Below are positions 1-64,000 of a DNA stretch of 64,000 nucleotides, one piece after another (the stretch's first letter is position 1; each line of letters begins with the position of its first letter). This DNA comes from Thalassolituus maritimus (GTDB lineage Bacteria; Pseudomonadota; Gammaproteobacteria; Pseudomonadales; Oceanobacteraceae). The stretch lies in the NCBI RefSeq assembly GCF_900156675.1, contig NZ_FTOH01000001.1, positions 558,001-622,000 of the forward strand, read 5' to 3'. The translations under genes and the position numbers were made by a program. Under the pieces are notes generated by a model. It made no database searches. It saw only the letters and a list, made by a program, of their open reading frames with translations, and had not been told where the DNA came from.

Positions 1-708
1 GAACTGCTGTCGAGCTTTAATGCGCGTGGTGCGAGTTCGTTCTCGTTGAAGGAGGGTAAGCCTGCGCTTAAGTTCTACTCTGTCAGCCCTTATAACGCCT
101 ATAACCTGTTTGTGGTCGACTCGGTGCTTTCGAGTTGGGCACACATTCTTGGGGTTATCAGCGGGCAAACCGACGGTATCCTTGAATCTGTCGATATTGA
201 GTTTTCAGATCCGGGCTATGCGGATGTTTATCGTCGCTACTTTAAATGTCCGGTGAATTTTGGCGCTGGCTCTAATCGATTAGTGCTCCAAAATGAAGCA
301 CTGAATTTACCCGTGATCCAAAGTTGCCACTCGGTTTATGAAGGCTTGAAACGTCAGGCAGAACGAGAACTCGATAGGGTAAGGCTAGGTCTCAGCGTGA
401 CAGAGCAGGTAGCCCGCACTGTGGCGCCGCTGCTGGACGGTGAGACACCTGAGCTGAGTAAGGTTGCCAGTCGACTGAATATGGCGCCCTGGACGCTTCG
501 CAGGCGCCTTCAGGCTGAAGGAAAGACCTATCAGGATGTACTCAACGCAACGCGCAAAGATCTGGCGGTAAGTTATATCAGGGATACGTCTCTGACATTA
601 GGGGAAATAGCGTATTTGCTGGGGTTTGGGTCTGCTGCGGCATTCCAGCGCGCATTCCGGCGCTGGACCGGCGAGGCGCCGGGCCGCTATAGGGAAAACT
701 GCCGCTAG
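1..708 (+). CDS. AraC/XylS-family transcriptional regulator (5' end cut by window edge)
   Basis: The reading frame is open to the left edge of the window, so the N-terminus is missing and no true start can be given; a TTG at 46 is only an internal codon. The C-terminal third carries the two helix-turn-helix motifs of the AraC DNA-binding domain: the first around LSKVASRLNMAPWTLRRRL, the second around LGEIAYLLGFGSAAAFQRAF followed by the family-typical RRWTGEAPGRYR ending. The preceding part looks like the arabinose-binding-like N-terminal domain of the OruR/ArgR-like AraC group that senses small organic molecules. Target genes cannot be told because the upstream side lies outside the window. 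Confidence 0.9.
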   Translation, partial: ELLSSFNARGASSFSLKEGKPALKFYSVSPYNAYNLFVVDSVLSSWAHILGVISGQTDGILESVDIEFSDPGYADVYRRYFKCPVNFGAGSNRLVLQNEALNLPVIQSCHSVYEGLKRQAERELDRVRLGLSVTEQVARTVAPLLDGETPELSKVASRLNMAPWTLRRRLQAEGKTYQDVLNATRKDLAVSYIRDTSLTLGEIAYLLGFGSAAAFQRAFRRWTGEAPGRYRENCR

Positions 709-721
709 GGCAGAGCCGCAG

Positions 722-802
722 TTACATCTCTACGGCGTCATCACAGTCGTCTTCGTAATCGTCAAAGCCGACATCTAACAGATCTTCAATGTAATCAGAC
801 AT
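722..802 (-). CDS. possible 26-residue acidic peptide
   Basis: A very short reading frame (ATG at 802, TAA at 722) is preceded by an excellent Shine-Dalgarno sequence (AAAGGAGATC, 807-816), about 5 bases from the start. The peptide begins MSDYIEDLLDVGFDDYED and ends in CDDAVEM. About ten of the 26 residues are Asp and it has one Cys and no basic residue. It lies about 350 bases downstream of the tRNA operon in the same direction and converges with the AraC gene. Function unknown. The strong ribosome binding site is the main support; the length makes chance possible. Confidence 0.5.
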   Translation of the reverse strand: MSDYIEDLLDVGFDDYEDDCDDAVEM

Positions 803-1149
803 TTTCGATCTCCTTTTTGTTGTTAATCCAATCCTGTTGGTTTGCCACTACAGGAACTCTTCCTGAGCGACGACTTAAAAGTACACAGCTGATCGTGAAG
901 AAAGTACTCAAACGAATTCAGCATATAGCGTGCCACTTAAAGTAAATATAGTCGCTACTGGAGAAAAGACCAGGCATCCTTGCCCGAGTTCCCAGACTTC
1001 CCTGCGACTATGTGTAAAAGATAGTCAGCCAATATGACGTGGATATGACATTGGCTCGGAAACTCTGATACCGGAGCGTAAAGATCTGTTGGAGATGAAG
1101 AAGACTAATTAAGAACTATCGAGTGAAGTAGGGGGATCTAAAAAGTAGA
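803..1149. other. intergenic stretch, nothing recognised
   Basis: Between the small acidic reading frame and the last tRNA-Asp there is about 350 bases with no gene-sized reading frame, no clear factor-independent terminator for the tRNA transcript and no recognisable repeat. It presumably contains the trailer of the tRNA operon and the promoter of the small reading frame. Confidence 0.5.
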
Positions 1150-1226
1150 TGGCGGACTGGACGGGACTCGAACCCGCGACCCCCGGCGTGACAGGCCGGT
1201 ATTCTAACCAACTGAACTACCAGTCC
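1150..1226 (-). tRNA. tRNA-Asp(GTC), copy 1
   Basis: Read on the minus strand this is a complete 77-nt tRNA: acceptor stem GGACTGG pairing with CCAGTCC, discriminator G, encoded CCA, anticodon loop CTGTCAC with anticodon GTC, and T-loop GTTCGAGTC. It closely matches the enterobacterial tRNA-Asp. It is the promoter-distal gene of the six-tRNA operon and sits 28 bases downstream of tRNA-Val copy 1. Confidence 0.97.
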
Positions 1227-1254
1227 GCATTGTATTCACTTTATTGCAAAGTGA

Positions 1255-1330
1255 TGGTGGGTGATGACGGGATCGAACCGCCGACCCTCTGCTTGTAAGG
1301 CAGATGCTCTCCCAGCTGAGCTAATCACCC
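1255..1330 (-). tRNA. tRNA-Val(TAC), copy 1
   Basis: A complete 76-nt tRNA on the minus strand: acceptor stem GGGTGAT/ATCACCC, D-loop AGCTCAGCTGGGAGAGC, anticodon loop CTTACAA (anticodon TAC), T-loop GGTTCGATCCC and encoded ACCA. It matches the classic bacterial tRNA-Val(UAC). It alternates with tRNA-Asp genes in a repeated Val-Asp arrangement. Confidence 0.97.
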
Positions 1331-1341
1331 TAATAGGCTTT

Positions 1342-1460
1342 TCGCTTCGCTGATTGAGTTGTTACTGCGTTGTTCCTCGCTCGTCCCTTCGCCTACCAGT
1401 AGGTATGTCTCAGGGTACTCGCTGCGGTACGCCTTGTACCATTCTCAATCATCAAACCGC
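1342..1460 (-). repeat. 119-bp tRNA-operon spacer repeat, copy 1
   Basis: This segment is nearly identical (two substitutions in 119 bases by eye) to 1861-1979. Its ends form an inverted repeat (TGATTGAG / CTCAATCA) and its centre is a tight hairpin (CCTAC CA GTAGG). Both copies lie just upstream, in transcription direction, of a tRNA-Val, so the duplication arose together with the tRNA genes. The architecture, an outer arm with a central CTAC/GTAG hairpin, recurs in the hairpin downstream of fadA (13749-13807). Confidence 0.85.
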
Positions 1461-1531
1461 ATCGAGAGCGGTGAAAGCATTTCAATTTTACTTCTTGAGA
1501 GAAGCTCTTTGACTTTCATCTAAGAGGAAGA

Positions 1532-1691
1532 TGGCGGACTGGACGGGACCCGACTGGGCCGGCATTCCGGACCGCGACCAAGGCTAAATTAATCAGCGTC
1601 TTAGTCAATGTTGGCGGACTGGACGGGACCCGACTGGGCCGGCATTCCGGACCGCGACCAAGGCTAAATTAATCAGCGTCTTAGTCAATGT
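1532..1691 (-). repeat. two tandem 80-bp repeats carrying the 3' end of tRNA-Asp
   Basis: Two perfect 80-bp units (1532-1611 and 1612-1691) follow directly on the 3' end of tRNA-Asp copy 2 in transcription direction. Each unit ends with the last 18 bases of tRNA-Asp, GTCCCGTCCAGTCCGCCA, preceded by 62 bases unlike the tRNA except for a short GGTCGCGG stretch and a CCGG-aatg-CCGG hairpin. The arrangement resembles the tyrT locus of E. coli, where long repeats downstream of the tRNA each contain about 19 bases of its 3' end. The units lack acceptor 5' half, D-arm and anticodon arm and cannot form a tRNA. Confidence 0.9.
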
Positions 1692-1768
1692 TGGCGGACT
1701 GGACGGGACTCGAACCCGCGACCCCCGGCGTGACAGGCCGGTATTCTAACCAACTGAACTACCAGTCC
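1692..1768 (-). tRNA. tRNA-Asp(GTC), copy 2
   Basis: A complete tRNA-Asp identical over the tRNA body to copies 1 and 3, with anticodon GTC and encoded CCA (1692-1694). Its 3' end is immediately followed by the two tandem 80-bp units that repeat its last 18 bases. Five bases separate it from tRNA-Val copy 2. Confidence 0.97.
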
Positions 1769-1773
1769 ACATT

Positions 1774-1849
1774 TGGTGGGTGATGACGGGATCGAACCGC
1801 CGACCCTCTGCTTGTAAGGCAGATGCTCTCCCAGCTGAGCTAATCACCC
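1774..1849 (-). tRNA. tRNA-Val(TAC), copy 2
   Basis: A complete tRNA-Val(TAC) identical to the other two copies, with encoded CCA at 1774-1776. It is followed in transcription direction after 5 bases by tRNA-Asp copy 2 and preceded by the second 119-bp spacer repeat. Confidence 0.97.
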
Positions 1850-1860
1850 AAACTCGTTTA

Positions 1861-1979
1861 TCGCTTCGCTGATTGAGTTGCTACTGCGTTGTTCCTCGCT
1901 CGTCCCTTCGCCTACCAGTAGGTATGTCTCAGGGTACTCGCTGCGGTACGCCTTGTATCATTCTCAATCATCAAACCGC
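1861..1979 (-). repeat. 119-bp tRNA-operon spacer repeat, copy 2
   Basis: This is the second copy of the spacer described at 1342-1460, with the same terminal inverted repeat and central CCTAC/GTAGG hairpin and two base differences. It lies between tRNA-Asp copy 3 and tRNA-Val copy 2, the same relative place as copy 1, which supports unequal recombination between tRNA genes as the origin of the cluster. Confidence 0.85.
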
Positions 1980-2022
1980 TTTGAGGCAGTAGATGCGATG
2001 AAACAAAAACTGTTTTTGAAGT

Positions 2023-2099
2023 TGGCGGACTGGACGGGACTCGAACCCGCGACCCCCGGCGTGACAGGCCGGTATTCTAACCAACTGAACTACCAGTCC
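2023..2099 (-). tRNA. tRNA-Asp(GTC), copy 3
   Basis: A complete tRNA-Asp with GGACTGG/CCAGTCC acceptor stem, anticodon GTC and encoded CCA (2023-2025). It is the second gene of the operon, 42 bases downstream of the promoter-proximal tRNA-Val. Confidence 0.97.
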
Positions 2100-2141
2100 A
2101 CTTTCAAAAACTGAGTCTTTTCAGACTCTTGCATCAGGATT

Positions 2142-2217
2142 TGGTGGGTGATGACGGGATCGAACCGCCGACCCTCTGCTTGTAAGGCAGATGCTCTCCC
2201 AGCTGAGCTAATCACCC
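2142..2217 (-). tRNA. tRNA-Val(TAC), copy 3 (promoter-proximal)
   Basis: A complete tRNA-Val(TAC) with encoded CCA at 2142-2144 and 5' end at 2217. It is the first gene of the six-tRNA operon; the -10 element of the promoter lies about 20 bases upstream. Confidence 0.97.
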
Positions 2218-2237
2218 ATGCCCTGAAGCGAGGTCGC

Positions 2238-2265
2238 ATTCTACTCGCGTCAGGGCGGATGTCAA
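2238..2265 (-). promoter_or_regulatory. sigma-70 promoter of the tRNA operon
   Basis: On the minus strand a consensus TTGACA (-35, 2260-2265) is followed after 16 bases by TAGAAT (-10, 2238-2243), close to the ideal spacing. The stretch between the -10 and the first tRNA begins with a GC-rich discriminator (GCGACCTCGC), typical of stable-RNA promoters under stringent control. Predicted transcription start is around 2230. Confidence 0.8.
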
Positions 2266-2293
2266 ACGCTATATGCAATTTTTTCTACTTTTT

Positions 2294-5200
2294 TCAGTGA
2301 CTTGCATTATGTTCGTGGTCGCGGTCCTTATTGCGGTCGCGCCAAACCAGCAATGCCGGGGTAAAGATCAATGTCAGTACGGTGGCGAAGGTCAGCCCGC
2401 CGGCAATAGCGGTCGATAACTGGGTCCACCATTGCGATGACGGAGCACCCATACTGACTTCTCTATGGATCAGGTCGATGTTCCACTGCATCACCATTGG
2501 TACCAGGCCGACGACCGTTGTAACAGCCGTCAGAAGCACAGGGCGCAGACGGATGGCCCCCGTGCGCATCGCTGCGTCAAAGGCGCTCACGCCGGTCATA
2601 CGGATCTGGTTGTAGGTATCGATCAATACGATATTGTTATTCACCACGATGCCCGCCAGCGAGATTACACCCACGCCGCTCATTACAATGCCGAACGGCT
2701 CGCCGCGGATCAGCAGTCCCATGAGTACGCCTGCAACCGACAGAATAATCGCGCTCATAATCAGGCCTGCCTGATAGAAGCTATTAAACTGAGTCACGAG
2801 CAAGGTCACCATCAGGAAGATAGCAATAGAGAAGGCGCTCATCAGGAATATGCCCGTTTCCATCTGTTGCTCAAAGTCACCGCGGAATTTCGGTTCAACC
2901 TCAGCTTCCAGCCAGTCGAATTCTTTCAGTTTTTCACCAAGCTCAGCGATTTTTTCGTTTGAGTTGACGCCCTCGGCGACGTTCGCTGTGATCAGGTAGC
3001 GACGTTTGCCGTCGACGCGCACAATATCGCCCGTTTTATTAATCGGTACGCGGGTGACAAACTGGCTGAGCGGTACCAAGCCTTTTGCTGTCTTGATATT
3101 AATATCGGTGAACAGGTCGATCGTGCGTTTTTGCTCTGGGTACCTGAGAAGAATATCGAGTTCTTCATCTGCGTAATCAGGCTGGAACTGAGTAATGACC
3201 TGGCCACCGGTAATCATACGAATCAAAGAGCCGATTTCCGCAACACTGGCACCAAAGCGTACGGCTTCTTCACGATCAATATCCAGACGCCATTCGACAC
3301 CATCAAGAGGGCGGTCATCGCGCACATCTTTTAATTCAGGATCTTCTCGGAGCATGGGCAATACTTTTTCCAGCATGGGAACAATATTGCTCTCGCTGCG
3401 GCTGCTCAGTTGTAACTGAATTGGAGGGCCGCCGGCTGGGCCGCCTTCTTTTTTGCGGGTCTCGATGATAATGCCGGGCAAGTGCGCTGTGCGCTCTTCA
3501 ATTTCTGCAAGAATATCGTCAGCAGTACGGCGTGACTGCCAGTCGACTAATTCCAGCTGAATGCGGCCAACCAGGTCGGGCGGGGATGACTCCATGCCAC
3601 CACGCGGTGCGGTCACAAATACAGAGGTATAAATGGCGTCGATTTCTTTCATGTCGAAGATTTCATATTCGACTTCTCTGACCAGCGCTTCGCGCTCGGC
3701 GAATGAGAGGTTGCCACGGGCACGGACATCTACCATGGCGACATCAACATCCACTTCAGGGAAAAACTCGGTGCCATGCCCACCAACACCGTAGATACCG
3801 AACGATGCTGTTACAAATAACAGAACGATGCCACATGTCGTCCCAGGATTTTCCAGTGCTTTGCGAAGCACTTTTACGTAGCGGGCAGAGAATCCGCTCA
3901 TCTTGTCGAAGTCTCCGTTTTCGGCAGCGACAATCACATCGAGTGCTTCCTGATCATGGTGCCCGGCACGTCCGAGGACTTTGCCTACCGCAGGAATCAC
4001 GATCAGCGCCATAACCAGCGAGCCGGTCAAGGTAAAAAGCAGTGTCAGCGGCAGGTATTTCATAAATCCGCCCATTACACCCGGCCAGAACAGAAGCGGA
4101 AGGAATACGGCAAGCGTTGTAGCGGTCGAAGCAATGATCGGCCAGGCCATCCGGCGAGCCCCTTCGTTATAAGCGTCGCGCGCCCGCATACCTTCAGCCA
4201 GACGTCGGTCGGCGTACTCAACCACAACGATGGCACTGTCGACCAGCATGCCGACAGAGAGAATCAGCGCGAACAGAACAACCATGTTTAGCGTATCGCC
4301 CATCGCATTAATGGCCATAATCCCCATCAGGAAGGCACCGGGAATGGCGAGGCCAACGAGTATGGAAGAGCGCACACCGAGGCTGCCGAGAATCAGCAGG
4401 AATACAAGCAGCGTAGCCACCAGAACACTGTTGAACAGATCGTTCAACATCGTGCGGATCTGCTTTGACTCGTCCTGAATAATGCCGAGTTTTATTCCTT
4501 CAGGGAGCATCTCTTTGGCAGCATCTGTAATGACCCGGACTTCATCCAGCGTCTCAATAATGTTAGCGCCGATACGCTTTTTAATTTCCAGGGTAACGGC
4601 CTGGTGGCCGTTAACACGTGCACCGGTAGATGGGTCTTTAAAAGAAAGACGACCTACGGCCACGTCCTGAAACAGAACCACTTCGTCACCAACCGATTTA
4701 ACCGGCAACCTCAGAAGCCCTTCAATATCGTTAATCCTGCCCGGAATTTTTACACTGAAGCGCCCTTGTTCATTATTAATATCTTCTGTGGCGACGAGCA
4801 GGCTGTTATTACGGAGAAGGTTGCCGACTTCGGTAAGAGATAAGCCGTAATTGTCCATTTTTGCAGGATCAATAATCAGCTCGGCGACCTGTTCACGCTT
4901 ACCTTTAATGTCTACTTCCAGTACGCCCGGTAACGATTCGATGCGTTTTTTCAGTTCGTCGGCAGCCAGATAAAGAACATGCTCGTCAACATCACCCGCA
5001 ACGGTCACCACCATCACAGGGAAGAGAGCGACGTTAATTTCCCGAACAATAGGCTCTTCACTGTCGGCAGGCAGTTCACCAACAGCATCATTGACTTTGT
5101 TGCGTACATCATCGAGCGCATTGTCGATATCGACGTTGCTATAAAACTCCAGCTGAATCGACAAGTGTCCGAATGTGGCTGTGGACACCATTTCTTTCAG

Positions 5201-5431
5201 TCCCTCAAGGCCCTGTAGTTGAGTTTCCAGGGGTTCATAAAGCAAGGTGTCGGCATCTTCAGGAGAAATACCGTTGTGAACCACAGAGACGTAGACATTT
5301 GGAATAGTAACGTCGGGTGAGCTTTCTTTCGGAATCGTAATAAGCGTGGCTGTGCCGGTGATCAGCATCAGCACAAACAGCATAATGACAGTGCGGTGCC
5401 GGTTGATAGCGGCTTCGATCAGACTTCTCAT
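2294..5431 (-). CDS. RND-family efflux pump inner-membrane permease
   Basis: This 1045-residue protein has the length and layout of an AcrB/MdtB-type resistance-nodulation-division permease: a short cytoplasmic N-terminus, TM1 at about residues 13-33, a large periplasmic loop, a TM2-TM6 block from about 335, a second periplasmic loop and a final TM7-TM12 block. It would exchange protons for exported compounds together with the adjacent membrane-fusion protein. The TM4 motif reads GMLVDSAIVVVE: Asp398 corresponds to AcrB Asp407, but the neighbouring Asp408 position is Ser399. The start overlaps the fusion-protein stop by 4 bases (ATGA), so the two are translationally coupled. No TolC-like outer-membrane factor is nearby. 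Substrate unknown. Confidence 0.93.
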   Translation of the reverse strand: MRSLIEAAINRHRTVIMLFVLMLITGTATLITIPKESSPDVTIPNVYVSVVHNGISPEDADTLLYEPLETQLQGLEGLKEMVSTATFGHLSIQLEFYSNVDIDNALDDVRNKVNDAVGELPADSEEPIVREINVALFPVMVVTVAGDVDEHVLYLAADELKKRIESLPGVLEVDIKGKREQVAELIIDPAKMDNYGLSLTEVGNLLRNNSLLVATEDINNEQGRFSVKIPGRINDIEGLLRLPVKSVGDEVVLFQDVAVGRLSFKDPSTGARVNGHQAVTLEIKKRIGANIIETLDEVRVITDAAKEMLPEGIKLGIIQDESKQIRTMLNDLFNSVLVATLLVFLLILGSLGVRSSILVGLAIPGAFLMGIMAINAMGDTLNMVVLFALILSVGMLVDSAIVVVEYADRRLAEGMRARDAYNEGARRMAWPIIASTATTLAVFLPLLFWPGVMGGFMKYLPLTLLFTLTGSLVMALIVIPAVGKVLGRAGHHDQEALDVIVAAENGDFDKMSGFSARYVKVLRKALENPGTTCGIVLLFVTASFGIYGVGGHGTEFFPEVDVDVAMVDVRARGNLSFAEREALVREVEYEIFDMKEIDAIYTSVFVTAPRGGMESSPPDLVGRIQLELVDWQSRRTADDILAEIEERTAHLPGIIIETRKKEGGPAGGPPIQLQLSSRSESNIVPMLEKVLPMLREDPELKDVRDDRPLDGVEWRLDIDREEAVRFGASVAEIGSLIRMITGGQVITQFQPDYADEELDILLRYPEQKRTIDLFTDINIKTAKGLVPLSQFVTRVPINKTGDIVRVDGKRRYLITANVAEGVNSNEKIAELGEKLKEFDWLEAEVEPKFRGDFEQQMETGIFLMSAFSIAIFLMVTLLVTQFNSFYQAGLIMSAIILSVAGVLMGLLIRGEPFGIVMSGVGVISLAGIVVNNNIVLIDTYNQIRMTGVSAFDAAMRTGAIRLRPVLLTAVTTVVGLVPMVMQWNIDLIHREVSMGAPSSQWWTQLSTAIAGGLTFATVLTLIFTPALLVWRDRNKDRDHEHNASH

Positions 5432-6585
5432 ATTTCAGCGGCCTTCTGCTGATGTTCGTCCGCGTCGTCATCCCGCTGAGTGCTATCGGTGTCTTCGTTT
5501 TTCTTAGAGCGTGAAGATACCTGTTCTTTGGCTTCGACTTTCTGGCCGATGTCGACGAAACCCTGACCCACGGTTATCAGGCGGATATCGCCCTGGGGGC
5601 CGTAAATCCAGATACCGTCAGTACCCGCTTCAAGGATATCGACGCTGACAATGACCACCCGGTTGTCTTCATCGAGTAACTTAACGCCGAGGCCGCCGTC
5701 TTCGGTGATAATCAGCAGGGCAGGCGAAATCTCGTAGGCATCCTGTTTACCCTGAGGAATCATTAATGTTGCGGTCTGGCCATCATAGAGGCCGTCGCGG
5801 TCGCCGGTGACTTCCATCTCTACGGCGTATGTGCGAGTGTCTGCGGAGGCTGAAGCGGCGATAAAACGGATGGTGCCTTTTACCCGCTTGCCGGTTGGCA
5901 ATTCAGCATAGGCCTCAGAGCCAACACGGACATCATTGATCGACTTTTCAGATAAGGCACCTTTGATCAGCATGGTGCGGTTATCAATGACGCGAACCAG
6001 TGCCGTCCCCGGTGATACGTACTCACCTTCCTCGACGTAACGCTGGTCATAAATACCGTCGAAAGGTGCTTTTACGCGTGTAGCTTCCAGGTCGAGTTTA
6101 ATGTCGGTCAGCGCCGCTTCCGCTTCTGCGAGTTCGGATTCTGCGATGACGACTGCAGATTGATTGGTCAGGTCTCGGTCGAACAGATTGCGGGTACTCT
6201 GGGTTTCGAGTTTACGACGCTTTAGCTGTGCCTCTGCCTGCTTCAGCCTGGCTGGTAGGTTGCGCTGATCAATTTTGAGCAATAACTGGCCTTCGTTTAC
6301 CTGAGTGCCCTTGGTGGCCGGCAATCCAGTCACTTTACCACTGACTTCCGCCACGATATCCACCGCGCGGTTTGCCGCGACGTGCGCCGAGACCTTCACC
6401 GAGCGTTCTTTGATCTCAGGCTTGAGTACCTTGTAAGCCACCGTCAGGCTGAGCTCTTCCTGAGAGAGTGGGCGGTCTGTGACATCTTCGGTATGTGCAG
6501 GGCCGGTAATCACCCACAGAACAAGAATGAACAGGATCGCCAGTGCGACTTTGTGTGAGAAGCTCAGCTTCAGTGCGTTACTCAT
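5428..6585 (-). CDS. RND efflux periplasmic adaptor (membrane-fusion protein)
   Basis: A 385-residue HlyD/AcrA-type adaptor that bridges the RND permease to an outer-membrane channel. I chose ATG 6585 (MSNALKLSFSHKVALAILF) because it begins a clear N-terminal membrane anchor and has an AGGAAAG ribosome binding site; longer versions from 6720 add a non-homologous-looking leader. The body shows the lipoyl half-motifs (VTGLPATKGTQVNEGQLLLKI and VKAPFDGIYDQRYVEEGEYV) flanking a short coiled-coil hairpin, then a beta-barrel domain. The C-terminus is a highly charged tail rich in Lys, Asp and Glu. It is the first gene of a two-gene operon. The partner outer-membrane channel is presumably TolC encoded elsewhere. 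Confidence 0.92.
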   Translation of the reverse strand: MSNALKLSFSHKVALAILFILVLWVITGPAHTEDVTDRPLSQEELSLTVAYKVLKPEIKERSVKVSAHVAANRAVDIVAEVSGKVTGLPATKGTQVNEGQLLLKIDQRNLPARLKQAEAQLKRRKLETQSTRNLFDRDLTNQSAVVIAESELAEAEAALTDIKLDLEATRVKAPFDGIYDQRYVEEGEYVSPGTALVRVIDNRTMLIKGALSEKSINDVRVGSEAYAELPTGKRVKGTIRFIAASASADTRTYAVEMEVTGDRDGLYDGQTATLMIPQGKQDAYEISPALLIITEDGGLGVKLLDEDNRVVIVSVDILEAGTDGIWIYGPQGDIRLITVGQGFVDIGQKVEAKEQVSSRSKKNEDTDSTQRDDDADEHQQKAAEI

Positions 6586-6866
6586 AATACTTTCCTGAAA
6601 TCCGGGGGCGCCGATACGGCGTTCCCTCCTGTCTTGACCGTTGAATCCCCAAAACAGTGCACAACGGTGGCAGTTTTTGTACATGCGTGATTTGTTTAAA
6701 ACAATGGCCGACCGTAACATTTCACGTTACAGATTGTTGCAGGTACAGGACAATCATAGTCGAAGATTACGCCGGAGTTCGCAGGTATGGGCTCTCGCTG
6801 ATACTATGCGCGCGATATCTCACGGCGTTGTTACAGCTGCCGTTAAAACACGAAAAGGCTAAATAA

Positions 6867-8798
6867 ATGGTATTAGTCAGACTACAGCAGGTTGAACTGG
6901 CATTCGGTGATCATGTTCTCCTCGATAAAGTCGATCTGGATGTTCAGAGCGGTGAACGTCTGTGTGTCGTCGGTCGTAATGGTGAAGGCAAGTCGACACT
7001 GCTTAAAATCATTAACCGTGAAATAACCCCGGACGATGGGGTGGTTCAGTACCGGGATACGCTGCGGGTTGCCGCTTTGCAGCAAGAGCTTCCTAAAAGC
7101 GTTGATGAGTCAGTTTATGACGTCGTTGCCGATGGTATTGGTGACCTCGGCGCGGTACTGGCGCGATATCACGAAGAAACAGCACGCGGTGCAGATGCTG
7201 ATCTGAAAAAGCTGGAGACTCTTCAGGCAAAAATCGAAGCTGCCGATGGCTGGCGCATCCAGCAGCGTGTGGATGCCATGATTCAGCGCCTGAACCTTCC
7301 TTCAGAAAGCCGCTTTAATGAGTTATCTGGCGGCTGGCAGCGCCGTGTCATGCTGGCGCGGGCTCTGGTAACTGACCCTGAATTACTCATCCTCGATGAG
7401 CCGACCAACCACATGGATGTTGAAACCATCGAGTGGCTGGAAGAACAGCTCAAGCAATTTAACGGCGCTCTGGTATTCATCAGTCACGACCGGGCATTCG
7501 TTCAGGCGCTCGCTACGCGTATCGTCGATCTGGACCGGGGCAACCTCTACAACTGGGTGGGTGATTACCGCGGCTTCCTGGAGTTTCGTGAAAAGCGCCT
7601 CGAAGACGAAGCCACCCAAAACGCGCTGTTTGATAAACGCCTTGCCGAAGAAGAAAAGTGGATTCGCCAGGGTATCAAGGCTCGCCGTACGCGTAACGAA
7701 GGTCGGGTCGAACGCCTGAAAGAAATGCGGAAACAACACTCTGCGCGCCGCGATCGCGTGGGAACAGCCAACATCAGCATGACCGGCTCTGAGAACTCAG
7801 GTAAGCAGGTATTCGAGCTGACCGACGTGAGCTACGCGTGGAAGGACGTCAGCCAGGTCAGAGATTTCTCGACCTTAGTCATGCGCAGCGACCGGATAGG
7901 TCTGGTCGGCCCGAACGGGGTGGGTAAAAGTACCTTATTAAAGTTGTTACTTGGAAAGCTGCAGCCTCAGTCAGGCAATATCCGCACGGGCACCAAACTC
8001 GAAGTTGCGTATTTCGATCAGTCGCGTGATGTGCTGGAAGAAGATAAATCCATTGCCGACAACGTCGCAGATGGCAAAGACCACGTTATCGTAAATGGTC
8101 AGAGCCGCCACGTAATTGGCTATCTGGGGGATTTCCTATTCCCGCCAGAACGCGCACGTACTCCGGTCAAAGCATTATCCGGTGGCGAGCGTAACCGGGT
8201 TATGCTGGCCAAGCTGTTCCTTAAACCGTGCAACTTACTGGTGATGGATGAGCCTACCAATGACCTCGATATTGAAACTCTCGAGTTGCTGGAAGAGCGC
8301 CTGATTGATTTCGACGGCACGTTATTACTCGTATCGCACGACCGTGCCTTTATCGATAACGTCGTTACTCAGCTTTGGGTTTTTGATGGCAGTGGCCATA
8401 TTGATGAACATGTCGGTGGCTACAGTGACTGGCATGAGCGTACCGGCGGTCATAGAAAGACACAAAAAGCCGAAGCGCCAGGGCAGAAGTCCGCTGATAG
8501 AACGCCAGAAGCACAGCCCGAAACTAAGCCAGAAGTACAGTCTGGTAAGAGACCCGCTGAAAAAACGGAAAAGAAAAAGCTGTCTTATAAGCTTCAGCGT
8601 GAACTGGATATGCTGCCCGAGCAGATTGCCACGGCGGAAGCAGAGCGGGATACCATTGTTGCCGTGACCGAAGCGGCAGATTTTTACAGCGGTGATCAGG
8701 ATCACGTTCAGGCAACTCTGGCAAAACTTGCTGAGGTAGAAGAGCAACTGGAAGTGCTTGAAATGCGCTGGCTCGAACTGGAGGAGATGACCGAATGA
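6867..8798 (+). CDS. uup: ABC-F family ATPase Uup
   Basis: A 643-residue soluble protein with two ABC ATPase domains and no membrane segments, the ABC-F layout. Walker A motifs are GRNGEGKST (36-44) and GPNGVGKST (348-356); both domains carry ABC signatures (ELSGGWQRRVMLARAL and LSGGERNRVMLAKLF) and Walker B LILDEPTNHMD / LLVMDEPTNDLD. After a charged linker the C-terminus (about 550-643) is a predicted coiled coil, the DNA-binding tail that distinguishes Uup from other ABC-F proteins. Uup is linked to ribosome function and to suppression of transposon precise excision. It is transcribed divergently from the RND pair and overlaps the next gene by 4 bases. Confidence 0.95.
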   Translation: MVLVRLQQVELAFGDHVLLDKVDLDVQSGERLCVVGRNGEGKSTLLKIINREITPDDGVVQYRDTLRVAALQQELPKSVDESVYDVVADGIGDLGAVLARYHEETARGADADLKKLETLQAKIEAADGWRIQQRVDAMIQRLNLPSESRFNELSGGWQRRVMLARALVTDPELLILDEPTNHMDVETIEWLEEQLKQFNGALVFISHDRAFVQALATRIVDLDRGNLYNWVGDYRGFLEFREKRLEDEATQNALFDKRLAEEEKWIRQGIKARRTRNEGRVERLKEMRKQHSARRDRVGTANISMTGSENSGKQVFELTDVSYAWKDVSQVRDFSTLVMRSDRIGLVGPNGVGKSTLLKLLLGKLQPQSGNIRTGTKLEVAYFDQSRDVLEEDKSIADNVADGKDHVIVNGQSRHVIGYLGDFLFPPERARTPVKALSGGERNRVMLAKLFLKPCNLLVMDEPTNDLDIETLELLEERLIDFDGTLLLVSHDRAFIDNVVTQLWVFDGSGHIDEHVGGYSDWHERTGGHRKTQKAEAPGQKSADRTPEAQPETKPEVQSGKRPAEKTEKKKLSYKLQRELDMLPEQIATAEAERDTIVAVTEAADFYSGDQDHVQATLAKLAEVEEQLEVLEMRWLELEEMTE

Positions 8799-9289
8799 TC
8801 TGGCCAATAGCAATCCTGGTAGGGCTCGTGGTATTCGGATCGGTTTATTGGTTAAAACCGAGCCCGCGTGACACGCGCCTTGCTGCACTCAGGCTGGATG
8901 CCATTAAGCGCAAGCTGCATGTGCGTCAATACACCTTTAAACCGGACTCGGCGAAAACCGGCATTCGTGACGCCTTTACAGGGACCAACTACACCCTGAT
9001 GGACCCGAAACCGAAAAAGCGCGATAGCGGTGAGCTTCTGTGGCGCGTCGTTGGTCAGCAAGGTTGGGATAATGATGGATTGCCAGAAGGACTTGCCTGG
9101 CATGATCAGGGCAGCGAGCAGGATGCTCAGTTAGTTACACGGCTTGTAAAAGAACTGCCGGATGATTTGCTGTTGCTTGAGGTATACAGCAACCGGGTGA
9201 CCATGATGCCGGCAGAAAACAAGACGGCCAACGCAGCCGCCTATGAAGCGTTTCTTACCGAAATACTGAACTCAGTCGTTCACTCGTAA
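8795..9289 (+). CDS. conserved-looking small membrane-anchored protein of unknown function
   Basis: A 164-residue protein whose ATG overlaps the uup stop codon (ATGA), so it is probably co-translated with Uup. The N-terminus (residues 1-20, WPIAILVGLVVFGSVYWL) is a single membrane segment; the remainder is a soluble, charged domain with a Trp-rich stretch (LLWRVVGQQGWDNDGLPEGLAW). I do not recognise a family. Coupling to uup suggests a related membrane-side or regulatory role, which is only a guess. The 3' end overlaps the convergent gene at 9280 by 10 bases. Confidence 0.75.
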   Translation: MIWPIAILVGLVVFGSVYWLKPSPRDTRLAALRLDAIKRKLHVRQYTFKPDSAKTGIRDAFTGTNYTLMDPKPKKRDSGELLWRVVGQQGWDNDGLPEGLAWHDQGSEQDAQLVTRLVKELPDDLLLLEVYSNRVTMMPAENKTANAAAYEAFLTEILNSVVHS

Positions 9290-10035
9290 GAAGCAGCCAG
9301 CTGGTGGAGCGCTTCAACGATACTGTCGTTGTAGTTAACCACCAGAAACGGGACAGAGTTTTCGTTGTAGTTCGAAATCGACCGACTCAGGAACTCCCAC
9401 TTATGACGAATGGCACTGACGCGCAGTTCGTCTTCTTCTGGAATAACCGCATCAAGTTTGTTCAGAAGCTGTTCAAAGTCTTCTGCCATCTCTTTCGGGC
9501 TCTGTTCCTGATACCCAACAAATACCTGCCCAAGGTAACTCGTCCCCCGACCTGTGTACTGAGACGTGATGTCAGACATCCGGAAGGCGAGGGCGCGAGC
9601 CAGGCTAGTCACTTCACTAACTTCGCCTGTCTTTTCTAACTGATCGGCCGCGGTAATTAACGCAAGGCAGGCGTCACCCATGTCATTCACTAAACGCATG
9701 TCCGGATAACCCCGGGTTACGATATCTTTGCGGTTGGCAGCCATCAGGCTATTAAAATGATCCCAACGTTTGACCAGGTCGCTCGCTGTGTCTGCTGGGA
9801 TTTCATCCTCTGAACCACTAATGATACGGCTTGCTGCCGCATAGGCTGAGGCCATCGAATTATCGACCCGGTTGGCGTACTTCAGATCCGCATCCAGCCC
9901 CTGATACATGTAGAAGCTGGCCATGGCGTTAGTGATCTGAACCTTAAGCGTATGGATATCGGCCGGGTCTGAAGCAACAGCGCGAAAACTGAAAAAAAAG
10001 GTGGCTACAAAAAGGGTGATGCGGGTCTTGTTCAT
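9280..10035 (-). CDS. periplasmic protein of unknown function
   Basis: A 251-residue protein; I use ATG 10035 because it starts a standard signal peptide (MNKTRITLFVATFFFSFRAVAS, cleavage after about residue 22). The upstream extension to 10062 would put nine extra residues before it. The mature protein is predicted to be almost entirely alpha-helical, with regularly spaced charged residues, as in type-IV pilus methyl-accepting or helical-bundle periplasmic proteins. No family motif is recognised. It is convergent with and overlaps the upstream gene by 10 bases and is divergent from fadBA. Confidence 0.75.
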   Translation of the reverse strand: MNKTRITLFVATFFFSFRAVASDPADIHTLKVQITNAMASFYMYQGLDADLKYANRVDNSMASAYAAASRIISGSEDEIPADTASDLVKRWDHFNSLMAANRKDIVTRGYPDMRLVNDMGDACLALITAADQLEKTGEVSEVTSLARALAFRMSDITSQYTGRGTSYLGQVFVGYQEQSPKEMAEDFEQLLNKLDAVIPEEDELRVSAIRHKWEFLSRSISNYNENSVPFLVVNYNDSIVEALHQLAASYE

Positions 10036-10249
10036 AATGTGTCTCTGGTGACTTTCTAACAAGCAATCCCGTCAGTTTATTCTTAACTTACAATCCAGCC
10101 CATAGACGCTTACAAAGGGTAACAATTCTGGCCTGATCGGCAGCGGTGCTAAAGGCCTATGAACGTCAATATCCCGACATGCCCTGATTCTGAATCTGGC
10201 GTGATCTATTGACTTTCATGCGCCTCTCTGGGAAGGTGTGCCTCTCAGA

Positions 10250-10267
10250 TTCAAACGCTCGTATGAA
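10250..10267 (+). promoter_or_regulatory. candidate PsrA/FadR-type operator upstream of fadBA
   Basis: The sequence TTCAAACGCTCGTATGAA is an imperfect palindrome that fits CAAAC-N4-GTTTG, the motif reported for the fatty-acid-responsive TetR regulator PsrA in gammaproteobacteria, with one mismatch (GTATG for GTTTG). It lies about 100 bases before the fadB start. Next to it, TTGCTT-TTT-AAGCAA (10272-10286) is a second inverted repeat. In this model fatty acyl-CoA would relieve repression of beta-oxidation. The rest of 10036-10368 holds no gene. Confidence 0.55.
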
Positions 10268-10368
10268 TTGTTTGCTTTTTAAGCAATTGAGCCTTGTTTC
10301 ACCAACCGGCGCGGTATCCAAACGGGTATCTGACTGCCAACAGCTAACCACCATGTGGAGATCAGTTG

Positions 10369-12516
10369 ATGATTTACGAAGGTAAAGCCATCACGGTAAC
10401 CCTGATCGACGGCGGAATCGCCGAACTGAAATTCGATCTGCAGGGCGAATCAGTTAACAAGTTCAACCGCGTAACTATTGAAGATCTGGACGCTGCTGTT
10501 AAAGCAATCCAGGGCAACAGTGACGTTAAAGGTGTTCTTGTTACTTCTGGCAAAGACGTATTTATCGTAGGTGCGGACATCACCGAATTTGGCGAAACGT
10601 TCAAGCGTAGCGAAGAAGAAATCGCTGCCTGGACCCTCGAAGCCAACCAGATTTTCAACGCATTCGAAGATCTTGAAGTACCAACTCTGACAGCGATTAA
10701 CGGCATCGCTCTGGGTGGTGGTTTTGAAATGTGCCTTGCTTCAGACCTGCGTATCATGTCTGACAAAGCCAAGGTCGGTCTGCCTGAAGTTAAACTGGGC
10801 CTGATGCCCGGCTTCGGTGGTACCGTTCGTCTGCCACGCGTTATCGGCGCAGATAACGCGATCGAGTGGATCTGCATGGGCGCTGAAAACCGCCCGGACA
10901 AAGCACTGAAAGACGGCGCAGTAGATGCAGTTGTTGCTGCTGACAAGCTGCACGAACAAGCCGTTGCTATGTTGAAGTCTGCAATCGCAGGTGAGATCAA
11001 CTGGCAGGCACGTCGCGAAGAGAAAAAAGCTAAGCTGAAGCTCAACGCGATGGAAGGCATGATGGTATTCGAAACTGCTAAAGGTTTCGTTGCTGGTCAG
11101 ACTAAAGGTCAGTACCCAGCGCCAATTGTTGCGATTAAAACTATGCAGAAAGCCGCTAACTCGCCACGCGACAAAGCTCTGGAAGCAGAAGCAAAAGGTT
11201 TCGCACAGCTGGCTAAAACTTCAGAGAGCAACGCTCTGATCGGTCTGTTCATGAACGACCAGCTGCTGAAGAAAAAAGCAAAAGACTACGACAAGAAAGC
11301 CAAGCCTACTAACAAGGCTGCGGTACTTGGCGCAGGTATCATGGGTGGCGGTATCGCTTATCAGTCTGCACTGAAAGGCACCCCAATTATGATGAAAGAC
11401 ATCAACGAAGCAGGTATCGAGCTGGGCTTGAACGAAGCCAACAAGCTGCTGGCCAAGCGCGTCGAGAAGAAGAAAATGAAGCCTGCTGCCATGGGTGAAG
11501 CGCTTAACCGCATTCGTCCTACTCTGAGCTATGGCGATTTCGGTGACGTAGACACAGTTGTAGAAGCTGTTGTTGAAAACCCGAAAGTGAAGAAGGCTGT
11601 ACTGGCAGACCTGGAAGATCAGGTAACTGAAGACACCATCATCACCTCTAACACCTCTACCATCAGTATCGACCTGCTGGCGGCAGACCTGAAGCGTCCT
11701 GAGAACTTCCTGGGTATGCACTTCTTCAACCCAGTGCACATGATGCCTCTGGTTGAAGTTATCCGTGGTTCTAAAACTTCAGAAGAAGCGGTTGCTACTG
11801 TTGTTGCTTACGCGAAGAAAATGGGTAAGACCCCAATCGTTGTAAACGACTGCCCAGGCTTCCTGGTTAACCGTGTACTCTTCCCTTACTTCGCTGGTTT
11901 CGCTGGCCTGGTACGTGACGGTGGCGACTTCACCAAGATCGACAAAGTGATGGAGAAGTTCGGTTTCCCAATGGGTCCTGCTTACCTGCTTGACGTTGTT
12001 GGTATCGACACTGGCGTTCACGCCAACGAAGTGATGGCTGAAGGCTTCCCAGACCGTATGAAGGCAGACTTCAAGTCGGCCATGGAAGTGATGTTCGAAA
12101 ACGAACGTTACGGCCAGAAGAACGGCAAAGGTTTCTACGTGTATGAAACCGACAAGCGTGGTAAGCCGAAGAAAGTTGTTGATGAAACAACTTACGAGCT
12201 GATCAAGCCAGTTGTTGCCGACGCAAAAGAATTCGACGCAGAAGAAATCATCGCACGCTGCATGATTCCAATGTGTATCGAAGTAGCACGTTGTATTGAA
12301 GAAGGCATCGTAGACACTGCTTCTGAAGCAGATATGGGCCTGATCTTCGGTATCGGCTTCCCTCCATTCCGTGGTGGTGCATGTCGTTACATGGATTCTG
12401 TAGGCATGGCTGACTTCGTTGCACTGTGCGACAAGTACGCTCACCTCGGCAATCTGTACCAGGCAACCGATCGCATGCGTGAAATGGCAGCGAACGGCGA
12501 AAGCTACTTCGGTTAA
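10369..12516 (+). CDS. fadB: fatty acid oxidation complex alpha subunit FadB
   Basis: A 715-residue multifunctional enzyme of the beta-oxidation cycle: enoyl-CoA hydratase/isomerase at the N-terminus and L-3-hydroxyacyl-CoA dehydrogenase at the C-terminus. The hydratase glutamates are Glu120 (in ALGGGFE) and Glu140 (in GLPE), equivalent to Glu119/139 of E. coli FadB. The dehydrogenase half has the NAD-binding loop [11 protein letters not shown] and the catalytic His in [10 protein letters not shown] chose ATG 10369 over an in-frame TTG three bases earlier; GGAG lies before it. It forms an operon with fadA 25 bases downstream and works as an alpha2-beta2 complex. Its codon use is strongly biased toward preferred codons (GTT, CTG, GAA), suggesting high expression. 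Confidence 0.98.
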
Positions 12517-12538
12517 TAAGCGCACCAGGAGAATTTAA

Positions 12539-13720
<1,182 letters not shown>

Positions 13721-13748
13721 GCGCTACTGCGCTCGCCTGACCTTTGTT

Positions 13749-13807
13749 AAAGATCTCTTCGCAATGCTCATGTAGGCTAACTACACTCCGCTTGCTCAGA
13801 GATCTTT
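13749..13807. repeat. intergenic hairpin element after fadA
   Basis: Perfect 10-bp arms AAAGATCTCT (13749-13758) and AGAGATCTTT (13798-13807) enclose a central GTAG-gctaa-CTAC hairpin. It lies between the fadA stop codon and the terminator. Its plan of an outer inverted repeat with an inner CTAC/GTAG hairpin and nearby GCTTGCTC resembles the 119-bp tRNA spacer repeats, which suggests a dispersed family of intergenic palindromes. Confidence 0.7.
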
Positions 13808-13861
13808 GCCTCGGTCAGCCATCGCTCGCGACGCGCTCCTAACCCGAGACGTTGCAAAAAG

Positions 13862-13887
13862 AACCGGCCACTTGGCCGGTTTTTTTG
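13862..13887 (+). terminator. factor-independent terminator of fadBA
   Basis: The stem AACCGGCC / GGCCGGTT with loop ACTT is followed by a run of seven T residues. It ends the fadBA operon, about 140 bases after the fadA stop codon. Confidence 0.9.
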
Positions 13888-13917
13888 TGCCTGAGATTTG
13901 TGACAGGGCGGGAATTT

Positions 13918-14098
13918 GTAGGAGGGAATCATATTCCCGACGGTGTTGGCGGTAGCTAAACTTCTTATCGTCGTAACCTCCAGTGTTGTAGGAGCGCAAC
14001 GCGAAGCTTGCGCGATTGATTTCTCCACTGAACCAATTCTTTCTTTGAGACTGCGGCTCATTGTGGGAGCGAATCAGCCGGAGGCTATTCGCGATGGG
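13918..14098. repeat. cluster of three REP-like palindromes
   Basis: Three units share the start GT(A/G)GGAG followed by a short GC-rich or AT-cored stem: 13918-13943 (GGGAAT/ATTCCC), 13988-14017 (GCGCAAcgcgaagcTTGCGC) and 14063-14098 (GCGAATagcc-like arms GCGAAT/ATTCGC followed by GATGGGG). This GTAGGAGCG...CGCGAT form is the same as the REP elements of Pseudomonas. REP elements are mobilised by RAYT transposases, of which relics lie 1.6-7 kb downstream. Confidence 0.75.
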
Positions 14099-14189
14099 GC
14101 CTAATCAGTGTTCGTATACTCACACTTGATCGTCGGATAGTAGGGTAGTACCGTTACTCAACCGCCGAGTTTTACGATAAGGATATCTA

Positions 14190-14744
14190 ATGCAAGCAAC
14201 ACACTTAGATGCAGAGCGAAGATACGAGCAACTTCGATTAAAGGCTCGCAAATTAGCTGAAGCGTCACTACCACCCAAATATAAAGGTGTTGTGAGTCTG
14301 AAAGGTATCGACTCGCATTCGCTTGCTCGGGCTAAGGCTTGGGAGGTGAGTGATAAGCGGCACGTTGATTAGGAATGGACAGCGGGCTAGAACGTATACA
14401 GCCGTCGTTACCCTAAGCGATTTGAGCTTGCGATCTGGAAGTCTGATATCCTATGCGGCCTGTCGATTGGTCGCCCGTCATACAATGGCTCTCGACTCAG
14501 AATAGATTTTGTTGAGCGCGCACCTGACAACTGCCCATTGCGTGGGCAAGTCATGCAATTAAACCTGCTCGCAGCAGAAGGTTATGCACAACGCATTGGT
14601 GCAGACGAACTGCGTATCATGCACCCATCTAACCAAGAGCTCGTAAACTATTACTCCCGCTACGGATATAAATACGTCAAAGGTACTATGGGACTTGACG
14701 ACGTGCACGAACAGAAACCTCATTACCTATACAAGAGGTTGTAG
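14190..14744 (+). pseudogene. GNAT-type acetyltransferase gene interrupted by two in-frame amber codons
   Basis: One reading frame from ATG 14190 (ribosome binding site AAGGA) to TAG 14744 would give about 184 residues. It is broken only by TAG at 14370-14372 (codon 61) and TAG at 14388-14390 (codon 67). The text continues smoothly across both: KRHVD-stop-EWTAG-stop-NVYSRRYPKRFELAIW, then LCGLSIGRPSYNGSRLRIDF, ADELRIMHPSNQELVNYYSRYGY. Related GNAT-like proteins known from Shewanella and Vibrio cassettes have Trp and Tyr at these places, as I recall, so TGG to TAG and TAY to TAG changes would explain both. It is most likely a recent pseudogene; the rest of the frame is intact. Confidence 0.75.
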
Positions 14745-14745
14745 T

Positions 14746-14922
14746 ATGACTGATAAACATAAGTCGAATAATGAGCGACTAAAAGAGATTCAGGAAAAGC
14801 TGAAAAAGCGCTCTGAGGAGATTTTTGAGAATGGCCCAGATTTTGATGAGCCTCAGCATACCGGTGATCCGTCGAAGATATTTGAAGATGATGAGGCTGG
14901 TAATGATAGTAAAAGTGACTAA
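14746..14922 (+). CDS. small acidic hydrophilic protein, unknown
   Basis: A 58-residue protein starting one base after the acetyltransferase stop codon, so translation would be coupled to the upstream frame. It opens with a charged helix (NERLKEIQEKLKKRSEEIF) and ends in an Asp/Glu-rich tail (FEDDEAGNDSKSD). An earlier in-frame ATG at 14695 lies inside the acetyltransferase gene and is not preferred. No family recognised. If the upstream acetyltransferase is dead, this gene may lose its translation. Confidence 0.6.
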   Translation: MTDKHKSNNERLKEIQEKLKKRSEEIFENGPDFDEPQHTGDPSKIFEDDEAGNDSKSD

Positions 14923-14982
14923 TAATTTTTAAGTGTAATTTTATTTTATTACCACCATATTCGGGATTGAGTCAGAGTATAC

Positions 14983-15372
14983 ATGTTAACACTGAGGAAA
15001 AATTATCTATTACTAGGTATTATAATGAGTATTCTGGGATGCGCTAACAACGTAAGCCAATCGAATAAGAACGTATGGGTTTATGACTCTCGCCAACGCA
15101 TGCAGTGTCAAAAAAATTACTCGCTCGAAAACAGTAAGCAGCTTCTAACTAGCATAGGTGTTGCTGTAAGCAATTCAGCTTGTGGTTACCCAACAACATT
15201 TGCGACCTGTCAGGCGTGCTTTATCTGTGGTACAGGCGAAGTCATTGTGCATGAAATACATGTATCAGATCTATCGAGTGCGATAGACGAAGGATTTTAC
15301 ACACTAGATAGTAAGGAAAATTATGACTCCATAGAACAATATATGCTTACACCATGCAAGGGTTTTGACTGA
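14983..15372 (+). CDS. small cysteine-rich lipoprotein, unknown
   Basis: A 129-residue protein with a lipoprotein signal peptide: basic start (MLTLRKNY), hydrophobic core and lipobox ILGC with the acylated cysteine at about residue 20. The mature part contains seven more cysteines, including CGYPTTFATCQACFICGTGE, which points to disulfide bonding in the periplasm or on the outer membrane. The region is AT-rich compared with the core genes. Not recognised. Confidence 0.65.
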   Translation: MLTLRKNYLLLGIIMSILGCANNVSQSNKNVWVYDSRQRMQCQKNYSLENSKQLLTSIGVAVSNSACGYPTTFATCQACFICGTGEVIVHEIHVSDLSSAIDEGFYTLDSKENYDSIEQYMLTPCKGFD

Positions 15373-15647
15373 CTATTGTAGTACGGTGCCCAAATGGATA
15401 GCTATGGTAATACCCAGCGGTTGAGCTGACGAAAATCTAGCGAGAATGGAGCAAACGCTGTGAGCTCTCACTTAGAAGAAGCGGGTGATTTCTTCTCAAT
15501 TCCTGGTATTTCAGGTACGAAAAATCCCAGCAGGCGCTGGTTGTGTAGTGCAAAAAGTAATAGGACACCCATCGTAGTACTTTATTCCGATTGAACAAAA
15601 TTTAGGCTCTGATACGCTTTGGTGGTCTTTGTTGAAGGATCAACACT

Positions 15648-15842
15648 ATGCCAAAGCCATGAAAACATCAGATATCGCTAGATACGACTCCTTATTATCA
15701 TTGCGTTTCACGTTGTATTCGTCGAGCATTTCTTTGCAGAACAGATAAATTGACGGGTGAATGTTACGAACATCGCCGTGGCTGGCTGGAAGATAAATTA
15801 CTGGCCTTGCCCCAAACCTTCGCTATTGAAATTTCTGCGTAA
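15648..15842 (+). pseudogene. RAYT (REP-associated tyrosine transposase) N-terminal relic
   Basis: From ATG 15648 one frame gives 65 codons that read MPKP-stop-KHQISLDTTPYYHCVSRC, then IRRAFLCR, LTGECYEHRRGWLEDKLLALPQTF and a stop at 15842. This is the N-terminus of the Y1-type transposases associated with REP elements, which begin MPRPRK.Q.SLDATPYYHCVSRC. It has one internal stop (an Arg codon changed to TGA at codon 5) and is truncated after about 65 of the usual 250-320 residues, before the catalytic HxH and Tyr motifs. The leader AATAGGACACCCAT at 15559-15572 recurs at two other places. The remaining sequence from 15373 to 15989 holds no intact gene. Confidence 0.8.
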
Positions 15843-15989
15843 GCGATCATTACTCGATACTGACTTATACGTCCAGATGGTCTCATAATACCCAGTGAAA
15901 TCTATGATTAAGGAAGTATATCCTTTATAGTGTGCTCTGCGTCGTCATCCATAGTGCGGCAAAGGAATTGAGCTTTATAGGGAAGCAGT

Positions 15990-18140
15990 ATGAAGATAAG
16001 TCTCCTGATTTTCGTTATCCCAATTTTATTATCGGGCTGTGGTAATTCTTCTGGGGGCGCATCTGGTAGTGACTCTGATCCGGCAGAGATTGCAGAGCAG
16101 GCGATTCCAGATGAAGTTAGCTACGCTTCCACTTTGCTGTACCCCGGTGCAGATTCTCTTTATTTTGGTGATGATATCGATTTCGTAGGAAGTATTAAAG
16201 CAGCCTATCGTGAAAGTACTGATGGTATTCGCGTAACTAAAGATGGATTTTCAGTCAGCGTAGATGTCGACGAAAATGGGTTCTGGCGTGCTGATGGAAT
16301 CCCTCTTAATAAATCATTGATAAATACTATCAGAGTTTCTTTATTGTCGGGTGACACGGTTTTGCACTCAGATGACTATCGCGTGCTACGCAGCCCCGGA
16401 AACATCAGTTCAAATATAATTGGTCAAGAAACAGAAGCATACTATTTCAGCTATCCGGCAAATGCCATTTTTCAGGTAGATTTCACAACAGGTATCGTAA
16501 ACCCACTGATGAGTGTTGAGGATGCAAATCGTGAGCGTCATCTGGCAATAAATGGTGACAGTATTTACTCCTCCGATTTAGGGCTATGGGTACATAGTAT
16601 TTCCAGAGGTCTTACTGTTGCTCACTACGACCTTGAGCAGCATGGCGTAGATGGAATTTCCTGGAGAGGTCCGGGCGGTAGTTTGCATTCAGATAAGGAA
16701 ACTGGCGACCTCTACTATTACACGGGGAGTGGATACAATGGTGAAGCAATTGACTTCTACGGTGATCAAATACACGTTCTATATCGTGTTGATCCCGATA
16801 GTGGTGCCTTAACTGAAGTCTCAGGTGGTCCCCGAGGTATTGGTGATCGCTTTTATTTCAGCAGGGGAGGGGTCTATAGTCATACCGATAAGGCTTTCTA
16901 TGTTAATTCCACAACTGGTACTGAAGGATCTTATAATCTTTATAAGATGGATGTTGTATCAGGTGACAGAACTATCCTTGTGGAGAATACTTCTCACTCG
17001 TACTCTGCTATTGGTATCAGTGCTGACGAAAATACACTCTATCTTAAAGTAGATTCATATAATGATAAGATCATCTCATTTGACATGAGCACAGGAGAAA
17101 TAGTCAAAGAAGCGGTATCCGGGATTGATAGTAATAAAATATATGGCTTTCGCTCAGTTCTTTCATTTCCAGGTACAACCAGCGTTTATCTCCCTAATGT
17201 AATAACCGGTAATATTTATCGGCTTGATGATAGTGGCATTGCAGAGTTGGTTATCAGTAGCCACGTAGATAAGTGGTCCGTAATTAGTGGCTATGACCAT
17301 TCTTATTTTGATGTAGAATCTGGCGAGATTTATTTTTCATATTTAGATGGAATAGGTAAGTACTCCATTGATAGTGGCAGGGGGGAAATAGTCTCTAGCG
17401 ATAATCACCTTTTCCATGATTCAATTATTGGTGAAGGTGGAGATATTGGTAAGATAGATGAAATGTTGGTTGATAGAAAAAACAGAAAGGCTTTTGTGCT
17501 GGACTCCCGGTCGAATCTTTATTTTGTTGATCTGGATACGGGAAACCGTACAGAAATTAGCCTTATAAAGCCATCAGGAATTGATGAGTTTCAAGCCTAT
17601 GGGATGGCGATGGATAGTTCTGGTGGGGTTATTTACTCCTCTGACGGCCACCAGTTATTTGAAATTGGCATTGATGATGGAGAGCTTTCGCTTATTTCTC
17701 AGTCTATAGATGACGATCTTAATTTTGAATCCGTAAGTGACATTCAGTATGATGCAGATAGGAGTTCAATTTGGGTTTCTGGTCAACTTCCCTTGGCGAA
17801 CGAAATAGTGAGGGTCGATCTGGAATCAGGTGAGAGGCTCAGAGTATTTGAGGATCTTCTGAAAATTTCTGCTCCGGATGCACCTAAGGCTACGTACCTT
17901 TCCGCTTTAGACAATACTCTTTATATTCTATGCAGAAACTCCGATATCTATTCTTATGACATAGATGGGAATCAGCTGACATTTATAACAACGCTCGCAT
18001 TAGGGGATGTACCTCTGGGTAGCACTCGTGGCAATTACGAAATTCAGTACATTCCTGGCTTAGATGTCATTTTGGCTGTCACAGATATGGGCATTTTTTC
18101 TGTTGATCTTAAGACTGGGCGTAGTGCCCAGTTTCAATAA
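15990..18140 (+). CDS. large lipoprotein with beta-propeller-like repeats
   Basis: A 716-residue protein with a lipoprotein signal (MKISLLIFVIPILLSGCGNSSGG; acylated Cys17, followed by a Ser/Gly spacer). The mature part has an Ig-like N-terminal segment (about 40-125) and then repeated units of the type YxxDxxxG, e.g. IFQVDFTTGIVNPL, LYRVDPDSGALTEV, LYKMDVVSGDRTIL, IISFDMSTGEIVKE, IVRVDLESGERLRV. Each is a beta strand with a D-x-x-T/S-G turn as in YVTN or NHL-like propellers. A surface-exposed binding or enzymatic lipoprotein is plausible; the ligand is unknown. The gene is AT-richer than the core and lies among transposase relics, suggesting acquisition. Confidence 0.75.
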   Translation: MKISLLIFVIPILLSGCGNSSGGASGSDSDPAEIAEQAIPDEVSYASTLLYPGADSLYFGDDIDFVGSIKAAYRESTDGIRVTKDGFSVSVDVDENGFWRADGIPLNKSLINTIRVSLLSGDTVLHSDDYRVLRSPGNISSNIIGQETEAYYFSYPANAIFQVDFTTGIVNPLMSVEDANRERHLAINGDSIYSSDLGLWVHSISRGLTVAHYDLEQHGVDGISWRGPGGSLHSDKETGDLYYYTGSGYNGEAIDFYGDQIHVLYRVDPDSGALTEVSGGPRGIGDRFYFSRGGVYSHTDKAFYVNSTTGTEGSYNLYKMDVVSGDRTILVENTSHSYSAIGISADENTLYLKVDSYNDKIISFDMSTGEIVKEAVSGIDSNKIYGFRSVLSFPGTTSVYLPNVITGNIYRLDDSGIAELVISSHVDKWSVISGYDHSYFDVESGEIYFSYLDGIGKYSIDSGRGEIVSSDNHLFHDSIIGEGGDIGKIDEMLVDRKNRKAFVLDSRSNLYFVDLDTGNRTEISLIKPSGIDEFQAYGMAMDSSGGVIYSSDGHQLFEIGIDDGELSLISQSIDDDLNFESVSDIQYDADRSSIWVSGQLPLANEIVRVDLESGERLRVFEDLLKISAPDAPKATYLSALDNTLYILCRNSDIYSYDIDGNQLTFITTLALGDVPLGSTRGNYEIQYIPGLDVILAVTDMGIFSVDLKTGRSAQFQ

Positions 18141-18212
18141 CAGCGATGCGCCGTCTCTACCCCTTCGGTTGTTATTCAACCGGATTGGTGCATTCGTTGA
18201 AGGATCAACACT

Positions 18213-18245
18213 ATGCCAAAGCCAAGAAAGCAGCAGATATTGTAA
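18213..18245 (+). pseudogene. RAYT start relic
   Basis: The sequence from about 18193 (GTTGAAGGATCAACACTATG and on) repeats the leader and first codons of the relic at 15648. Here they read MPKPRKQQI, matching the RAYT consensus start, then break off into an unrelated TTG TAA. Only the leader and nine codons remain. Confidence 0.75.
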
Positions 18246-18641
18246 CCCTCTCCTAATTAGGTCTACTCATTATTAGAGTACTTCCGGGGAGGTTGCAGGT
18301 CGTCGCGGTGCATTCTGCAAGGTTCTGGCTATTCTTTAATAGCCTTTTAGTTGCTTTTTAGTGATTTGCTTCAGACAGGCTATTTCGATGTCGAATCATC
18401 TGATTTTTAAGGCGTTGACCTGAGCTATGCTCTGGTTGTTAGATCCTAAATAGCGAGTTGTGAGAATTACTGCGGCAGTCACCGTAAGGGGAGAAATACT
18501 GATTAAAATTTTCCAGTTGAATAGTAGTTGGTTAGTTGTATGTTAGACATCTCCGATCAGAGTTTTTCAATTAAAATTCGTAGTGTAGGTACTGTTGATA
18601 TCAAATAATATGATTTCAATAGCTCTACGATCATCTTTGAG
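18246..18641. other. AT-rich intergenic stretch with a decayed gene fragment
   Basis: No intact gene is visible. Around 18278-18330 the sequence (GAGTAC, then TTGC, then GTCGCGGTGCATTCTG at 18302-18317) parallels the start of the gene at 19028 (GAGTAC, ATTGC, and the same 16 bases at 19076-19091), so it may be a decayed duplicate of that gene's 5' end. The rest shows nothing recognisable. Confidence 0.45.
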
Positions 18642-18653
18642 GTGCTTAAAAAA

Positions 18654-18953
18654 GTGAAGAAATTAGTCCCTAGAATAATATTTTTAGTTTTGGTTTGGCT
18701 ACTCGGTTGGTGGCTTCTGGATATATTGAAGAAGAACTACTCTTGTTATACGGTCTTTCCCGAAGCTAAAGATCTCGTTAGCTGTCAACGACTAGTTAAG
18801 GAAATGCATAATTTTATTACCCCCGAGCTATTAGAAAAGATAATTGAAGCTAACTCGGGAGTTCTATTTCTGAATCTGTCATATTTTGTGTTTATGATTT
18901 CATTGAGTGTCGTAATATTATATTTAGGTTTTAGAAAGAATATCAGCCAATAA
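18654..18953 (+). CDS. small membrane protein, unknown
   Basis: A protein of about 99 residues with two predicted membrane helices (residues about 6-26, IIFLVLVWLLGWWLLDI, and about 70-92, LNLSYFVFMISLSVVILYLGF) and a short extracytoplasmic loop with two Cys. Start codons are weak: GTG 18654 is 11 bases after a GAGG ribosome binding site, while GTG 18642 overlaps it. AT-rich composition and orphan character fit the accessory region. Not recognised. Confidence 0.5.
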   Translation: MKKLVPRIIFLVLVWLLGWWLLDILKKNYSCYTVFPEAKDLVSCQRLVKEMHNFITPELLEKIIEANSGVLFLNLSYFVFMISLSVVILYLGFRKNISQ

Positions 18954-19027
18954 GCTGTGTCCATAGCGGTTTCCTGTGGGCAGCTTCGATTCGGCTAATT
19001 TTGCCAACAAGGGAATATGGCTATCAC

Positions 19028-19480
19028 ATGTCTGAATATGCACCGGAGTACACTAGAAAGGAAAGATTGCGGATTGTCGCGGTGCATTCTGGGTGGGTGA
19101 TTCCGAGTTTCTTTGTCGTAGTGTGTTGGTTCATCCCCTGGCTCACTGACTACGCTGATCAAGCACACTGCTACGATTACGGTAGTTTTAAAGGTTCTGA
19201 GTTGTTGCTCTATTCCGCTTTTGTTGGCCTTCCTGTCCTGACTGGATTATTAGTCCTCGCGATGGAAGGCAAGCGATCATTACAAATACTACGCATAGGA
19301 CAAAGTCCTCTTCCCGGTGAGAAGGTATTCAGGCCGACAAAGTACACGTACGGGCTTCGGGCGAAGGTGAGGCCGTTTATGGTGATATGTATGGTAGTAA
19401 GCCTGCTGATCCTGAGTTTGATGGGCGTATCGTCAGTAAGAGAAATATCAATACCTAGTGACGTGACATGTACTCAGTAG
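19028..19480 (+). CDS. membrane protein with three predicted helices, unknown
   Basis: A 150-residue protein from ATG 19028; an earlier TTG at 19001 lacks a good ribosome binding site. Predicted helices cover WVIPSFFVVVCWFIPWL, LLLYSAFVGLPVLTGLLVLAM and PFMVICMVVSLLILSLMGV. Between the second and third is a basic loop with LRIGQSPLPGEKVFRPTKY. No family recognised. A fragment resembling its start appears at about 18300. Confidence 0.6.
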   Translation: MSEYAPEYTRKERLRIVAVHSGWVIPSFFVVVCWFIPWLTDYADQAHCYDYGSFKGSELLLYSAFVGLPVLTGLLVLAMEGKRSLQILRIGQSPLPGEKVFRPTKYTYGLRAKVRPFMVICMVVSLLILSLMGVSSVREISIPSDVTCTQ

Positions 19481-19524
19481 CATTGTGAGTACATCGACCG
19501 CATGCGATTTCACTCAGAGTAATC

Positions 19525-20664
19525 CTACTCAACAGGATCAACACACTCGGCTTTCTCTGGATTAAACCGACAGCGAATCTTACGAGCAATGCGAAGCATT
19601 GTGCCGTCGTAGTATCCGTTTTCCCGCATTGTGAGGCGTACTTCGCGAGTTGCATCTTCTAGTTTGTTTGTCTCGTCTGCTGGCGTTTCGATCCAGAATT
19701 CATCAGGAACCAGATTCATCTCGGTATCTACACGTCCCGCATAGTTATTAAATTTTAATAAAAAATCCTCGCGAAGTAGCTGAGCGAGTTCATCTGGAAA
19801 TTGTTCAGCGCGACCAATCAGTTGCATGGTGGATTGTGAAAGAGGGTTGCGGAGTACACCGGTTGAGTCGCCTGATTGGCCACTGCCCATCACAAGGTAC
19901 GCGATCGCGGTGGATATCATGGAGGAAACTCGCCCATCCGTGTAAGCCAGTACGTTTCTCATCATACCGCCTTCGATGGGCGTTCCGCCGTATTGCTTTA
20001 CCAGAGCTGTCATGGGAGCTTCAATTGTTTGTACCGCGACTTGTTTTCCTTCTAGCGCCGAAAGGGAGTTATAAGCTTTATCCCTCATGAATGCATAGTT
20101 TCCACCAATGGTGGCGAAGCCCATCACAGTGTACTCACCGTCCGTCATGTATCGGTTTAAGCGCGGGTTAGTGAATACTTGCATCAGTAACTGAAGATGC
20201 TTTCTTTCTGGCAATGCGCCGATGGCCTCGATGGTTCCAGCGAATTTGTTGAACTCTCTCGCGAGCGCGCCCCGGACAAGAATGGCATCACAGGTTTTTT
20301 CTTTTTTAAAGTTCTCGATAAGTTCTTGTTCATTATTGAATATGGTGATGCTGGCATCTAAACCATAGTGGACAGATCGCACTGTTTGGTCTTGTACAGT
20401 AGAGGCAATAGGGCCGAGTTTACCTAGAGGGTCCCAGATGCAGAAGTGACGGTGAATCCTGCCATTGACTGTTCTGTCATGGTATAGCTCTTTCAGAGCT
20501 TTGACTCGTTTTTCCAGTGGGATGTTCTGACTCATGATTGCTGATTTGAGCCGTGCATCCGATTTTTCTTTTGAAGTTTTGGCTTCTTCTGAAATATCTG
20601 ATGCCCAGGATAAAGAGGTAAGAACAAGGGCAAAAAATGCAGAGGAAATAATTCTTAAATTCAT
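19525..20664 (-). CDS. periplasmic solute-binding-protein-like protein
   Basis: A 379-residue protein with a signal peptide (cleavage after SWA, about residue 21). The body has the alternating pattern of a two-lobed periplasmic binding protein: CDAILVRGALAREF, a gap, MGFATIGGNYAFMRDKAYNSLSALEGKQVAVQ (the typical 'L-x-G-K-x-V-A-V' entry to the second lobe), then GRVSSMISTAIAYL. It resembles the gammaproteobacterial putative solute-binding proteins that stand alone without an obvious ABC permease; the family assignment is tentative. The next gene in the same direction upstream is a multi-helix membrane protein at 21203, but more than 500 bases separate them. Confidence 0.65.
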   Translation of the reverse strand: MNLRIISSAFFALVLTSLSWASDISEEAKTSKEKSDARLKSAIMSQNIPLEKRVKALKELYHDRTVNGRIHRHFCIWDPLGKLGPIASTVQDQTVRSVHYGLDASITIFNNEQELIENFKKEKTCDAILVRGALAREFNKFAGTIEAIGALPERKHLQLLMQVFTNPRLNRYMTDGEYTVMGFATIGGNYAFMRDKAYNSLSALEGKQVAVQTIEAPMTALVKQYGGTPIEGGMMRNVLAYTDGRVSSMISTAIAYLVMGSGQSGDSTGVLRNPLSQSTMQLIGRAEQFPDELAQLLREDFLLKFNNYAGRVDTEMNLVPDEFWIETPADETNKLEDATREVRLTMRENGYYDGTMLRIARKIRCRFNPEKAECVDPVE

Positions 20665-20906
20665 AAACTTTCCCGTATTTTTATTATTTTCGGTTTTATA
20701 TGGCCAATATTTCCGGAATAAATTAGTTTCTGTCCGGAATAGTAAAATCTATATAAATATGATACGGATTTCCTTTTGTCAGAGAAGTAATGATAAGGAG
20801 AGTGTCACGGTTTGATACATCGTTCTGCCAATTTGTCACGAAAGTTCACGACTATGCTTTAGCGATGTAGAGTGATCGAATCTTTATGAATGGGCGGGTA
20901 AGTACT

Positions 20907-21030
20907 AATAGGACACCCACCGTAGTACTCTCTTCCGATTGATCAGAATCCAGGCTGTGATAGGTGTTGCCTATACTTTTGAATGTTCTCCGCTATGCTA
21001 AAGCCGGAAAGCAGGAGTTGCAGCTGGGTG
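20907..21030 (+). repeat. degraded RAYT leader and start
   Basis: AATAGGACACCCACCGTAGTACT (starting 20907) and the following CTTCCGATTGA align with 15559-15592 ahead of the RAYT relic. At 20995 the sequence ATGCTAAAGCCGGAAAGCAG corresponds to the degenerate start MPKPRKQ. Nothing beyond can be matched. The rest of 20665-21202 contains no gene. Confidence 0.6.
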
Positions 21031-21202
21031 TCAGCCACGCAGAACACTATGGTCAGTCATAGTAAGAATACCAGCTGCCTCCCTGGCTATGGTATACATC
21101 CTCCAGATGTTGGCTGGCTGGATTAATCTACCCAATTGAAGTATCGATATTCTTCTCAGGATGATTCTCCACAGGCTTCTTATAGGTTGACTACCGCTCT
21201 GA

Positions 21203-22213
21203 CTAGGCCATGCTTCGATCACGTAGCTTCTCAGCCTTAGGTTTTGGATTTCTGATCAGATACACCAATAGAAATAGCCAGAAAGGTATTAGTGCCACGG
21301 TGGAATACAGCAAAAAGAAGTCAGCGAATATCGTTTTGACGTTGTAAGGGTCCTGGAGATAAGGAATCGCTTCCGAGGCGCAGAACGCGAGATACAAAGT
21401 GAGTGCCACGAAATAGAACTTGGGAATAAAGGTAGCCAGTCGCTGATCTTTTGGCCGGTTCCAGTTCACGGAGGGTAACAGCACAGCGTACATCGGAGAC
21501 AGTAATATCAGCCACATAAGAGGTATGGTGACGGAGTCAGGCAATGAAGAATCTAACATTGTGTACATCGCCGGGTAGAACAATACCATGAGGAAACCGG
21601 TTATCAGCCACATTATGGGCAGAGCAAGGTAAACGTCCAGCGTTTCATATTTCGGTTTTTTAGTGTGCATGGACACCAGGTTAATCATGGATTCCTTATG
21701 CATGAACAGGTTGAACAACACCCAGAAGGCGCTGACAATGCCGATGAGCCACATGATTGCCCAATAGCTGTCGTGTTTGAGTGCTAGCCAGCGCATGCGG
21801 GGAAAGTATTCAAACTGTTTATACAGGTCACCAAAAGCAAGCTCGTGAAGTTTGTGGTAAATCTTCATGAAGGTTGAGACATGCCGATAGTCGAGAATAC
21901 TTTCTGGGATCAGTGCTAGAACTAACCACATCGTGAATGTTGCCTGCAGCGGAACAAGCAGAACGCCGGTGGCATGCATAAAGTAGTTTGAGTTTTCTGA
22001 GCGTGAAATAAACCAGGCGATCTGGTAGTAAATCAGCATCATGCAGGGGTTGGTCAGTGCGGAAATGGGCTCTTCGAATATGAGCTGCGTGGCATAATCG
22101 TAGGCACCGATAAAAACAAAAATAATAAACAGAAAGGCTAGGGCAGGAACTGCACCTACACCTACCCGATTACCTAGTAGCCCTGCTAATGTGTCCCCTA
22201 AAAAACCTCGCAT
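21203..22213 (-). CDS. polytopic inner-membrane protein, unknown
   Basis: A 336-residue protein with about eight strongly hydrophobic segments (for example VPALAFLFIIFVFIGAYDYAT, GVLLVPLQATFTMWLVLALI, YWAIMWLIGIVSAFWVLFNLF, LPIMWLITGFLMVLFYPAMY, FYFVALTLYLAFCASEAI, LYSTVALIPFWLFLLVYLI). It ends in a basic cytoplasmic tail. I do not recognise a transporter signature. The ATG at 22213 has GGGGAC upstream. Its neighbours are transposase relics on both sides and it may be part of the acquired region. Confidence 0.65.
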   Translation of the reverse strand: MRGFLGDTLAGLLGNRVGVGAVPALAFLFIIFVFIGAYDYATQLIFEEPISALTNPCMMLIYYQIAWFISRSENSNYFMHATGVLLVPLQATFTMWLVLALIPESILDYRHVSTFMKIYHKLHELAFGDLYKQFEYFPRMRWLALKHDSYWAIMWLIGIVSAFWVLFNLFMHKESMINLVSMHTKKPKYETLDVYLALPIMWLITGFLMVLFYPAMYTMLDSSLPDSVTIPLMWLILLSPMYAVLLPSVNWNRPKDQRLATFIPKFYFVALTLYLAFCASEAIPYLQDPYNVKTIFADFFLLYSTVALIPFWLFLLVYLIRNPKPKAEKLRDRSMA

Positions 22214-22299
22214 CCGCTATAAGTCCCCATCTTGGAAAATTTAATAAAATCAGTCGTTTATGCTCTTCACTTTGGCGCGCAATATACCATCTGGATAAT

Positions 22300-22313
22300 A
22301 ATAGGGCACCCAT
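22300..22313 (+). repeat. copy of the RAYT leader motif
   Basis: AATAGGGCACCCAT is a one-base variant of the AATAGGACACCCA(T/C) leader present at 15559 and 20907 ahead of RAYT relics. No coding remnant follows. It lies in the divergent intergenic region 22214-22453, which otherwise shows nothing definite. Confidence 0.5.
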
Positions 22314-22453
22314 ATACGACTAATTGCTAGTATGCTTCTCACGGGCCATTTCTGATCGATTCATCTGATTGTTCTGAACGCATCCTTGCTGCGCTCAGAG
22401 TGTTAGACTCGGTGCCCCCTAAAGAGCAAAGACAGTAATGAGCAGGCCCAGTA

Positions 22454-23056
22454 ATGTTTGAAGAAATAACAGATTGCTATGAACTCCAATTAGCCATTGC
22501 TTTGCCAGAACTGGAATTCGTACCCCATGGCCACTTAATTTCACTGAATAGCATCACTGAGTCTCTGGCTTTGAAATCCGGTTTTGATGCAATTTTTGTC
22601 GGTGGCTTGAGTGATCATCTGACTGTAGATAAGTGCAGTCAGTTATCTCAAACCTGTGACGACAATGACATTGAGCTTGTGCAGTTTGAAAATCCATCGA
22701 ACGATCTGGCCGTCATCAGCGACGTTGTTCTGAATCTCGCCGGTAAACTCTTCTCCGACGAAATGCCCAAAAATTTGAGCATTGCAGATATCCGGAATAT
22801 CAATCTCTACTCGGATTGTTTGTTTGCGTTCAATAGTGTGTGTTCAGCTCTGGAATTTTTAAAAAAACAGAGTTTAGGCTGCGTTGTTAGCGGTGTCTTT
22901 CTCGCTCATGGTAATGCAACCTTGAGTGAGTATGAAGCTGCAGGGGATGAGTTGCTGAGTTACTTCGCAGAGGAGGGTTTTCTTTGCTCAAGTATTTATG
23001 CATCCGGTAGTTCAGAATGTACCATCCTACTCGGTATGCAATATCAGGGCGGTTAG
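22454..23056 (+). CDS. FtsZ-like protein lacking the GTP-binding signature (tentative)
   Basis: A 200-residue protein. By eye the order of elements follows FtsZ. Residues 44-58 (FDAIFVGGLSDHLTV) sit where FtsZ has ADMVFVTAGMGGGTG. Residues 72-80 (DIELVQFEN) match the TVAVVTKPF strand. Residues 90-113 (DVVLNLAGKLF, KNLSIADIRNI) match helix H10 and the NVDFADVRTV loop. Residues 141-195 (LGCVVSGVFLAHGNATLSEYEAAGDELLSYF, CTILLG) match the C-terminal GVLVNITAGFDLRLDEFETVG...IIG domain. The tubulin signature GGGTGTG and the N-terminal nucleotide-binding half are missing, so it cannot be a normal GTPase. This assignment is my reading only; the conservative call is a hypothetical protein. Confidence 0.45.
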   Translation: MFEEITDCYELQLAIALPELEFVPHGHLISLNSITESLALKSGFDAIFVGGLSDHLTVDKCSQLSQTCDDNDIELVQFENPSNDLAVISDVVLNLAGKLFSDEMPKNLSIADIRNINLYSDCLFAFNSVCSALEFLKKQSLGCVVSGVFLAHGNATLSEYEAAGDELLSYFAEEGFLCSSIYASGSSECTILLGMQYQGG

Positions 23057-23188
23057 CCGGTTGGTTGAGGTAATTCTCATGGAACACATATGTGTCTCAG
23101 TGGGCCAATCGACTGACTGAAGTCAATAAAGCATTTCGGCCAGCCTGCTATCTTGCGTGAGAAATCACTAGTGCAGGTGCTGACTAAG

Positions 23189-25108
23189 ATGACAGATTCA
23201 ACCTACCGTAACGCTACCACTGAAGCAGATGCCACCTCTGGGTATTGGAGCAATTCATCCAGTAATACACTTCCCCCTCCGGATATGATGGGCCCTTATA
23301 TGCGTTTCCGGCCTTTGCCGACCACCGGTGTTGAGAAACGTCGGGCGCATATTATCGGTAGTGGTATTGCAGGGATAGCGGCGGCATTTTACCTGATCCG
23401 CGATGGGCACATGCCCGCTGCTAATATTACTGTCTATGACAGTTTGCCTAAAGAAGGTGGCTCACTGGATGGTGCGGGTAATGCTGAAGAGGGCTATCTT
23501 ATACGCGGCGGTCGTGAAATGAATTGGAATTATGACAACTTCTGGGACATGTTTCAGGAGGTGCCGGCGCTGGAGTTACCAGAAGGTTTCAGCGTGTTAG
23601 ACGAATATCGTCTGTTGAACGATGCTGATCCAAATTATTCTCGTGCGCGCTTGATGCATCAGTGTGGCACGATTCGCGATTTCAGCGATTTTGGCTTGAG
23701 CAAGAAACACCAGTGGGAGTTATTGAAGCTTCTTCTGAAACGTAAAGAAGATCTCAATGATCTCACCATTGAACAATATTTCTCAGAGAGTTTTCTTGAG
23801 ACGAACTTCTGGTTCTTCTGGCGTTCCATGTTTGCCTTTCAGAATTGGCATAGCCTGCTGGAGATGAAGCTCTACATGCATCGTTTTCTGGATGCAATTG
23901 ATGGTTTGAACGACATGTCCGCGCTGGTATTCCCTAAATACAATCAGTATGAGAGCTTTGTTCTGCCATTGGTAACTATGCTGAAAGCAAAGGGCGTTCA
24001 GTTTGTTACGCAGGAGCGCATCCGTGATCTTGAGTTCAGTGAGGTAGGTGAAGAGCTGACGGTTACCGGCCTTTTATATGGAGATGGTGAGCGTATCGAG
24101 GTCGCTGATGATGATCTGGTATTTGCTTTGACAGGATCAATGACCGAAGGGTCAGGTTATGGTGATATGGATACGGTTGCACACTCTGATCGGGGAGTTC
24201 ATGAGCCCGGGCCTGGAAGCGACTGGGAACTGTGGCAGAACCTTGCACGTCGGTCGGCGCGATTTGGTCAGCCTGATAAGTTCGTCAGTGATACGGATCG
24301 CTCTGCCTGGATTTCGGCAACACTGACTTGCTCTCCATCACATCTGACAGAGAAATTCGCCGAACTCTCGGTAAATGACCCATATTCAGGCGGTACTGTA
24401 ACAGGTGGCATTATTACCTTTACCGATTCGGCCTGGGTTATGAGCGTAACACTTAATCGACAGCCGCACTTTCGCGACCAACCTGAAGATGTGTTAGTTG
24501 CTTGGGTCTATGCTCTGCGTATTGATGTACCGGGTGATTTCGTCAGTAAACCGATGCGCGAATGCACAGGTCGCGAAATTCTGCAGGAGCTCAGCTATCA
24601 CCTTGGGTTGAAAGATGGGTTACAGGATATTGAGGCATCGACTAAGGTGCGGACGGCTTTTATGCCATACATTACAGCGGAGTTCATGCCTCGCGCTGCG
24701 GGAGATCGTCCACGCGTCGTTCCTGACGGGTGTCGTAATCTGGCGCTTGTTGGGCAGTTTGTAGAGACGAACAATGACGTTGTTTTTACGATGGAGAGTT
24801 CAGTGCGAACAGCAAAAATTGGCGTTTATCAATTGCTAGGTATCCCCAAGCGCGTTGCTGACATCAGCCCGACGCAGTATGACATCCGTCATCTTCTGAA
24901 AGGTGCCAGAGCACTTAATAACGGAAAACCTTTTCCGGGGGAACGTATTCTTCACAGACTATTGGACAACACGTATTTTGCTCATATCCTGCCGCCTCTG
25001 CCTGAAGAAGAGGATGCTCATTCGCGGAAGTCCGAACTTGATCAATGGCTTCAGAGTGTAAAACAGAAGTGGTTGGCGCTGGAGGATAAAGTGCATTCCT
25101 TGCGTTAG
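23189..25108 (+). CDS. ohyA: oleate hydratase (MCRA family)
   Basis: A protein of about 639 residues that adds water to the cis-9 double bond of oleic acid to give 10-hydroxystearate using FAD as structural cofactor. Visible family features are the Rossmann motif GSGIAGIAAAFYLIRDG, the highly conserved GGREMNWNYDNFWDMF segment, and the C-terminal FVETNNDVVFTMESSVRTAKIGVY FAD-contact region. I use ATG 23189; a TTG at 23153 is the alternative and adds 12 residues. Physiologically it detoxifies or channels unsaturated fatty acids, in keeping with fadBA and alkB in the window. It stands as its own transcription unit ahead of the CMD-family gene. Confidence 0.95.
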   Translation: MTDSTYRNATTEADATSGYWSNSSSNTLPPPDMMGPYMRFRPLPTTGVEKRRAHIIGSGIAGIAAAFYLIRDGHMPAANITVYDSLPKEGGSLDGAGNAEEGYLIRGGREMNWNYDNFWDMFQEVPALELPEGFSVLDEYRLLNDADPNYSRARLMHQCGTIRDFSDFGLSKKHQWELLKLLLKRKEDLNDLTIEQYFSESFLETNFWFFWRSMFAFQNWHSLLEMKLYMHRFLDAIDGLNDMSALVFPKYNQYESFVLPLVTMLKAKGVQFVTQERIRDLEFSEVGEELTVTGLLYGDGERIEVADDDLVFALTGSMTEGSGYGDMDTVAHSDRGVHEPGPGSDWELWQNLARRSARFGQPDKFVSDTDRSAWISATLTCSPSHLTEKFAELSVNDPYSGGTVTGGIITFTDSAWVMSVTLNRQPHFRDQPEDVLVAWVYALRIDVPGDFVSKPMRECTGREILQELSYHLGLKDGLQDIEASTKVRTAFMPYITAEFMPRAAGDRPRVVPDGCRNLALVGQFVETNNDVVFTMESSVRTAKIGVYQLLGIPKRVADISPTQYDIRHLLKGARALNNGKPFPGERILHRLLDNTYFAHILPPLPEEEDAHSRKSELDQWLQSVKQKWLALEDKVHSLR

Positions 25109-25230
25109 TGAGGTATGAATAAGGATAAAGAGAAGACAGTCATTTATTTCTGTATGAATGTCGAAAATATTCAATATCCACACTGAGTCATATCTTATCT
25201 TAGCTCTAACAAATTAAGAGGAGATGAGAT

Positions 25231-25692
25231 ATGACGTTACGTGCAAACTACTTCGCCCTGGCCGATAAAGGTATGGAAATTCTGATGAATCAGGAATCCT
25301 ACCTGAGAGGTCAATTCAGTATTTCAGAAACGTTAACAATATCCGTTTGGGAACTGGTTAAACTTCGGATATCCCAGATAAATCAATGTGCCTTTTGTAT
25401 TGATATGCACAGTAAAGATGCTCTGAGTCAGGGTGAGGCCAGCGAGCGTATTCTTGGTTTGAATGCCTGGCGGGATATGCCGTTCTATTCGGAAGTCGAG
25501 CGCGTGGCATTGGAATGGGCTGAGCACCTGACGTCTGGTAAGCCTGTAGGTGATGATATCTATCAAAAGGCAATTGATGGGCTGGGCGAGCAAGCTATCG
25601 TTGATTTAACTATTGCGGTGAATGCCATCAATAGCTGGAACCGAATTGCTAAAACATTTAAGCCAGAGGTAGGTAGCTATAAATCACAGTAG
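25231..25692 (+). CDS. carboxymuconolactone decarboxylase / AhpD-like protein
   Basis: A 153-residue protein of the CMD/AhpD family. The redox motif C-A-F-C-I-D-M-H (Cys53, Cys56, His60) is intact, as in the alkylhydroperoxidase AhpD core and in many stand-alone CMD proteins. It has a strong ribosome binding site (AGAGGAGATGAG). The gene is followed after about 20 bases by an AraC regulator that may be co-transcribed. The likely role is peroxide reduction or a thiol-disulfide reaction; the substrate is unknown. Confidence 0.88.
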   Translation: MTLRANYFALADKGMEILMNQESYLRGQFSISETLTISVWELVKLRISQINQCAFCIDMHSKDALSQGEASERILGLNAWRDMPFYSEVERVALEWAEHLTSGKPVGDDIYQKAIDGLGEQAIVDLTIAVNAINSWNRIAKTFKPEVGSYKSQ

Positions 25693-25714
25693 ATCATTCA
25701 GACAGGCTCTGGAC

Positions 25715-26452
25715 TTGCGGCTGACCAGACCTTCGGGGCAGCTATCCACTTGTGTACAGGGAATATGGTCAGCGTCTGTCACTCGGTCTGCTCCCGTTAC
25801 GAAACCGCTGTATTCTGACGCAGGTAGTGGTGTCATTTTTAATCTTTCTGGTGACTTGATTATCGGCGACCAGGTTATGCCAGAAGGTGTCATCATGCTA
25901 CCAACGAAGAAAACGGCAGAGAATATTGTGATGGCTCCAGGCGCCGAGTTAGCGGGCATTCGCTTTCTGCCTGCTGTTGGCTACGGCGTTCTTGGTTGTC
26001 ACTACGATAGAGCGACTCTGCTTCTACCTGAGCAGGATCAGGGGTACGGTCTTCACAGTATCTACAATAAGCTGACGGAGGCGATCGACGCCGACTCCCG
26101 AATCGAAGCTCTGTATCGTTGGGCTGCTACCAATCTTACTACCAACAAGATAGTTCCTGGTACGCTGGCAGCAGTATTGCGGTCTGTTGAACGAAATCAG
26201 TCTCTGGGAAAACTCGATCATAGTGTTGAGTTGAGCCAACGCCAGATAGAGCGGATTTTTAAGCAGTGGCTAGATATGACTCCTAAGCACTATCAGCGGA
26301 TTCTTAGAGTCAAAAAGGTCATCGACTTCCTGAAGACCCATGAGGCGGTTGGGTTGGCTGATGTTGCTCAGCAGTTCGGATTCAGTGATCAAGCACATAT
26401 GACCCGGGAGTTCCGTGCTATCGCGTGCGTTACTCCGGGGAGTATTCAATAG
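25715..26452 (+). CDS. AraC-family transcriptional regulator
   Basis: About 245 residues. The C-terminus has two helix-turn-helix motifs: LSQRQIERIFKQWLDMTPKHYQRILRVKK and VGLADVAQQFGFSDQAHMTREFRAIACVTP. The N-terminus (LTRPSGQLSTCVQGIWSASV) is of the type found in AraC regulators related to DUF6597. The start is uncertain: TTG 25715 is the first acceptable start after the upstream stop region, and the homologous-looking text (SFRQALDLRLTRPS) extends a few codons further upstream without an ATG. It probably controls the CMD-family or VOC-fold neighbour. Confidence 0.85.
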   Translation: MRLTRPSGQLSTCVQGIWSASVTRSAPVTKPLYSDAGSGVIFNLSGDLIIGDQVMPEGVIMLPTKKTAENIVMAPGAELAGIRFLPAVGYGVLGCHYDRATLLLPEQDQGYGLHSIYNKLTEAIDADSRIEALYRWAATNLTTNKIVPGTLAAVLRSVERNQSLGKLDHSVELSQRQIERIFKQWLDMTPKHYQRILRVKKVIDFLKTHEAVGLADVAQQFGFSDQAHMTREFRAIACVTPGSIQ

Positions 26453-26567
26453 CCTCTCTCACACGCCAGGTACTTATAAGGTTGTGTACCACAACAGAAC
26501 TGCATTAATGTAGTGGTTCAATGTAAGACAATATGTCAGCCATTATTGATCAAGGACGAATCTAACT

Positions 26568-26927
26568 ATGAGATCCCCGATAAATAGCCTTGTGGCTGTG
26601 ATTCCCGTAAAAGACTTCGATAAAGCTTCAGCGTGGTACGCAACACTTTTGGGTCGCGAGGCCGATCTTATTCCTGTGGATGAGGTCGCTGAGTGGCAAT
26701 TGGCGGAAGGCGCATGGCTACAGGTGAGTATTGATCCGGAGCGAGCAGGCAGTACAACAGTGGTGATTGGTGTGGACGATCTCGAGCAGCAACGTCAGTT
26801 GTGTAACGATGCAGGCATCACTTTAGGTGACGTTCAGGAATATCCTGGCGTGATTAAGATGGCAGACATCTGCGACCCTGAGGGTAACAAGGTGTCATTC
26901 GTTGAAGATATTTCTGAAGGCAATTAA
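26568..26927 (+). CDS. glyoxalase/bleomycin-resistance (VOC) fold protein
   Basis: A 119-residue protein with the paired beta-alpha-beta-beta-beta modules of the vicinal oxygen chelate fold: LVAVIPVKDFDKASAWYATLLGREADL at the start and ICDPEGNKVSFVED at the end, the hallmark DPxGN-x-x-x-F/L segment. Metal ligands are not complete by eye: Glu114 of the end motif is replaced by an F-V-E arrangement, so the reaction cannot be assigned. It has an AAGGACG ribosome binding site. It sits between the AraC gene and a secreted hydrolase. Confidence 0.85.
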   Translation: MRSPINSLVAVIPVKDFDKASAWYATLLGREADLIPVDEVAEWQLAEGAWLQVSIDPERAGSTTVVIGVDDLEQQRQLCNDAGITLGDVQEYPGVIKMADICDPEGNKVSFVEDISEGN

Positions 26928-26946
26928 GCGGGCTTTAGTAGTAGAT

Positions 26947-27885
26947 ATGATGAAGCGTAAGGTATTAATTTTTGCGACGATATTTTTTTCCGTCGTCGTC
27001 GGTGCTCATGAGGCTACGACTCAAACGCTGAAGAGACAAGATGGATCTCTCGTTGATTACTATCTTCTGAATAAATCAGATGCCTCCCCGAGTGATACGC
27101 TATTGCTTATTTTACAAGGTTCAGATTGCAACAGTGTCTTACAGGTAGAATCGATATTTTCAAACTTAAAGAACGTGTGGCCAGAGGCAGATCTTCTTCT
27201 TATCGAGAAGTATGGGATAACGCGTGAGTTAGCATTCAGTTCCGATGCAGAACGGTCTGACTGTCCGCATGCGTATATTCAGAACGATAGCCCGAAGCAG
27301 CGGGTTTCAGATATTAAGGCAGTTTTACGGGAGGTACGCAGAGATTTTGCTTACCCGAGATTCATTGTTGTGGGAGGGAGTGAAGGCGCTCTCGTGGCTA
27401 ATCTCCTGGCGGCGGAAATAGACACTATCGATGCGACTGTTGCTTTTAACGGCGGTGGCCAGATGTTCGTTGATGATGTTCTGCATAGTATCGATGCGGG
27501 CGCTGCTAACAGCGAGGAAGCAGTAGAGGCCGCTCAGGGTTTTCTTGGGTTTTCAAATCATGTCCTGAACAGCGAGCCATCAGATTTGCAAGTCAGTGGT
27601 CACGGGTATCACTGGTGGTATCAAATGCTGTCGATAGACCAGCTTGAGATTCTCAAAGAAGTGAATACGCCTTTATTGCTTATTCAGGGAGGACGGGATT
27701 CTTCTGTTTCGCCAGCCAAAGTAAGCGAGATGATTGAGTCTCTGCGGCAAGTTCAGAAAAATAATATCGAGTTCATAGCATACGAGAATCTTGATCACAC
27801 CTTTAATGACAGTCTGGGCCTGAGTCATCGAAAGTCAGTGGTGGAAGATATACATAGTTGGCTTGATAGTACGCTGAATCAATAG
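26947..27885 (+). CDS. secreted alpha/beta hydrolase
   Basis: A 312-residue protein; ATG 26947 starts a signal peptide (KRKVLIFATIFFSVVVGAHEA). The alpha/beta hydrolase triad is visible: nucleophile Ser in the elbow VVGGSEGAL, acid Asp in LLIQGGRDSSVSP, and His in NLDHTFND near the C-terminus. The conserved CPHAY and CN residues suggest a disulfide. The layout resembles prolyl-oligopeptidase-like esterases. The substrate is unknown. It ends at the terminator at 27896. Confidence 0.82.
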   Translation: MMKRKVLIFATIFFSVVVGAHEATTQTLKRQDGSLVDYYLLNKSDASPSDTLLLILQGSDCNSVLQVESIFSNLKNVWPEADLLLIEKYGITRELAFSSDAERSDCPHAYIQNDSPKQRVSDIKAVLREVRRDFAYPRFIVVGGSEGALVANLLAAEIDTIDATVAFNGGGQMFVDDVLHSIDAGAANSEEAVEAAQGFLGFSNHVLNSEPSDLQVSGHGYHWWYQMLSIDQLEILKEVNTPLLLIQGGRDSSVSPAKVSEMIESLRQVQKNNIEFIAYENLDHTFNDSLGLSHRKSVVEDIHSWLDSTLNQ

Positions 27886-27895
27886 ATCGTGATGT

Positions 27896-27918
27896 GCCCC
27901 TCCGTCCGGAGGGGCTTT
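27896..27918 (+). terminator. factor-independent terminator
   Basis: The stem GCCCCTCCG / CGGAGGGGC with a two-base loop is followed by a short T tract (TTT). It lies between the convergent hydrolase and PhlG-like genes and may act in both directions; the T tract is weak. Confidence 0.65.
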
Positions 27919-27921
27919 CGC

Positions 27922-29121
27922 TTATTCAACAGGTTCCAGATTTTGTTCTGCGAACAGCTCGGGTAAGAAATACTGCAGCATCTGCATTTCTTGCAGTGCA
28001 TGTTTCCCCAGTTCATCTGTAAAACCTGGCATTACCCAGTTAAGAAAGAAGGGGACATTGAACGTCGATCGCATCACGATGCCGTCCCCAGTGTCGTTCA
28101 TCTGATATTCGTGAATCATATCCTGCGGCATGATGCCATTGAGTCCGGCCAGATCAGTCTGAGCATAGAGCCAATGCTCGTATTCCACCCGGTCTGCCGC
28201 TTCTTCTTTTGGAAGCCAGGTAATCAGAAGCGAATTCTTATAAGGCCCAAGGTATTCATCAACCTTTTGTACTGCCCCGGGCGAGTAGGTCGTATTATTC
28301 GGGCTTTCGGGGGCTTCAAGCCACTCGAAGCTCAGGTGCGCAGTCGGGTGCCAGCGCTTGTAACGATAGCTGCTGTCGATGTTGTCCCACCACCAGTTCA
28401 TCATGTCTGGCGTCAGGCCTTTGATTTCCTGATCTACGATGACGGTTTTTAACCAGAAGCCGTTTTTCTCTACACGGTAGGTGCCTCGGGATTCAAGTTC
28501 AGTTTCGATGAACTCCTGTTGAAAAAGCTCCGGTAAAAACTCGCTAGTACGGGTGAGGTCTGAACGTAGGTGCTCGGTCAGGGTGGTCTGTATTCCGGGG
28601 AATGCAATGGCAGCGACGTCTGGCAGCAGGAGCGTAACGTGTACGTCTGTTCCTGTCAGGTTTTCATCGGGCTGATAGTCGTACACAAGCCAGCCGTTGC
28701 CGGGGATTGATATGTCTTGAAGCCTCTGGAATTCAATCTCCGCAACCAGTTGATAGTCTCCGGCGTCAGTATTGTAGGGTTCAGCCCACGTGACCTGTGT
28801 ATCAATGGTGAAGCCTCCCAGATACTCCGATATGTTCTGTACGGTTCCAACCGCAATATCCAATGAGTCTGGGTCGGCTGGAGGCGAAACCAGTTCGAAA
28901 CTGATGTGCTGTTCAGGGTTCCAGGAGATAAAGCGTTCTTCAGTACGAATGTTATTCCACCACCAGTCCAGCATTTCGGGGGCGACCCCTTCGATGTTCT
29001 GGTCGAATTCGATGGCAATTCTGTAGCCTTCGGGCAGTGAGGCTTCGGCTGTACCCAGCATCAGGCTCATAAGCACTAATGGGGCGGTATGTTTTACAGC
29101 TTTATTACTTCGGGTTGTCAT
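27922..29121 (-). CDS. secreted protein with two PhlG/DAPG-hydrolase-like domains
   Basis: A 399-residue protein from ATG 29121 with a signal peptide ending near GTAEAS. The sequence is an internal duplication: unit 1 (about 30-210) has LDWWWNNIRTEERFISWNPEQHISFEL and LTEHLRSDLTRTSEFLPELF; unit 2 (about 220-395) has MNWWWDNIDSSYRYKRWHPTAHLSFEW and ELGKHALQEMQMLQYFLPELF. The WWW-x...WHP-x-x-H and H-x3-E patterns match the 2,4-diacetylphloroglucinol hydrolase (PhlG) family, whose zinc ligands include two His and two Glu. Unit 1 has Asn for the first His (WNP) and Asp for the Glu (H-x3-D). It is divergent from a TetR regulator across a 28-bp palindrome. The substrate is unknown. Confidence 0.8.
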   Translation of the reverse strand: MTTRSNKAVKHTAPLVLMSLMLGTAEASLPEGYRIAIEFDQNIEGVAPEMLDWWWNNIRTEERFISWNPEQHISFELVSPPADPDSLDIAVGTVQNISEYLGGFTIDTQVTWAEPYNTDAGDYQLVAEIEFQRLQDISIPGNGWLVYDYQPDENLTGTDVHVTLLLPDVAAIAFPGIQTTLTEHLRSDLTRTSEFLPELFQQEFIETELESRGTYRVEKNGFWLKTVIVDQEIKGLTPDMMNWWWDNIDSSYRYKRWHPTAHLSFEWLEAPESPNNTTYSPGAVQKVDEYLGPYKNSLLITWLPKEEAADRVEYEHWLYAQTDLAGLNGIMPQDMIHEYQMNDTGDGIVMRSTFNVPFFLNWVMPGFTDELGKHALQEMQMLQYFLPELFAEQNLEPVE

Positions 29122-29139
29122 GAGAGCTTCTCCTTTTTC

Positions 29140-29167
29140 TTTTAATAATACATGTGTGTTATTAAAA
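29140..29167. promoter_or_regulatory. 28-bp palindrome, candidate TetR operator
   Basis: Arms TTTTAATAA (29140-29148) and TTATTAAAA (29159-29167) are a perfect 9-bp inverted repeat, and an inner ACA/TGT pair continues the symmetry around a central TG. It lies between the divergent starts of the PhlG-like gene (29121) and the TetR gene (29288), where a TetR-family dimer would repress one or both. Confidence 0.75.
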
Positions 29168-29287
29168 AGAAACGCAGAGCCCATGACAATGGCACAAATT
29201 GCCCGGACAATAGAGGGATTGATTGCAATACCAACCACATGAGCCGTGAAGTACACCGAAGGGGCTCAACTGATTCAGGAACCGAGA

Positions 29288-29941
29288 ATGACAGCAGGGC
29301 GCCCTGGAAAACGCAGTGCCAGCGACGCAGAACGAACACGCGGTGCCATTATTGGAGCAGCATTGGCGGCGTTTGCAGAGCAGGGATTTGATAAGGCGAG
29401 TGTCAGGGATATTGCCCGTGAAGCGGGCGTTAGCCACGGTGTTCTTCGTCATCATTTCGGCAGCAAGATGGCGCTCTGGACCCAGGTGATGGATCAGGTG
29501 TTTGATCATTTCGCCAATTACATGGTGCCACTGTTCAGCTCAGTGAATAAGTCTGCCTCTGAGGAACCTCCTCTAAGTGCGGCTGAGAGTTTTCGTAAGG
29601 TTGTCTGCGGTTTTGTTGATATATCGCTGCAGAATCCAGAGTACACGCGGTTATTTGTGCTTGAAACCAAGGGCGAAGGCGAGCGCGCAGAATATTGTCA
29701 GAAGCGCTTTGCTGCGTTACACGAAGCGATTGATGGATTATTTAGCCAGGCGAAAGAGGAAATACCTGCGCTGGCGAATCACTCAAATGACAGTTTCTTT
29801 TACTGCCTGATGAGCCTTACGTACTTTCATCTGGTGTTTCCGGCGATGGGCGCGAGCATTGAGTTTCCGGTGGACGGCGGGTTTTCCTCGAAGCGCGACA
29901 TGATACTCGGTGTTCTGCTACCTGACTTTATATCTGTCTGA
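29288..29941 (+). CDS. TetR/AcrR-family transcriptional repressor
   Basis: A 217-residue protein. The N-terminal helix-turn-helix is clear: RTRGAIIGAALAAFAEQGFDKASVRDIAREAGVSHGVLRHHFGSK. The rest is the helical ligand-binding and dimerisation domain. I use ATG 29288 (AGGA upstream); a GTG at 29246 would add 14 residues. It is divergent from the secreted PhlG-like gene and likely controls it through the palindrome at 29140. The ligand is unknown. Confidence 0.9.
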   Translation: MTAGRPGKRSASDAERTRGAIIGAALAAFAEQGFDKASVRDIAREAGVSHGVLRHHFGSKMALWTQVMDQVFDHFANYMVPLFSSVNKSASEEPPLSAAESFRKVVCGFVDISLQNPEYTRLFVLETKGEGERAEYCQKRFAALHEAIDGLFSQAKEEIPALANHSNDSFFYCLMSLTYFHLVFPAMGASIEFPVDGGFSSKRDMILGVLLPDFISV

Positions 29942-30083
29942 TTGCGAAGGCGGTCACACTCTGGAAATACTCTAAGACTTTTTGCGCATTCACATTGAGT
30001 ATGGGGCGTTGCGGGACTAACCTTAAGACCAACTATGAGGGATTCTGCCGGTACAGGGGGAGTACACAACAAGAGGCCCAACG

Positions 30084-30866
30084 ATGCTGAAAGCTATTCT
30101 CCCGCTTTTCTTTTCCGCTTGTATCGGTCAGGCGGTCGCGCAACCCGATTCTACCGCTCCCCACGAAGACGCCCTCTCTGAAAAGCCGCTAAGGGTTGTT
30201 GTACCATTTATGGGAGATGCCCCGGGTCAAGGGCCTGAACATCCTCTTGTTGATGTTATTCGTCAGTGGCGTACAGAAACAGGGCGGGCAATCACGATCG
30301 AGCGTTTTCCTTTTAAACGTTCTCTGATGATGGCAGCTTCTGGTGAAGCTGATTTCCATTTTCCTTTGATCAAGGATCAGGATGAAACCGATAATGCACT
30401 GCCTTTCGGGTATTCGTCGACGACCATTTTTACGATTAATTTTGTGCTATACAGCCGCAGGGGAGAATCGCTGGATATTGATAACCTAGGGGACCATCGG
30501 ATTGCTACGCACGGTGGCCATGCGAATCTTTTCCCTTTCCCTACGATTGAAGATCACTCAATTGAGGGCTCCCTGCGGAAACTAGAAAGCGGCCGTATTG
30601 ACGGATTTATATTTGCCGACGCTGGGGCAGATCCTGTTCTGTTTGACCTGGGCTTGATGGGGATTCAGCGTCAGTTGTACAAGGTATACGATGTGCATGC
30701 GGTTATCGCACACGAAGCAAAGGGGGGGCCGATTGATCACTTTATTACTGAAGCAGCCCGACACATGGATCGGTCAATTCTGGGGTTGGCAATGGTTGAT
30801 CAACCTTATCGTGACTGGCAGATGGGTGATGACTCGATTCCTGCGTTAGTGCAGTCGGTGAAGTAG
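30084..30866 (+). CDS. periplasmic solute-binding protein, family 3-like
   Basis: A 260-residue protein with a signal peptide (cleavage near AVAQ, about residue 19-20). The features are those of amino-acid-type binding proteins used also as sensor inputs: LRVVVPFMGDAPGQGPEHPLVDVI for the first lobe, KRSLMMAASGEADFHFPLI, and the second lobe starting LDIDNLGDHRIATHGG. It is shorter than full amino-acid binders and no permease is nearby. It is convergent with the DUF3089 gene. Confidence 0.8.
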   Translation: MLKAILPLFFSACIGQAVAQPDSTAPHEDALSEKPLRVVVPFMGDAPGQGPEHPLVDVIRQWRTETGRAITIERFPFKRSLMMAASGEADFHFPLIKDQDETDNALPFGYSSTTIFTINFVLYSRRGESLDIDNLGDHRIATHGGHANLFPFPTIEDHSIEGSLRKLESGRIDGFIFADAGADPVLFDLGLMGIQRQLYKVYDVHAVIAHEAKGGPIDHFITEAARHMDRSILGLAMVDQPYRDWQMGDDSIPALVQSVK

Positions 30867-30892
30867 TCATCACCCTGAATGCAACGGGCTTG

Positions 30893-32086
30893 CTACCGCT
30901 GATCCCACGCGTTGATCTGATCGCCCGCTAATCTGATCAGGTCACCTTGGGCGATATTTACGTCGATGAGATGTAATCCCCAGCCTTTCACTACAATGAG
31001 TTCACCGCGATAGTCGTCAGCTCTTGGGTCTTCCGGGTCACTGTCGATGCTCACCTCTAGATAGTGTGCGCCTTGTGAATCTCTGACGCATTGACCGGAG
31101 AACTGACCGGGTACGGCGTAAAAATCCGCTTCGCGTTTGGCTCTCAGGCTTTTCCACCAACTTTTATACGGGCCACTGGAACCTTTCATCTCCAGTAACA
31201 CGTCGAAGGCGTAAGGCTGATCGAAAGGCAGGCGCGCCTGAAGTGTTTCGGTTCCGCCAGCAAGCGCAGCAGGGTGGGTACAAGCAGCCTCGAAACCTGG
31301 CTCAGAAACAACGCCAAAGCGCGGCATTTCCAGCTCTGGATCGCCTTTACGGAAGGTCGAGTAGGCGACGACGCAGCCAGACTGATTGGCCGAAGTACAC
31401 AGAGGCGTTTGCTGGAAGGTACCGCCAACTTGCTCACCGACAGGAACCGAAATCCCTGTACCAATAAGATGAGCGGCCACCAGGCGTTTGCTGAGCGCGT
31501 CGTTGTCTTCGATCTCTTCTTGCAGGAGGCGGGCAAGCAGGCGTGCTCCCTGAGAGTGGCCAACCAGAATAAAGCCGCGACCATTGCTGTCGTTGTTCAG
31601 GTAGTGCTCAAACGCACTACGAACATTCTGATAGGCCGTTTCGTTGGCTTTTGCCATGGTCTCTTCCGACACCAGGCCGTCACCGAGTGCGCCAATACCC
31701 AGGTAAGTCAGGGTGCGCTGGCGGTAGACCGGGGCAAACGTACGGCAGACTTCGCCGTAACGACCGAATTGTATTGCGGTGGTGTCTTTCTCTTGCGCAT
31801 CCGGTATCAGGTTGCTGTTTGCGGTGACATCCATAGAGGCGGTCGGATAGACGTAGAAGCAATCGACTGCTGGGATCTGTTCGATGTAGCCAGGTGTCAC
31901 TGAGCTGCTGCCATTGGCGGCGACACTAATAACAGACTGATCCCGAAGACAGACGTTGTTCTGATCGCGTTGCTCCGGGTGGCATAGCCAGTTATCTGAA
32001 TCCGAATAGTCGGGATTTTCTGCGGCGTTGGATGTGCTGAATCCAGTTAATAGCAGGGCCGCAACGGCGAGGCGATAGAGAAGCAT
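30893..32086 (-). CDS. secreted DUF3089 lipase-like protein
   Basis: A 397-residue protein with a signal peptide (cleavage after SNA). Family features: DCFYVYPTAS near residue 75-84, and the nucleophile elbow GHSQG with Ser178 in ILVGHSQGARLLARLL. The lipase-type alpha/beta hydrolase DUF3089 family is usually secreted, with unknown substrates that are often lipids. Several Cys pairs suggest disulfides. It lies convergent to the solute-binding gene and in the same direction as alkB, 135 bases after it and separated from it by the terminator at 32179. Confidence 0.88.
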   Translation of the reverse strand: MLLYRLAVAALLLTGFSTSNAAENPDYSDSDNWLCHPEQRDQNNVCLRDQSVISVAANGSSSVTPGYIEQIPAVDCFYVYPTASMDVTANSNLIPDAQEKDTTAIQFGRYGEVCRTFAPVYRQRTLTYLGIGALGDGLVSEETMAKANETAYQNVRSAFEHYLNNDSNGRGFILVGHSQGARLLARLLQEEIEDNDALSKRLVAAHLIGTGISVPVGEQVGGTFQQTPLCTSANQSGCVVAYSTFRKGDPELEMPRFGVVSEPGFEAACTHPAALAGGTETLQARLPFDQPYAFDVLLEMKGSSGPYKSWWKSLRAKREADFYAVPGQFSGQCVRDSQGAHYLEVSIDSDPEDPRADDYRGELIVVKGWGLHLIDVNIAQGDLIRLAGDQINAWDQR

Positions 32087-32178
32087 AGTGAATCCTTTAT
32101 TATTTTTTGATGAGATTCTACAGATTCTGTGCTGTCTGTCGCGGGCTGTTACTTAGTGGCGCGTATAGAGGCAGGCAT

Positions 32179-32204
32179 AAAAAAGGGGAGCCCGGAGGCT
32201 CCCC
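32179..32204 (-). terminator. factor-independent terminator of alkB
   Basis: On the minus strand GGGGAGCC-TCCG-GGCTCCCC is followed by TTTTTT. It lies about 17 bases after the alkB stop codon at 32222. Confidence 0.92.
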
Positions 32205-32221
32205 AAGGGGGTTAAAGCGTT

Positions 32222-33370
32222 TTAGCCCTGCTGATTAGCAGTCAGCTGATGTTCTTCGCCTTTGTAGTAGGCTTCGACACGTGGGTTCATTACTTTGAAC
32301 CACAGTGGTGGAATCACTGCCAGTACCACCATGCCTGCGTAGCCGCTTGGTAACTGTGGGCTTTCGTCAAAGTGACGCAGTACCTGGTAACGACGCTTAG
32401 GGTTAGCGTGGTGATCCGAGTGGCGCTGCAGTTGTACCAGGAACAGGTTGGTCAGCAGGAAGTTACTGTTCCATGAGTGCGCTGGGGTCGTGCGCTCGTA
32501 GCGGCCGTTTTCCAGCTTACGACGGTGCAGACCGTAGTGCTCAATGTAGTTAACGATTTCCAGCAGGGTGAAGGCGAAGAAGCTCTGCGCGATGAAGAAC
32601 AGGGCACCCATCCAGCCCCATACCAGGCCGAAACCGATCATGGTTGCCGCTGAAATGGCGTACCACCAGATCAGTTCATTTTTCCAGTGCAGCGCTGGCA
32701 GATTTTTGCGCTTCAGTTTTTTCGCTTCGAGTTTCCACGCATTCATGAAATTGTGGAAATACGCGTGCGGCAGGAACTGATACAGAGTCTGGTTGTAGCG
32801 TGATGAAGACGCGTCTTCAGGCGTTGATACATGCACATGGTGACCACGGATATGCTCAACTTTAAAACCTGCATATGTAACCAGAGCCAGCAGCAGACCA
32901 CCGGTCCATTGCTCCAGAGTGCTGTCCTTGTGGATCAGCTCGTGGCCAACATTAATGCAGACAATACCAGTGATCACGCCCATTGAGATCACCATACCAA
33001 TCTTACCGAACAGGCCAACTTCTGCGCTTGAGAAGAGCGCTGCGCCGTAAGCAATCGTGATTGCCATGACAGGCAGAGTCATGATGGTAAGGAAGGGGTA
33101 CCACTTCTCCAGAGACATGCGTGGCACATCTGCCTCTTCATCTGGGTTGAATGGGTCTTTACCAATCAGGTGGTCGAGCAGTGGGATAATGCCGAACACA
33201 ACAAAAATAGGGAAATACCACCAAGCGTCATGCTGACTGCCGGTTGCTTCCCAACCAAACAGAGCAATTGGAAAGAGCACAGCCGGAATCAAAACGATCA
33301 GATAACCGTACTTCTTGAGTTGCATACGCCAGTCATCGGCGCTGATAGTCTGTGCTGTTGCCTGAGTCAT
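32222..33370 (-). CDS. alkB: alkane 1-monooxygenase AlkB
   Basis: A 382-residue integral-membrane non-heme di-iron enzyme that hydroxylates medium-chain n-alkanes at the terminal carbon with O2 and rubredoxin-delivered electrons. All iron-ligand clusters are present: HELIH (His143, His147), HIRGHH (His173, 177, 178), the EHYGLHR motif with His278, and LQRHSDHH (His317, 320, 321). Six membrane helices are apparent before and between the motifs. The protein starts at ATG 33370 and is preceded by a divergent GntR/FCD regulator, the arrangement described for alkB2 of Alcanivorax. Rubredoxin and rubredoxin reductase genes are not in this window. Confidence 0.97.
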   Translation of the reverse strand: MTQATAQTISADDWRMQLKKYGYLIVLIPAVLFPIALFGWEATGSQHDAWWYFPIFVVFGIIPLLDHLIGKDPFNPDEEADVPRMSLEKWYPFLTIMTLPVMAITIAYGAALFSSAEVGLFGKIGMVISMGVITGIVCINVGHELIHKDSTLEQWTGGLLLALVTYAGFKVEHIRGHHVHVSTPEDASSSRYNQTLYQFLPHAYFHNFMNAWKLEAKKLKRKNLPALHWKNELIWWYAISAATMIGFGLVWGWMGALFFIAQSFFAFTLLEIVNYIEHYGLHRRKLENGRYERTTPAHSWNSNFLLTNLFLVQLQRHSDHHANPKRRYQVLRHFDESPQLPSGYAGMVVLAVIPPLWFKVMNPRVEAYYKGEEHQLTANQQG

Positions 33371-33419
33371 ACGGCCTCCATAACAGGAATTTGAATTAGT
33401 TTTGTTGTTTGATTGTTAT

Positions 33420-33432
33420 ATTGTCCTACAAT
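33420..33432. promoter_or_regulatory. inverted repeat in the alkB-gntR promoter region
   Basis: ATTGT-CCT-ACAAT is a perfect inverted repeat of 5-bp arms in the 177-bp region between the divergent alkB and gntR starts, a plausible site for the adjacent GntR regulator. Two direct copies of CAATGTGGTA (33488-33497 and 33504-33513) lie nearer the regulator start. Confidence 0.5.
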
Positions 33433-33547
33433 CTAACATGGATTCTGATAGGTTACAGGTTCGGAGAAGACAAAAGTCCTCCAATATCAATGTGGTATTG
33501 GCTCAATGTGGTACTATGCCGCGCATCTCACTGATTTCAGTATAGTT

Positions 33548-34222
33548 ATGAGTTTTGTAGCCCACGAAAGTCTTGCAGAAAAAATAGCGGCCCATCTGGC
33601 GGAGCGCATCATCAAAGGAGAGTTGATCTCTGGTGAGCGAATCCAGGAAGCTCGCGTCGTCGAGGAATTGCAGGTGAGTCGTGGTTCCGTTCGCGAGGCC
33701 CTGTTATTGCTGGAGTCCAGGCATCTGGTCACCATTCAGCCACGCCGTGGCGCTATGGTGGCAGAGCTGACCGTTGAGCGGGTGAACAGTCTTTATGATG
33801 TCTACGAAGCACTGCTGACATTGCTGGCTACTCAGGTCGCCTTGCAGTGGACTGACGAAAATAAAATGCCCCTGTTAAATCAAGCCATGAAGCTGCAGTC
33901 GCCAGAACTTAAGAAAGACAAGTTCATGTTTATGCTGGCAGGCTTCGACTTGATGCGGGCGGCTTCTGACGTCATCAATAATCCGTATCTGTCGACTCTG
34001 CTGAGCGATCTTCAGCCAGCCATTCAGCGGACCTACGCGCTATCTATCCGTTTTTCTCAGGAAGGTCTGGAGCGTACGATTCACTTTTTCGCCAAAGTAG
34101 TCGAATTGATTCTGGCCCGCAAAGCAGACGAACTGCCTCCGCTCTTCCGTGAATTCAGTCTTTATCAGCGCCAGCTGGTACTGGATGCCATGGCTGAAAA
34201 TCCGGTTCCGGCTCTGGATTGA
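33548..34222 (+). CDS. GntR/FadR-subfamily regulator next to alkB
   Basis: A 224-residue protein with an N-terminal winged helix (LAEKIAAHLAERIIKGELISGERIQEARVVEELQVSRGSVREAL) and a C-terminal FCD-type helical ligand domain. I use ATG 33548; longer starts at 33506 are in-frame but lack a ribosome binding site. It is divergent from alkB and is likely its regulator, with acyl or alkane-related ligands suspected. The gene orientation and family match the regulator beside alkB2 in Alcanivorax. The effector is unknown. Confidence 0.88.
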   Translation: MSFVAHESLAEKIAAHLAERIIKGELISGERIQEARVVEELQVSRGSVREALLLLESRHLVTIQPRRGAMVAELTVERVNSLYDVYEALLTLLATQVALQWTDENKMPLLNQAMKLQSPELKKDKFMFMLAGFDLMRAASDVINNPYLSTLLSDLQPAIQRTYALSIRFSQEGLERTIHFFAKVVELILARKADELPPLFREFSLYQRQLVLDAMAENPVPALD

Positions 34223-34240
34223 CCCCCGCGTCATCGACAG

Positions 34241-34255
34241 AGCCGTCCGGCTTTT
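34241..34255 (+). terminator. short hairpin, weak terminator candidate after gntR
   Basis: AGCCG-TC-CGGCT followed by TTT is a 5-bp stem. It could end the gntR transcript before smc. The short stem and T tract make it uncertain. Confidence 0.35.
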
Positions 34256-34345
34256 GTCACTCGTGAACTGTGATAACATCATCTTCTTTATTGCGGCTTC
34301 CGGTGGCATGGCCCCGGTTCAGTTAAAAGGACGTCCCTCCCTGCT

Positions 34346-37300
34346 ATGCGCCTGAAAGCCATCCGATTATCCGGTTTCAAATCTTTCGTTGATCCGACGT
34401 CTGTGCCGTTCAATACCAACCTTACGGGTATCGTGGGGCCGAACGGTTGTGGCAAATCGAACACGATTGATGCGGTGCGCTGGGTGATGGGTGAGAGTTC
34501 GGCCAAGTACCTGCGTGGCGACGCCATGACGGACGTAATCTTTAACGGCTCGGCCGAACGTAAACCGGTCAGTAAAGCCAGTGTCGATCTGGTGTTTGAT
34601 AACAGCGATGGCACCTTAAAAGGCGAGCACGCGAAATTTACGGAAATCAGTGTGCGCCGTCAGGTAACGCGTGACGGTCAATCGACCTACTATCTCAACG
34701 GCACCAAGTGCCGCCGCAAAGACATTACTGATATTTTTCTGGGCACCGGCCTTGGGCCACGTTCATACGCGATTATTGAGCAGGGCATGATCTCGCGCTT
34801 AATCGAAGCGAAGCCTGAAGAATTGCGTGTGTACGTCGAAGAAGCTGCGGGTATCTCCAAATATAAAGACCGTCGTCGTGAAACCGAAAACCGCATGCGT
34901 CGCACGCAGGAAAACCTTGAGCGCCTCAGTGATATTCGCGATGAGTTAGAACGCCAATTGGCGCACCTTCAGCGACAGGCACAGGCTGCAGAAAAGTACA
35001 AAGAACTGAAAGCAGAAGAACGCCAGAAAAAGGCCGAACTTCTGGCGATTCGCTGGACTGCGCTCAATGAAGAGTACGGTCAGCGCGAGAAAGTGATCCG
35101 TGAGCACGAAGTGCAGTTCGAAGCGCATATGGCAAAGCAGCGTGCAGCGGACGCAGGCATTGAAGAGCTGCGTCTCGATCATCAGGCGCGGACCGATGCC
35201 TTTAGTACGGCGCAGGGCAAATACTACGAGGTCGGTAACCGTATTGCCCGTCAGGAGCAGAAGATAGAGCACCAGTCGCAGCTGGCCTTGCAGCTCGACA
35301 GCGATCTTGCCGAAGTTGAAAAAAACATCCTCGATACCCAGCGTCAGCTGGAGCAGGATCAGCTTCAACAGGAAGAGCTGGCAGAGCAGCGTTTAATGCT
35401 TGAGCCCGAAGTCGAGATGCTTCAGGCGGCTGAAGAAGAACATGCAGCCGAGCTGCTGGAAGCCGAAGAGGCCCAGCGCCAATGGCAATCCCAGTGGGAT
35501 GCTTTTACGCAGCGTGCCAGTGAGCCTACCCGACGCGCGGATGTGGCTCAGAGCCGTATTCAGGCGACCGAACAGCAGGTACTGAGATTAGAGCAGCAGA
35601 TCGAGCGCCTGAAGCAGGAGCGCGAACAACTGACCTCAGATCCCGACCTGGGCGATTTTGCCCTGCTGCAGGAAGAAGTCAGCGAAGCTGAGTTACAGGC
35701 AGAAGAACAACAGGCACGACTTGAAGAGATTCGGGGCCAGCTTGAAGACGTTCGCGAAGACAGCGAGCGCCGACGTAAAGAACTGGAAGAGGGACGACAG
35801 CGCCTGCAACAGATGTTGGGGCGTAAGGCGACTCTGGAGGCTCTGCAGAAAGCCGCGTTAGGTCAAAGCAGTGAAGGTGTGACCCATTGGCTTGAGAGTC
35901 ATCAGTTGGCCCGTAAGCCCCGTCTGGCGCAGCAGCTGACGGTTGCTGAGGGCTGGGAAACCGCCGTAGAAACTGTGCTGGGTGATTACCTGCAAGCGGT
36001 GGTTGTCGACGACGTAAACGCTGCAGAACCCTGGTTGTCGGGCTTTGCCGACGGCACGCTGACGTTATGGGAATCAACGGCCAACAGCGCAGGTGCCGGA
36101 GGTGGCGGCCTGTTGCTCGATAAGCTGACGACGGATCAGAAACTGAGTTCGTTGATGGGCAAAGTCCGCACTGCAGAGACTTTGCCCGAGGCGATGGCTA
36201 TGCGTTCACAGTTGGCACAGGACGAATCAGTGATAACCCCCGACGGTATCTGGCTGGGGCCTGCCTGGTTGCGGGTGGCCCGGGACCAGGATAACGAAGG
36301 CGGTATTCTTGCGCGCCAGCAGGAGCTCGAACTAATCGATGCTGAAGCCGACGAGTTGGATATTTCCGTCGAAGAGTGGGAAGCCGATCTTGAGAGTGTG
36401 CTCTTGCGTCAGCGCTCATTAGAACAGCAAAGAGATAATGCTCAGCAGGAGTGGCAGACGATTTCACGCAAACTGATGGAGCAGAAAGCATCGCTGTCTG
36501 GTCAGCAGGCTAAGGCTGAGCAGTTGCGTCTGCGTACCGAAAAAATTGAGCAATCGCTGAGCGAGACAGAAGAAACCCGAACACTCGAATCCGAAGCCTT
36601 AGCTGAGCTGCGGCTTGAATGGCAGGAAGCCATGAGTGCGGTCGATGAAGACACCGACGAGCGTGAGCGTCTGCAGCAGTCGCGCAGTGAGGTCGAGCAG
36701 CGTCTGAGTCAGGCTCGTATGGCGGCGGGCCAGCAAAAGGATCGACTGCATCAGTTACAGCTGCAACTTCAGGCGCTTAACAGTCGCGAGGAGAGCACTC
36801 GTCATGCAATCAGTCGCCTGGCCGAAGCCATGCAGAAGCTGAAAGAGCGCCGCGAACAGATCAACGCTAATCAGAATCGCGACCACAGTGCCGACCTTGA
36901 ATTGCTGCGTGCTGAGATGGAAGCTCTCCAGGAAGAGAAACTGCAGGCCGAAGAGGTCATGACAGAGGCCCGCCATGCTCTCGAACAGGCGGACGCACGT
37001 TTACGTCAGCTGGAGCAGGAGCGCTCTGAAGCGGAGCAGCAGGCTCTGGCTGAGCGTAATAAGCTCGAACAGATTCGCATGGAGTGTCAGGCCCTCGATA
37101 TTCGTCGGAACGGGCTGGTGGATCAGCTGCGTGAAGACAAACTCAGCATGGCTGATGTACTTGATAGCCTGCCGGAGGCTGCGAATGAAGAACAGTGGGC
37201 GAATGAACTGACCCGCATCGGTGAACGTATTCAACGCCTTGGGGCGATCAACCTGGCGGCCATTGAAGAGTACAAGCTGCAGTCCGAGCGTAAGGTGTAT

Positions 37301-37855
37301 CTGGATTCTCAGAATGATGACCTGGAGAAAGCGCTCGATACTCTCGAAGGCGCAATCCGTAAGATCGATGCAGAAACCCGGAACCGTTTCCAGGAAACCT
37401 TTGATCGCATGAATGCCGGTCTCGCGGATCTTTTCCCGAAAGTCTTTGGTGGCGGCCATGCCAGTCTCGAACTGACCTCGGATGATCTGCTCACTACGGG
37501 GGTCGCCATCATGGCCAGACCACCGGGTAAGAAGAACAGCACGATCCACCTGCTTTCTGGTGGTGAGAAAGCACTGACTGCCATTGCGCTGGTGTTTTCT
37601 ATCTTTCAGCTCAACCCGGCGCCTTTCTGTATGCTCGATGAGGTAGACGCGCCGCTGGATGATGCCAACGTTGGTCGTTACGCGCGTCTGGTTAAAGCTA
37701 TGTCTGAGAAGGTTCAGTTCATCTACATCACCCACAATAAGATCGCGATGGAGATGGCCGACCAGCTGATGGGGGTCACCATGCACGAACCGGGTGTGTC
37801 ACGACTTGTATCTGTCGATGTTGAAGAAGCCGCAGTGATGGTTGAAAACGGCTGA
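34346..37855 (+). CDS. smc: chromosome segregation ATPase SMC
   Basis: A 1169-residue SMC protein, the expected length. The N-terminal head has Walker A GPNGCGKSN (31-39), and the C-terminal head has the signature LLSGGEKAL (about 1068-1076) and Walker B FCMLDEVDAPLDDAN (about 1093-1107). Two long coiled-coil arms flank a hinge at roughly residues 510-650, which contains a Gly-rich stretch (AGAGGGGLL). It condenses and organises the chromosome with ScpA/ScpB. The order smc-zipA-ligA is the Pseudomonas-type arrangement. It belongs to the core genome. Confidence 0.98.
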   Translation: MRLKAIRLSGFKSFVDPTSVPFNTNLTGIVGPNGCGKSNTIDAVRWVMGESSAKYLRGDAMTDVIFNGSAERKPVSKASVDLVFDNSDGTLKGEHAKFTEISVRRQVTRDGQSTYYLNGTKCRRKDITDIFLGTGLGPRSYAIIEQGMISRLIEAKPEELRVYVEEAAGISKYKDRRRETENRMRRTQENLERLSDIRDELERQLAHLQRQAQAAEKYKELKAEERQKKAELLAIRWTALNEEYGQREKVIREHEVQFEAHMAKQRAADAGIEELRLDHQARTDAFSTAQGKYYEVGNRIARQEQKIEHQSQLALQLDSDLAEVEKNILDTQRQLEQDQLQQEELAEQRLMLEPEVEMLQAAEEEHAAELLEAEEAQRQWQSQWDAFTQRASEPTRRADVAQSRIQATEQQVLRLEQQIERLKQEREQLTSDPDLGDFALLQEEVSEAELQAEEQQARLEEIRGQLEDVREDSERRRKELEEGRQRLQQMLGRKATLEALQKAALGQSSEGVTHWLESHQLARKPRLAQQLTVAEGWETAVETVLGDYLQAVVVDDVNAAEPWLSGFADGTLTLWESTANSAGAGGGGLLLDKLTTDQKLSSLMGKVRTAETLPEAMAMRSQLAQDESVITPDGIWLGPAWLRVARDQDNEGGILARQQELELIDAEADELDISVEEWEADLESVLLRQRSLEQQRDNAQQEWQTISRKLMEQKASLSGQQAKAEQLRLRTEKIEQSLSETEETRTLESEALAELRLEWQEAMSAVDEDTDERERLQQSRSEVEQRLSQARMAAGQQKDRLHQLQLQLQALNSREESTRHAISRLAEAMQKLKERREQINANQNRDHSADLELLRAEMEALQEEKLQAEEVMTEARHALEQADARLRQLEQERSEAEQQALAERNKLEQIRMECQALDIRRNGLVDQLREDKLSMADVLDSLPEAANEEQWANELTRIGERIQRLGAINLAAIEEYKLQSERKVYLDSQNDDLEKALDTLEGAIRKIDAETRNRFQETFDRMNAGLADLFPKVFGGGHASLELTSDDLLTTGVAIMARPPGKKNSTIHLLSGGEKALTAIALVFSIFQLNPAPFCMLDEVDAPLDDANVGRYARLVKAMSEKVQFIYITHNKIAMEMADQLMGVTMHEPGVSRLVSVDVEEAAVMVENG

Positions 37856-38120
37856 GCTCAAGTGCGTTATCGCACATGGGCCGTCAGAAAAACCACAGAT
37901 CGGCGTACCCCTTCTCACAGATAACCTCAGACGTCAGGGAACCGACGATCCTTTCTGTGCTCTGAGTACAAATTAAACAGACCTGAGATGAAACTCAAAA
38001 GGGTGGTTTGCCTTTATGGCTGCTCGTGGTGTAATACCCCACACAGGCCAGTATAGCGGTCTGTCTGAGACATCGATAGACAATATTTGTTAGAACACAG
38101 AAAGAATTATTGAGGAAAAT

Positions 38121-41584
<3,464 letters not shown>

Positions 41585-41643
41585 GACTGCTCAGCGCGCT
41601 CATGAAAACCGAGCATAAGAAACTGAGCAAAGCCTGATAATGC

Positions 41644-43347
41644 TCAGTAGAGTTCGGGAAGGGATTCCTGATTTTCCTGCGATTTGTTTGCTTTCATCGC
41701 TCTTTCGATTAACAGCGTAATACTACTTCCATTAAAAGCGCTGTTTTTATCGGCGCTGTAAAGAGTCGCATCCAGCTCAGCCAGAGCTGCGCTTAACCTG
41801 ACATCATTCAACCAGACCTCAGCCTGAGCAAGCGAGGTCATCGGGCGTCCTGATGCCGCTGAAGCCCAATGAATAATGTTTTCACGGATGGCCTGAGCAT
41901 TGTTCTCGCGGGCAGACTTTTTAAGCTCTCGCCAGTAGTAGTGCTCGTCTTCTTTTTGTTTTTTATCGGCGGCTTCTTTACGAGCCTGATGATCCGGAAC
42001 TACAGATGCTGCACTACTCGAAGGTTGGCGCAGCATCAGCCAGGCAACCACTGCTAATAACAGACCATTCATAACGACAGAGGCACCCAGTGCAAGTTTC
42101 CAGATCCCTGAATCAACGGGTAGTTCGCCAGCGACTGGTTCGACAGGGGGCTCAGAAATGCCGGGTGAAGTTTGAGAAGAGGGCGGCGCAGTCGCTGCTG
42201 GAGTGACCGTGATTACGTGCTCGGGCAAGGTTGCGTATTCGACTTTGTTTTCCAGTGTGTTCCACCAGGGGATACGTACCTCGGGCAGAATAAGCTCACC
42301 GGCAGCTCCCGGTACCAAGGCGACGCTTTGAGTAATCGTGGTCACAATGCCTTGTTCTGAAATAGAGCTGTTGTCCTGAGTCTGGTCCGGGTAGTAACGC
42401 AGGCCTTCTACTTCTGCCATAGGGACGGGGGGGACCTGGCCGGAATTCAGCCCGGTCGCTTTGATAGTAAAAGTACGGGTTACTGGTTCGCCTGCCTGCC
42501 ACTCGGTCGGAGGCGTACTGAATGTTTCTTCCAGAACAAAGCGGCTGGCCGGAATCCATGGCGCTTGCGGATAACTGTCAGGAATCGGATTAATGGTTAA
42601 CTCGATGGGTTTGCTGACGATGGTTTCTGCTGAGCCACGGAAGCGGTTATAGCGGTCGGTAACACGCGCTGTGAAGCGCTGCCCCGGTATTACTAATGTG
42701 CCTGAAGATTCAGGGAAAATAGCGTAGCGGCGTTCGTAAACACCGATACGCTGACCATCAACCACGGTAATGTGTTTCTTCGGGTCCATGAGAGGTTGAA
42801 CGCGGGCGTTAGCAACTTCGAACTCAGACAGAGAAGCATCATCGTGATTCACTGTGTAGTACATGCGCTCAATATAAAGCAGCTGTTCCTGTACGTAGTG
42901 AGTGCCGCTGCTGACTTCCACTTCGAAGAAAAAATGCTCGGACTTTTCGGGTTCTGTCGTCGCTGTGTCTTCGACATTGATGCGAATAGGATCACTGTAT
43001 TCGCCTTTGTATGACAGGGCCGGAATCAGTACTTCGCCCGTCCGGCGGGGTAATAATTCAACTTCCCAGCGGGTGGTTGAGGTACTTTTACCATTAACGT
43101 TTGAGCTTTCTTTGCTGATGCGTGGGCGGCCGACGACATTCCAGTCGCGCTCCAGTGGCGACAGGTCTGGCATGTCGGTCGATAACAGATTCAGAAAGCC
43201 ACCCTGGCTGTCGACATGCTGCAGTTGCAGAGTCACCGGGTCTGAGCGGCCAATCTGTTTGCGATCAACGCTTGAGATAAATTCAGCCGCGAGTACCAGC
43301 TGGCTGGTTATTAATAGCGCTGCGGTAATAATCCAGCGGATTACCAT
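41644..43347 (-). CDS. batD: BatD-type oxygen-tolerance protein
   Basis: A 567-residue protein with a signal peptide (cleavage after VLA, about residue 20), a large beta-rich periplasmic region with several Ig-like repeats and one membrane helix near residue 420 (WKLALGASVVMNGLLLAVVAWLML). A charged cytoplasmic tail follows. This is the BatD layout. It is the last gene of the moxR/Bat operon and overlaps the upstream batB-like gene by 7 bases. Confidence 0.88.
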   Translation of the reverse strand: MVIRWIITAALLITSQLVLAAEFISSVDRKQIGRSDPVTLQLQHVDSQGGFLNLLSTDMPDLSPLERDWNVVGRPRISKESSNVNGKSTSTTRWEVELLPRRTGEVLIPALSYKGEYSDPIRINVEDTATTEPEKSEHFFFEVEVSSGTHYVQEQLLYIERMYYTVNHDDASLSEFEVANARVQPLMDPKKHITVVDGQRIGVYERRYAIFPESSGTLVIPGQRFTARVTDRYNRFRGSAETIVSKPIELTINPIPDSYPQAPWIPASRFVLEETFSTPPTEWQAGEPVTRTFTIKATGLNSGQVPPVPMAEVEGLRYYPDQTQDNSSISEQGIVTTITQSVALVPGAAGELILPEVRIPWWNTLENKVEYATLPEHVITVTPAATAPPSSQTSPGISEPPVEPVAGELPVDSGIWKLALGASVVMNGLLLAVVAWLMLRQPSSSAASVVPDHQARKEAADKKQKEDEHYYWRELKKSARENNAQAIRENIIHWASAASGRPMTSLAQAEVWLNDVRLSAALAELDATLYSADKNSAFNGSSITLLIERAMKANKSQENQESLPELY

Positions 43348-45359
43348 AAAACATCCTCTTCCGTCTGATCTGCATTCTGGCGGTACTGATATAAAAACTT
43401 CCGTTGCATCAGCAGACCCGGGTTATCTTCGACCTCGTTGAGTACAGACTCCATCGCCGCTTGCTGCTCGCGGGACAGGTGGCTGAACTCTCCATTCTCT
43501 TCATTGCGCTGTTGCTCTGCGACCGTTTGTTTCTGGGCCTGACCTTCATCGCCGTTCTGTGATTCCTGCTGGTCTTCCAGACCGCGATCTCCGGATTTTC
43601 CGGTCTCAGGCTGTTGGGCTTTTCCTGCTTTCTGCTGTTCTTGCTTTCCGGCTTTTTCTTCAGCCTGCTTCTGGGCTTGTTCTTCGGCCTTTTTCTCTGC
43701 CATTTTTTCAGCCATGTTGTCAGCATAGGCATCATCAGCTGACTCCTGTTCAGAGTCCTCTTCAGAGTCTGAATTCTGGTTATCTGAGTTCTGACCTGAA
43801 GAACCGTCTGAATTTTCCGAGGAATTGCTGTTGTTCTGACTATTGTTATTCTGACTACTGTTGTTCTGATTCTGGTCTGAATTCTGCGACTCTGATGAAT
43901 TGCCCTGTGAGCTGTTCTCACCATTATTTTGCGAGCTGTCCTGTTGCTGGTCGTTCTGAGAATTCTTGTCAGAATTTTCAGAATCACCCTCAGAGTCAGA
44001 CGACGATTGCTCCTGCTGCTTCATTGCTTCTTCGACAAGGTCGAGATTTTTCTGCGCTTGCGTCAGGTCAGGATCTGCTTTCAGTGCATCACGATAGGCT
44101 TCAGCCGCCTGTTCCAGCTTGCCTTGTTGAGCGCGGGCATTGCCCAGGTTGTATTTCGCTTGTGCAGAATCACTTTGCGTAAAGGCCTCTTCGGCAGCTT
44201 CGTAATTTCCGGCGCGGTAGTGCGCTGTGCCTTTCCACTCAGGGTTATTGAACAGCTCAGCAGCTCGGGCCGGGTCGCTCTCCATAAGTTCAGCGGCTTG
44301 CTGGTTGTCCGTTTTCCAGGCGTTCGCGCTCGCCGTTTCGGGGAGCAGTGGCAGGATTAAAACAAGGCTGAAGAGTACACCCCGGCGAAAGCCTGCAACG
44401 GCGATGGGGATCAGCAAAAAGGTCAGCCAGTAGCCTGCATCCTGCCAGGTTTCGAATGTTGTTTCCTGTGCGTTGGCGTCGTTACTCCCGGGAAGACTGT
44501 TGGTGAGGCTGCGCCAGTCACTGTCGTTATAACTCATGGCCCGCCAGCGGCTGCCTGTAGCCTCATACAGTGCCTGCATCGGCGCGGTATCCAGCTTTGG
44601 CAGGACGATGGTGCCATCTCCCTTTTTGAGAAAACCCTGCTCGCCAATAGGGACGGGGGCCCCTTCAGCCGTACCGACGGCAATCAGGCTAAGGTCAATC
44701 GAGTCACCAAGAGCGAGAGCAATGCGCTCGACGTCTTTGTTCTGGATACCGTCGGTAATCAGCAGGGCGGAGGCTTCATTGACACCGGCATCCGTCATTA
44801 GCGTTTGAGCCTGAGTCAGAGCTTTATCTGGTCGGCTACCGAGTTTCGGCATGATCTCGGGAGACAATGATGTCAGCAGGTGCTCAACGGTTGCTTTATC
44901 GTCAGTAAAGGGCACGACAGTATGGGCTTCGCCAGAGTAGGCGATGACTGCAGTGATGCCATCTTCACGGCCACGGACGATGTCGGTGGCTTTGCGAATT
45001 GCCCGGGTGGCGCGATCAGGCGCGACATCGGTTGCGTTCATTGAAAGCGACATATCAATCAGTAGCACCAAAGCATCCGGGTTACTGATCACAGGCACCG
45101 CTTTGCGCTGCCAGCTTGGGCCGGATATGGCGACGATGGCGATGGCTGAGGCAATGAATATGGCAATCACGCCGAGGATGGACGATTTACCTGGTGTGCG
45201 GTCGAGCATGTGTGCTTGCAGTGCGGGATCAATCAACTGATCCCAGCGACCTTTGCGCAGCGTCCGCTGTGCCAGCCAGACGGTCATAACGACAGCCGGA
45301 ATAAGGAGGATCAGCCAGATAGAGCGCATAAAGTGAATGTTATTCAGAAACTCACTCAT
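43341..45359 (-). CDS. batB: BatB/BatC-type protein: VWA domain, TPR repeats and a low-complexity tail
   Basis: A 672-residue protein. I use ATG 45359 (MSEFLNNIHFMRS), which overlaps the batA stop by 4 bases; the extra N-terminus from 45425 lies within batA. Two membrane helices flank a von Willebrand A domain with the metal site motif LLIDMSLSMNATD (D-x-S-x-S). Then come TPR units (HYRAGNYEAAEEAF, KYNLGNARAQQGKLEQAAEAYRDALKADP). From about residue 460 to 600 it is Asn, Gln, Ser and Glu-rich, then Ala/Lys/Glu/Gln-rich. It is a fusion of the BatB and BatC functions. The complex acts at the inner membrane in stress or oxygen tolerance. Confidence 0.9.
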   Translation of the reverse strand: MSEFLNNIHFMRSIWLILLIPAVVMTVWLAQRTLRKGRWDQLIDPALQAHMLDRTPGKSSILGVIAIFIASAIAIVAISGPSWQRKAVPVISNPDALVLLIDMSLSMNATDVAPDRATRAIRKATDIVRGREDGITAVIAYSGEAHTVVPFTDDKATVEHLLTSLSPEIMPKLGSRPDKALTQAQTLMTDAGVNEASALLITDGIQNKDVERIALALGDSIDLSLIAVGTAEGAPVPIGEQGFLKKGDGTIVLPKLDTAPMQALYEATGSRWRAMSYNDSDWRSLTNSLPGSNDANAQETTFETWQDAGYWLTFLLIPIAVAGFRRGVLFSLVLILPLLPETASANAWKTDNQQAAELMESDPARAAELFNNPEWKGTAHYRAGNYEAAEEAFTQSDSAQAKYNLGNARAQQGKLEQAAEAYRDALKADPDLTQAQKNLDLVEEAMKQQEQSSSDSEGDSENSDKNSQNDQQQDSSQNNGENSSQGNSSESQNSDQNQNNSSQNNNSQNNSNSSENSDGSSGQNSDNQNSDSEEDSEQESADDAYADNMAEKMAEKKAEEQAQKQAEEKAGKQEQQKAGKAQQPETGKSGDRGLEDQQESQNGDEGQAQKQTVAEQQRNEENGEFSHLSREQQAAMESVLNEVEDNPGLLMQRKFLYQYRQNADQTEEDVLW

Positions 45360-46339
45360 GACAGACCTCGTCGTACAAGCACTAGCTGAACCCAGCCAAG
45401 CAACAGGGCAGCAAGCAGCGGCCACTGAAACAGTCCGGACTCAGGTCGGTAAGTTTTATTCTCCCGCTCGGTCGGTTCCAGCTCATCAATTAAGTCGTAA
45501 ATCTGGCTCAGCTCTTCAGTATTACGAGCGCGGAAAAACCGTGCCGAAGTCAGGTCGGCGATACTTTGCAGCTCGCCTTCGTTTAATTCACGTGACGGGT
45601 TGATTGTACGACTGCCGAAGAAGCTTGGGACTTGCATGCTCTCAGCGCCCAGACCAATGGTGTAAATTTTAATGCCCAGCTCAGAAGCCAGTTCTGCGGC
45701 TCTGACGGGGTCTACTTTACCGGCCGTGTTTTCTCCATCGGTCAGCAGAACAATCACCTGGCTGTCTGACGGATTTTCGCGCATACGCTTGGCGGCGAGG
45801 GTAATGGCATCACCGATCGCGGTTTGTTTCCCGGCAAGTCCGAGTGCCGCTTCATTCATAAAGGTACGCACGGTTTCACGGTCGAACGTCAGTGGTGCTT
45901 GCAGATAGGCGTTCGAGCCAAACAGAATCAATCCCAGGCGATCGCCTTCGCGCTGATTAATAAAATCGTTCAGCACGTGTTTAACAATTTCGAGGCGATT
46001 CACCGGGCGATTATTCAACTCCATATCAGCGGTATCCATACTGCCTGAGATATCGACCGCGAGCATAAGGTCACGCCCCTCTGCGGGCAGACGAATCGGT
46101 TCTCCGAGCCAGACAGGGCGCGCCAGCGCAAACACCAAGGCCAGCCAGGCTAGCGCTGGCACTACCCAGCCGATACCACTCGCGGTGTTGTCTTGTGTAC
46201 TGCCTGATGTGCTGTTCCAGTCGTTCAGGTCTGGCACTTTAAGGGCAGCGTCTTCCTGAACTCTGGCCGGTAGCAGGTAGCGCGCAATGAATGGCAGCAC
46301 CAGAAATAGAAACGCCCATGGGAACTGAAATTCAAACAT
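45356..46339 (-). CDS. batA: BatA-type VWA-domain membrane protein
   Basis: A 327-residue protein with two N-terminal membrane helices (about residues 7-18 and 55-72), a von Willebrand A domain with the metal site LAVDISGSMDTADM and a C-terminal helix. It overlaps the upstream DUF4381 gene by 8 bases and the downstream BatB-like gene by 4. BatA and BatB form the membrane part of the Bat complex; the precise biochemical role is unresolved in the family. Confidence 0.92.
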   Translation of the reverse strand: MFEFQFPWAFLFLVLPFIARYLLPARVQEDAALKVPDLNDWNSTSGSTQDNTASGIGWVVPALAWLALVFALARPVWLGEPIRLPAEGRDLMLAVDISGSMDTADMELNNRPVNRLEIVKHVLNDFINQREGDRLGLILFGSNAYLQAPLTFDRETVRTFMNEAALGLAGKQTAIGDAITLAAKRMRENPSDSQVIVLLTDGENTAGKVDPVRAAELASELGIKIYTIGLGAESMQVPSFFGSRTINPSRELNEGELQSIADLTSARFFRARNTEELSQIYDLIDELEPTERENKTYRPESGLFQWPLLAALLLGWVQLVLVRRGLS

Positions 46340-46850
46340 GGGGCGCCTTCCTGCCAGTATTCGAGACGCCTTTGCGCACCCGTTCTGGCGTTGTTCTTTT
46401 TAACCACTGACGCAGCTCACTGTCGATTAATTCAATGGCCAGCTCAGGTTCACGTCGATATGAGCCATGAGCCAGTGCATTGATTGTCTTACCGGACAGT
46501 GTCGCCCTGGGGTTGATGCGGTTCAGGTAGGCCGTCCATTCCTCTCCGCTGAGTGATAGTTGGCTGTTTTCGTCACAGGCCTTCAGGTAGCGCTTCAGTG
46601 TTTTGTTCAGGCTTTGACAATACCGCGTTGAGTCTTCGTTCTCAGCGTAATCATTTTTTGCCTGATCGAGCAGCGGCAACGTGAGCGTGAGCATCGCACG
46701 ATGTCGGTGCCAGCGAATAAATAGCCATGTCATTGCGGCAACGACAGCAACCGCGACGGCTGCACTGGCCCACCACCCCCAGGCCAACGGAAATAATCCA
46801 ATGGCGGCGGGTTCAATGATGTCTTCTAACGGCAGGGCACCCGGGTTCAT
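46332..46850 (-). CDS. DUF4381 membrane protein of the Bat operon
   Basis: A 172-residue protein starting at ATG 46850, whose start overlaps the stop of the DUF58 gene (ATGA). The N-terminus LEDIIEPAAIGLFPLAWGWW followed by one membrane helix (about 23-44) is the DUF4381 signature. The C-terminal part is a cytoplasmic helical domain. This family sits between the DUF58 and VWA genes in Bat operons of many gammaproteobacteria. No enzymatic function is known. Confidence 0.9.
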   Translation of the reverse strand: MNPGALPLEDIIEPAAIGLFPLAWGWWASAAVAVAVVAAMTWLFIRWHRHRAMLTLTLPLLDQAKNDYAENEDSTRYCQSLNKTLKRYLKACDENSQLSLSGEEWTAYLNRINPRATLSGKTINALAHGSYRREPELAIELIDSELRQWLKRTTPERVRKGVSNTGRKAPHV

Positions 46851-47779
46851 ACTGTGACTCCGGACAGATCTGCGCTGAAGCCCATCCCCTGACGCAGACA
46901 ATCGAGAGGGTCCTCGTGGGTCTGAACATCAATTAATGGTGCCTGCAGGTGCAGCAGCGAGTGCTTCAGTTGGTTAGTTCGTTCCTGCCAGGTATTGAGC
47001 TGCTCGGCGCTGTCCCGGTTGCTGATGCTCAGTCGCGAGCGTTGTCGGCCGTCGGTCAGAACGTAGTCGCCCGCAGGCTTCTGAATTTCCAGTGGATCAA
47101 TGACGCGTATAGCAATCAGGTCACAGTGCCGGGAGACGCTATACAAGGCTCGCTCACACTCTTTATCAAAGCCCTGCCAGTCGGAGACGATATAAACTGC
47201 AGATCCCGGGCGTGCAACGCGGGCCAAGTGACGGCAGATATCAAGCATGCGCGGTTGAGCGGCTGCGGCTTCTGTGACGGGCATTTCAGCCAAACGATGC
47301 AGGTAGGCCATCAATGTTTTCCGGCCGGTGTGCGGGCGCAGATCGAATTCGTTGGTATCATTGAATATCAGGCCGCCAACGCGGTCTCCCTGCATGGCCG
47401 CTGCCCAAGCCAGCAGGGCTGAAATATCAGCTGCGACCACTCGCTTGAGTGCACGCCGGGTACCGAAGTTCATGGAACTGCGCAGGTCAGTGACCAGCAG
47501 TACGGGACGCTCCCGCTCTTCGCGGAATACTTTGATATGAGGTTCACCGGTACGAGCAGTGACGCGCCAGTCCATTGAGCGGATGTCGTCACCGGGTTGG
47601 TATCCCCGAACTTCCGCAAAATCGATGCCCCGGCCACGCAGACGAGAGGCATGAGTGCCCGATTGCTCGTTCAGGATTTTCTTCTGCCGGTGCAGTGGCA
47701 GAAGGTTGGCCAGCACTCTCAAACCCGCAAGGCGAGCGGGGTTGATCACTGTTCCATCAGAAAACTCGCGGCGGATCAT
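46847..47779 (-). CDS. DUF58 protein of the MoxR/Bat operon
   Basis: A 310-residue protein with the DUF58 core: GRGIDFAEVRGYQPGDDIRSMDWRVTARTGEPHIKVFREER, and a VWA-like fold with RPVLLVTDLRSSM. Its ATG at 47779 shares one base with the moxR stop. DUF58 proteins act with the MoxR AAA+ ATPase as chaperone-like partners for the VWA proteins encoded downstream. No membrane segments are seen. Confidence 0.92.
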   Translation of the reverse strand: MIRREFSDGTVINPARLAGLRVLANLLPLHRQKKILNEQSGTHASRLRGRGIDFAEVRGYQPGDDIRSMDWRVTARTGEPHIKVFREERERPVLLVTDLRSSMNFGTRRALKRVVAADISALLAWAAAMQGDRVGGLIFNDTNEFDLRPHTGRKTLMAYLHRLAEMPVTEAAAAQPRMLDICRHLARVARPGSAVYIVSDWQGFDKECERALYSVSRHCDLIAIRVIDPLEIQKPAGDYVLTDGRQRSRLSISNRDSAEQLNTWQERTNQLKHSLLHLQAPLIDVQTHEDPLDCLRQGMGFSADLSGVTV

Positions 47780-48738
47780 CAGGCTACTGGTACCCGCGAC
47801 AGCAGTTCGTTGATGACAGTATCTGTGGTCAGGCCACTGGCTTCGGCTTCAAAGCTGAGCAGAATACGATGACGCAGCACATCGTGCGCTACGGCACGTA
47901 CGTCATCGGGGCTGACGTAATCACGCCCTTCAAGCCAGGCATAGGCGCGGGCGCAGCGATCAAGCGCAATGGTGCCGCGAGGGCTGGCGCCAAACTCGAC
48001 CCAGCGTGCGAGATCATCGCCGTATTTACCGGGTTCACGTGTCGCGATGATAAGTTGCACCAGATATTCTTCGACGGCTTCGCTCATGTGCATCTGCAGT
48101 ACCTGGCTGCGAGCAGCGATCAGGTGTTTCTCGGTCAGTTTACTGCCATCGTAGTCTTTATGAGCCAGCGCTTCGCCACGGGCCAGACGCAGAATCGACT
48201 GTTCTGCGCTGGCATCCGGGTAATCAATTTTTACGTGCATCAGGAAGCGGTCCAGCTGAGCTTCAGGGAGGGGGTAGGTACCTTCCTGCTCAATTGGGTT
48301 CTGCGTGGCCATGACCATAAACACTTCAGGTAGTGCACGTGTCACACCGCCGACGGTTACCTGGCGCTCGGCCATGGCTTCAAGAAGTGCACTCTGAACC
48401 TTCGCCGGTGCCCGGTTAATTTCGTCGGCGAGAATCAGGTTGTGGAAAATCGGCCCGGCCTGAAAATCAAAGCTCTGCGTTTCAGGGCGGTAAATCTCGG
48501 TGCCAGTGATGTCTCCCGGCAGGAGATCGGGCGTAAACTGAACGCGCTTGAATTCACCTTCCATGCGGTCAGCGAGCGCGTTAATGGCTTTGGTTTTAGC
48601 AAGGCCAGGTGCGCCTTCTACCAATAAGTGACCATCTGCTAGCAGTGTCAGGAGCAGGCGCTCCACTAATTGAGGCTGACCAATGATGGTTTTCTGTAAA
48701 TTATCACGGAGTTGTTGGAACCCGTTCTGTAAGCTCAT
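47779..48738 (-). CDS. moxR: MoxR-family AAA+ ATPase
   Basis: A 319-residue AAA+ ATPase of the MoxR type, the first gene of the Bat operon. Walker A is GAPGLAKT (42-49), Walker B is LILADEINRAPAKVQSALLEAM with the MoxR-typical DEINRAP, and sensor 1 is VMATQNPIEQEGTYPLPEAQLDRF. MoxR proteins act as chaperones that insert cofactors or assemble VWA-domain proteins. Promoters for it and for the divergent gdh gene lie in 48739-48961. Confidence 0.95.
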   Translation of the reverse strand: MSLQNGFQQLRDNLQKTIIGQPQLVERLLLTLLADGHLLVEGAPGLAKTKAINALADRMEGEFKRVQFTPDLLPGDITGTEIYRPETQSFDFQAGPIFHNLILADEINRAPAKVQSALLEAMAERQVTVGGVTRALPEVFMVMATQNPIEQEGTYPLPEAQLDRFLMHVKIDYPDASAEQSILRLARGEALAHKDYDGSKLTEKHLIAARSQVLQMHMSEAVEEYLVQLIIATREPGKYGDDLARWVEFGASPRGTIALDRCARAYAWLEGRDYVSPDDVRAVAHDVLRHRILLSFEAEASGLTTDTVINELLSRVPVA

Positions 48739-48970
48739 CTGAATCCAGTCCTGATTCTTATCGGTGTGTTGGCCTCTGTTTTACAGAGTGACAAGGATTT
48801 TAGAGATTCCGCAGTGGCGGTCAACGCTCTGATCACGCCTTGTTAATAAAGTTATCTGCATGTCCGTAAAGTAGCGTAAACATTCCTTGCGTACGCTCAA
48901 GTGGCAAAGCTGGCAGATGGTCTAAGCTTTAGACATAACTATTACTGGAACCCTGTGGCGAGTGACTGCA

Positions 48971-51900
48971 ATGCTTACACCTTTACACGCTCTGATCAAC
49001 GAACGGAATGACTCTTCTCTTGCGTCTCAGTTAACGCGATTCGCAGACCTGTACTACTCGGGTGCGCCCTCGGATGAAGTTCTGAGTCGCTCAGTAGAGG
49101 ATCTGTACGGGGCAACGTTGTCGTGCTGGCAGTTTATCCAGAATAGATCAGCAGGCGAGCCAAAGGTACGCGTATTTAACCCCGACCATGAAAATCATGG
49201 ATGGCAGTCGCTGCACACTGTGATTGAAATCGTCTTCGACGACATGCCGTTTCTGGTTGATTCCGTGCGAATGCAGCTTAATGCTCGTCAGATGTCGTTG
49301 CACGCCATTCATTACTGCGTATTGCACGCTGGGCGCGACGATAAAGGTCACTTCAAGTCGACCGGTCAGTGGCACAAGCCGGGAAAAGGGAAGACGCCAG
49401 AGGCCATTATCTACATTGAGGTAGATCATCATTCTGACGAGCAGTTGATGGCCGATCTGGCACAGGAAATAGAGGAGGTGCTGAGTGAGGTTCAGCGCTG
49501 TGTCCGCGACTTTCCTGAAATGCTGGAGAAGGCGAAGAATACAGCTCAGGAGCTGCGTGACGCCTGCACAGTCAATGACAAAGAAGCCTGCAGTGAAGCA
49601 GCTGAGTTCGTCGACTGGATGGCCTCTAACCACTTCACTTTTCTGGCGTACGATGAGTTCACTGTCAGTGACGCGAAATCGGGTAAGGTCGTAGATCGAG
49701 ATCCAACGCATGATCTTGGGATTTTCCGCAACATAGACACCACGCGGTCACGGGTTCAGCTGAAGGAGCTTGAACCTGAAATTCGCGAGTTTATTACCGG
49801 TCCTTCATTGATCAACTTTATGAAGTCCGGTAACCGCAGCCGTATACATCGTCCTGCCTATCCAGATTATGTCGTTGTAAAGCGATTCGATAAACATGGA
49901 AACGTCGTCGGTGGTATGCGCTTCATGGGCCTGTTTACTTCGATTGTTTATATCGAAACCCCGAACAATATTCCGATTATCCGCCGTAAACTGACAGCGA
50001 TTCGTGAGAAGTCCGGTTTTGAGCGTTCGAGCCATAGCGCGAAAGAGCTGGATCGTATCCTTGAAGTGTACCCACGCGACGAACTGTTCCAGTCCGATGT
50101 TGACCAGCTCTATAAGACAGCCAATAGTGTCCTGAATATTCAGGAACGACGCCAGACAAGAGTGTATCTGCGAAAGGACACCTACAGTAAATTCCTATCG
50201 TGTATCGCATACACGCCGCGTGATGTGTACAACACAGAGCTACGTCAGAAGATGGAAGATATTCTGACTCAGGAATTCAGCCCACTCGATATAGAATTCA
50301 ATACTTATTTTTCTGAATCGGTTCTGGCCCGGACCCATTTTATCGTTCGCCTGAATCCAGAGAAAGAGCTGAGTTACGACGAAAATATTGTCGCCAACAA
50401 AATTCGTCAGGTGGTTCGCTCCTGGACTGATGATTTACATGCTGCGCTGGTGGAGCAGGTGGGTGAAGAGCGTGGCAACGTTCTTTATCATGAATACCGC
50501 TCTGCGTTCCCTGCAGGTTACCGTGAAGACTTTTCTGCTCGTACTGCCGTCGCCGACATCCAGCATATGGATACACTAAAATCGGCTGCGAACGGTGAGC
50601 TTGGTATGTCTTTTTATCGGGAGCTCGAAGGCGATCAGAACCAACTCAGGTTCAAGCTGTTTAACCCGGACACCATTCTACCACTGTCTGACATTATTCC
50701 AGTGCTCGAAAACTTCGGCTTGCGGGTGATGGGCGAGCACCCTTATGAAATTGTCTGCAGTGACAGTCGTCGTGTCTGGATTCATAATTTCTCACTGAAA
50801 TATACTCTGTCTGACAGCATTAATATTGCTGAGGTAAAGCAGGTATTTCAGGATGCCTTCCGTGCTATCTGGGATGGCCGGGCTGAAAACGATTCGTTTA
50901 ACCGGCTGGTGCTGGGTGCCAAGCTTGGCTGGAAAGATATTGCGCTGCTCAGAGCCTACGCACGCTATATGAAGCAGATCCGCTTCGGTATTTCTGAGAA
51001 TTACATCGCCGACACATTGAGCCGTTATATTCCGATCAGTGCCCAGATCGTTAATCTGTTTCATGTGCGTTTTGGTCTTGGTGAGCAGTCTGCTGAGGAT
51101 CGTGACCAGGCAGTCGCTGAGGTCGAAAATAAGATTCATGAAGCGCTCGACGATGTAGATCAACTTAACGAAGACCGAGCCATCCGTCGCTATATTGAGT
51201 TGATCAAAGCAACGCTGCGTACCAACTACTTCCAGCCGGATGCGGATGGTAAAACAAAGAGTTACCTTTCATTCAAAATCAAGCCGTCAGAGATCACCGA
51301 CATTCCTCTGCCGCGCCCGATGTTTGAAATATTTGTTTATTCTCCCCGTATCGAAGGTGTGCACCTACGGGGCGGGAAGGTCGCCCGTGGCGGTTTACGC
51401 TGGTCTGACCGCGTCGATGACTTCCGTACCGAAGTGCTCGGTCTGGTAAAAGCACAGCAGGTGAAAAATGCGGTGATTGTGCCTGTCGGTGCTAAGGGTG
51501 GCTTTGTGTCGAAATGCCCACCAACCGAAGGTGGACGTGATGCCTTTATTGCTGAAGGTGTGGCTTGTTATCAGACCTTCATCAGTGCACTTCTGGATGT
51601 CACCGATAACCTGATTGAAGGTGAGATCGTTCCTCCTGAGTCGGTGGTTCGACACGACGAGCCTGACCCGTATCTTGTTGTTGCAGCAGATAAAGGCACA
51701 GCAACCTTCTCAGATATTGCCAATGAAATTGCGGTCAATCGTGGCTTCTGGATGGGAGATGGTTTTGCTTCCGGTGGCTCGGTGGGTTACGACCATAAGA
51801 AAATGGGCATCACAGCACGCGGTGCCTGGGTATCCGTGCAACGTCACTTCCGTGAACGCGGTGTGAATGTTCAGACGGATGACTTTACTGTCGTGGGCAT

Positions 51901-53794
51901 CGGCGACATGGCCGGTGATGTGTTCGGTAATGGCATGTTGTTGTCTGAGCACATTCAGCTGGTTGCTGCATTTAACCACATGCATATTTTTATCGACCCT
52001 GAGCCAGATTCAGCCTCTAGCTTCAAAGAACGAAAAAGACTGTTTGAGCTGCCGCGATCCAGCTGGGAGGACTATGATAAGTCTCTGATATCCAAGGGTG
52101 GCGGTATATTCTTACGTTCGGCAAAGAGTATCGATATTACGCCTGAAATGAAAAAACGTTTCGGTATTAAAGAGAGTAAGCTTGCCCCGAATGAGTTAAT
52201 TAAAGCGGCGCTGAAAGCTGAAGTCGACCTGATCTGGAACGGTGGTATTGGAACCTATATCAAAGCGTCGTCCGAGCTGGACTCTGACGTCGGTGATAAA
52301 GCCAATGATGCACTCAGAATTAACGGCCGGGACGTCCGTGCCAAGGTTATAGGCGAAGGGGGCAACCTCGGTGTGACTCAGCTCGGTCGTATCGAGTTTG
52401 GACTGAATGGGGGCGCGTCTTACACCGACTTTATCGATAATGCCGGTGGTGTTGACTGCTCTGACCATGAAGTAAATATTAAGATCATGCTGAATGAGAT
52501 CATGGATAATGGTGATCTCACCCGCAAACAGCGGAATCAGGTTTTCCTCGAACAGACTGATCCTGTTGCTGATCTGGTACTGAACAATAACTACCATCAG
52601 ACACAGGCGATAGCGCTTGCATATCGTGACTGCCGCGAACGCCTCGATGAATATATTCGTCTGATGAAAGACTACGAGCAGCAGGGCAAGCTAAATCGCG
52701 CACTCGAATTCCTACCAGATGAAGAAGAGTTACAGGATCGACGCAACGATAATACGGGGCTGACGAAACCCGAGCTTGCTGTACTGATTTCATACACCAA
52801 AGCGGATATGAAAGAGCGTTTAAATGCGTCGAAGATTACCTCAGATGAATACATTTCGAAGATTCTGTCGACAGCGTTCCCAGATGCATTGAATAAGAAA
52901 TTCTCTGAAGCTATTAACAATCACCGCCTGCGTAAAGAGATCATCGCGACTCAGTTAGCGAATGACATGATTAACCATATGGGTATCACCTTTGTGAACC
53001 GCCTGGGCGATTCTACTGGAGCCTCGATTGTTGATATCGCACGGGCCTACGTAACAGCACGAGATACTTTCTCGTTGCATGAACACTGGCGGGAGATCAG
53101 CGCGCTGGACTACCAAGTTCCTACGGCGGTACAGGAAAATATGATGGCAGAGCTGATGCGCCTGGTGCGACGTGCTACTCGTTGGTTCCTGCGTAATCGT
53201 CGTGTTGCGGTCGATATCGCCAGCGAAGTCGAACGTTTTGGTACAGCGGTTCGACACATCGCTCACAACCTCAACTCGACCCTGAAAGGCGATGCGCTTA
53301 AGCGCTGGCAGCAGGACTTCGATAAACGCCGTGAGCAGGGCGTACCTGAGACGCTAGCGGCATTTACTGCCGGTGCCGGAGAACTTTATTCTTCGCTGGG
53401 TATTATCGAAGCGGCGGCTCAATCTGACTGTCCGGTTGAACGTGTTACTCAGGCCTATTTCGGTGTTGGTGATCACCTGTCGCTTAACTGGTTCTTGCGT
53501 CAGATTAATGATCTGCCCACGAGTAACCATTGGGAAGCGATGGCACGTGAAAGTTTCCGTGATGACCTTGATTGGCAGCAGCGGTCCTTAACTGTCGGTA
53601 TCCTTAAAGGACATTCTGACGAAACGGATCTCGAACTGGCGATTGAGCACTGGGAGAAAGAACAGGACATCCTGGTTGAGCGCTGGGGACGTATGCTTGA
53701 AGACCTCAAGAGTATCGAGCAGACCAGCTTCCCGATGATAGCGGTCGCTCTGAGAGAGCTTCTGGACCTTGCGCAAGCGAGCCGCCACGCCTGA
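48971..53794 (+). CDS. gdhB: NAD-dependent glutamate dehydrogenase, large (GDH2/GdhB type)
   Basis: About 1607 residues, matching the 180-kDa NAD-specific glutamate dehydrogenases of Pseudomonas and Streptomyces. It deaminates glutamate to 2-oxoglutarate and ammonium in catabolism. The long N-terminal part contains ACT-like regulatory regions; the catalytic domain lies around residues 800-1200, with GVHLRGGKVARGGLRWSDR, VIVPVGAKGGFVSK and the NAD domain GIGDMAGDVFGNGMLLS. I use ATG 48971; a GTG at 48962 in the same frame adds three residues. It is divergent from moxR. Confidence 0.95.
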   Translation: MLTPLHALINERNDSSLASQLTRFADLYYSGAPSDEVLSRSVEDLYGATLSCWQFIQNRSAGEPKVRVFNPDHENHGWQSLHTVIEIVFDDMPFLVDSVRMQLNARQMSLHAIHYCVLHAGRDDKGHFKSTGQWHKPGKGKTPEAIIYIEVDHHSDEQLMADLAQEIEEVLSEVQRCVRDFPEMLEKAKNTAQELRDACTVNDKEACSEAAEFVDWMASNHFTFLAYDEFTVSDAKSGKVVDRDPTHDLGIFRNIDTTRSRVQLKELEPEIREFITGPSLINFMKSGNRSRIHRPAYPDYVVVKRFDKHGNVVGGMRFMGLFTSIVYIETPNNIPIIRRKLTAIREKSGFERSSHSAKELDRILEVYPRDELFQSDVDQLYKTANSVLNIQERRQTRVYLRKDTYSKFLSCIAYTPRDVYNTELRQKMEDILTQEFSPLDIEFNTYFSESVLARTHFIVRLNPEKELSYDENIVANKIRQVVRSWTDDLHAALVEQVGEERGNVLYHEYRSAFPAGYREDFSARTAVADIQHMDTLKSAANGELGMSFYRELEGDQNQLRFKLFNPDTILPLSDIIPVLENFGLRVMGEHPYEIVCSDSRRVWIHNFSLKYTLSDSINIAEVKQVFQDAFRAIWDGRAENDSFNRLVLGAKLGWKDIALLRAYARYMKQIRFGISENYIADTLSRYIPISAQIVNLFHVRFGLGEQSAEDRDQAVAEVENKIHEALDDVDQLNEDRAIRRYIELIKATLRTNYFQPDADGKTKSYLSFKIKPSEITDIPLPRPMFEIFVYSPRIEGVHLRGGKVARGGLRWSDRVDDFRTEVLGLVKAQQVKNAVIVPVGAKGGFVSKCPPTEGGRDAFIAEGVACYQTFISALLDVTDNLIEGEIVPPESVVRHDEPDPYLVVAADKGTATFSDIANEIAVNRGFWMGDGFASGGSVGYDHKKMGITARGAWVSVQRHFRERGVNVQTDDFTVVGIGDMAGDVFGNGMLLSEHIQLVAAFNHMHIFIDPEPDSASSFKERKRLFELPRSSWEDYDKSLISKGGGIFLRSAKSIDITPEMKKRFGIKESKLAPNELIKAALKAEVDLIWNGGIGTYIKASSELDSDVGDKANDALRINGRDVRAKVIGEGGNLGVTQLGRIEFGLNGGASYTDFIDNAGGVDCSDHEVNIKIMLNEIMDNGDLTRKQRNQVFLEQTDPVADLVLNNNYHQTQAIALAYRDCRERLDEYIRLMKDYEQQGKLNRALEFLPDEEELQDRRNDNTGLTKPELAVLISYTKADMKERLNASKITSDEYISKILSTAFPDALNKKFSEAINNHRLRKEIIATQLANDMINHMGITFVNRLGDSTGASIVDIARAYVTARDTFSLHEHWREISALDYQVPTAVQENMMAELMRLVRRATRWFLRNRRVAVDIASEVERFGTAVRHIAHNLNSTLKGDALKRWQQDFDKRREQGVPETLAAFTAGAGELYSSLGIIEAAAQSDCPVERVTQAYFGVGDHLSLNWFLRQINDLPTSNHWEAMARESFRDDLDWQQRSLTVGILKGHSDETDLELAIEHWEKEQDILVERWGRMLEDLKSIEQTSFPMIAVALRELLDLAQASRHA

Positions 53795-53854
53795 GATTTG
53801 ATCTGATGCCTGCGCCGGTGCAAACTGCGGTTTTCACTGGCGTGTATTCAGGTT

Positions 53855-54952
53855 TTGATCAGATTACTAGTTCTTCCGTTTCTGCTGTCGATACTTCTTC
53901 CTGTTGTTGCGAAGGCCGCAGAGGTTGATCATTTCAGCCAGTTGCCTGACGTGGACATGGCCGATAGCCGTTCGCTTCTCAATGCTGAAGTGGCGCAGCG
54001 GATTGACCGTGCTCTGGTACGAGCTAACCGCAATGCCCCACACCTCAAGCCTCGTAAAGTTCAGCGTGTTCCCAAGCAGTCGCGTTGTGATGTGGACCGC
54101 CTCTACGACTCTTTCCGTGTGTTATTGGCCCGGCCAATTGTGGGTCAGGTCGAATCGTTTGCTGAGCAGCATCCTGCTCTCGATCGTATTCGCATGACTC
54201 TTCCGGATTCTATCTATCGCGACTTCACCTGGCCGCATTCTCCGACCCTCGTTCTGTCTGAGCGGGTGGCGTCCGTCGTTCGTGTCGGCGAGCACTTTGT
54301 CGGTACGGATAAGTTCGGGCACTTCTTCACCGAAGGTTACAGCTACTTTCGCGAAACGGAGAGGATGACTCTGCCGCTGAAGCAGGCTTTCCTATTTGGG
54401 GAGTGGACTGAGTCAGTCTATTTTGGTGCTGAAACCACAGGGGTGTATTCGTTTGCTGATCTGGTCGCTAATTTTAACGGCCTCAGGTTCTGGAATCGTA
54501 TTCTGTCGGAGTACCCGGACCCACTGTCAGAGCGGGCACTTCCACCTTATGTTACTTGTGAGGATGAAAAGTGGGTCGTTGCGGCAAAATTCGACTGGCG
54601 TGAGTACATTGATCCGGCCTGGAATGAGAGTGTTAACTGCTCGATGATGCGTACACTCGGCCTGCTCGAGAAAGTACTGAATACCGGGCCTGTGTGTAAT
54701 CCAATGCTGCTGCCCTGGCAGCGTTATGGCGAACTGGCGCCTGTGCTTTTTAACCAGCACGGTCTTGCGGTGCTACCGGATTATCTTCAGCCCGAGGTTA
54801 TTCTGACTCAGCGTCACCCTGAACTTATGACCGAAAGCCGTATTTCCTGGATAAAAGGCGTTCGGGAGTGGCTGGAAAAATGGCGTATCCGGCAGGATGT
54901 GAAGCGTGAACAACGCGCCGTTGCGGGTGATCGGCAGGGAGTCGCACCATGA
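53855..54952 (+). CDS. secreted protein of unknown function
   Basis: A 365-residue protein starting at TTG 53855, the only start that precedes the signal peptide (LLVLPFLLSILLPVVAKAAE). The mature protein has two notable segments: VVRVGEHFVGTDKFGHFFTEGYSYF and FGAETTGVYSFADLVANFNGLRFWNRIL. The first, with GTDKFGHF, recalls membrane-associated or lipid-binding proteins, but I cannot name the family. Cys residues at CDVDRLYDSF, VTCED, NCSMM and VCNP may form disulfides. It overlaps the DUF2835 gene by 4 bases, an operon of two. Confidence 0.75.
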   Translation: MIRLLVLPFLLSILLPVVAKAAEVDHFSQLPDVDMADSRSLLNAEVAQRIDRALVRANRNAPHLKPRKVQRVPKQSRCDVDRLYDSFRVLLARPIVGQVESFAEQHPALDRIRMTLPDSIYRDFTWPHSPTLVLSERVASVVRVGEHFVGTDKFGHFFTEGYSYFRETERMTLPLKQAFLFGEWTESVYFGAETTGVYSFADLVANFNGLRFWNRILSEYPDPLSERALPPYVTCEDEKWVVAAKFDWREYIDPAWNESVNCSMMRTLGLLEKVLNTGPVCNPMLLPWQRYGELAPVLFNQHGLAVLPDYLQPEVILTQRHPELMTESRISWIKGVREWLEKWRIRQDVKREQRAVAGDRQGVAP

Positions 54953-55173
54953 TGCAACGAATCATTGTCGACCTGAATATCAGCAGCGATGAGTATCTCC
55001 GCTACTATCAGGGCGATGCCCGGACGGTACTGGCGTATTCAACTGACGGTAGGAAAGTACGCTTTCCGGCAGGTGTGCTGCAGCGCGTTGTTACCCGTGA
55101 TGGTGTGCGCGGACGCTTTGCGATTCTGTTCAACCAGCAAGGCAAATTCGAGGGAATTGAGCGCGTCGGCTGA
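54949..55173 (+). CDS. DUF2835 family protein
   Basis: A 74-residue protein. RIIVDLNISSDEYLRYYQGDARTV and the end RFAILFNQQGKFEGIERVG are the DUF2835 pattern, common in Pseudomonas and relatives. It starts at ATG 54949 in the ATGATG that overlaps the upstream stop; ATG 54952 is equivalent. No function is known for the family. Confidence 0.88.
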   Translation: MMQRIIVDLNISSDEYLRYYQGDARTVLAYSTDGRKVRFPAGVLQRVVTRDGVRGRFAILFNQQGKFEGIERVG

Positions 55174-55262
55174 CTTTTTAGCCGAGAGGGATCTACAGCG
55201 GCCGCATTAGTCCCTATAATGCGCGCAAATCTATTATCACCCTGATGTATTGAGAGATAGCT

Positions 55263-56282
55263 ATGAGTTGGTACAGCCTTGCCCGACAGTTCCTGTTTAT
55301 GATGGATGGAGAAACATCCCATGATCTGGGGCTGAAAATGCTGGGCAGGGCTGAGAAGCTTGGTGTACTGGGCTTACTGGCTAAGAAGGTGCAAGATCAG
55401 CCAGTAATCGTTGCTGGAATTACCTTTCCGAATCCGGTCGGACTGGCGGCGGGGCTGGATAAAAATGGCGATTACATTGATGCTTTTGCGCGCCTGGGTT
55501 TTGGTTTCATTGAGATCGGTACTATCACACCGCGTCCACAGCCTGGTAACCCAAAGCCGCGTCTGTTCCGTTTGCCGGAAGAGCGCGCCATCATCAACCG
55601 CATGGGCTTCAACAATAAAGGTGTTGATCACCTCGTTGAGCAAGTAAAGAAAGCGAAGTTTAAAGGTGTGCTGGGCATCAACATCGGCAAGAACTTTGAT
55701 ACCGCTGTTGAAGAAGCGACATCTGACTACCTGATCTGCCTTGAGAAGGTCTATCAGTACGCCACCTATATCACGGTCAATATCTCTTCACCAAATACAC
55801 CAGGGCTGCGTACCTTGCAGTACGGCGATGCACTACGTGACCTGCTGATGCCGTTGAAAGCGCGTCAGGCCGAACTGGCAAAGGAGCATGGCTACAAACC
55901 AATCTTCGTGAAGATTGCGCCCGATATGGAAGACGCAGAAATTGATACTGTGGCGCAGACGCTTCTCGATTGTGAAATCGACGGCGTCATTGCGACCAAC
56001 ACCACCTTGTCTCGTGAAGGCGTTGAAGGCTCTAAACATGGCTCAGAGGCTGGTGGTTTATCCGGCGCGCCGGTGACTGATCTTTCAACCATGACCATTG
56101 AGCGACTGTGTGGTGTGTTAGGTGATCGTCTGCCGGTTATCGGCGTTGGCGGTATTCTTGAAGGTGAAGACGCGGTTGATAAAGTACGTGCGGGCGCGTC
56201 TCTGGTGCAGGTTTACTCTGGCTTTATTTATCGTGGTCCAGAACTGATCGGTGAGTGTGTACGCTCTCTCAGTAAAGCCTGA
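55263..56282 (+). CDS. pyrD: dihydroorotate dehydrogenase (quinone) PyrD
   Basis: A 339-residue class-2 dihydroorotate dehydrogenase, the fourth step of pyrimidine synthesis, at the inner face of the membrane with FMN and quinone as acceptor. The N-terminal amphipathic helix ([23 protein letters not shown]) is the membrane-binding part of class 2. The catalytic Ser lies in [15 protein letters not shown], and FMN contacts in [16 protein letters not shown] and [29 protein letters not shown]. It lies upstream of rmf and rlmL as in Pseudomonas. Confidence 0.97.
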
Positions 56283-56298
56283 TTAAATAACAGCAGAT

Positions 56299-56321
56299 AA
56301 AAAGCCCGGCAAAGCCGGGCT
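56299..56321 (-). terminator. factor-independent terminator of rmf
   Basis: On the minus strand AGCCCGGC-TTT-GCCGGGCT is followed by TTT then A, suited to end the rmf transcript. On the plus strand there is no T run, so it would not terminate pyrD well. Next to it (56325-56341) CTCCCC/GGGGAG forms another short hairpin. Confidence 0.75.
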
Positions 56322-56397
56322 AAGCTCCCCGGGTGGGGGAGGCGTGAGTCTGACGAAACTCGTCAGGAGTGGAGTAAAATTCTTCAGTGGCGGGTAA

Positions 56398-56592
56398 TTA
56401 CACCGCCATTCGATGAATACCAGAAACGCCGGTATAACCATCCCAGTTGTCTTCGCGTCCGGATCGCCAACCAGCCATCCAGTCGTCGTGTGTTGGGCCT
56501 GCTGGGGCCAGATCTTTGGAGCGGCGTTCTACGCCTGCCCGGTAGCCACGTGCAAAGGCTCTTTCCTGCATGTCGCGTTTCTGTCTTTTCAT
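56398..56592 (-). CDS. rmf: ribosome modulation factor Rmf
   Basis: A 64-residue basic protein that in stationary phase dimerises 70S ribosomes into inactive 100S particles. It starts MKRQKRDMQERAFARGYRAGV, nearly the E. coli sequence (MKRQKRDRLERAHQRGYQAGI), and has the conserved W-x-x-GWR (WMAGWRSGRED) motif. It is a little longer than E. coli RMF (55) by a C-terminal DGYTGVSGIHRMAV extension. It is divergent from rlmL and convergent with pyrD. Confidence 0.96.
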   Translation of the reverse strand: MKRQKRDMQERAFARGYRAGVERRSKDLAPAGPTHDDWMAGWRSGREDNWDGYTGVSGIHRMAV

Positions 56593-56652
56593 AGAGTTGC
56601 TTCCTCGCTGTTATTAAAACATCGGTTAGCCACAGAAAAATCGGCGGACCAC

Positions 56653-56677
56653 GTACAGTTGTACCGTGACAACACGG
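56653..56677. other. two abutting palindromes in the rmf-rlmL intergenic region
   Basis: GTACA-GT-TGTAC (56653-56664) and CCGTG-acaa-CACGG (56664-56677) share one base. They lie in the 161-bp region between the divergent rmf and rlmL genes, a possible binding region for a regulator. Purely positional evidence. Confidence 0.35.
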
Positions 56678-56753
56678 TGAATGTTAATGAATTATTTCTT
56701 CTAAGTGATAAGGTTTTAGCGCCTTTTCGCTATTACCCTGAGTGTATGAATGT

Positions 56754-58904
56754 ATGAGTGACGTAGAATATAACGATCCAAATACCAATTGGCTGGCTGT
56801 TTGTGCAAAAGGCACCGAGGCACTGCTGGCCGATGAAATCAGACACTTAGGCGGAAGTGTTGATAAAGAAAGCCACATAGGCGTCTATTGGCATGGTGAT
56901 CTCGAAGCGGCGTACCGGGTGTGTTTATGGTCACGTCTCGCCAGCCGATTGCTGCTTCCATTACTGGAATGTCAGGTAGAAAGCGCCGATGAAATGTTCA
57001 AAATGGCGAAGACGGTCGACTGGCCCTCTTTATTTCCTGTTGAAGCCACGTTCCGTATCGACTTTCACGGCAGCAGTCGTTTTATCAACAACACTCAGTT
57101 CGGCGCGCAGCGCATAAAAGATGCGGTGGTCGATGTCTTCCGTGAGCAAACGGGCGTGCGTCCATCGGTCGATAAGTCGGGCGATATCCGTATCGAAGCC
57201 CAGTTACGCAAAGGACGTCTGTCGCTGTTTCTGAATGTCTCCGGGGACAGCCTGCATCGCCGTGGCTATCGCTTACAGCCGGGTAAAGCACCGCTAAAAG
57301 AAAACCTGGCCGCAGCCCTGCTGATCCGTGCGGGTTGGCCTGAGTTGGCAAAAGAGGGCAAGACCCTCGTTGATCCTATGTGTGGCTCCGGCACCTTGCT
57401 GATTGAAGCCGGGCTCATGGCCGCGGATGTTGCGCCAGGGCTTAACCGACAGGGTTGGGGGTTTGATCGCTGGAAGAGCCATGAGCGTAAGCTCTGGATG
57501 AAGCTGGTTGATGAAGCACGCCAGCGTCGTACCGATGGCATCAATGCTATGAAGAACCGCCTGTATGGCTTTGATATTGATTCTGAGCAGCTGAATGCGG
57601 CCAACAAGAACCTGGAGCGTTCAGGGCTGGCTGGCAAGGTGCATCTGGAGCGCCGCGATATTAACGATCTGCGCGTGCAGAAAGAGGTGATACAGCAGGG
57701 CGGTATGGTGATTTCTAACCCGCCTTATGGTGAGCGCCTGAGCGAATTACCTCAGCTAGCGCCTTTGTATCAGCAATTGCATGATGCCACCATGAAATTG
57801 CCTGAGTGGCGTGTTGCTATCTTTACCGGCAATACGGACCTGGCCCGCGCTATCCGTCGCCCTCTCGATAAACAGTACAAGTTTATGAACGGTAAGATCG
57901 AGACCAAGCTGCTGGTTTTCGGGGCTGCCGATGAACGCTCATCACGACCACAGCCGAGTGCGATACGTGGCCCGGTAGAAGCGTTTGCCAATCGCCTGAA
58001 AAAGAACATGAAGAACCTCGGTAAGTGGGCAAACCGTGAGAACGTTCATTGTTATCGTATTTATGATGCGGATATTCCGGAATACGCGGTGGCTGTCGAC
58101 CGCTACGAAGACTGGCTCCACGTTCAGGAATACGTACCGCCTAAGTCGATTGACCCTCAGGTCGCCGAAAAGCGTCTGCTGGATGTTCTGGCAGCTTTAC
58201 CTGAAGTCACTGGCGTGCCTGCGGAGCAGATTGTACTTAAGCGCCGTGAACGTCAGAGTGGTAAACGTCAGTACGAGAAGCAGAGCGATGAAAAGCGCAC
58301 CTTGACCGTCCGCGAAGGACAGGTGAGCGTGCTGGTGAATCTTCGCGATTATCTCGATACAGGCTTGTTCCTTGATCACCGGCCGACGCGTCTGTATATC
58401 GCGAAACAGGCGAGCGGTAAGCGTTTCCTTAACCTGTTCTGCTATACGGCGACAGCGTCGCTGCATGCCGCGGCAGCCGGTGCTAAGACGACCAGTGTGG
58501 ACATGTCGCGGACCTACCTGAACTGGGGCCGGGATAACTTCCGTGCGAATGATCTGAACCCGGACGAGCACAGCTTTATTCAGGCCGACTGCCTGCAGTG
58601 GCTGAAAGACGACACCGGCGAGTACGATCTTATCTTTATGGACCCGCCGACTTTTTCAAACTCGAAGCGTATGGAAGGCGTACTCGATATTCAGCGTGAC
58701 CACGTTGACCTGATCCGCATGGCGATGGACCGGCTGGCACCGGGCGGTACACTGATCTTCTCTAACAACCTGCGTAAGTTCAGCCTCGATCGTGAATCCC
58801 TGTCGGAGTTCAGCATCCGTGATGTGACGGGCAAGTCGATCCCTAAAGACTTCGAACGTCGCCAGAATATTCATGTATGTTTTGAAATCTCGTACCGCGA
58901 TTAA
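56754..58904 (+). CDS. rlmL: bifunctional 23S rRNA methyltransferase RlmKL
   Basis: A 716-residue fusion of two methyltransferases. The N-terminal THUMP domain and RlmL half (m2G2445) have the SAM motif DPMCGSGTLLIEA and catalytic NPPYGERL; the C-terminal RlmK half (m7G2069) has NLFCYTATASLHAAAAGA and DPPTFSNSKRM. I use ATG 56754; a GTG at 56742 is in frame. It is divergent from rmf. Confidence 0.97.
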   Translation: MSDVEYNDPNTNWLAVCAKGTEALLADEIRHLGGSVDKESHIGVYWHGDLEAAYRVCLWSRLASRLLLPLLECQVESADEMFKMAKTVDWPSLFPVEATFRIDFHGSSRFINNTQFGAQRIKDAVVDVFREQTGVRPSVDKSGDIRIEAQLRKGRLSLFLNVSGDSLHRRGYRLQPGKAPLKENLAAALLIRAGWPELAKEGKTLVDPMCGSGTLLIEAGLMAADVAPGLNRQGWGFDRWKSHERKLWMKLVDEARQRRTDGINAMKNRLYGFDIDSEQLNAANKNLERSGLAGKVHLERRDINDLRVQKEVIQQGGMVISNPPYGERLSELPQLAPLYQQLHDATMKLPEWRVAIFTGNTDLARAIRRPLDKQYKFMNGKIETKLLVFGAADERSSRPQPSAIRGPVEAFANRLKKNMKNLGKWANRENVHCYRIYDADIPEYAVAVDRYEDWLHVQEYVPPKSIDPQVAEKRLLDVLAALPEVTGVPAEQIVLKRRERQSGKRQYEKQSDEKRTLTVREGQVSVLVNLRDYLDTGLFLDHRPTRLYIAKQASGKRFLNLFCYTATASLHAAAAGAKTTSVDMSRTYLNWGRDNFRANDLNPDEHSFIQADCLQWLKDDTGEYDLIFMDPPTFSNSKRMEGVLDIQRDHVDLIRMAMDRLAPGGTLIFSNNLRKFSLDRESLSEFSIRDVTGKSIPKDFERRQNIHVCFEISYRD

Positions 58905-58939
58905 ACTTTAAGTTTGGCTTAACCAGGGAGGGTTAAAGC

Positions 58940-59437
58940 ATGTCGTTAAAATCGAATTGGCCACAAATCAAACGGACGTTAGAGCAGTCGCAGGCCTCAG
59001 CAGTGCATTGCTCCATTGCGACGGTCTGTCCTGACGGTACTCCGCATATTACCCCTGTCGGCACGGTATTCCTCCGTGATAATCAGACAGGGTTCTTCTT
59101 CGATCACTACGCAGTGTCATTGGGTGAGAACATAGACTCGAACCCAAGCGTCTGCGTGTCGGCAGTAAATGTGGGGCGCTGGTTCTGGCTTAAGTCGCTG
59201 CTAACAGGACGTTTTGCCTCGGAACCCGGTGTTCGCCTCTACGGCAAAGCTGGCCCGGCGCGGCCAGCTACGACTGAAGAACTTCAGATGATTCATAAAC
59301 GCGTTGCTTCGACCCAGTGGTTGAAGGGGGCACGGATGCTCTGGAGTGATTTTGAGGTGGTCAGAGACATCGAGTTTACTGATTTTAAGCCCGTGGCCTA
59401 TCCAATGATGATGGATGGGATGTGGCCTGCAGATTGA
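58940..59437 (+). CDS. pyridoxamine 5'-phosphate oxidase-like flavin-binding protein
   Basis: A 165-residue protein with the split-barrel FMN-binding fold: VHCSIATVCPDGTPHITPVGTVFLRD at the start and TGFFFDHYAVSLGENIDSNPSVCVSAVN in the middle. It has a strong ribosome binding site (AGGGAGGG). Function unknown beyond probable flavin- or F420-dependent oxidoreductase. It ends just before the NtrC-like site of the amt gene. Confidence 0.88.
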   Translation: MSLKSNWPQIKRTLEQSQASAVHCSIATVCPDGTPHITPVGTVFLRDNQTGFFFDHYAVSLGENIDSNPSVCVSAVNVGRWFWLKSLLTGRFASEPGVRLYGKAGPARPATTEELQMIHKRVASTQWLKGARMLWSDFEVVRDIEFTDFKPVAYPMMMDGMWPAD

Positions 59438-59438
59438 A

Positions 59439-59455
59439 TGCACTATTAAAGTGCA
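59439..59455 (+). promoter_or_regulatory. NtrC-like binding site upstream of amt
   Basis: TGCACT-ATTAA-AGTGCA is a perfect 6-bp inverted repeat of 17 bases, the form of NtrC (NR-I) enhancer sites (TGCACC-N5-GGTGCA). It is about 150 bases upstream of the sigma-54 promoter, a usual enhancer distance. Confidence 0.7.
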
Positions 59456-59604
59456 ATCACATTTTCTGTGTTAGATGTTGGTGCCATATTGGGGTGGGTT
59501 TGGTTGATCATTCTTTTCGCGTACGAATTCCTGCATCACGCTAGCGCACGCCAGCTCTATAGTTGTGCGTTTTCTATTGCTCGATTGTCGCAAAGTGGAC
59601 AAAG

Positions 59605-59620
59605 TGGCACGCCTTCTGCT
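59605..59620 (+). promoter_or_regulatory. sigma-54 promoter of amt
   Basis: TGGCAC-gcctt-CTGCT matches the -24/-12 consensus TGGCAC-N5-TTGCT with one mismatch (C for T). Start of transcription is predicted near 59632, about 100 bases before the amt start codon. Together with the NtrC-like site this predicts nitrogen-limitation control. Confidence 0.7.
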
Positions 59621-59735
59621 TAAACGTTCCCCTATCGAAGGATTCTAATGGGCGTTTGCCCTGATGTTGCGCAAAGGGCACCGCTAGAGTGCGCCGCGCC
59701 AAATACACATTTAACGAACTATCAGAGGACAACTC

Positions 59736-60965
59736 GTGGATATCACAGGTATCAACTCCGCTGTCGAAACTCTTATGTACAGCGCGAATACAATGTTTAT
59801 TCTGCTGGGTGCCATCATGGTACTGGCGATGCACGCGGGCTTCGCATTTCTAGAGGTCGGTACAGTACGTCATAAGAACCAGGTAAATGCCCTGGTAAAA
59901 ATCATTACTGATTTCGGTATCTCAACCATTGCCTATTTCTTCATCGGTTATCAGGTAGCCTACGGCATGGACTTCTTCGCCAGTGCCGCGGAGCTGACTG
60001 AAAACAATGGTTATGAGCTGGTGAAGTTCTTCTTCCTGCTGACCTTTGCGGCGGCAATTCCAGCCATTATTTCTGGTGGTATTGCTGAGCGTGCGAAGTT
60101 TTACCCAATTCTGATTGCTTCTGCCCTGACGGTTGCATTTGTATATCCATTCTTTGAGGGCATCATCTGGAACGGGAATGCCGTCTTTGGTTTCAGCCTG
60201 CAAGCATGGTTAGAAGAAACGTACGGTGCTGGCTTCCACGATTTCGCAGGGTCAGTCGTTGTGCACGGTGTTGGTGGCTGGATTGCCTTTGCAGCTGTCT
60301 TCCTGCTGGGCGCTCGTCGTGGCCGTTACCGTGACGGTAAAGTAACCGCGTTCGCACCATCAAACATTCCGTGGTTGGCTATGGGCGCGTGGATTCTGAC
60401 TGTTGGCTGGTTCGGCTTTAACGTGATGTCAGCGCAAACGCTGGATGGCATTTCAGGTCTGGTCGCTGTGAACAGCCTGATGGCGATGGTTGGCGGTGTT
60501 GTTGTTGCAATGATCGTTGGTCGCAATGACCCGGGCTTTATCCACAACGGCCCTCTGGCAGGTCTGGTTGCTGTGTGTGCGGGTTCAGACGTTCTGCATC
60601 CAATCGGTGCTCTGCTGGTCGGTGGTGTTGCTGGTGCACTGTTTGTGTGGGTGTTCACTCTTGCTCAGAACAAGTTCCCTAAATTCGATGACGTACTGGG
60701 TGTATGGCCTCTGCACGGCTTGTGTGGTGCGTGGGGCGGTATTGCCTGCGGTATCTTCGGTACAGAAGCCATGGGCGGCCTGGGCGGCGTCAGCCTGATG
60801 TCACAGCTGATTGGTACCCTTGCTGGTATCGCAGTCGCTCTGATTGGTGGTTTTATCGTGTACGGTCTGGTGAAGGCTGTATCGGGTATTCGCCTGAGCG
60901 AAGAAGAAGAGTTCAACGGTGCTGACCTGTCGATCCACAAAATTGGCTCGACTAACAACGACTGA
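59736..60965 (+). CDS. amt: ammonium transporter Amt/AmtB
   Basis: A 409-residue channel protein of the Amt/MEP/Rh family that admits ammonium across the inner membrane; about 11 membrane helices are visible. Family hallmarks: AFLEVGTVRHKNQVNALVKIITDFG, the pore HGVGGWIAF segment (His of the twin-His pair), GWFGFNVMSA, and LHGLCGAWGGIACGIFG (second His). The start codon is GTG 59736 with AGAGGAC upstream. No glnK gene is adjacent, unlike the usual glnK-amtB operon, so the PII partner is elsewhere. Confidence 0.95.
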   Translation: MDITGINSAVETLMYSANTMFILLGAIMVLAMHAGFAFLEVGTVRHKNQVNALVKIITDFGISTIAYFFIGYQVAYGMDFFASAAELTENNGYELVKFFFLLTFAAAIPAIISGGIAERAKFYPILIASALTVAFVYPFFEGIIWNGNAVFGFSLQAWLEETYGAGFHDFAGSVVVHGVGGWIAFAAVFLLGARRGRYRDGKVTAFAPSNIPWLAMGAWILTVGWFGFNVMSAQTLDGISGLVAVNSLMAMVGGVVVAMIVGRNDPGFIHNGPLAGLVAVCAGSDVLHPIGALLVGGVAGALFVWVFTLAQNKFPKFDDVLGVWPLHGLCGAWGGIACGIFGTEAMGGLGGVSLMSQLIGTLAGIAVALIGGFIVYGLVKAVSGIRLSEEEEFNGADLSIHKIGSTNND

Positions 60966-60980
60966 TTTTCAGTACTGTTG

Positions 60981-61008
60981 AAAAAACCCGCTTCGGCGGG
61001 TTTTTTTA
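60981..61008. terminator. terminator of amt, probably bidirectional
   Basis: AAAAAACCCGC-TTCG-GCGGGTTTTTTT has runs of A before and T after a GC-rich stem with a UUCG tetraloop, so it works in either direction: for amt on the plus strand and for the cobB transcript on the minus strand. Confidence 0.9.
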
Positions 61009-61041
61009 TGTCTGTATTCTTTGAAGTGGGTAAGCAGGAGC

Positions 61042-61107
61042 CTCAGCTGGCTATAGATAGAAGCTCAGCTGATTGTAGATAGAAACTCAGCTGATTGTAG
61101 ATAAAAA
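61042..61107 (-). repeat. three 22-bp tandem repeats spanning the cobB stop codon
   Basis: Units 61042-61063, 61064-61085 and 61086-61107 have a period of 22. The last is the 3' end of cobB including its stop codon; the two others lie beyond the stop. Copies 2 and 3 differ by one base, copy 1 by a few. As 22 is not a multiple of 3, the repeated units shift frame. It looks like slippage or short-segment duplication of the gene's end. Confidence 0.85.
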
Positions 61108-61782
61108 CTCGGCGACCTTAACTGAGGCCGGTCCGTGTAAAGCTTCCTGAAACGTATCGGCGCCACGTGAAGGCTCCAGGTTTATTTCTACCGTTTTGGC
61201 ATTAACGCTGTTAGCTACCTCTACAAATCCGGCTGCTGGGTAGACGTTGCCAGAAGTACCGATACTGATGAACAGATCGCATTGCTCTAACGCTTGATAG
61301 ATTTCATCCATGTATAACGGCATTTCGCCGAACCAGACGATATGTGGTCTTAAGCTGGCTGTGCCACAGCATGCACATAGGCTGGTTGCATCAATATCTG
61401 CCTGCTGACCGTGGATTTTTCCGGTAGTGAGACAACGCGATTTTTTCAGTTCACCATGCATATGTATGAGGTTCTTCGAGCCAGCCTCATGATGCAGATG
61501 GTCAACATTCTGTGTCACCAGTAAAAAGTCACCGGCAAATTCCTTTTCAAATTCAGCGAGAGCAATGTGAGCAGGGTTGGGTTTGACTTTAGCAAGTTGT
61601 GCACGGCGGCCGTTGTAGAAGCGCTGAACCAGCTCGGGGTCACGCTCGAAGGCCTCTGGTGTTGCTACGTCTTCGAGGCGTTGGTTTTCCCACAGGCCGC
61701 CATTGTCCCGGAACGTATTAATGCCTGATTCGGCTGAAATGCCCGCGCCAGTCAGTACGACAATCCGTTTCGGAGTGCTCAT
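61087..61782 (-). CDS. cobB: NAD-dependent protein deacylase CobB (sirtuin)
   Basis: A 231-residue sirtuin that removes acetyl and possibly succinyl groups from lysine, using NAD. Motifs: [15 protein letters not shown] (NAD), [12 protein letters not shown], catalytic His109 in HMHGEL, and Cys117 with CACC at 136-139 as zinc ligands in the E. coli-type arrangement. Tyr56 and Arg59 (FYNGR) form the Y-x-x-R motif of desuccinylases. It shares one base with the upstream patatin gene. Its 3' end is part of the 22-bp tandem repeats. Confidence 0.95.
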
Positions 61783-62939
61783 TACTTTTCTTCCTCAAAG
61801 TGATCTGAGAAAAATCCGCGAATTTCATCGGCGCGTTGCATGGCATCGCTATAACCGAGGTCAATCAGTGCTTTACAGAAGCCCTTAGAAAACAGCAGGT
61901 AACTGAGAATACCTGAACCGTTCTGACCTGCGTTACCACTGCCACCTAAGGTCATTTTCAGGGCTTTAGGTATTTCAGCAGCATGCTCGCCGGCAATCTG
62001 ATCAATGGAACGGCTTGGATTAATTTCCAGTAACTCAATGGGTTTGAGTTCCATTCCTGCTTCCTTTCGAACATCTTCAGGAATACTGGTCAGAGTCCGG
62101 TTAATGCGCCGCAGGCGCTCGACATCGGTTTCCATACTGTCGAGGAAGGCGGCATTTAACATGTGACCCATGACCTTCGCCGGGCTTGGATAAGCCGCCG
62201 GAGGTTTCACGTGATCTTTGCGCTTATGGGCGATACCCGAAACACCAATCACCATAACTTTCTCTGCACCCAGGTGAAGTGCAGGGCTGATCGGCGCAAG
62301 CTGGCGAACTGCGCCATCGGCAAAATATTCGCCGTGTAATTTAACCGCAGGAAATATCATGGGAATCGCCGAGGATGCCATCAGGTGGTCAAGCGTTATT
62401 CGCGTGCGCTTGCCAATGCGGCGGTGGCGGTTCCAGTTTGTAATACTGTAGTGCCCCTGGAAAAAAGCGACGGACTCTCCAGTTTCAAGACCCGAGCAGT
62501 TAACCGCGATCGCATGAAGTGCGCCGTTATCAATAGCGCCCTGAATCTGGTCGAATTTAATGGCTTCGCCGAGTAATTCCCGCAATGGCTGATTATTGAG
62601 TAGCGACACTGGATCATTTTTAAATCGCTTTCCCATGACCATTGAGCGTGCCATTCTCAAAATGCCATGCGAAACACCGAGAAAATCCGTGCGGTAAATA
62701 TGTTCAGGAGTGAAGTGCATCCAGATACGTTCGAGGTGCTTAATACCTATCCGGTAATTTTCTGCGTAACTGGCAAGTGCTACGCCGTTAATCGCACCTG
62801 CAGACGTCCCTGAAATAACATCGAACGGATTGTAGTGGCCTTTGGGGAGAATTTTATGAATAGCTTTTAATACACCGACCTGATACGCAGCTCGGGCACC
62901 ACCACCAGACAGAATCAGCCCTGATTTTTTAACGTCCAA
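61782..62939 (-). CDS. patatin-like phospholipase
   Basis: About 385 residues with the patatin hallmarks: oxyanion loop [17 protein letters not shown], nucleophile in GTSAGAING and catalytic Asp in FADGAVRQ. The start is not ATG: I prefer TTG 62939, five bases after a GGAAGG ribosome binding site; GTG 62945 overlaps that site. Bacterial patatins hydrolyse phospholipids or act on membrane lipids. The one-base overlap with cobB suggests one operon. Confidence 0.9.
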
Positions 62940-63028
62940 AATCACCTTCCAGAGGGTCGTTCGACTTTTATGAATAAGCCCCGAGTATAGTGCATAATGG
63001 CCACAACTGTGATGACCCGAGGCCCGAA

Positions 63029-63721
63029 ATGTTCACTGGAATTGTGCAGACCCGACTCGCTGTTGCTGATGTTCTCACGAAGGAGGACTTCGCGACCTTT
63101 ATTTTTGATTTCTCTGATGAGCTTGCTGATGGGCTTGTGGTTGGAGCTTCCGTTGCTATCAATGGTACCTGCCTGACGGCACGGGAAATTATTCCGGCCA
63201 GCTCTGGGAGTGATGCTGGTAGTAGTACTGGTAGCCGTGTGAGTTTTGACGCTATTGGCCAAACTCTGAAGGTCACCAACCTTGGCGACCTGGAGGCCGG
63301 AAGTATCGTGAATATTGAGCGTGCAGCTAAGTTTGGTGATGAGATTGGCGGTCATCTGCTATCGGGTCACGTGATGCAGCAGATCAGGGTCGTTGAGGTT
63401 ATTGAGACTGCGAATAACCTGGTGGTATGGATGGAGCGACCAGACAATCTCGCTCCTTATCTGTTAGATAAAGGCTATGTCGCACTTAACGGTTGCAGCC
63501 TGACTATCGCGGAAGTGGCTGGCGACCGTTTTGCAGTGCATCTGATTCCTGAGACTCGTGACGTAACCACCTTTGGCCTGGTGGCTGTGGGGGATATGAT
63601 CAATGTAGAAGTCGACCCTCAGACACAGGCGGTTGTAGATACCGTTCAGCGTCTGCTTGGGTCGTCTGAGGCGTTAGGCTCGCTGCTGGAGACAATCAGA
63701 GCGACTTCAGATAACGGATAA
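63029..63721 (+). CDS. ribE: riboflavin synthase (alpha subunit)
   Basis: A 230-residue two-domain riboflavin synthase, from MFTGIVQ at ATG 63029 (GAGG upstream). It converts two lumazine molecules to riboflavin. The N domain has NGTCLT and GGHLLSGHVM, the C domain NGCSLTIAEV and HLIPETRDVTTFG, close to the E. coli RibC pattern (which also has Met after GHI). Residues 56-69 are a Ser/Gly-rich insert (ASSGSDAGSSTGS) not present in E. coli. No other rib genes nearby. It is convergent with and overlaps the glutaredoxin gene by 26 bases. Confidence 0.95.
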   Translation: MFTGIVQTRLAVADVLTKEDFATFIFDFSDELADGLVVGASVAINGTCLTAREIIPASSGSDAGSSTGSRVSFDAIGQTLKVTNLGDLEAGSIVNIERAAKFGDEIGGHLLSGHVMQQIRVVEVIETANNLVVWMERPDNLAPYLLDKGYVALNGCSLTIAEVAGDRFAVHLIPETRDVTTFGLVAVGDMINVEVDPQTQAVVDTVQRLLGSSEALGSLLETIRATSDNG

Positions 63722-63935
63722 TATCGCCTGATTCGTACATCCATTCCTGAGTTTCACCATCGTCAATCAGCAGGCACGGTACCGTGGTACGACCGGTTGC
63801 TTCCTGCTGTTGCTTTCGATATGCGCTATTTTGCATAACGTTGCGCTTTTCTACTTCAACACTGAAGCTCGGCAGTGCCATAAGAACGCGCTGACAGAAT
63901 GGGCAATAGTCGTGATAGTAGAGAGCGTAAGTCAT
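63696..63935 (-). CDS. glutaredoxin
   Basis: A 79-residue protein with the dithiol active site CPFC (residues 11-14) and the TVPCLLIDDG cis-Pro segment followed by ESGDIIRYL, the glutaredoxin fold. It reduces disulfides or glutathione mixed disulfides. The end overlaps the 3' end of ribE by 26 bases. Confidence 0.92.
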   Translation of the reverse strand: MTYALYYHDYCPFCQRVLMALPSFSVEVEKRNVMQNSAYRKQQQEATGRTTVPCLLIDDGETQEWMYESGDIIRYLKSL

Positions 63936-64000
63936 GCAGGGATATCCCTTTAACTGAGAGTTCTATGATCGAGTATACAGAACATTTGGTCTTGTTTCTT

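Follow-up and report, generated by a model that had tools for sequence, protein, structure and literature searches.

Repeats that carry the 3' end of a tRNA have so far been a curiosity of the tyrT operon of Escherichia coli. To our knowledge, the rtT repeats of this operon are confined to enterics. The tRNA-Pro/His cluster of Photobacterium phosphoreum likewise contains repeats with tRNA-like fragments and pseudo-tRNAs within a tRNA operon, involving other tRNAs and other sequences than those described here. The external guide sequences of RNase P, which are engineered and aimed at mRNAs, combine a T-arm with an acceptor 3' strand and NCCA and lack the 5' acceptor strand. This is the layout of the units reported below, which differ from such guides in having a hairpin in the T-loop and, in many cases, a mismatch in the T-stem. 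A further RNA made alongside tRNAs, the 3'ETS-leuZ of E. coli, is a trailer that binds small RNAs and is not known to possess either a copy of the tRNA 3' end or a conserved fold of the kind seen in these units. As far as the account in PMC5286369 goes, it arises as a by-product of a polycistronic tRNA precursor and acts as a sponge (Lalaouna 2015). Lastly, the tRNA-Other of Bacillus cereus is a non-translating tRNA-like element within a larger RNA, for which a regulatory role has been proposed (PMC3399842). It is a single complete pseudo-tRNA beside a genomic island in an unrelated phylum and, unlike the new units, features neither tandem copies nor a T-loop hairpin (PMC3399842).

Repeats of tRNA tails are already a known kind of element; what appears to be new is a family of such units with a covarying fold. 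In the following, we describe this family, starting from a pair of units in Thalassolituus maritimus.

A Val-Asp tRNA operon with two repeat units

The window, i.e. the whole stretch of DNA analysed, spans 64,000 nt. ARAGORN and Rfam, run over its full length, find an operon of the order Val-Asp-Val-Asp-[units]-Val-Asp on the minus strand (Table 1). The initial annotation had noticed two perfect 80-nt units directly 3' of the CCA of the second tRNA-Asp copy, which the sequence, ARAGORN and a repeat search bear out; each is indeed made up of a 62-nt part and GTCCCGTCCAGTCCGCCA, which is the 3'-terminal 18 nt of that tRNA. Their placement inside a multi-tRNA operon also stands, as they are flanked by tRNA genes behind a sole strong promoter. 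In a consensus scan of positions 1000-2400, the sequence TTGACA-16-TAGAAT ahead of the first tRNA-Val copy is the only promoter-like site, so that the simplest reading is a single tRNA precursor, which would include the units.

Table 1. Window coordinates of the tRNA operon and its two repeat units
Feature	Position	Strand	Basis
Sigma-70 promoter of the tRNA operon (TTGACA-16-TAGAAT)	2238..2265	-	consensus scan, 11/12 matches
tRNA-Val(UAC) copy 1	2142..2217	-	ARAGORN, Rfam
tRNA-Asp(GUC) copy 1, without a unit behind it	2023..2099	-	ARAGORN, Rfam
tRNA-Val(UAC) copy 2	1774..1849	-	ARAGORN, Rfam
tRNA-Asp(GUC) copy 2, parent of both units' 3' ends	1692..1768	-	ARAGORN, Rfam
Unit 1, 80 nt: 62 nt + copy of tRNA-Asp nt 59-76	1612..1691	-	sequence, repeat search
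Hairpin P2 of unit 1 (CCGG AATG CCGG), inside the T-loop copy, covarying across genera	1639..1650	-	
Linker of unit 1 (CCCAG): base 4 pairs with P2 loop base 3, base 1 with base 5	1634..1638	-	
Tail of unit 1: last 18 nt of tRNA-Asp including CCA	1612..1629	-	sequence
Unit 2, 80 nt, identical to unit 1	1532..1611	-	sequence, repeat search
Hairpin P2 of unit 2	1559..1570	-	as unit 1
Linker of unit 2 (CCCAG)	1554..1558	-	as unit 1
Tail of unit 2: last 18 nt of tRNA-Asp including CCA	1532..1549	-	sequence
tRNA-Val(UAC) copy 3, same operon, downstream of the units	1255..1330	-	ARAGORN, Rfam
tRNA-Asp(GUC) copy 3, final tRNA of the operon	1150..1226	-	ARAGORN, Rfam

No unit follows tRNA-Asp copies 1 and 3 of the home genome, and a genome search with the unit otherwise matches only the 3' parts of other tRNA-Asp genes. 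Dispersal of the REP or MITE type was rejected, the home genome having the unit at this site alone. With two perfect 80-mers here and homologues of the same layout in other genera, the repeats are far beyond chance, and the 62-nt part contains a core conserved between genera, which sets it apart from random spacer.

Relatives of the units in other genera

A look for the unit in other genomes, which the initial annotation had suggested as a check, led to units of the same layout in other genera by three routes: DNA search, covariance models and a pattern scan. The DNA search, which covered 56 genomes, revealed that the (Val-Asp)n operon of other species has comparable units behind other Asp copies and with other sequences. 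For instance, a genome of the same genus (G007) has one unit behind one tRNA-Asp and two behind the next, a genome of another genus (G010) has two 80-nt units behind its last tRNA-Asp, G016 has one unit of 106 nt, and the units of G014 are degenerate. Side by side, the Asp units share a common core of GGTCGCGg, a hairpin, YCCxR and TCG, which is then followed by the tRNA tail. A covariance model of this core (R1) also matches units in the same bacterial family that lie behind tRNA-Gly(GCC); these belong to Glu-Gly or Gly-Cys-Leu operons, and their tail is that of tRNA-Gly. One weak R1 match (L031 in G018) sits in an apparent purL coding sequence and was treated as chance.

The combined model R2, built from 17 Asp and Gly units, has matches in at least 26 of 392 genomes of the order (a lower bound under strict filters), distributed over 15 genera and four families; in 369 genomes of the class, it has no match beyond that order. 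We also scanned 84,980 species genomes for an exact pattern with 22 fixed bases and an estimated ~0.2 chance matches. This returned 111 stretches, and the 80 of these that were listed are from Halomonadaceae, Alcanivorax/Alloalcanivorax, Saccharospirillum, Oceanobacter, Thalassolituus and Aliikangiella. The units, which are 80-119 nt long across the family, represent a widespread element in marine and halophilic bacteria that covers several Pseudomonadales-type families plus Aliikangiella.

Their presence is patchy within genera, which means that the element is not essential. The congener G001 has a nearly identical flanking operon but lacks the block at this site, and the number of tandem copies per site ranges from one to five, the latter in Aliikangiella with a 107-nt period. 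Gain, loss and tandem multiplication of units take place at the CCA of the tRNA.

Rfam 15 assigns no family above the gathering threshold to the units and reports only tRNA in the window and in eight loci of other genera; even at E<=10, the units score nowhere within positions 1000-2400. The open-access literature that was searched contains no description of such units, and the family is apparently undescribed so far.

The closest described counterpart is E. coli tyrTV, to which the initial annotation had likened the units. In architecture, the likeness is real: there, too, tandem units in the same transcript follow a tRNA gene, and each of them ends in about 19 nt of its 3' end including CCA. 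It does not extend to homology, for which covariance models were applied in both directions. RtT (RF00391) finds all four tyrTV units of E. coli K-12 in a positive control (4 matches, 133-138 bits), but has no match in the window at gathering, nor at E<=10 within 1000-2400, and R2 conversely has no match in E. coli tyrTV. Furthermore, the E. coli unit is 178 nt long, compared to 80-119 nt in the new family, its parent is tRNA-Tyr rather than Asp or Gly, and it has a strand complementary to its own tail (GGGGAAGGAT/ATCCTTCCCC). In the new units, such complementarity between spacer and tail is weaker than in shuffled sequences (4.4 vs 5.1 nt). Despite the shared arrangement of units behind a tRNA and ending in its 3' end, it is thus hardly conceivable that the new units belong to the rtT family. 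As neither model detects homology in either direction, they look like a second, independent case of tRNA-tail repeats, and the two would work alike at most in principle.

Fold, tail and parent tRNA

Compared with tRNA-Gly, a unit reads ..GGTCGCGAG[CTGGAACGCCAGCCCGG]TCGAATCTCGTTTCCCGCTCCA; it covers the variable loop through CCA, interrupted in the T-loop by an insertion of about 17 nt. The core accordingly comprises a copy of the T-arm, the T-loop of which is interrupted by a hairpin (P2) and a linker that contacts the hairpin loop; the acceptor 3' strand and NCCA of the parent tRNA come next. The 5' strand of the T-arm is present in all units. Further upstream, units of several Halomonadaceae retain a match to the D-loop of tRNA-Gly, and one of them (L120) also to the entire anticodon arm (z 13.7; median of all spacers 0.5); the window's own units show no remnants of this kind. 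A 5' acceptor strand is missing and the spacer offers no substitute, for which reason pseudo-tRNAs lacking that strand are the best description of the units. As tRNA cloverleaves (RF00005), they are called neither by ARAGORN nor by Rfam, even at E<=10.

The tail is the most strictly kept part of the unit, the T-arm less so. Acceptor strand and NCCA (positions 66-76) differ from the parent at 54 of 1562 positions (3.5%; 96.5% kept), the 3' strand of the T-stem (61-65) differs at 83 of 710 (11.7%), and position 50 alone at 31%. All four of the T-stem pairs counted (49-52) are intact in 70 of 142 units; a perfect T-arm is therefore not required, given that about half of the units have one or more of these pairs broken.

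P2 never loses its pairing: its four base pairs form in 392 of 392 cells, 390 times as Watson-Crick and twice as G-U pairs, although pairing was not a selection criterion. Base 3 of its loop and base 4 of the linker form Watson-Crick pairs (C-G, U-A or G-C) in 96 of 98 cases, and linker bases 1 and 5 pair in 93 of 98. The five exceptions are all C-A, with no U-G among them, a bias that one would not expect of a pair in a sense-strand RNA. An unbiased mutual-information ranking of all columns places P2, the loop3-linker4 and linker1-linker5 pairs and the T-stem pair 50-64 at the top. Among 55 distinct cores, 98.7% of the cells pair and 68 cells have double-sided changes; none of 500 shuffles, which ignore relatedness, reaches these values, and registers slid along the alignment yield no more than seven double-sided cells. 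Different pair states recur in the window's family, in Halomonadaceae and in the Alcanivorax group.

Five Halomonadaceae loci (L063, L068, L114, L130 and L156) have a second hairpin inserted behind the first linker, and these second hairpins, judged by eye, mostly obey the same loop-linker pairing rule, which suggests that hairpin and linker could be a repeatable module. An upstream hairpin, P1, is strong in the window unit and in G007 and visible in some Gly units; it was dropped as a conserved feature of the family, as 86 distinct spacers fold no better than shuffled ones (mean z -0.1).

We also counted the tRNAs associated with the 107 pattern units in the 80 of 111 stretches listed. For 103 of these units, a tRNA lies within 600 nt upstream, namely Gly(GCC) in 101 cases and Asp(GUC) in two, and no other; the remaining four sit at contig or locus starts. 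Conversely, units are found behind 103 of the 153 tRNA-Gly(GCC) genes at these loci, a rate distinct from the genome-wide frequency as the loci were picked for having a unit, and behind three of the four Asp genes, but behind none of the Glu (0/134), Cys (0/25), Leu (0/25), Ala (0/13) and Ser (0/16) genes. In the same set, the last 18 nt are identical to the parent tRNA in 79 of 103 units and the last 11 in 94 of 103. The unit tails track lineage variants of the parent, i.e. ..CCAGTCCGCCA vs ..CCGTTCCGCCA for Asp and ..CTCG, ..CTCC or ..CTCT for Gly, and do so even within one operon: in L051, the two Asp copies differ in their T-stems, and the unit behind each has the T-stem of its own copy, the match being complete except for one base at the start of the tail.

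One unit pair with a tRNA-Asp tail (L076/L191; G153:C32:1610187) has no tRNA within 1 kb and sits behind a tRNA-like promoter sequence (TTGACT..TAAAATGCGCAGCAC); it could represent either a free-standing RNA gene or the relic of a lost tRNA. Orphan units with their own promoter were not retained as a general feature, with L076 found in one genome only and the second candidate, L190, having a tRNA-Gly.

Origin, working mode and genomic setting

Given their fold and position, we consider it highly probable that both units belong to a conserved family of structured, tRNA-derived RNA elements that lie directly downstream of tRNA-Asp(GUC) or tRNA-Gly(GCC) and are co-transcribed with this parent tRNA. 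The fold would work as RNA, either in the tRNA precursor or released from it, and each unit would offer a second, unpaired tRNA tail. This tail may compete, or serve as a decoy, for the 5' acceptor strand of the parent tRNA or for the enzymes that handle its 3' end, with RNase P, RNase E and exonucleases, the CCA enzyme and the synthetase as candidates, and the competition might tune the maturation of that one parent tRNA. We tentatively regard such a decoy or competitor as the most likely working mode, possible rather than probable in itself; for identity and working mode taken as a whole, we see an even chance. Both the release of small RNAs and the substrate mimicry that the initial annotation had envisaged are compatible with the conserved RNA fold and the least-diverged acceptor strand and CCA. 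Computed by partition function, the tRNA 5' strand prefers the unit tail (0.88 vs 0.05); we discarded this strand competition as evidence because shuffled cores do the same, the preference being generic to any duplicated tail.

A bolder and rather doubtful version is a natural, tRNA-encoded tail mimic with a new T-loop-insertion fold, made of hairpin and loop-linker contact, and with the acceptor 3' strand and NCCA of its parent tRNA. It would feed back on, or guide, the processing of this tRNA, whether as an external guide of natural origin or by competing for RNase P and the 3' maturases, and would be kept specifically at Gly(GCC) and Asp(GUC). Overall, the data suggest that mimics of the tRNA tail may help cells to make or control Gly and Asp tRNAs. 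The identity of the tail itself could result from gene conversion rather than selection.

Two accounts dispense with an RNA role altogether, and we regard both as rather unlikely. The units might be DNA-level cassettes, that is, remnants or small non-autonomous elements that entered and multiplied at the tRNA 3' end, through a site-specific tyrosine integrase of the T-loop class or through homologous recombination across the shared 18-22 nt. Where elements integrate at tRNA genes, the identity block usually runs from the T-loop to CCA, and the units do present such a block beside a tRNA gene, along with an empty site in a relative, a clean presence or absence between congeners, tandem arrays and a native flank displaced behind the last unit. 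However, the covariation in hairpin, loop-linker and linker is not expected of an att scar, and the units are not dispersed in the genome. Likewise, no integrase is found among seven Pfam-scanned proteins encoded downstream of terminal units, where the genes are those for an ABC transporter, an FMN oxidoreductase, an MFS protein, a chemoreceptor, a TRAP subunit, a thymidine kinase and a HAD hydrolase; no unit occurs in 50,697 phage records, and plasmid records yield one weak match, in a 1.8-Mb Halomonas 'plasmid' record. Alternatively, the units could be neutral pseudogenes, left behind when a tandem copy of the tRNA gene lost its 5' half to decay while gene conversion with the intact gene homogenised its 3' end, as the recognisable D-loop and anticodon arm of some units, the patchy distribution and the decay of the T-stem would have it. 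Yet an insertion and linker common to several families, with a P2 pairing that is never broken, fit poorly with neutrality, as does the restriction to Gly(GCC) and Asp(GUC); moreover, conversion tracts should fade towards the CCA boundary, whereas acceptor strand and CCA are kept better than the adjacent T-stem.

If the units do act as RNA, they might instead do so in trans, with freed 50-80-nt RNAs that end in the tRNA 3' end pairing with mRNAs or sponging small RNAs. This role, to which we give somewhat more credence while still doubting it, has been proposed for rtT, whose architecture is similar, and has precedents in a tRNA-spacer sponge, as outlined in PMC5286369 (Lalaouna 2015), and in a pseudo-tRNA inside a regulatory RNA (PMC3399842); the unit pair without a nearby tRNA behind a tRNA-like promoter sequence would also fit. 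Such an orphan is found in one genome only, though, and the unpaired spacer is not conserved, so that no conserved seed is visible except for the tRNA tail. Mis-assembly, finally, which the initial annotation had named as grounds for refutation, is a concern insofar as the genome is a draft of 30 contigs and perfect repeats are liable to copy-number errors. While the exact count of two does rest on this draft, an artefact is extremely improbable for the element as such, since dozens of other assemblies, made independently and including several complete ones, have it with diverged sequences.

Our preferred reading, a family of structured RNA elements, has a broader implication. The unrelated family of the same layout, the covarying fold, the strict ties to two tRNAs and the tails that track their parents suggest that it is useful to copy a tRNA's own tail into its precursor, and that this arose more than once. 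Among the carriers are species of Halomonas, Alcanivorax and Thalassolituus that can be cultured, in which processing, release and deletion phenotypes are directly testable, and the old tyrT puzzle thereby becomes testable in many culturable species.

The window has several further features. An AraC-family regulator (~130-705, plus strand) is convergent with the tRNA operon, and a tRNA-Asp(atc) called by ARAGORN at 27170-27259 (plus strand) without support from Rfam is probably a false positive. About 350 nt downstream of the operon, at 725-802 on the minus strand, a 26-aa Asp/Glu-rich microprotein (MSDYIEDLLDVGFDDYEDDCDDAVEM) is preceded by a strong Shine-Dalgarno sequence. It has no Pfam match, is found with the same length in 27 of 44 family genomes and six of eight genera (62-100% identity), and adjoins the tRNA operon in several loci, though not in all (e.g. 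G007). Lastly, tRNA-Val copies 3 and 2 are each preceded by a spacer element (1346-1464 and 1865-1979, minus strand) that measures about 115 nt and has GATTGAG/CTCAATC at its ends. Its two copies are 98% identical, it is also present in relatives' operons, and a 47-nt core recurs with 83-88% identity at another site of the home genome (G000:C7:312152) and in congeners.
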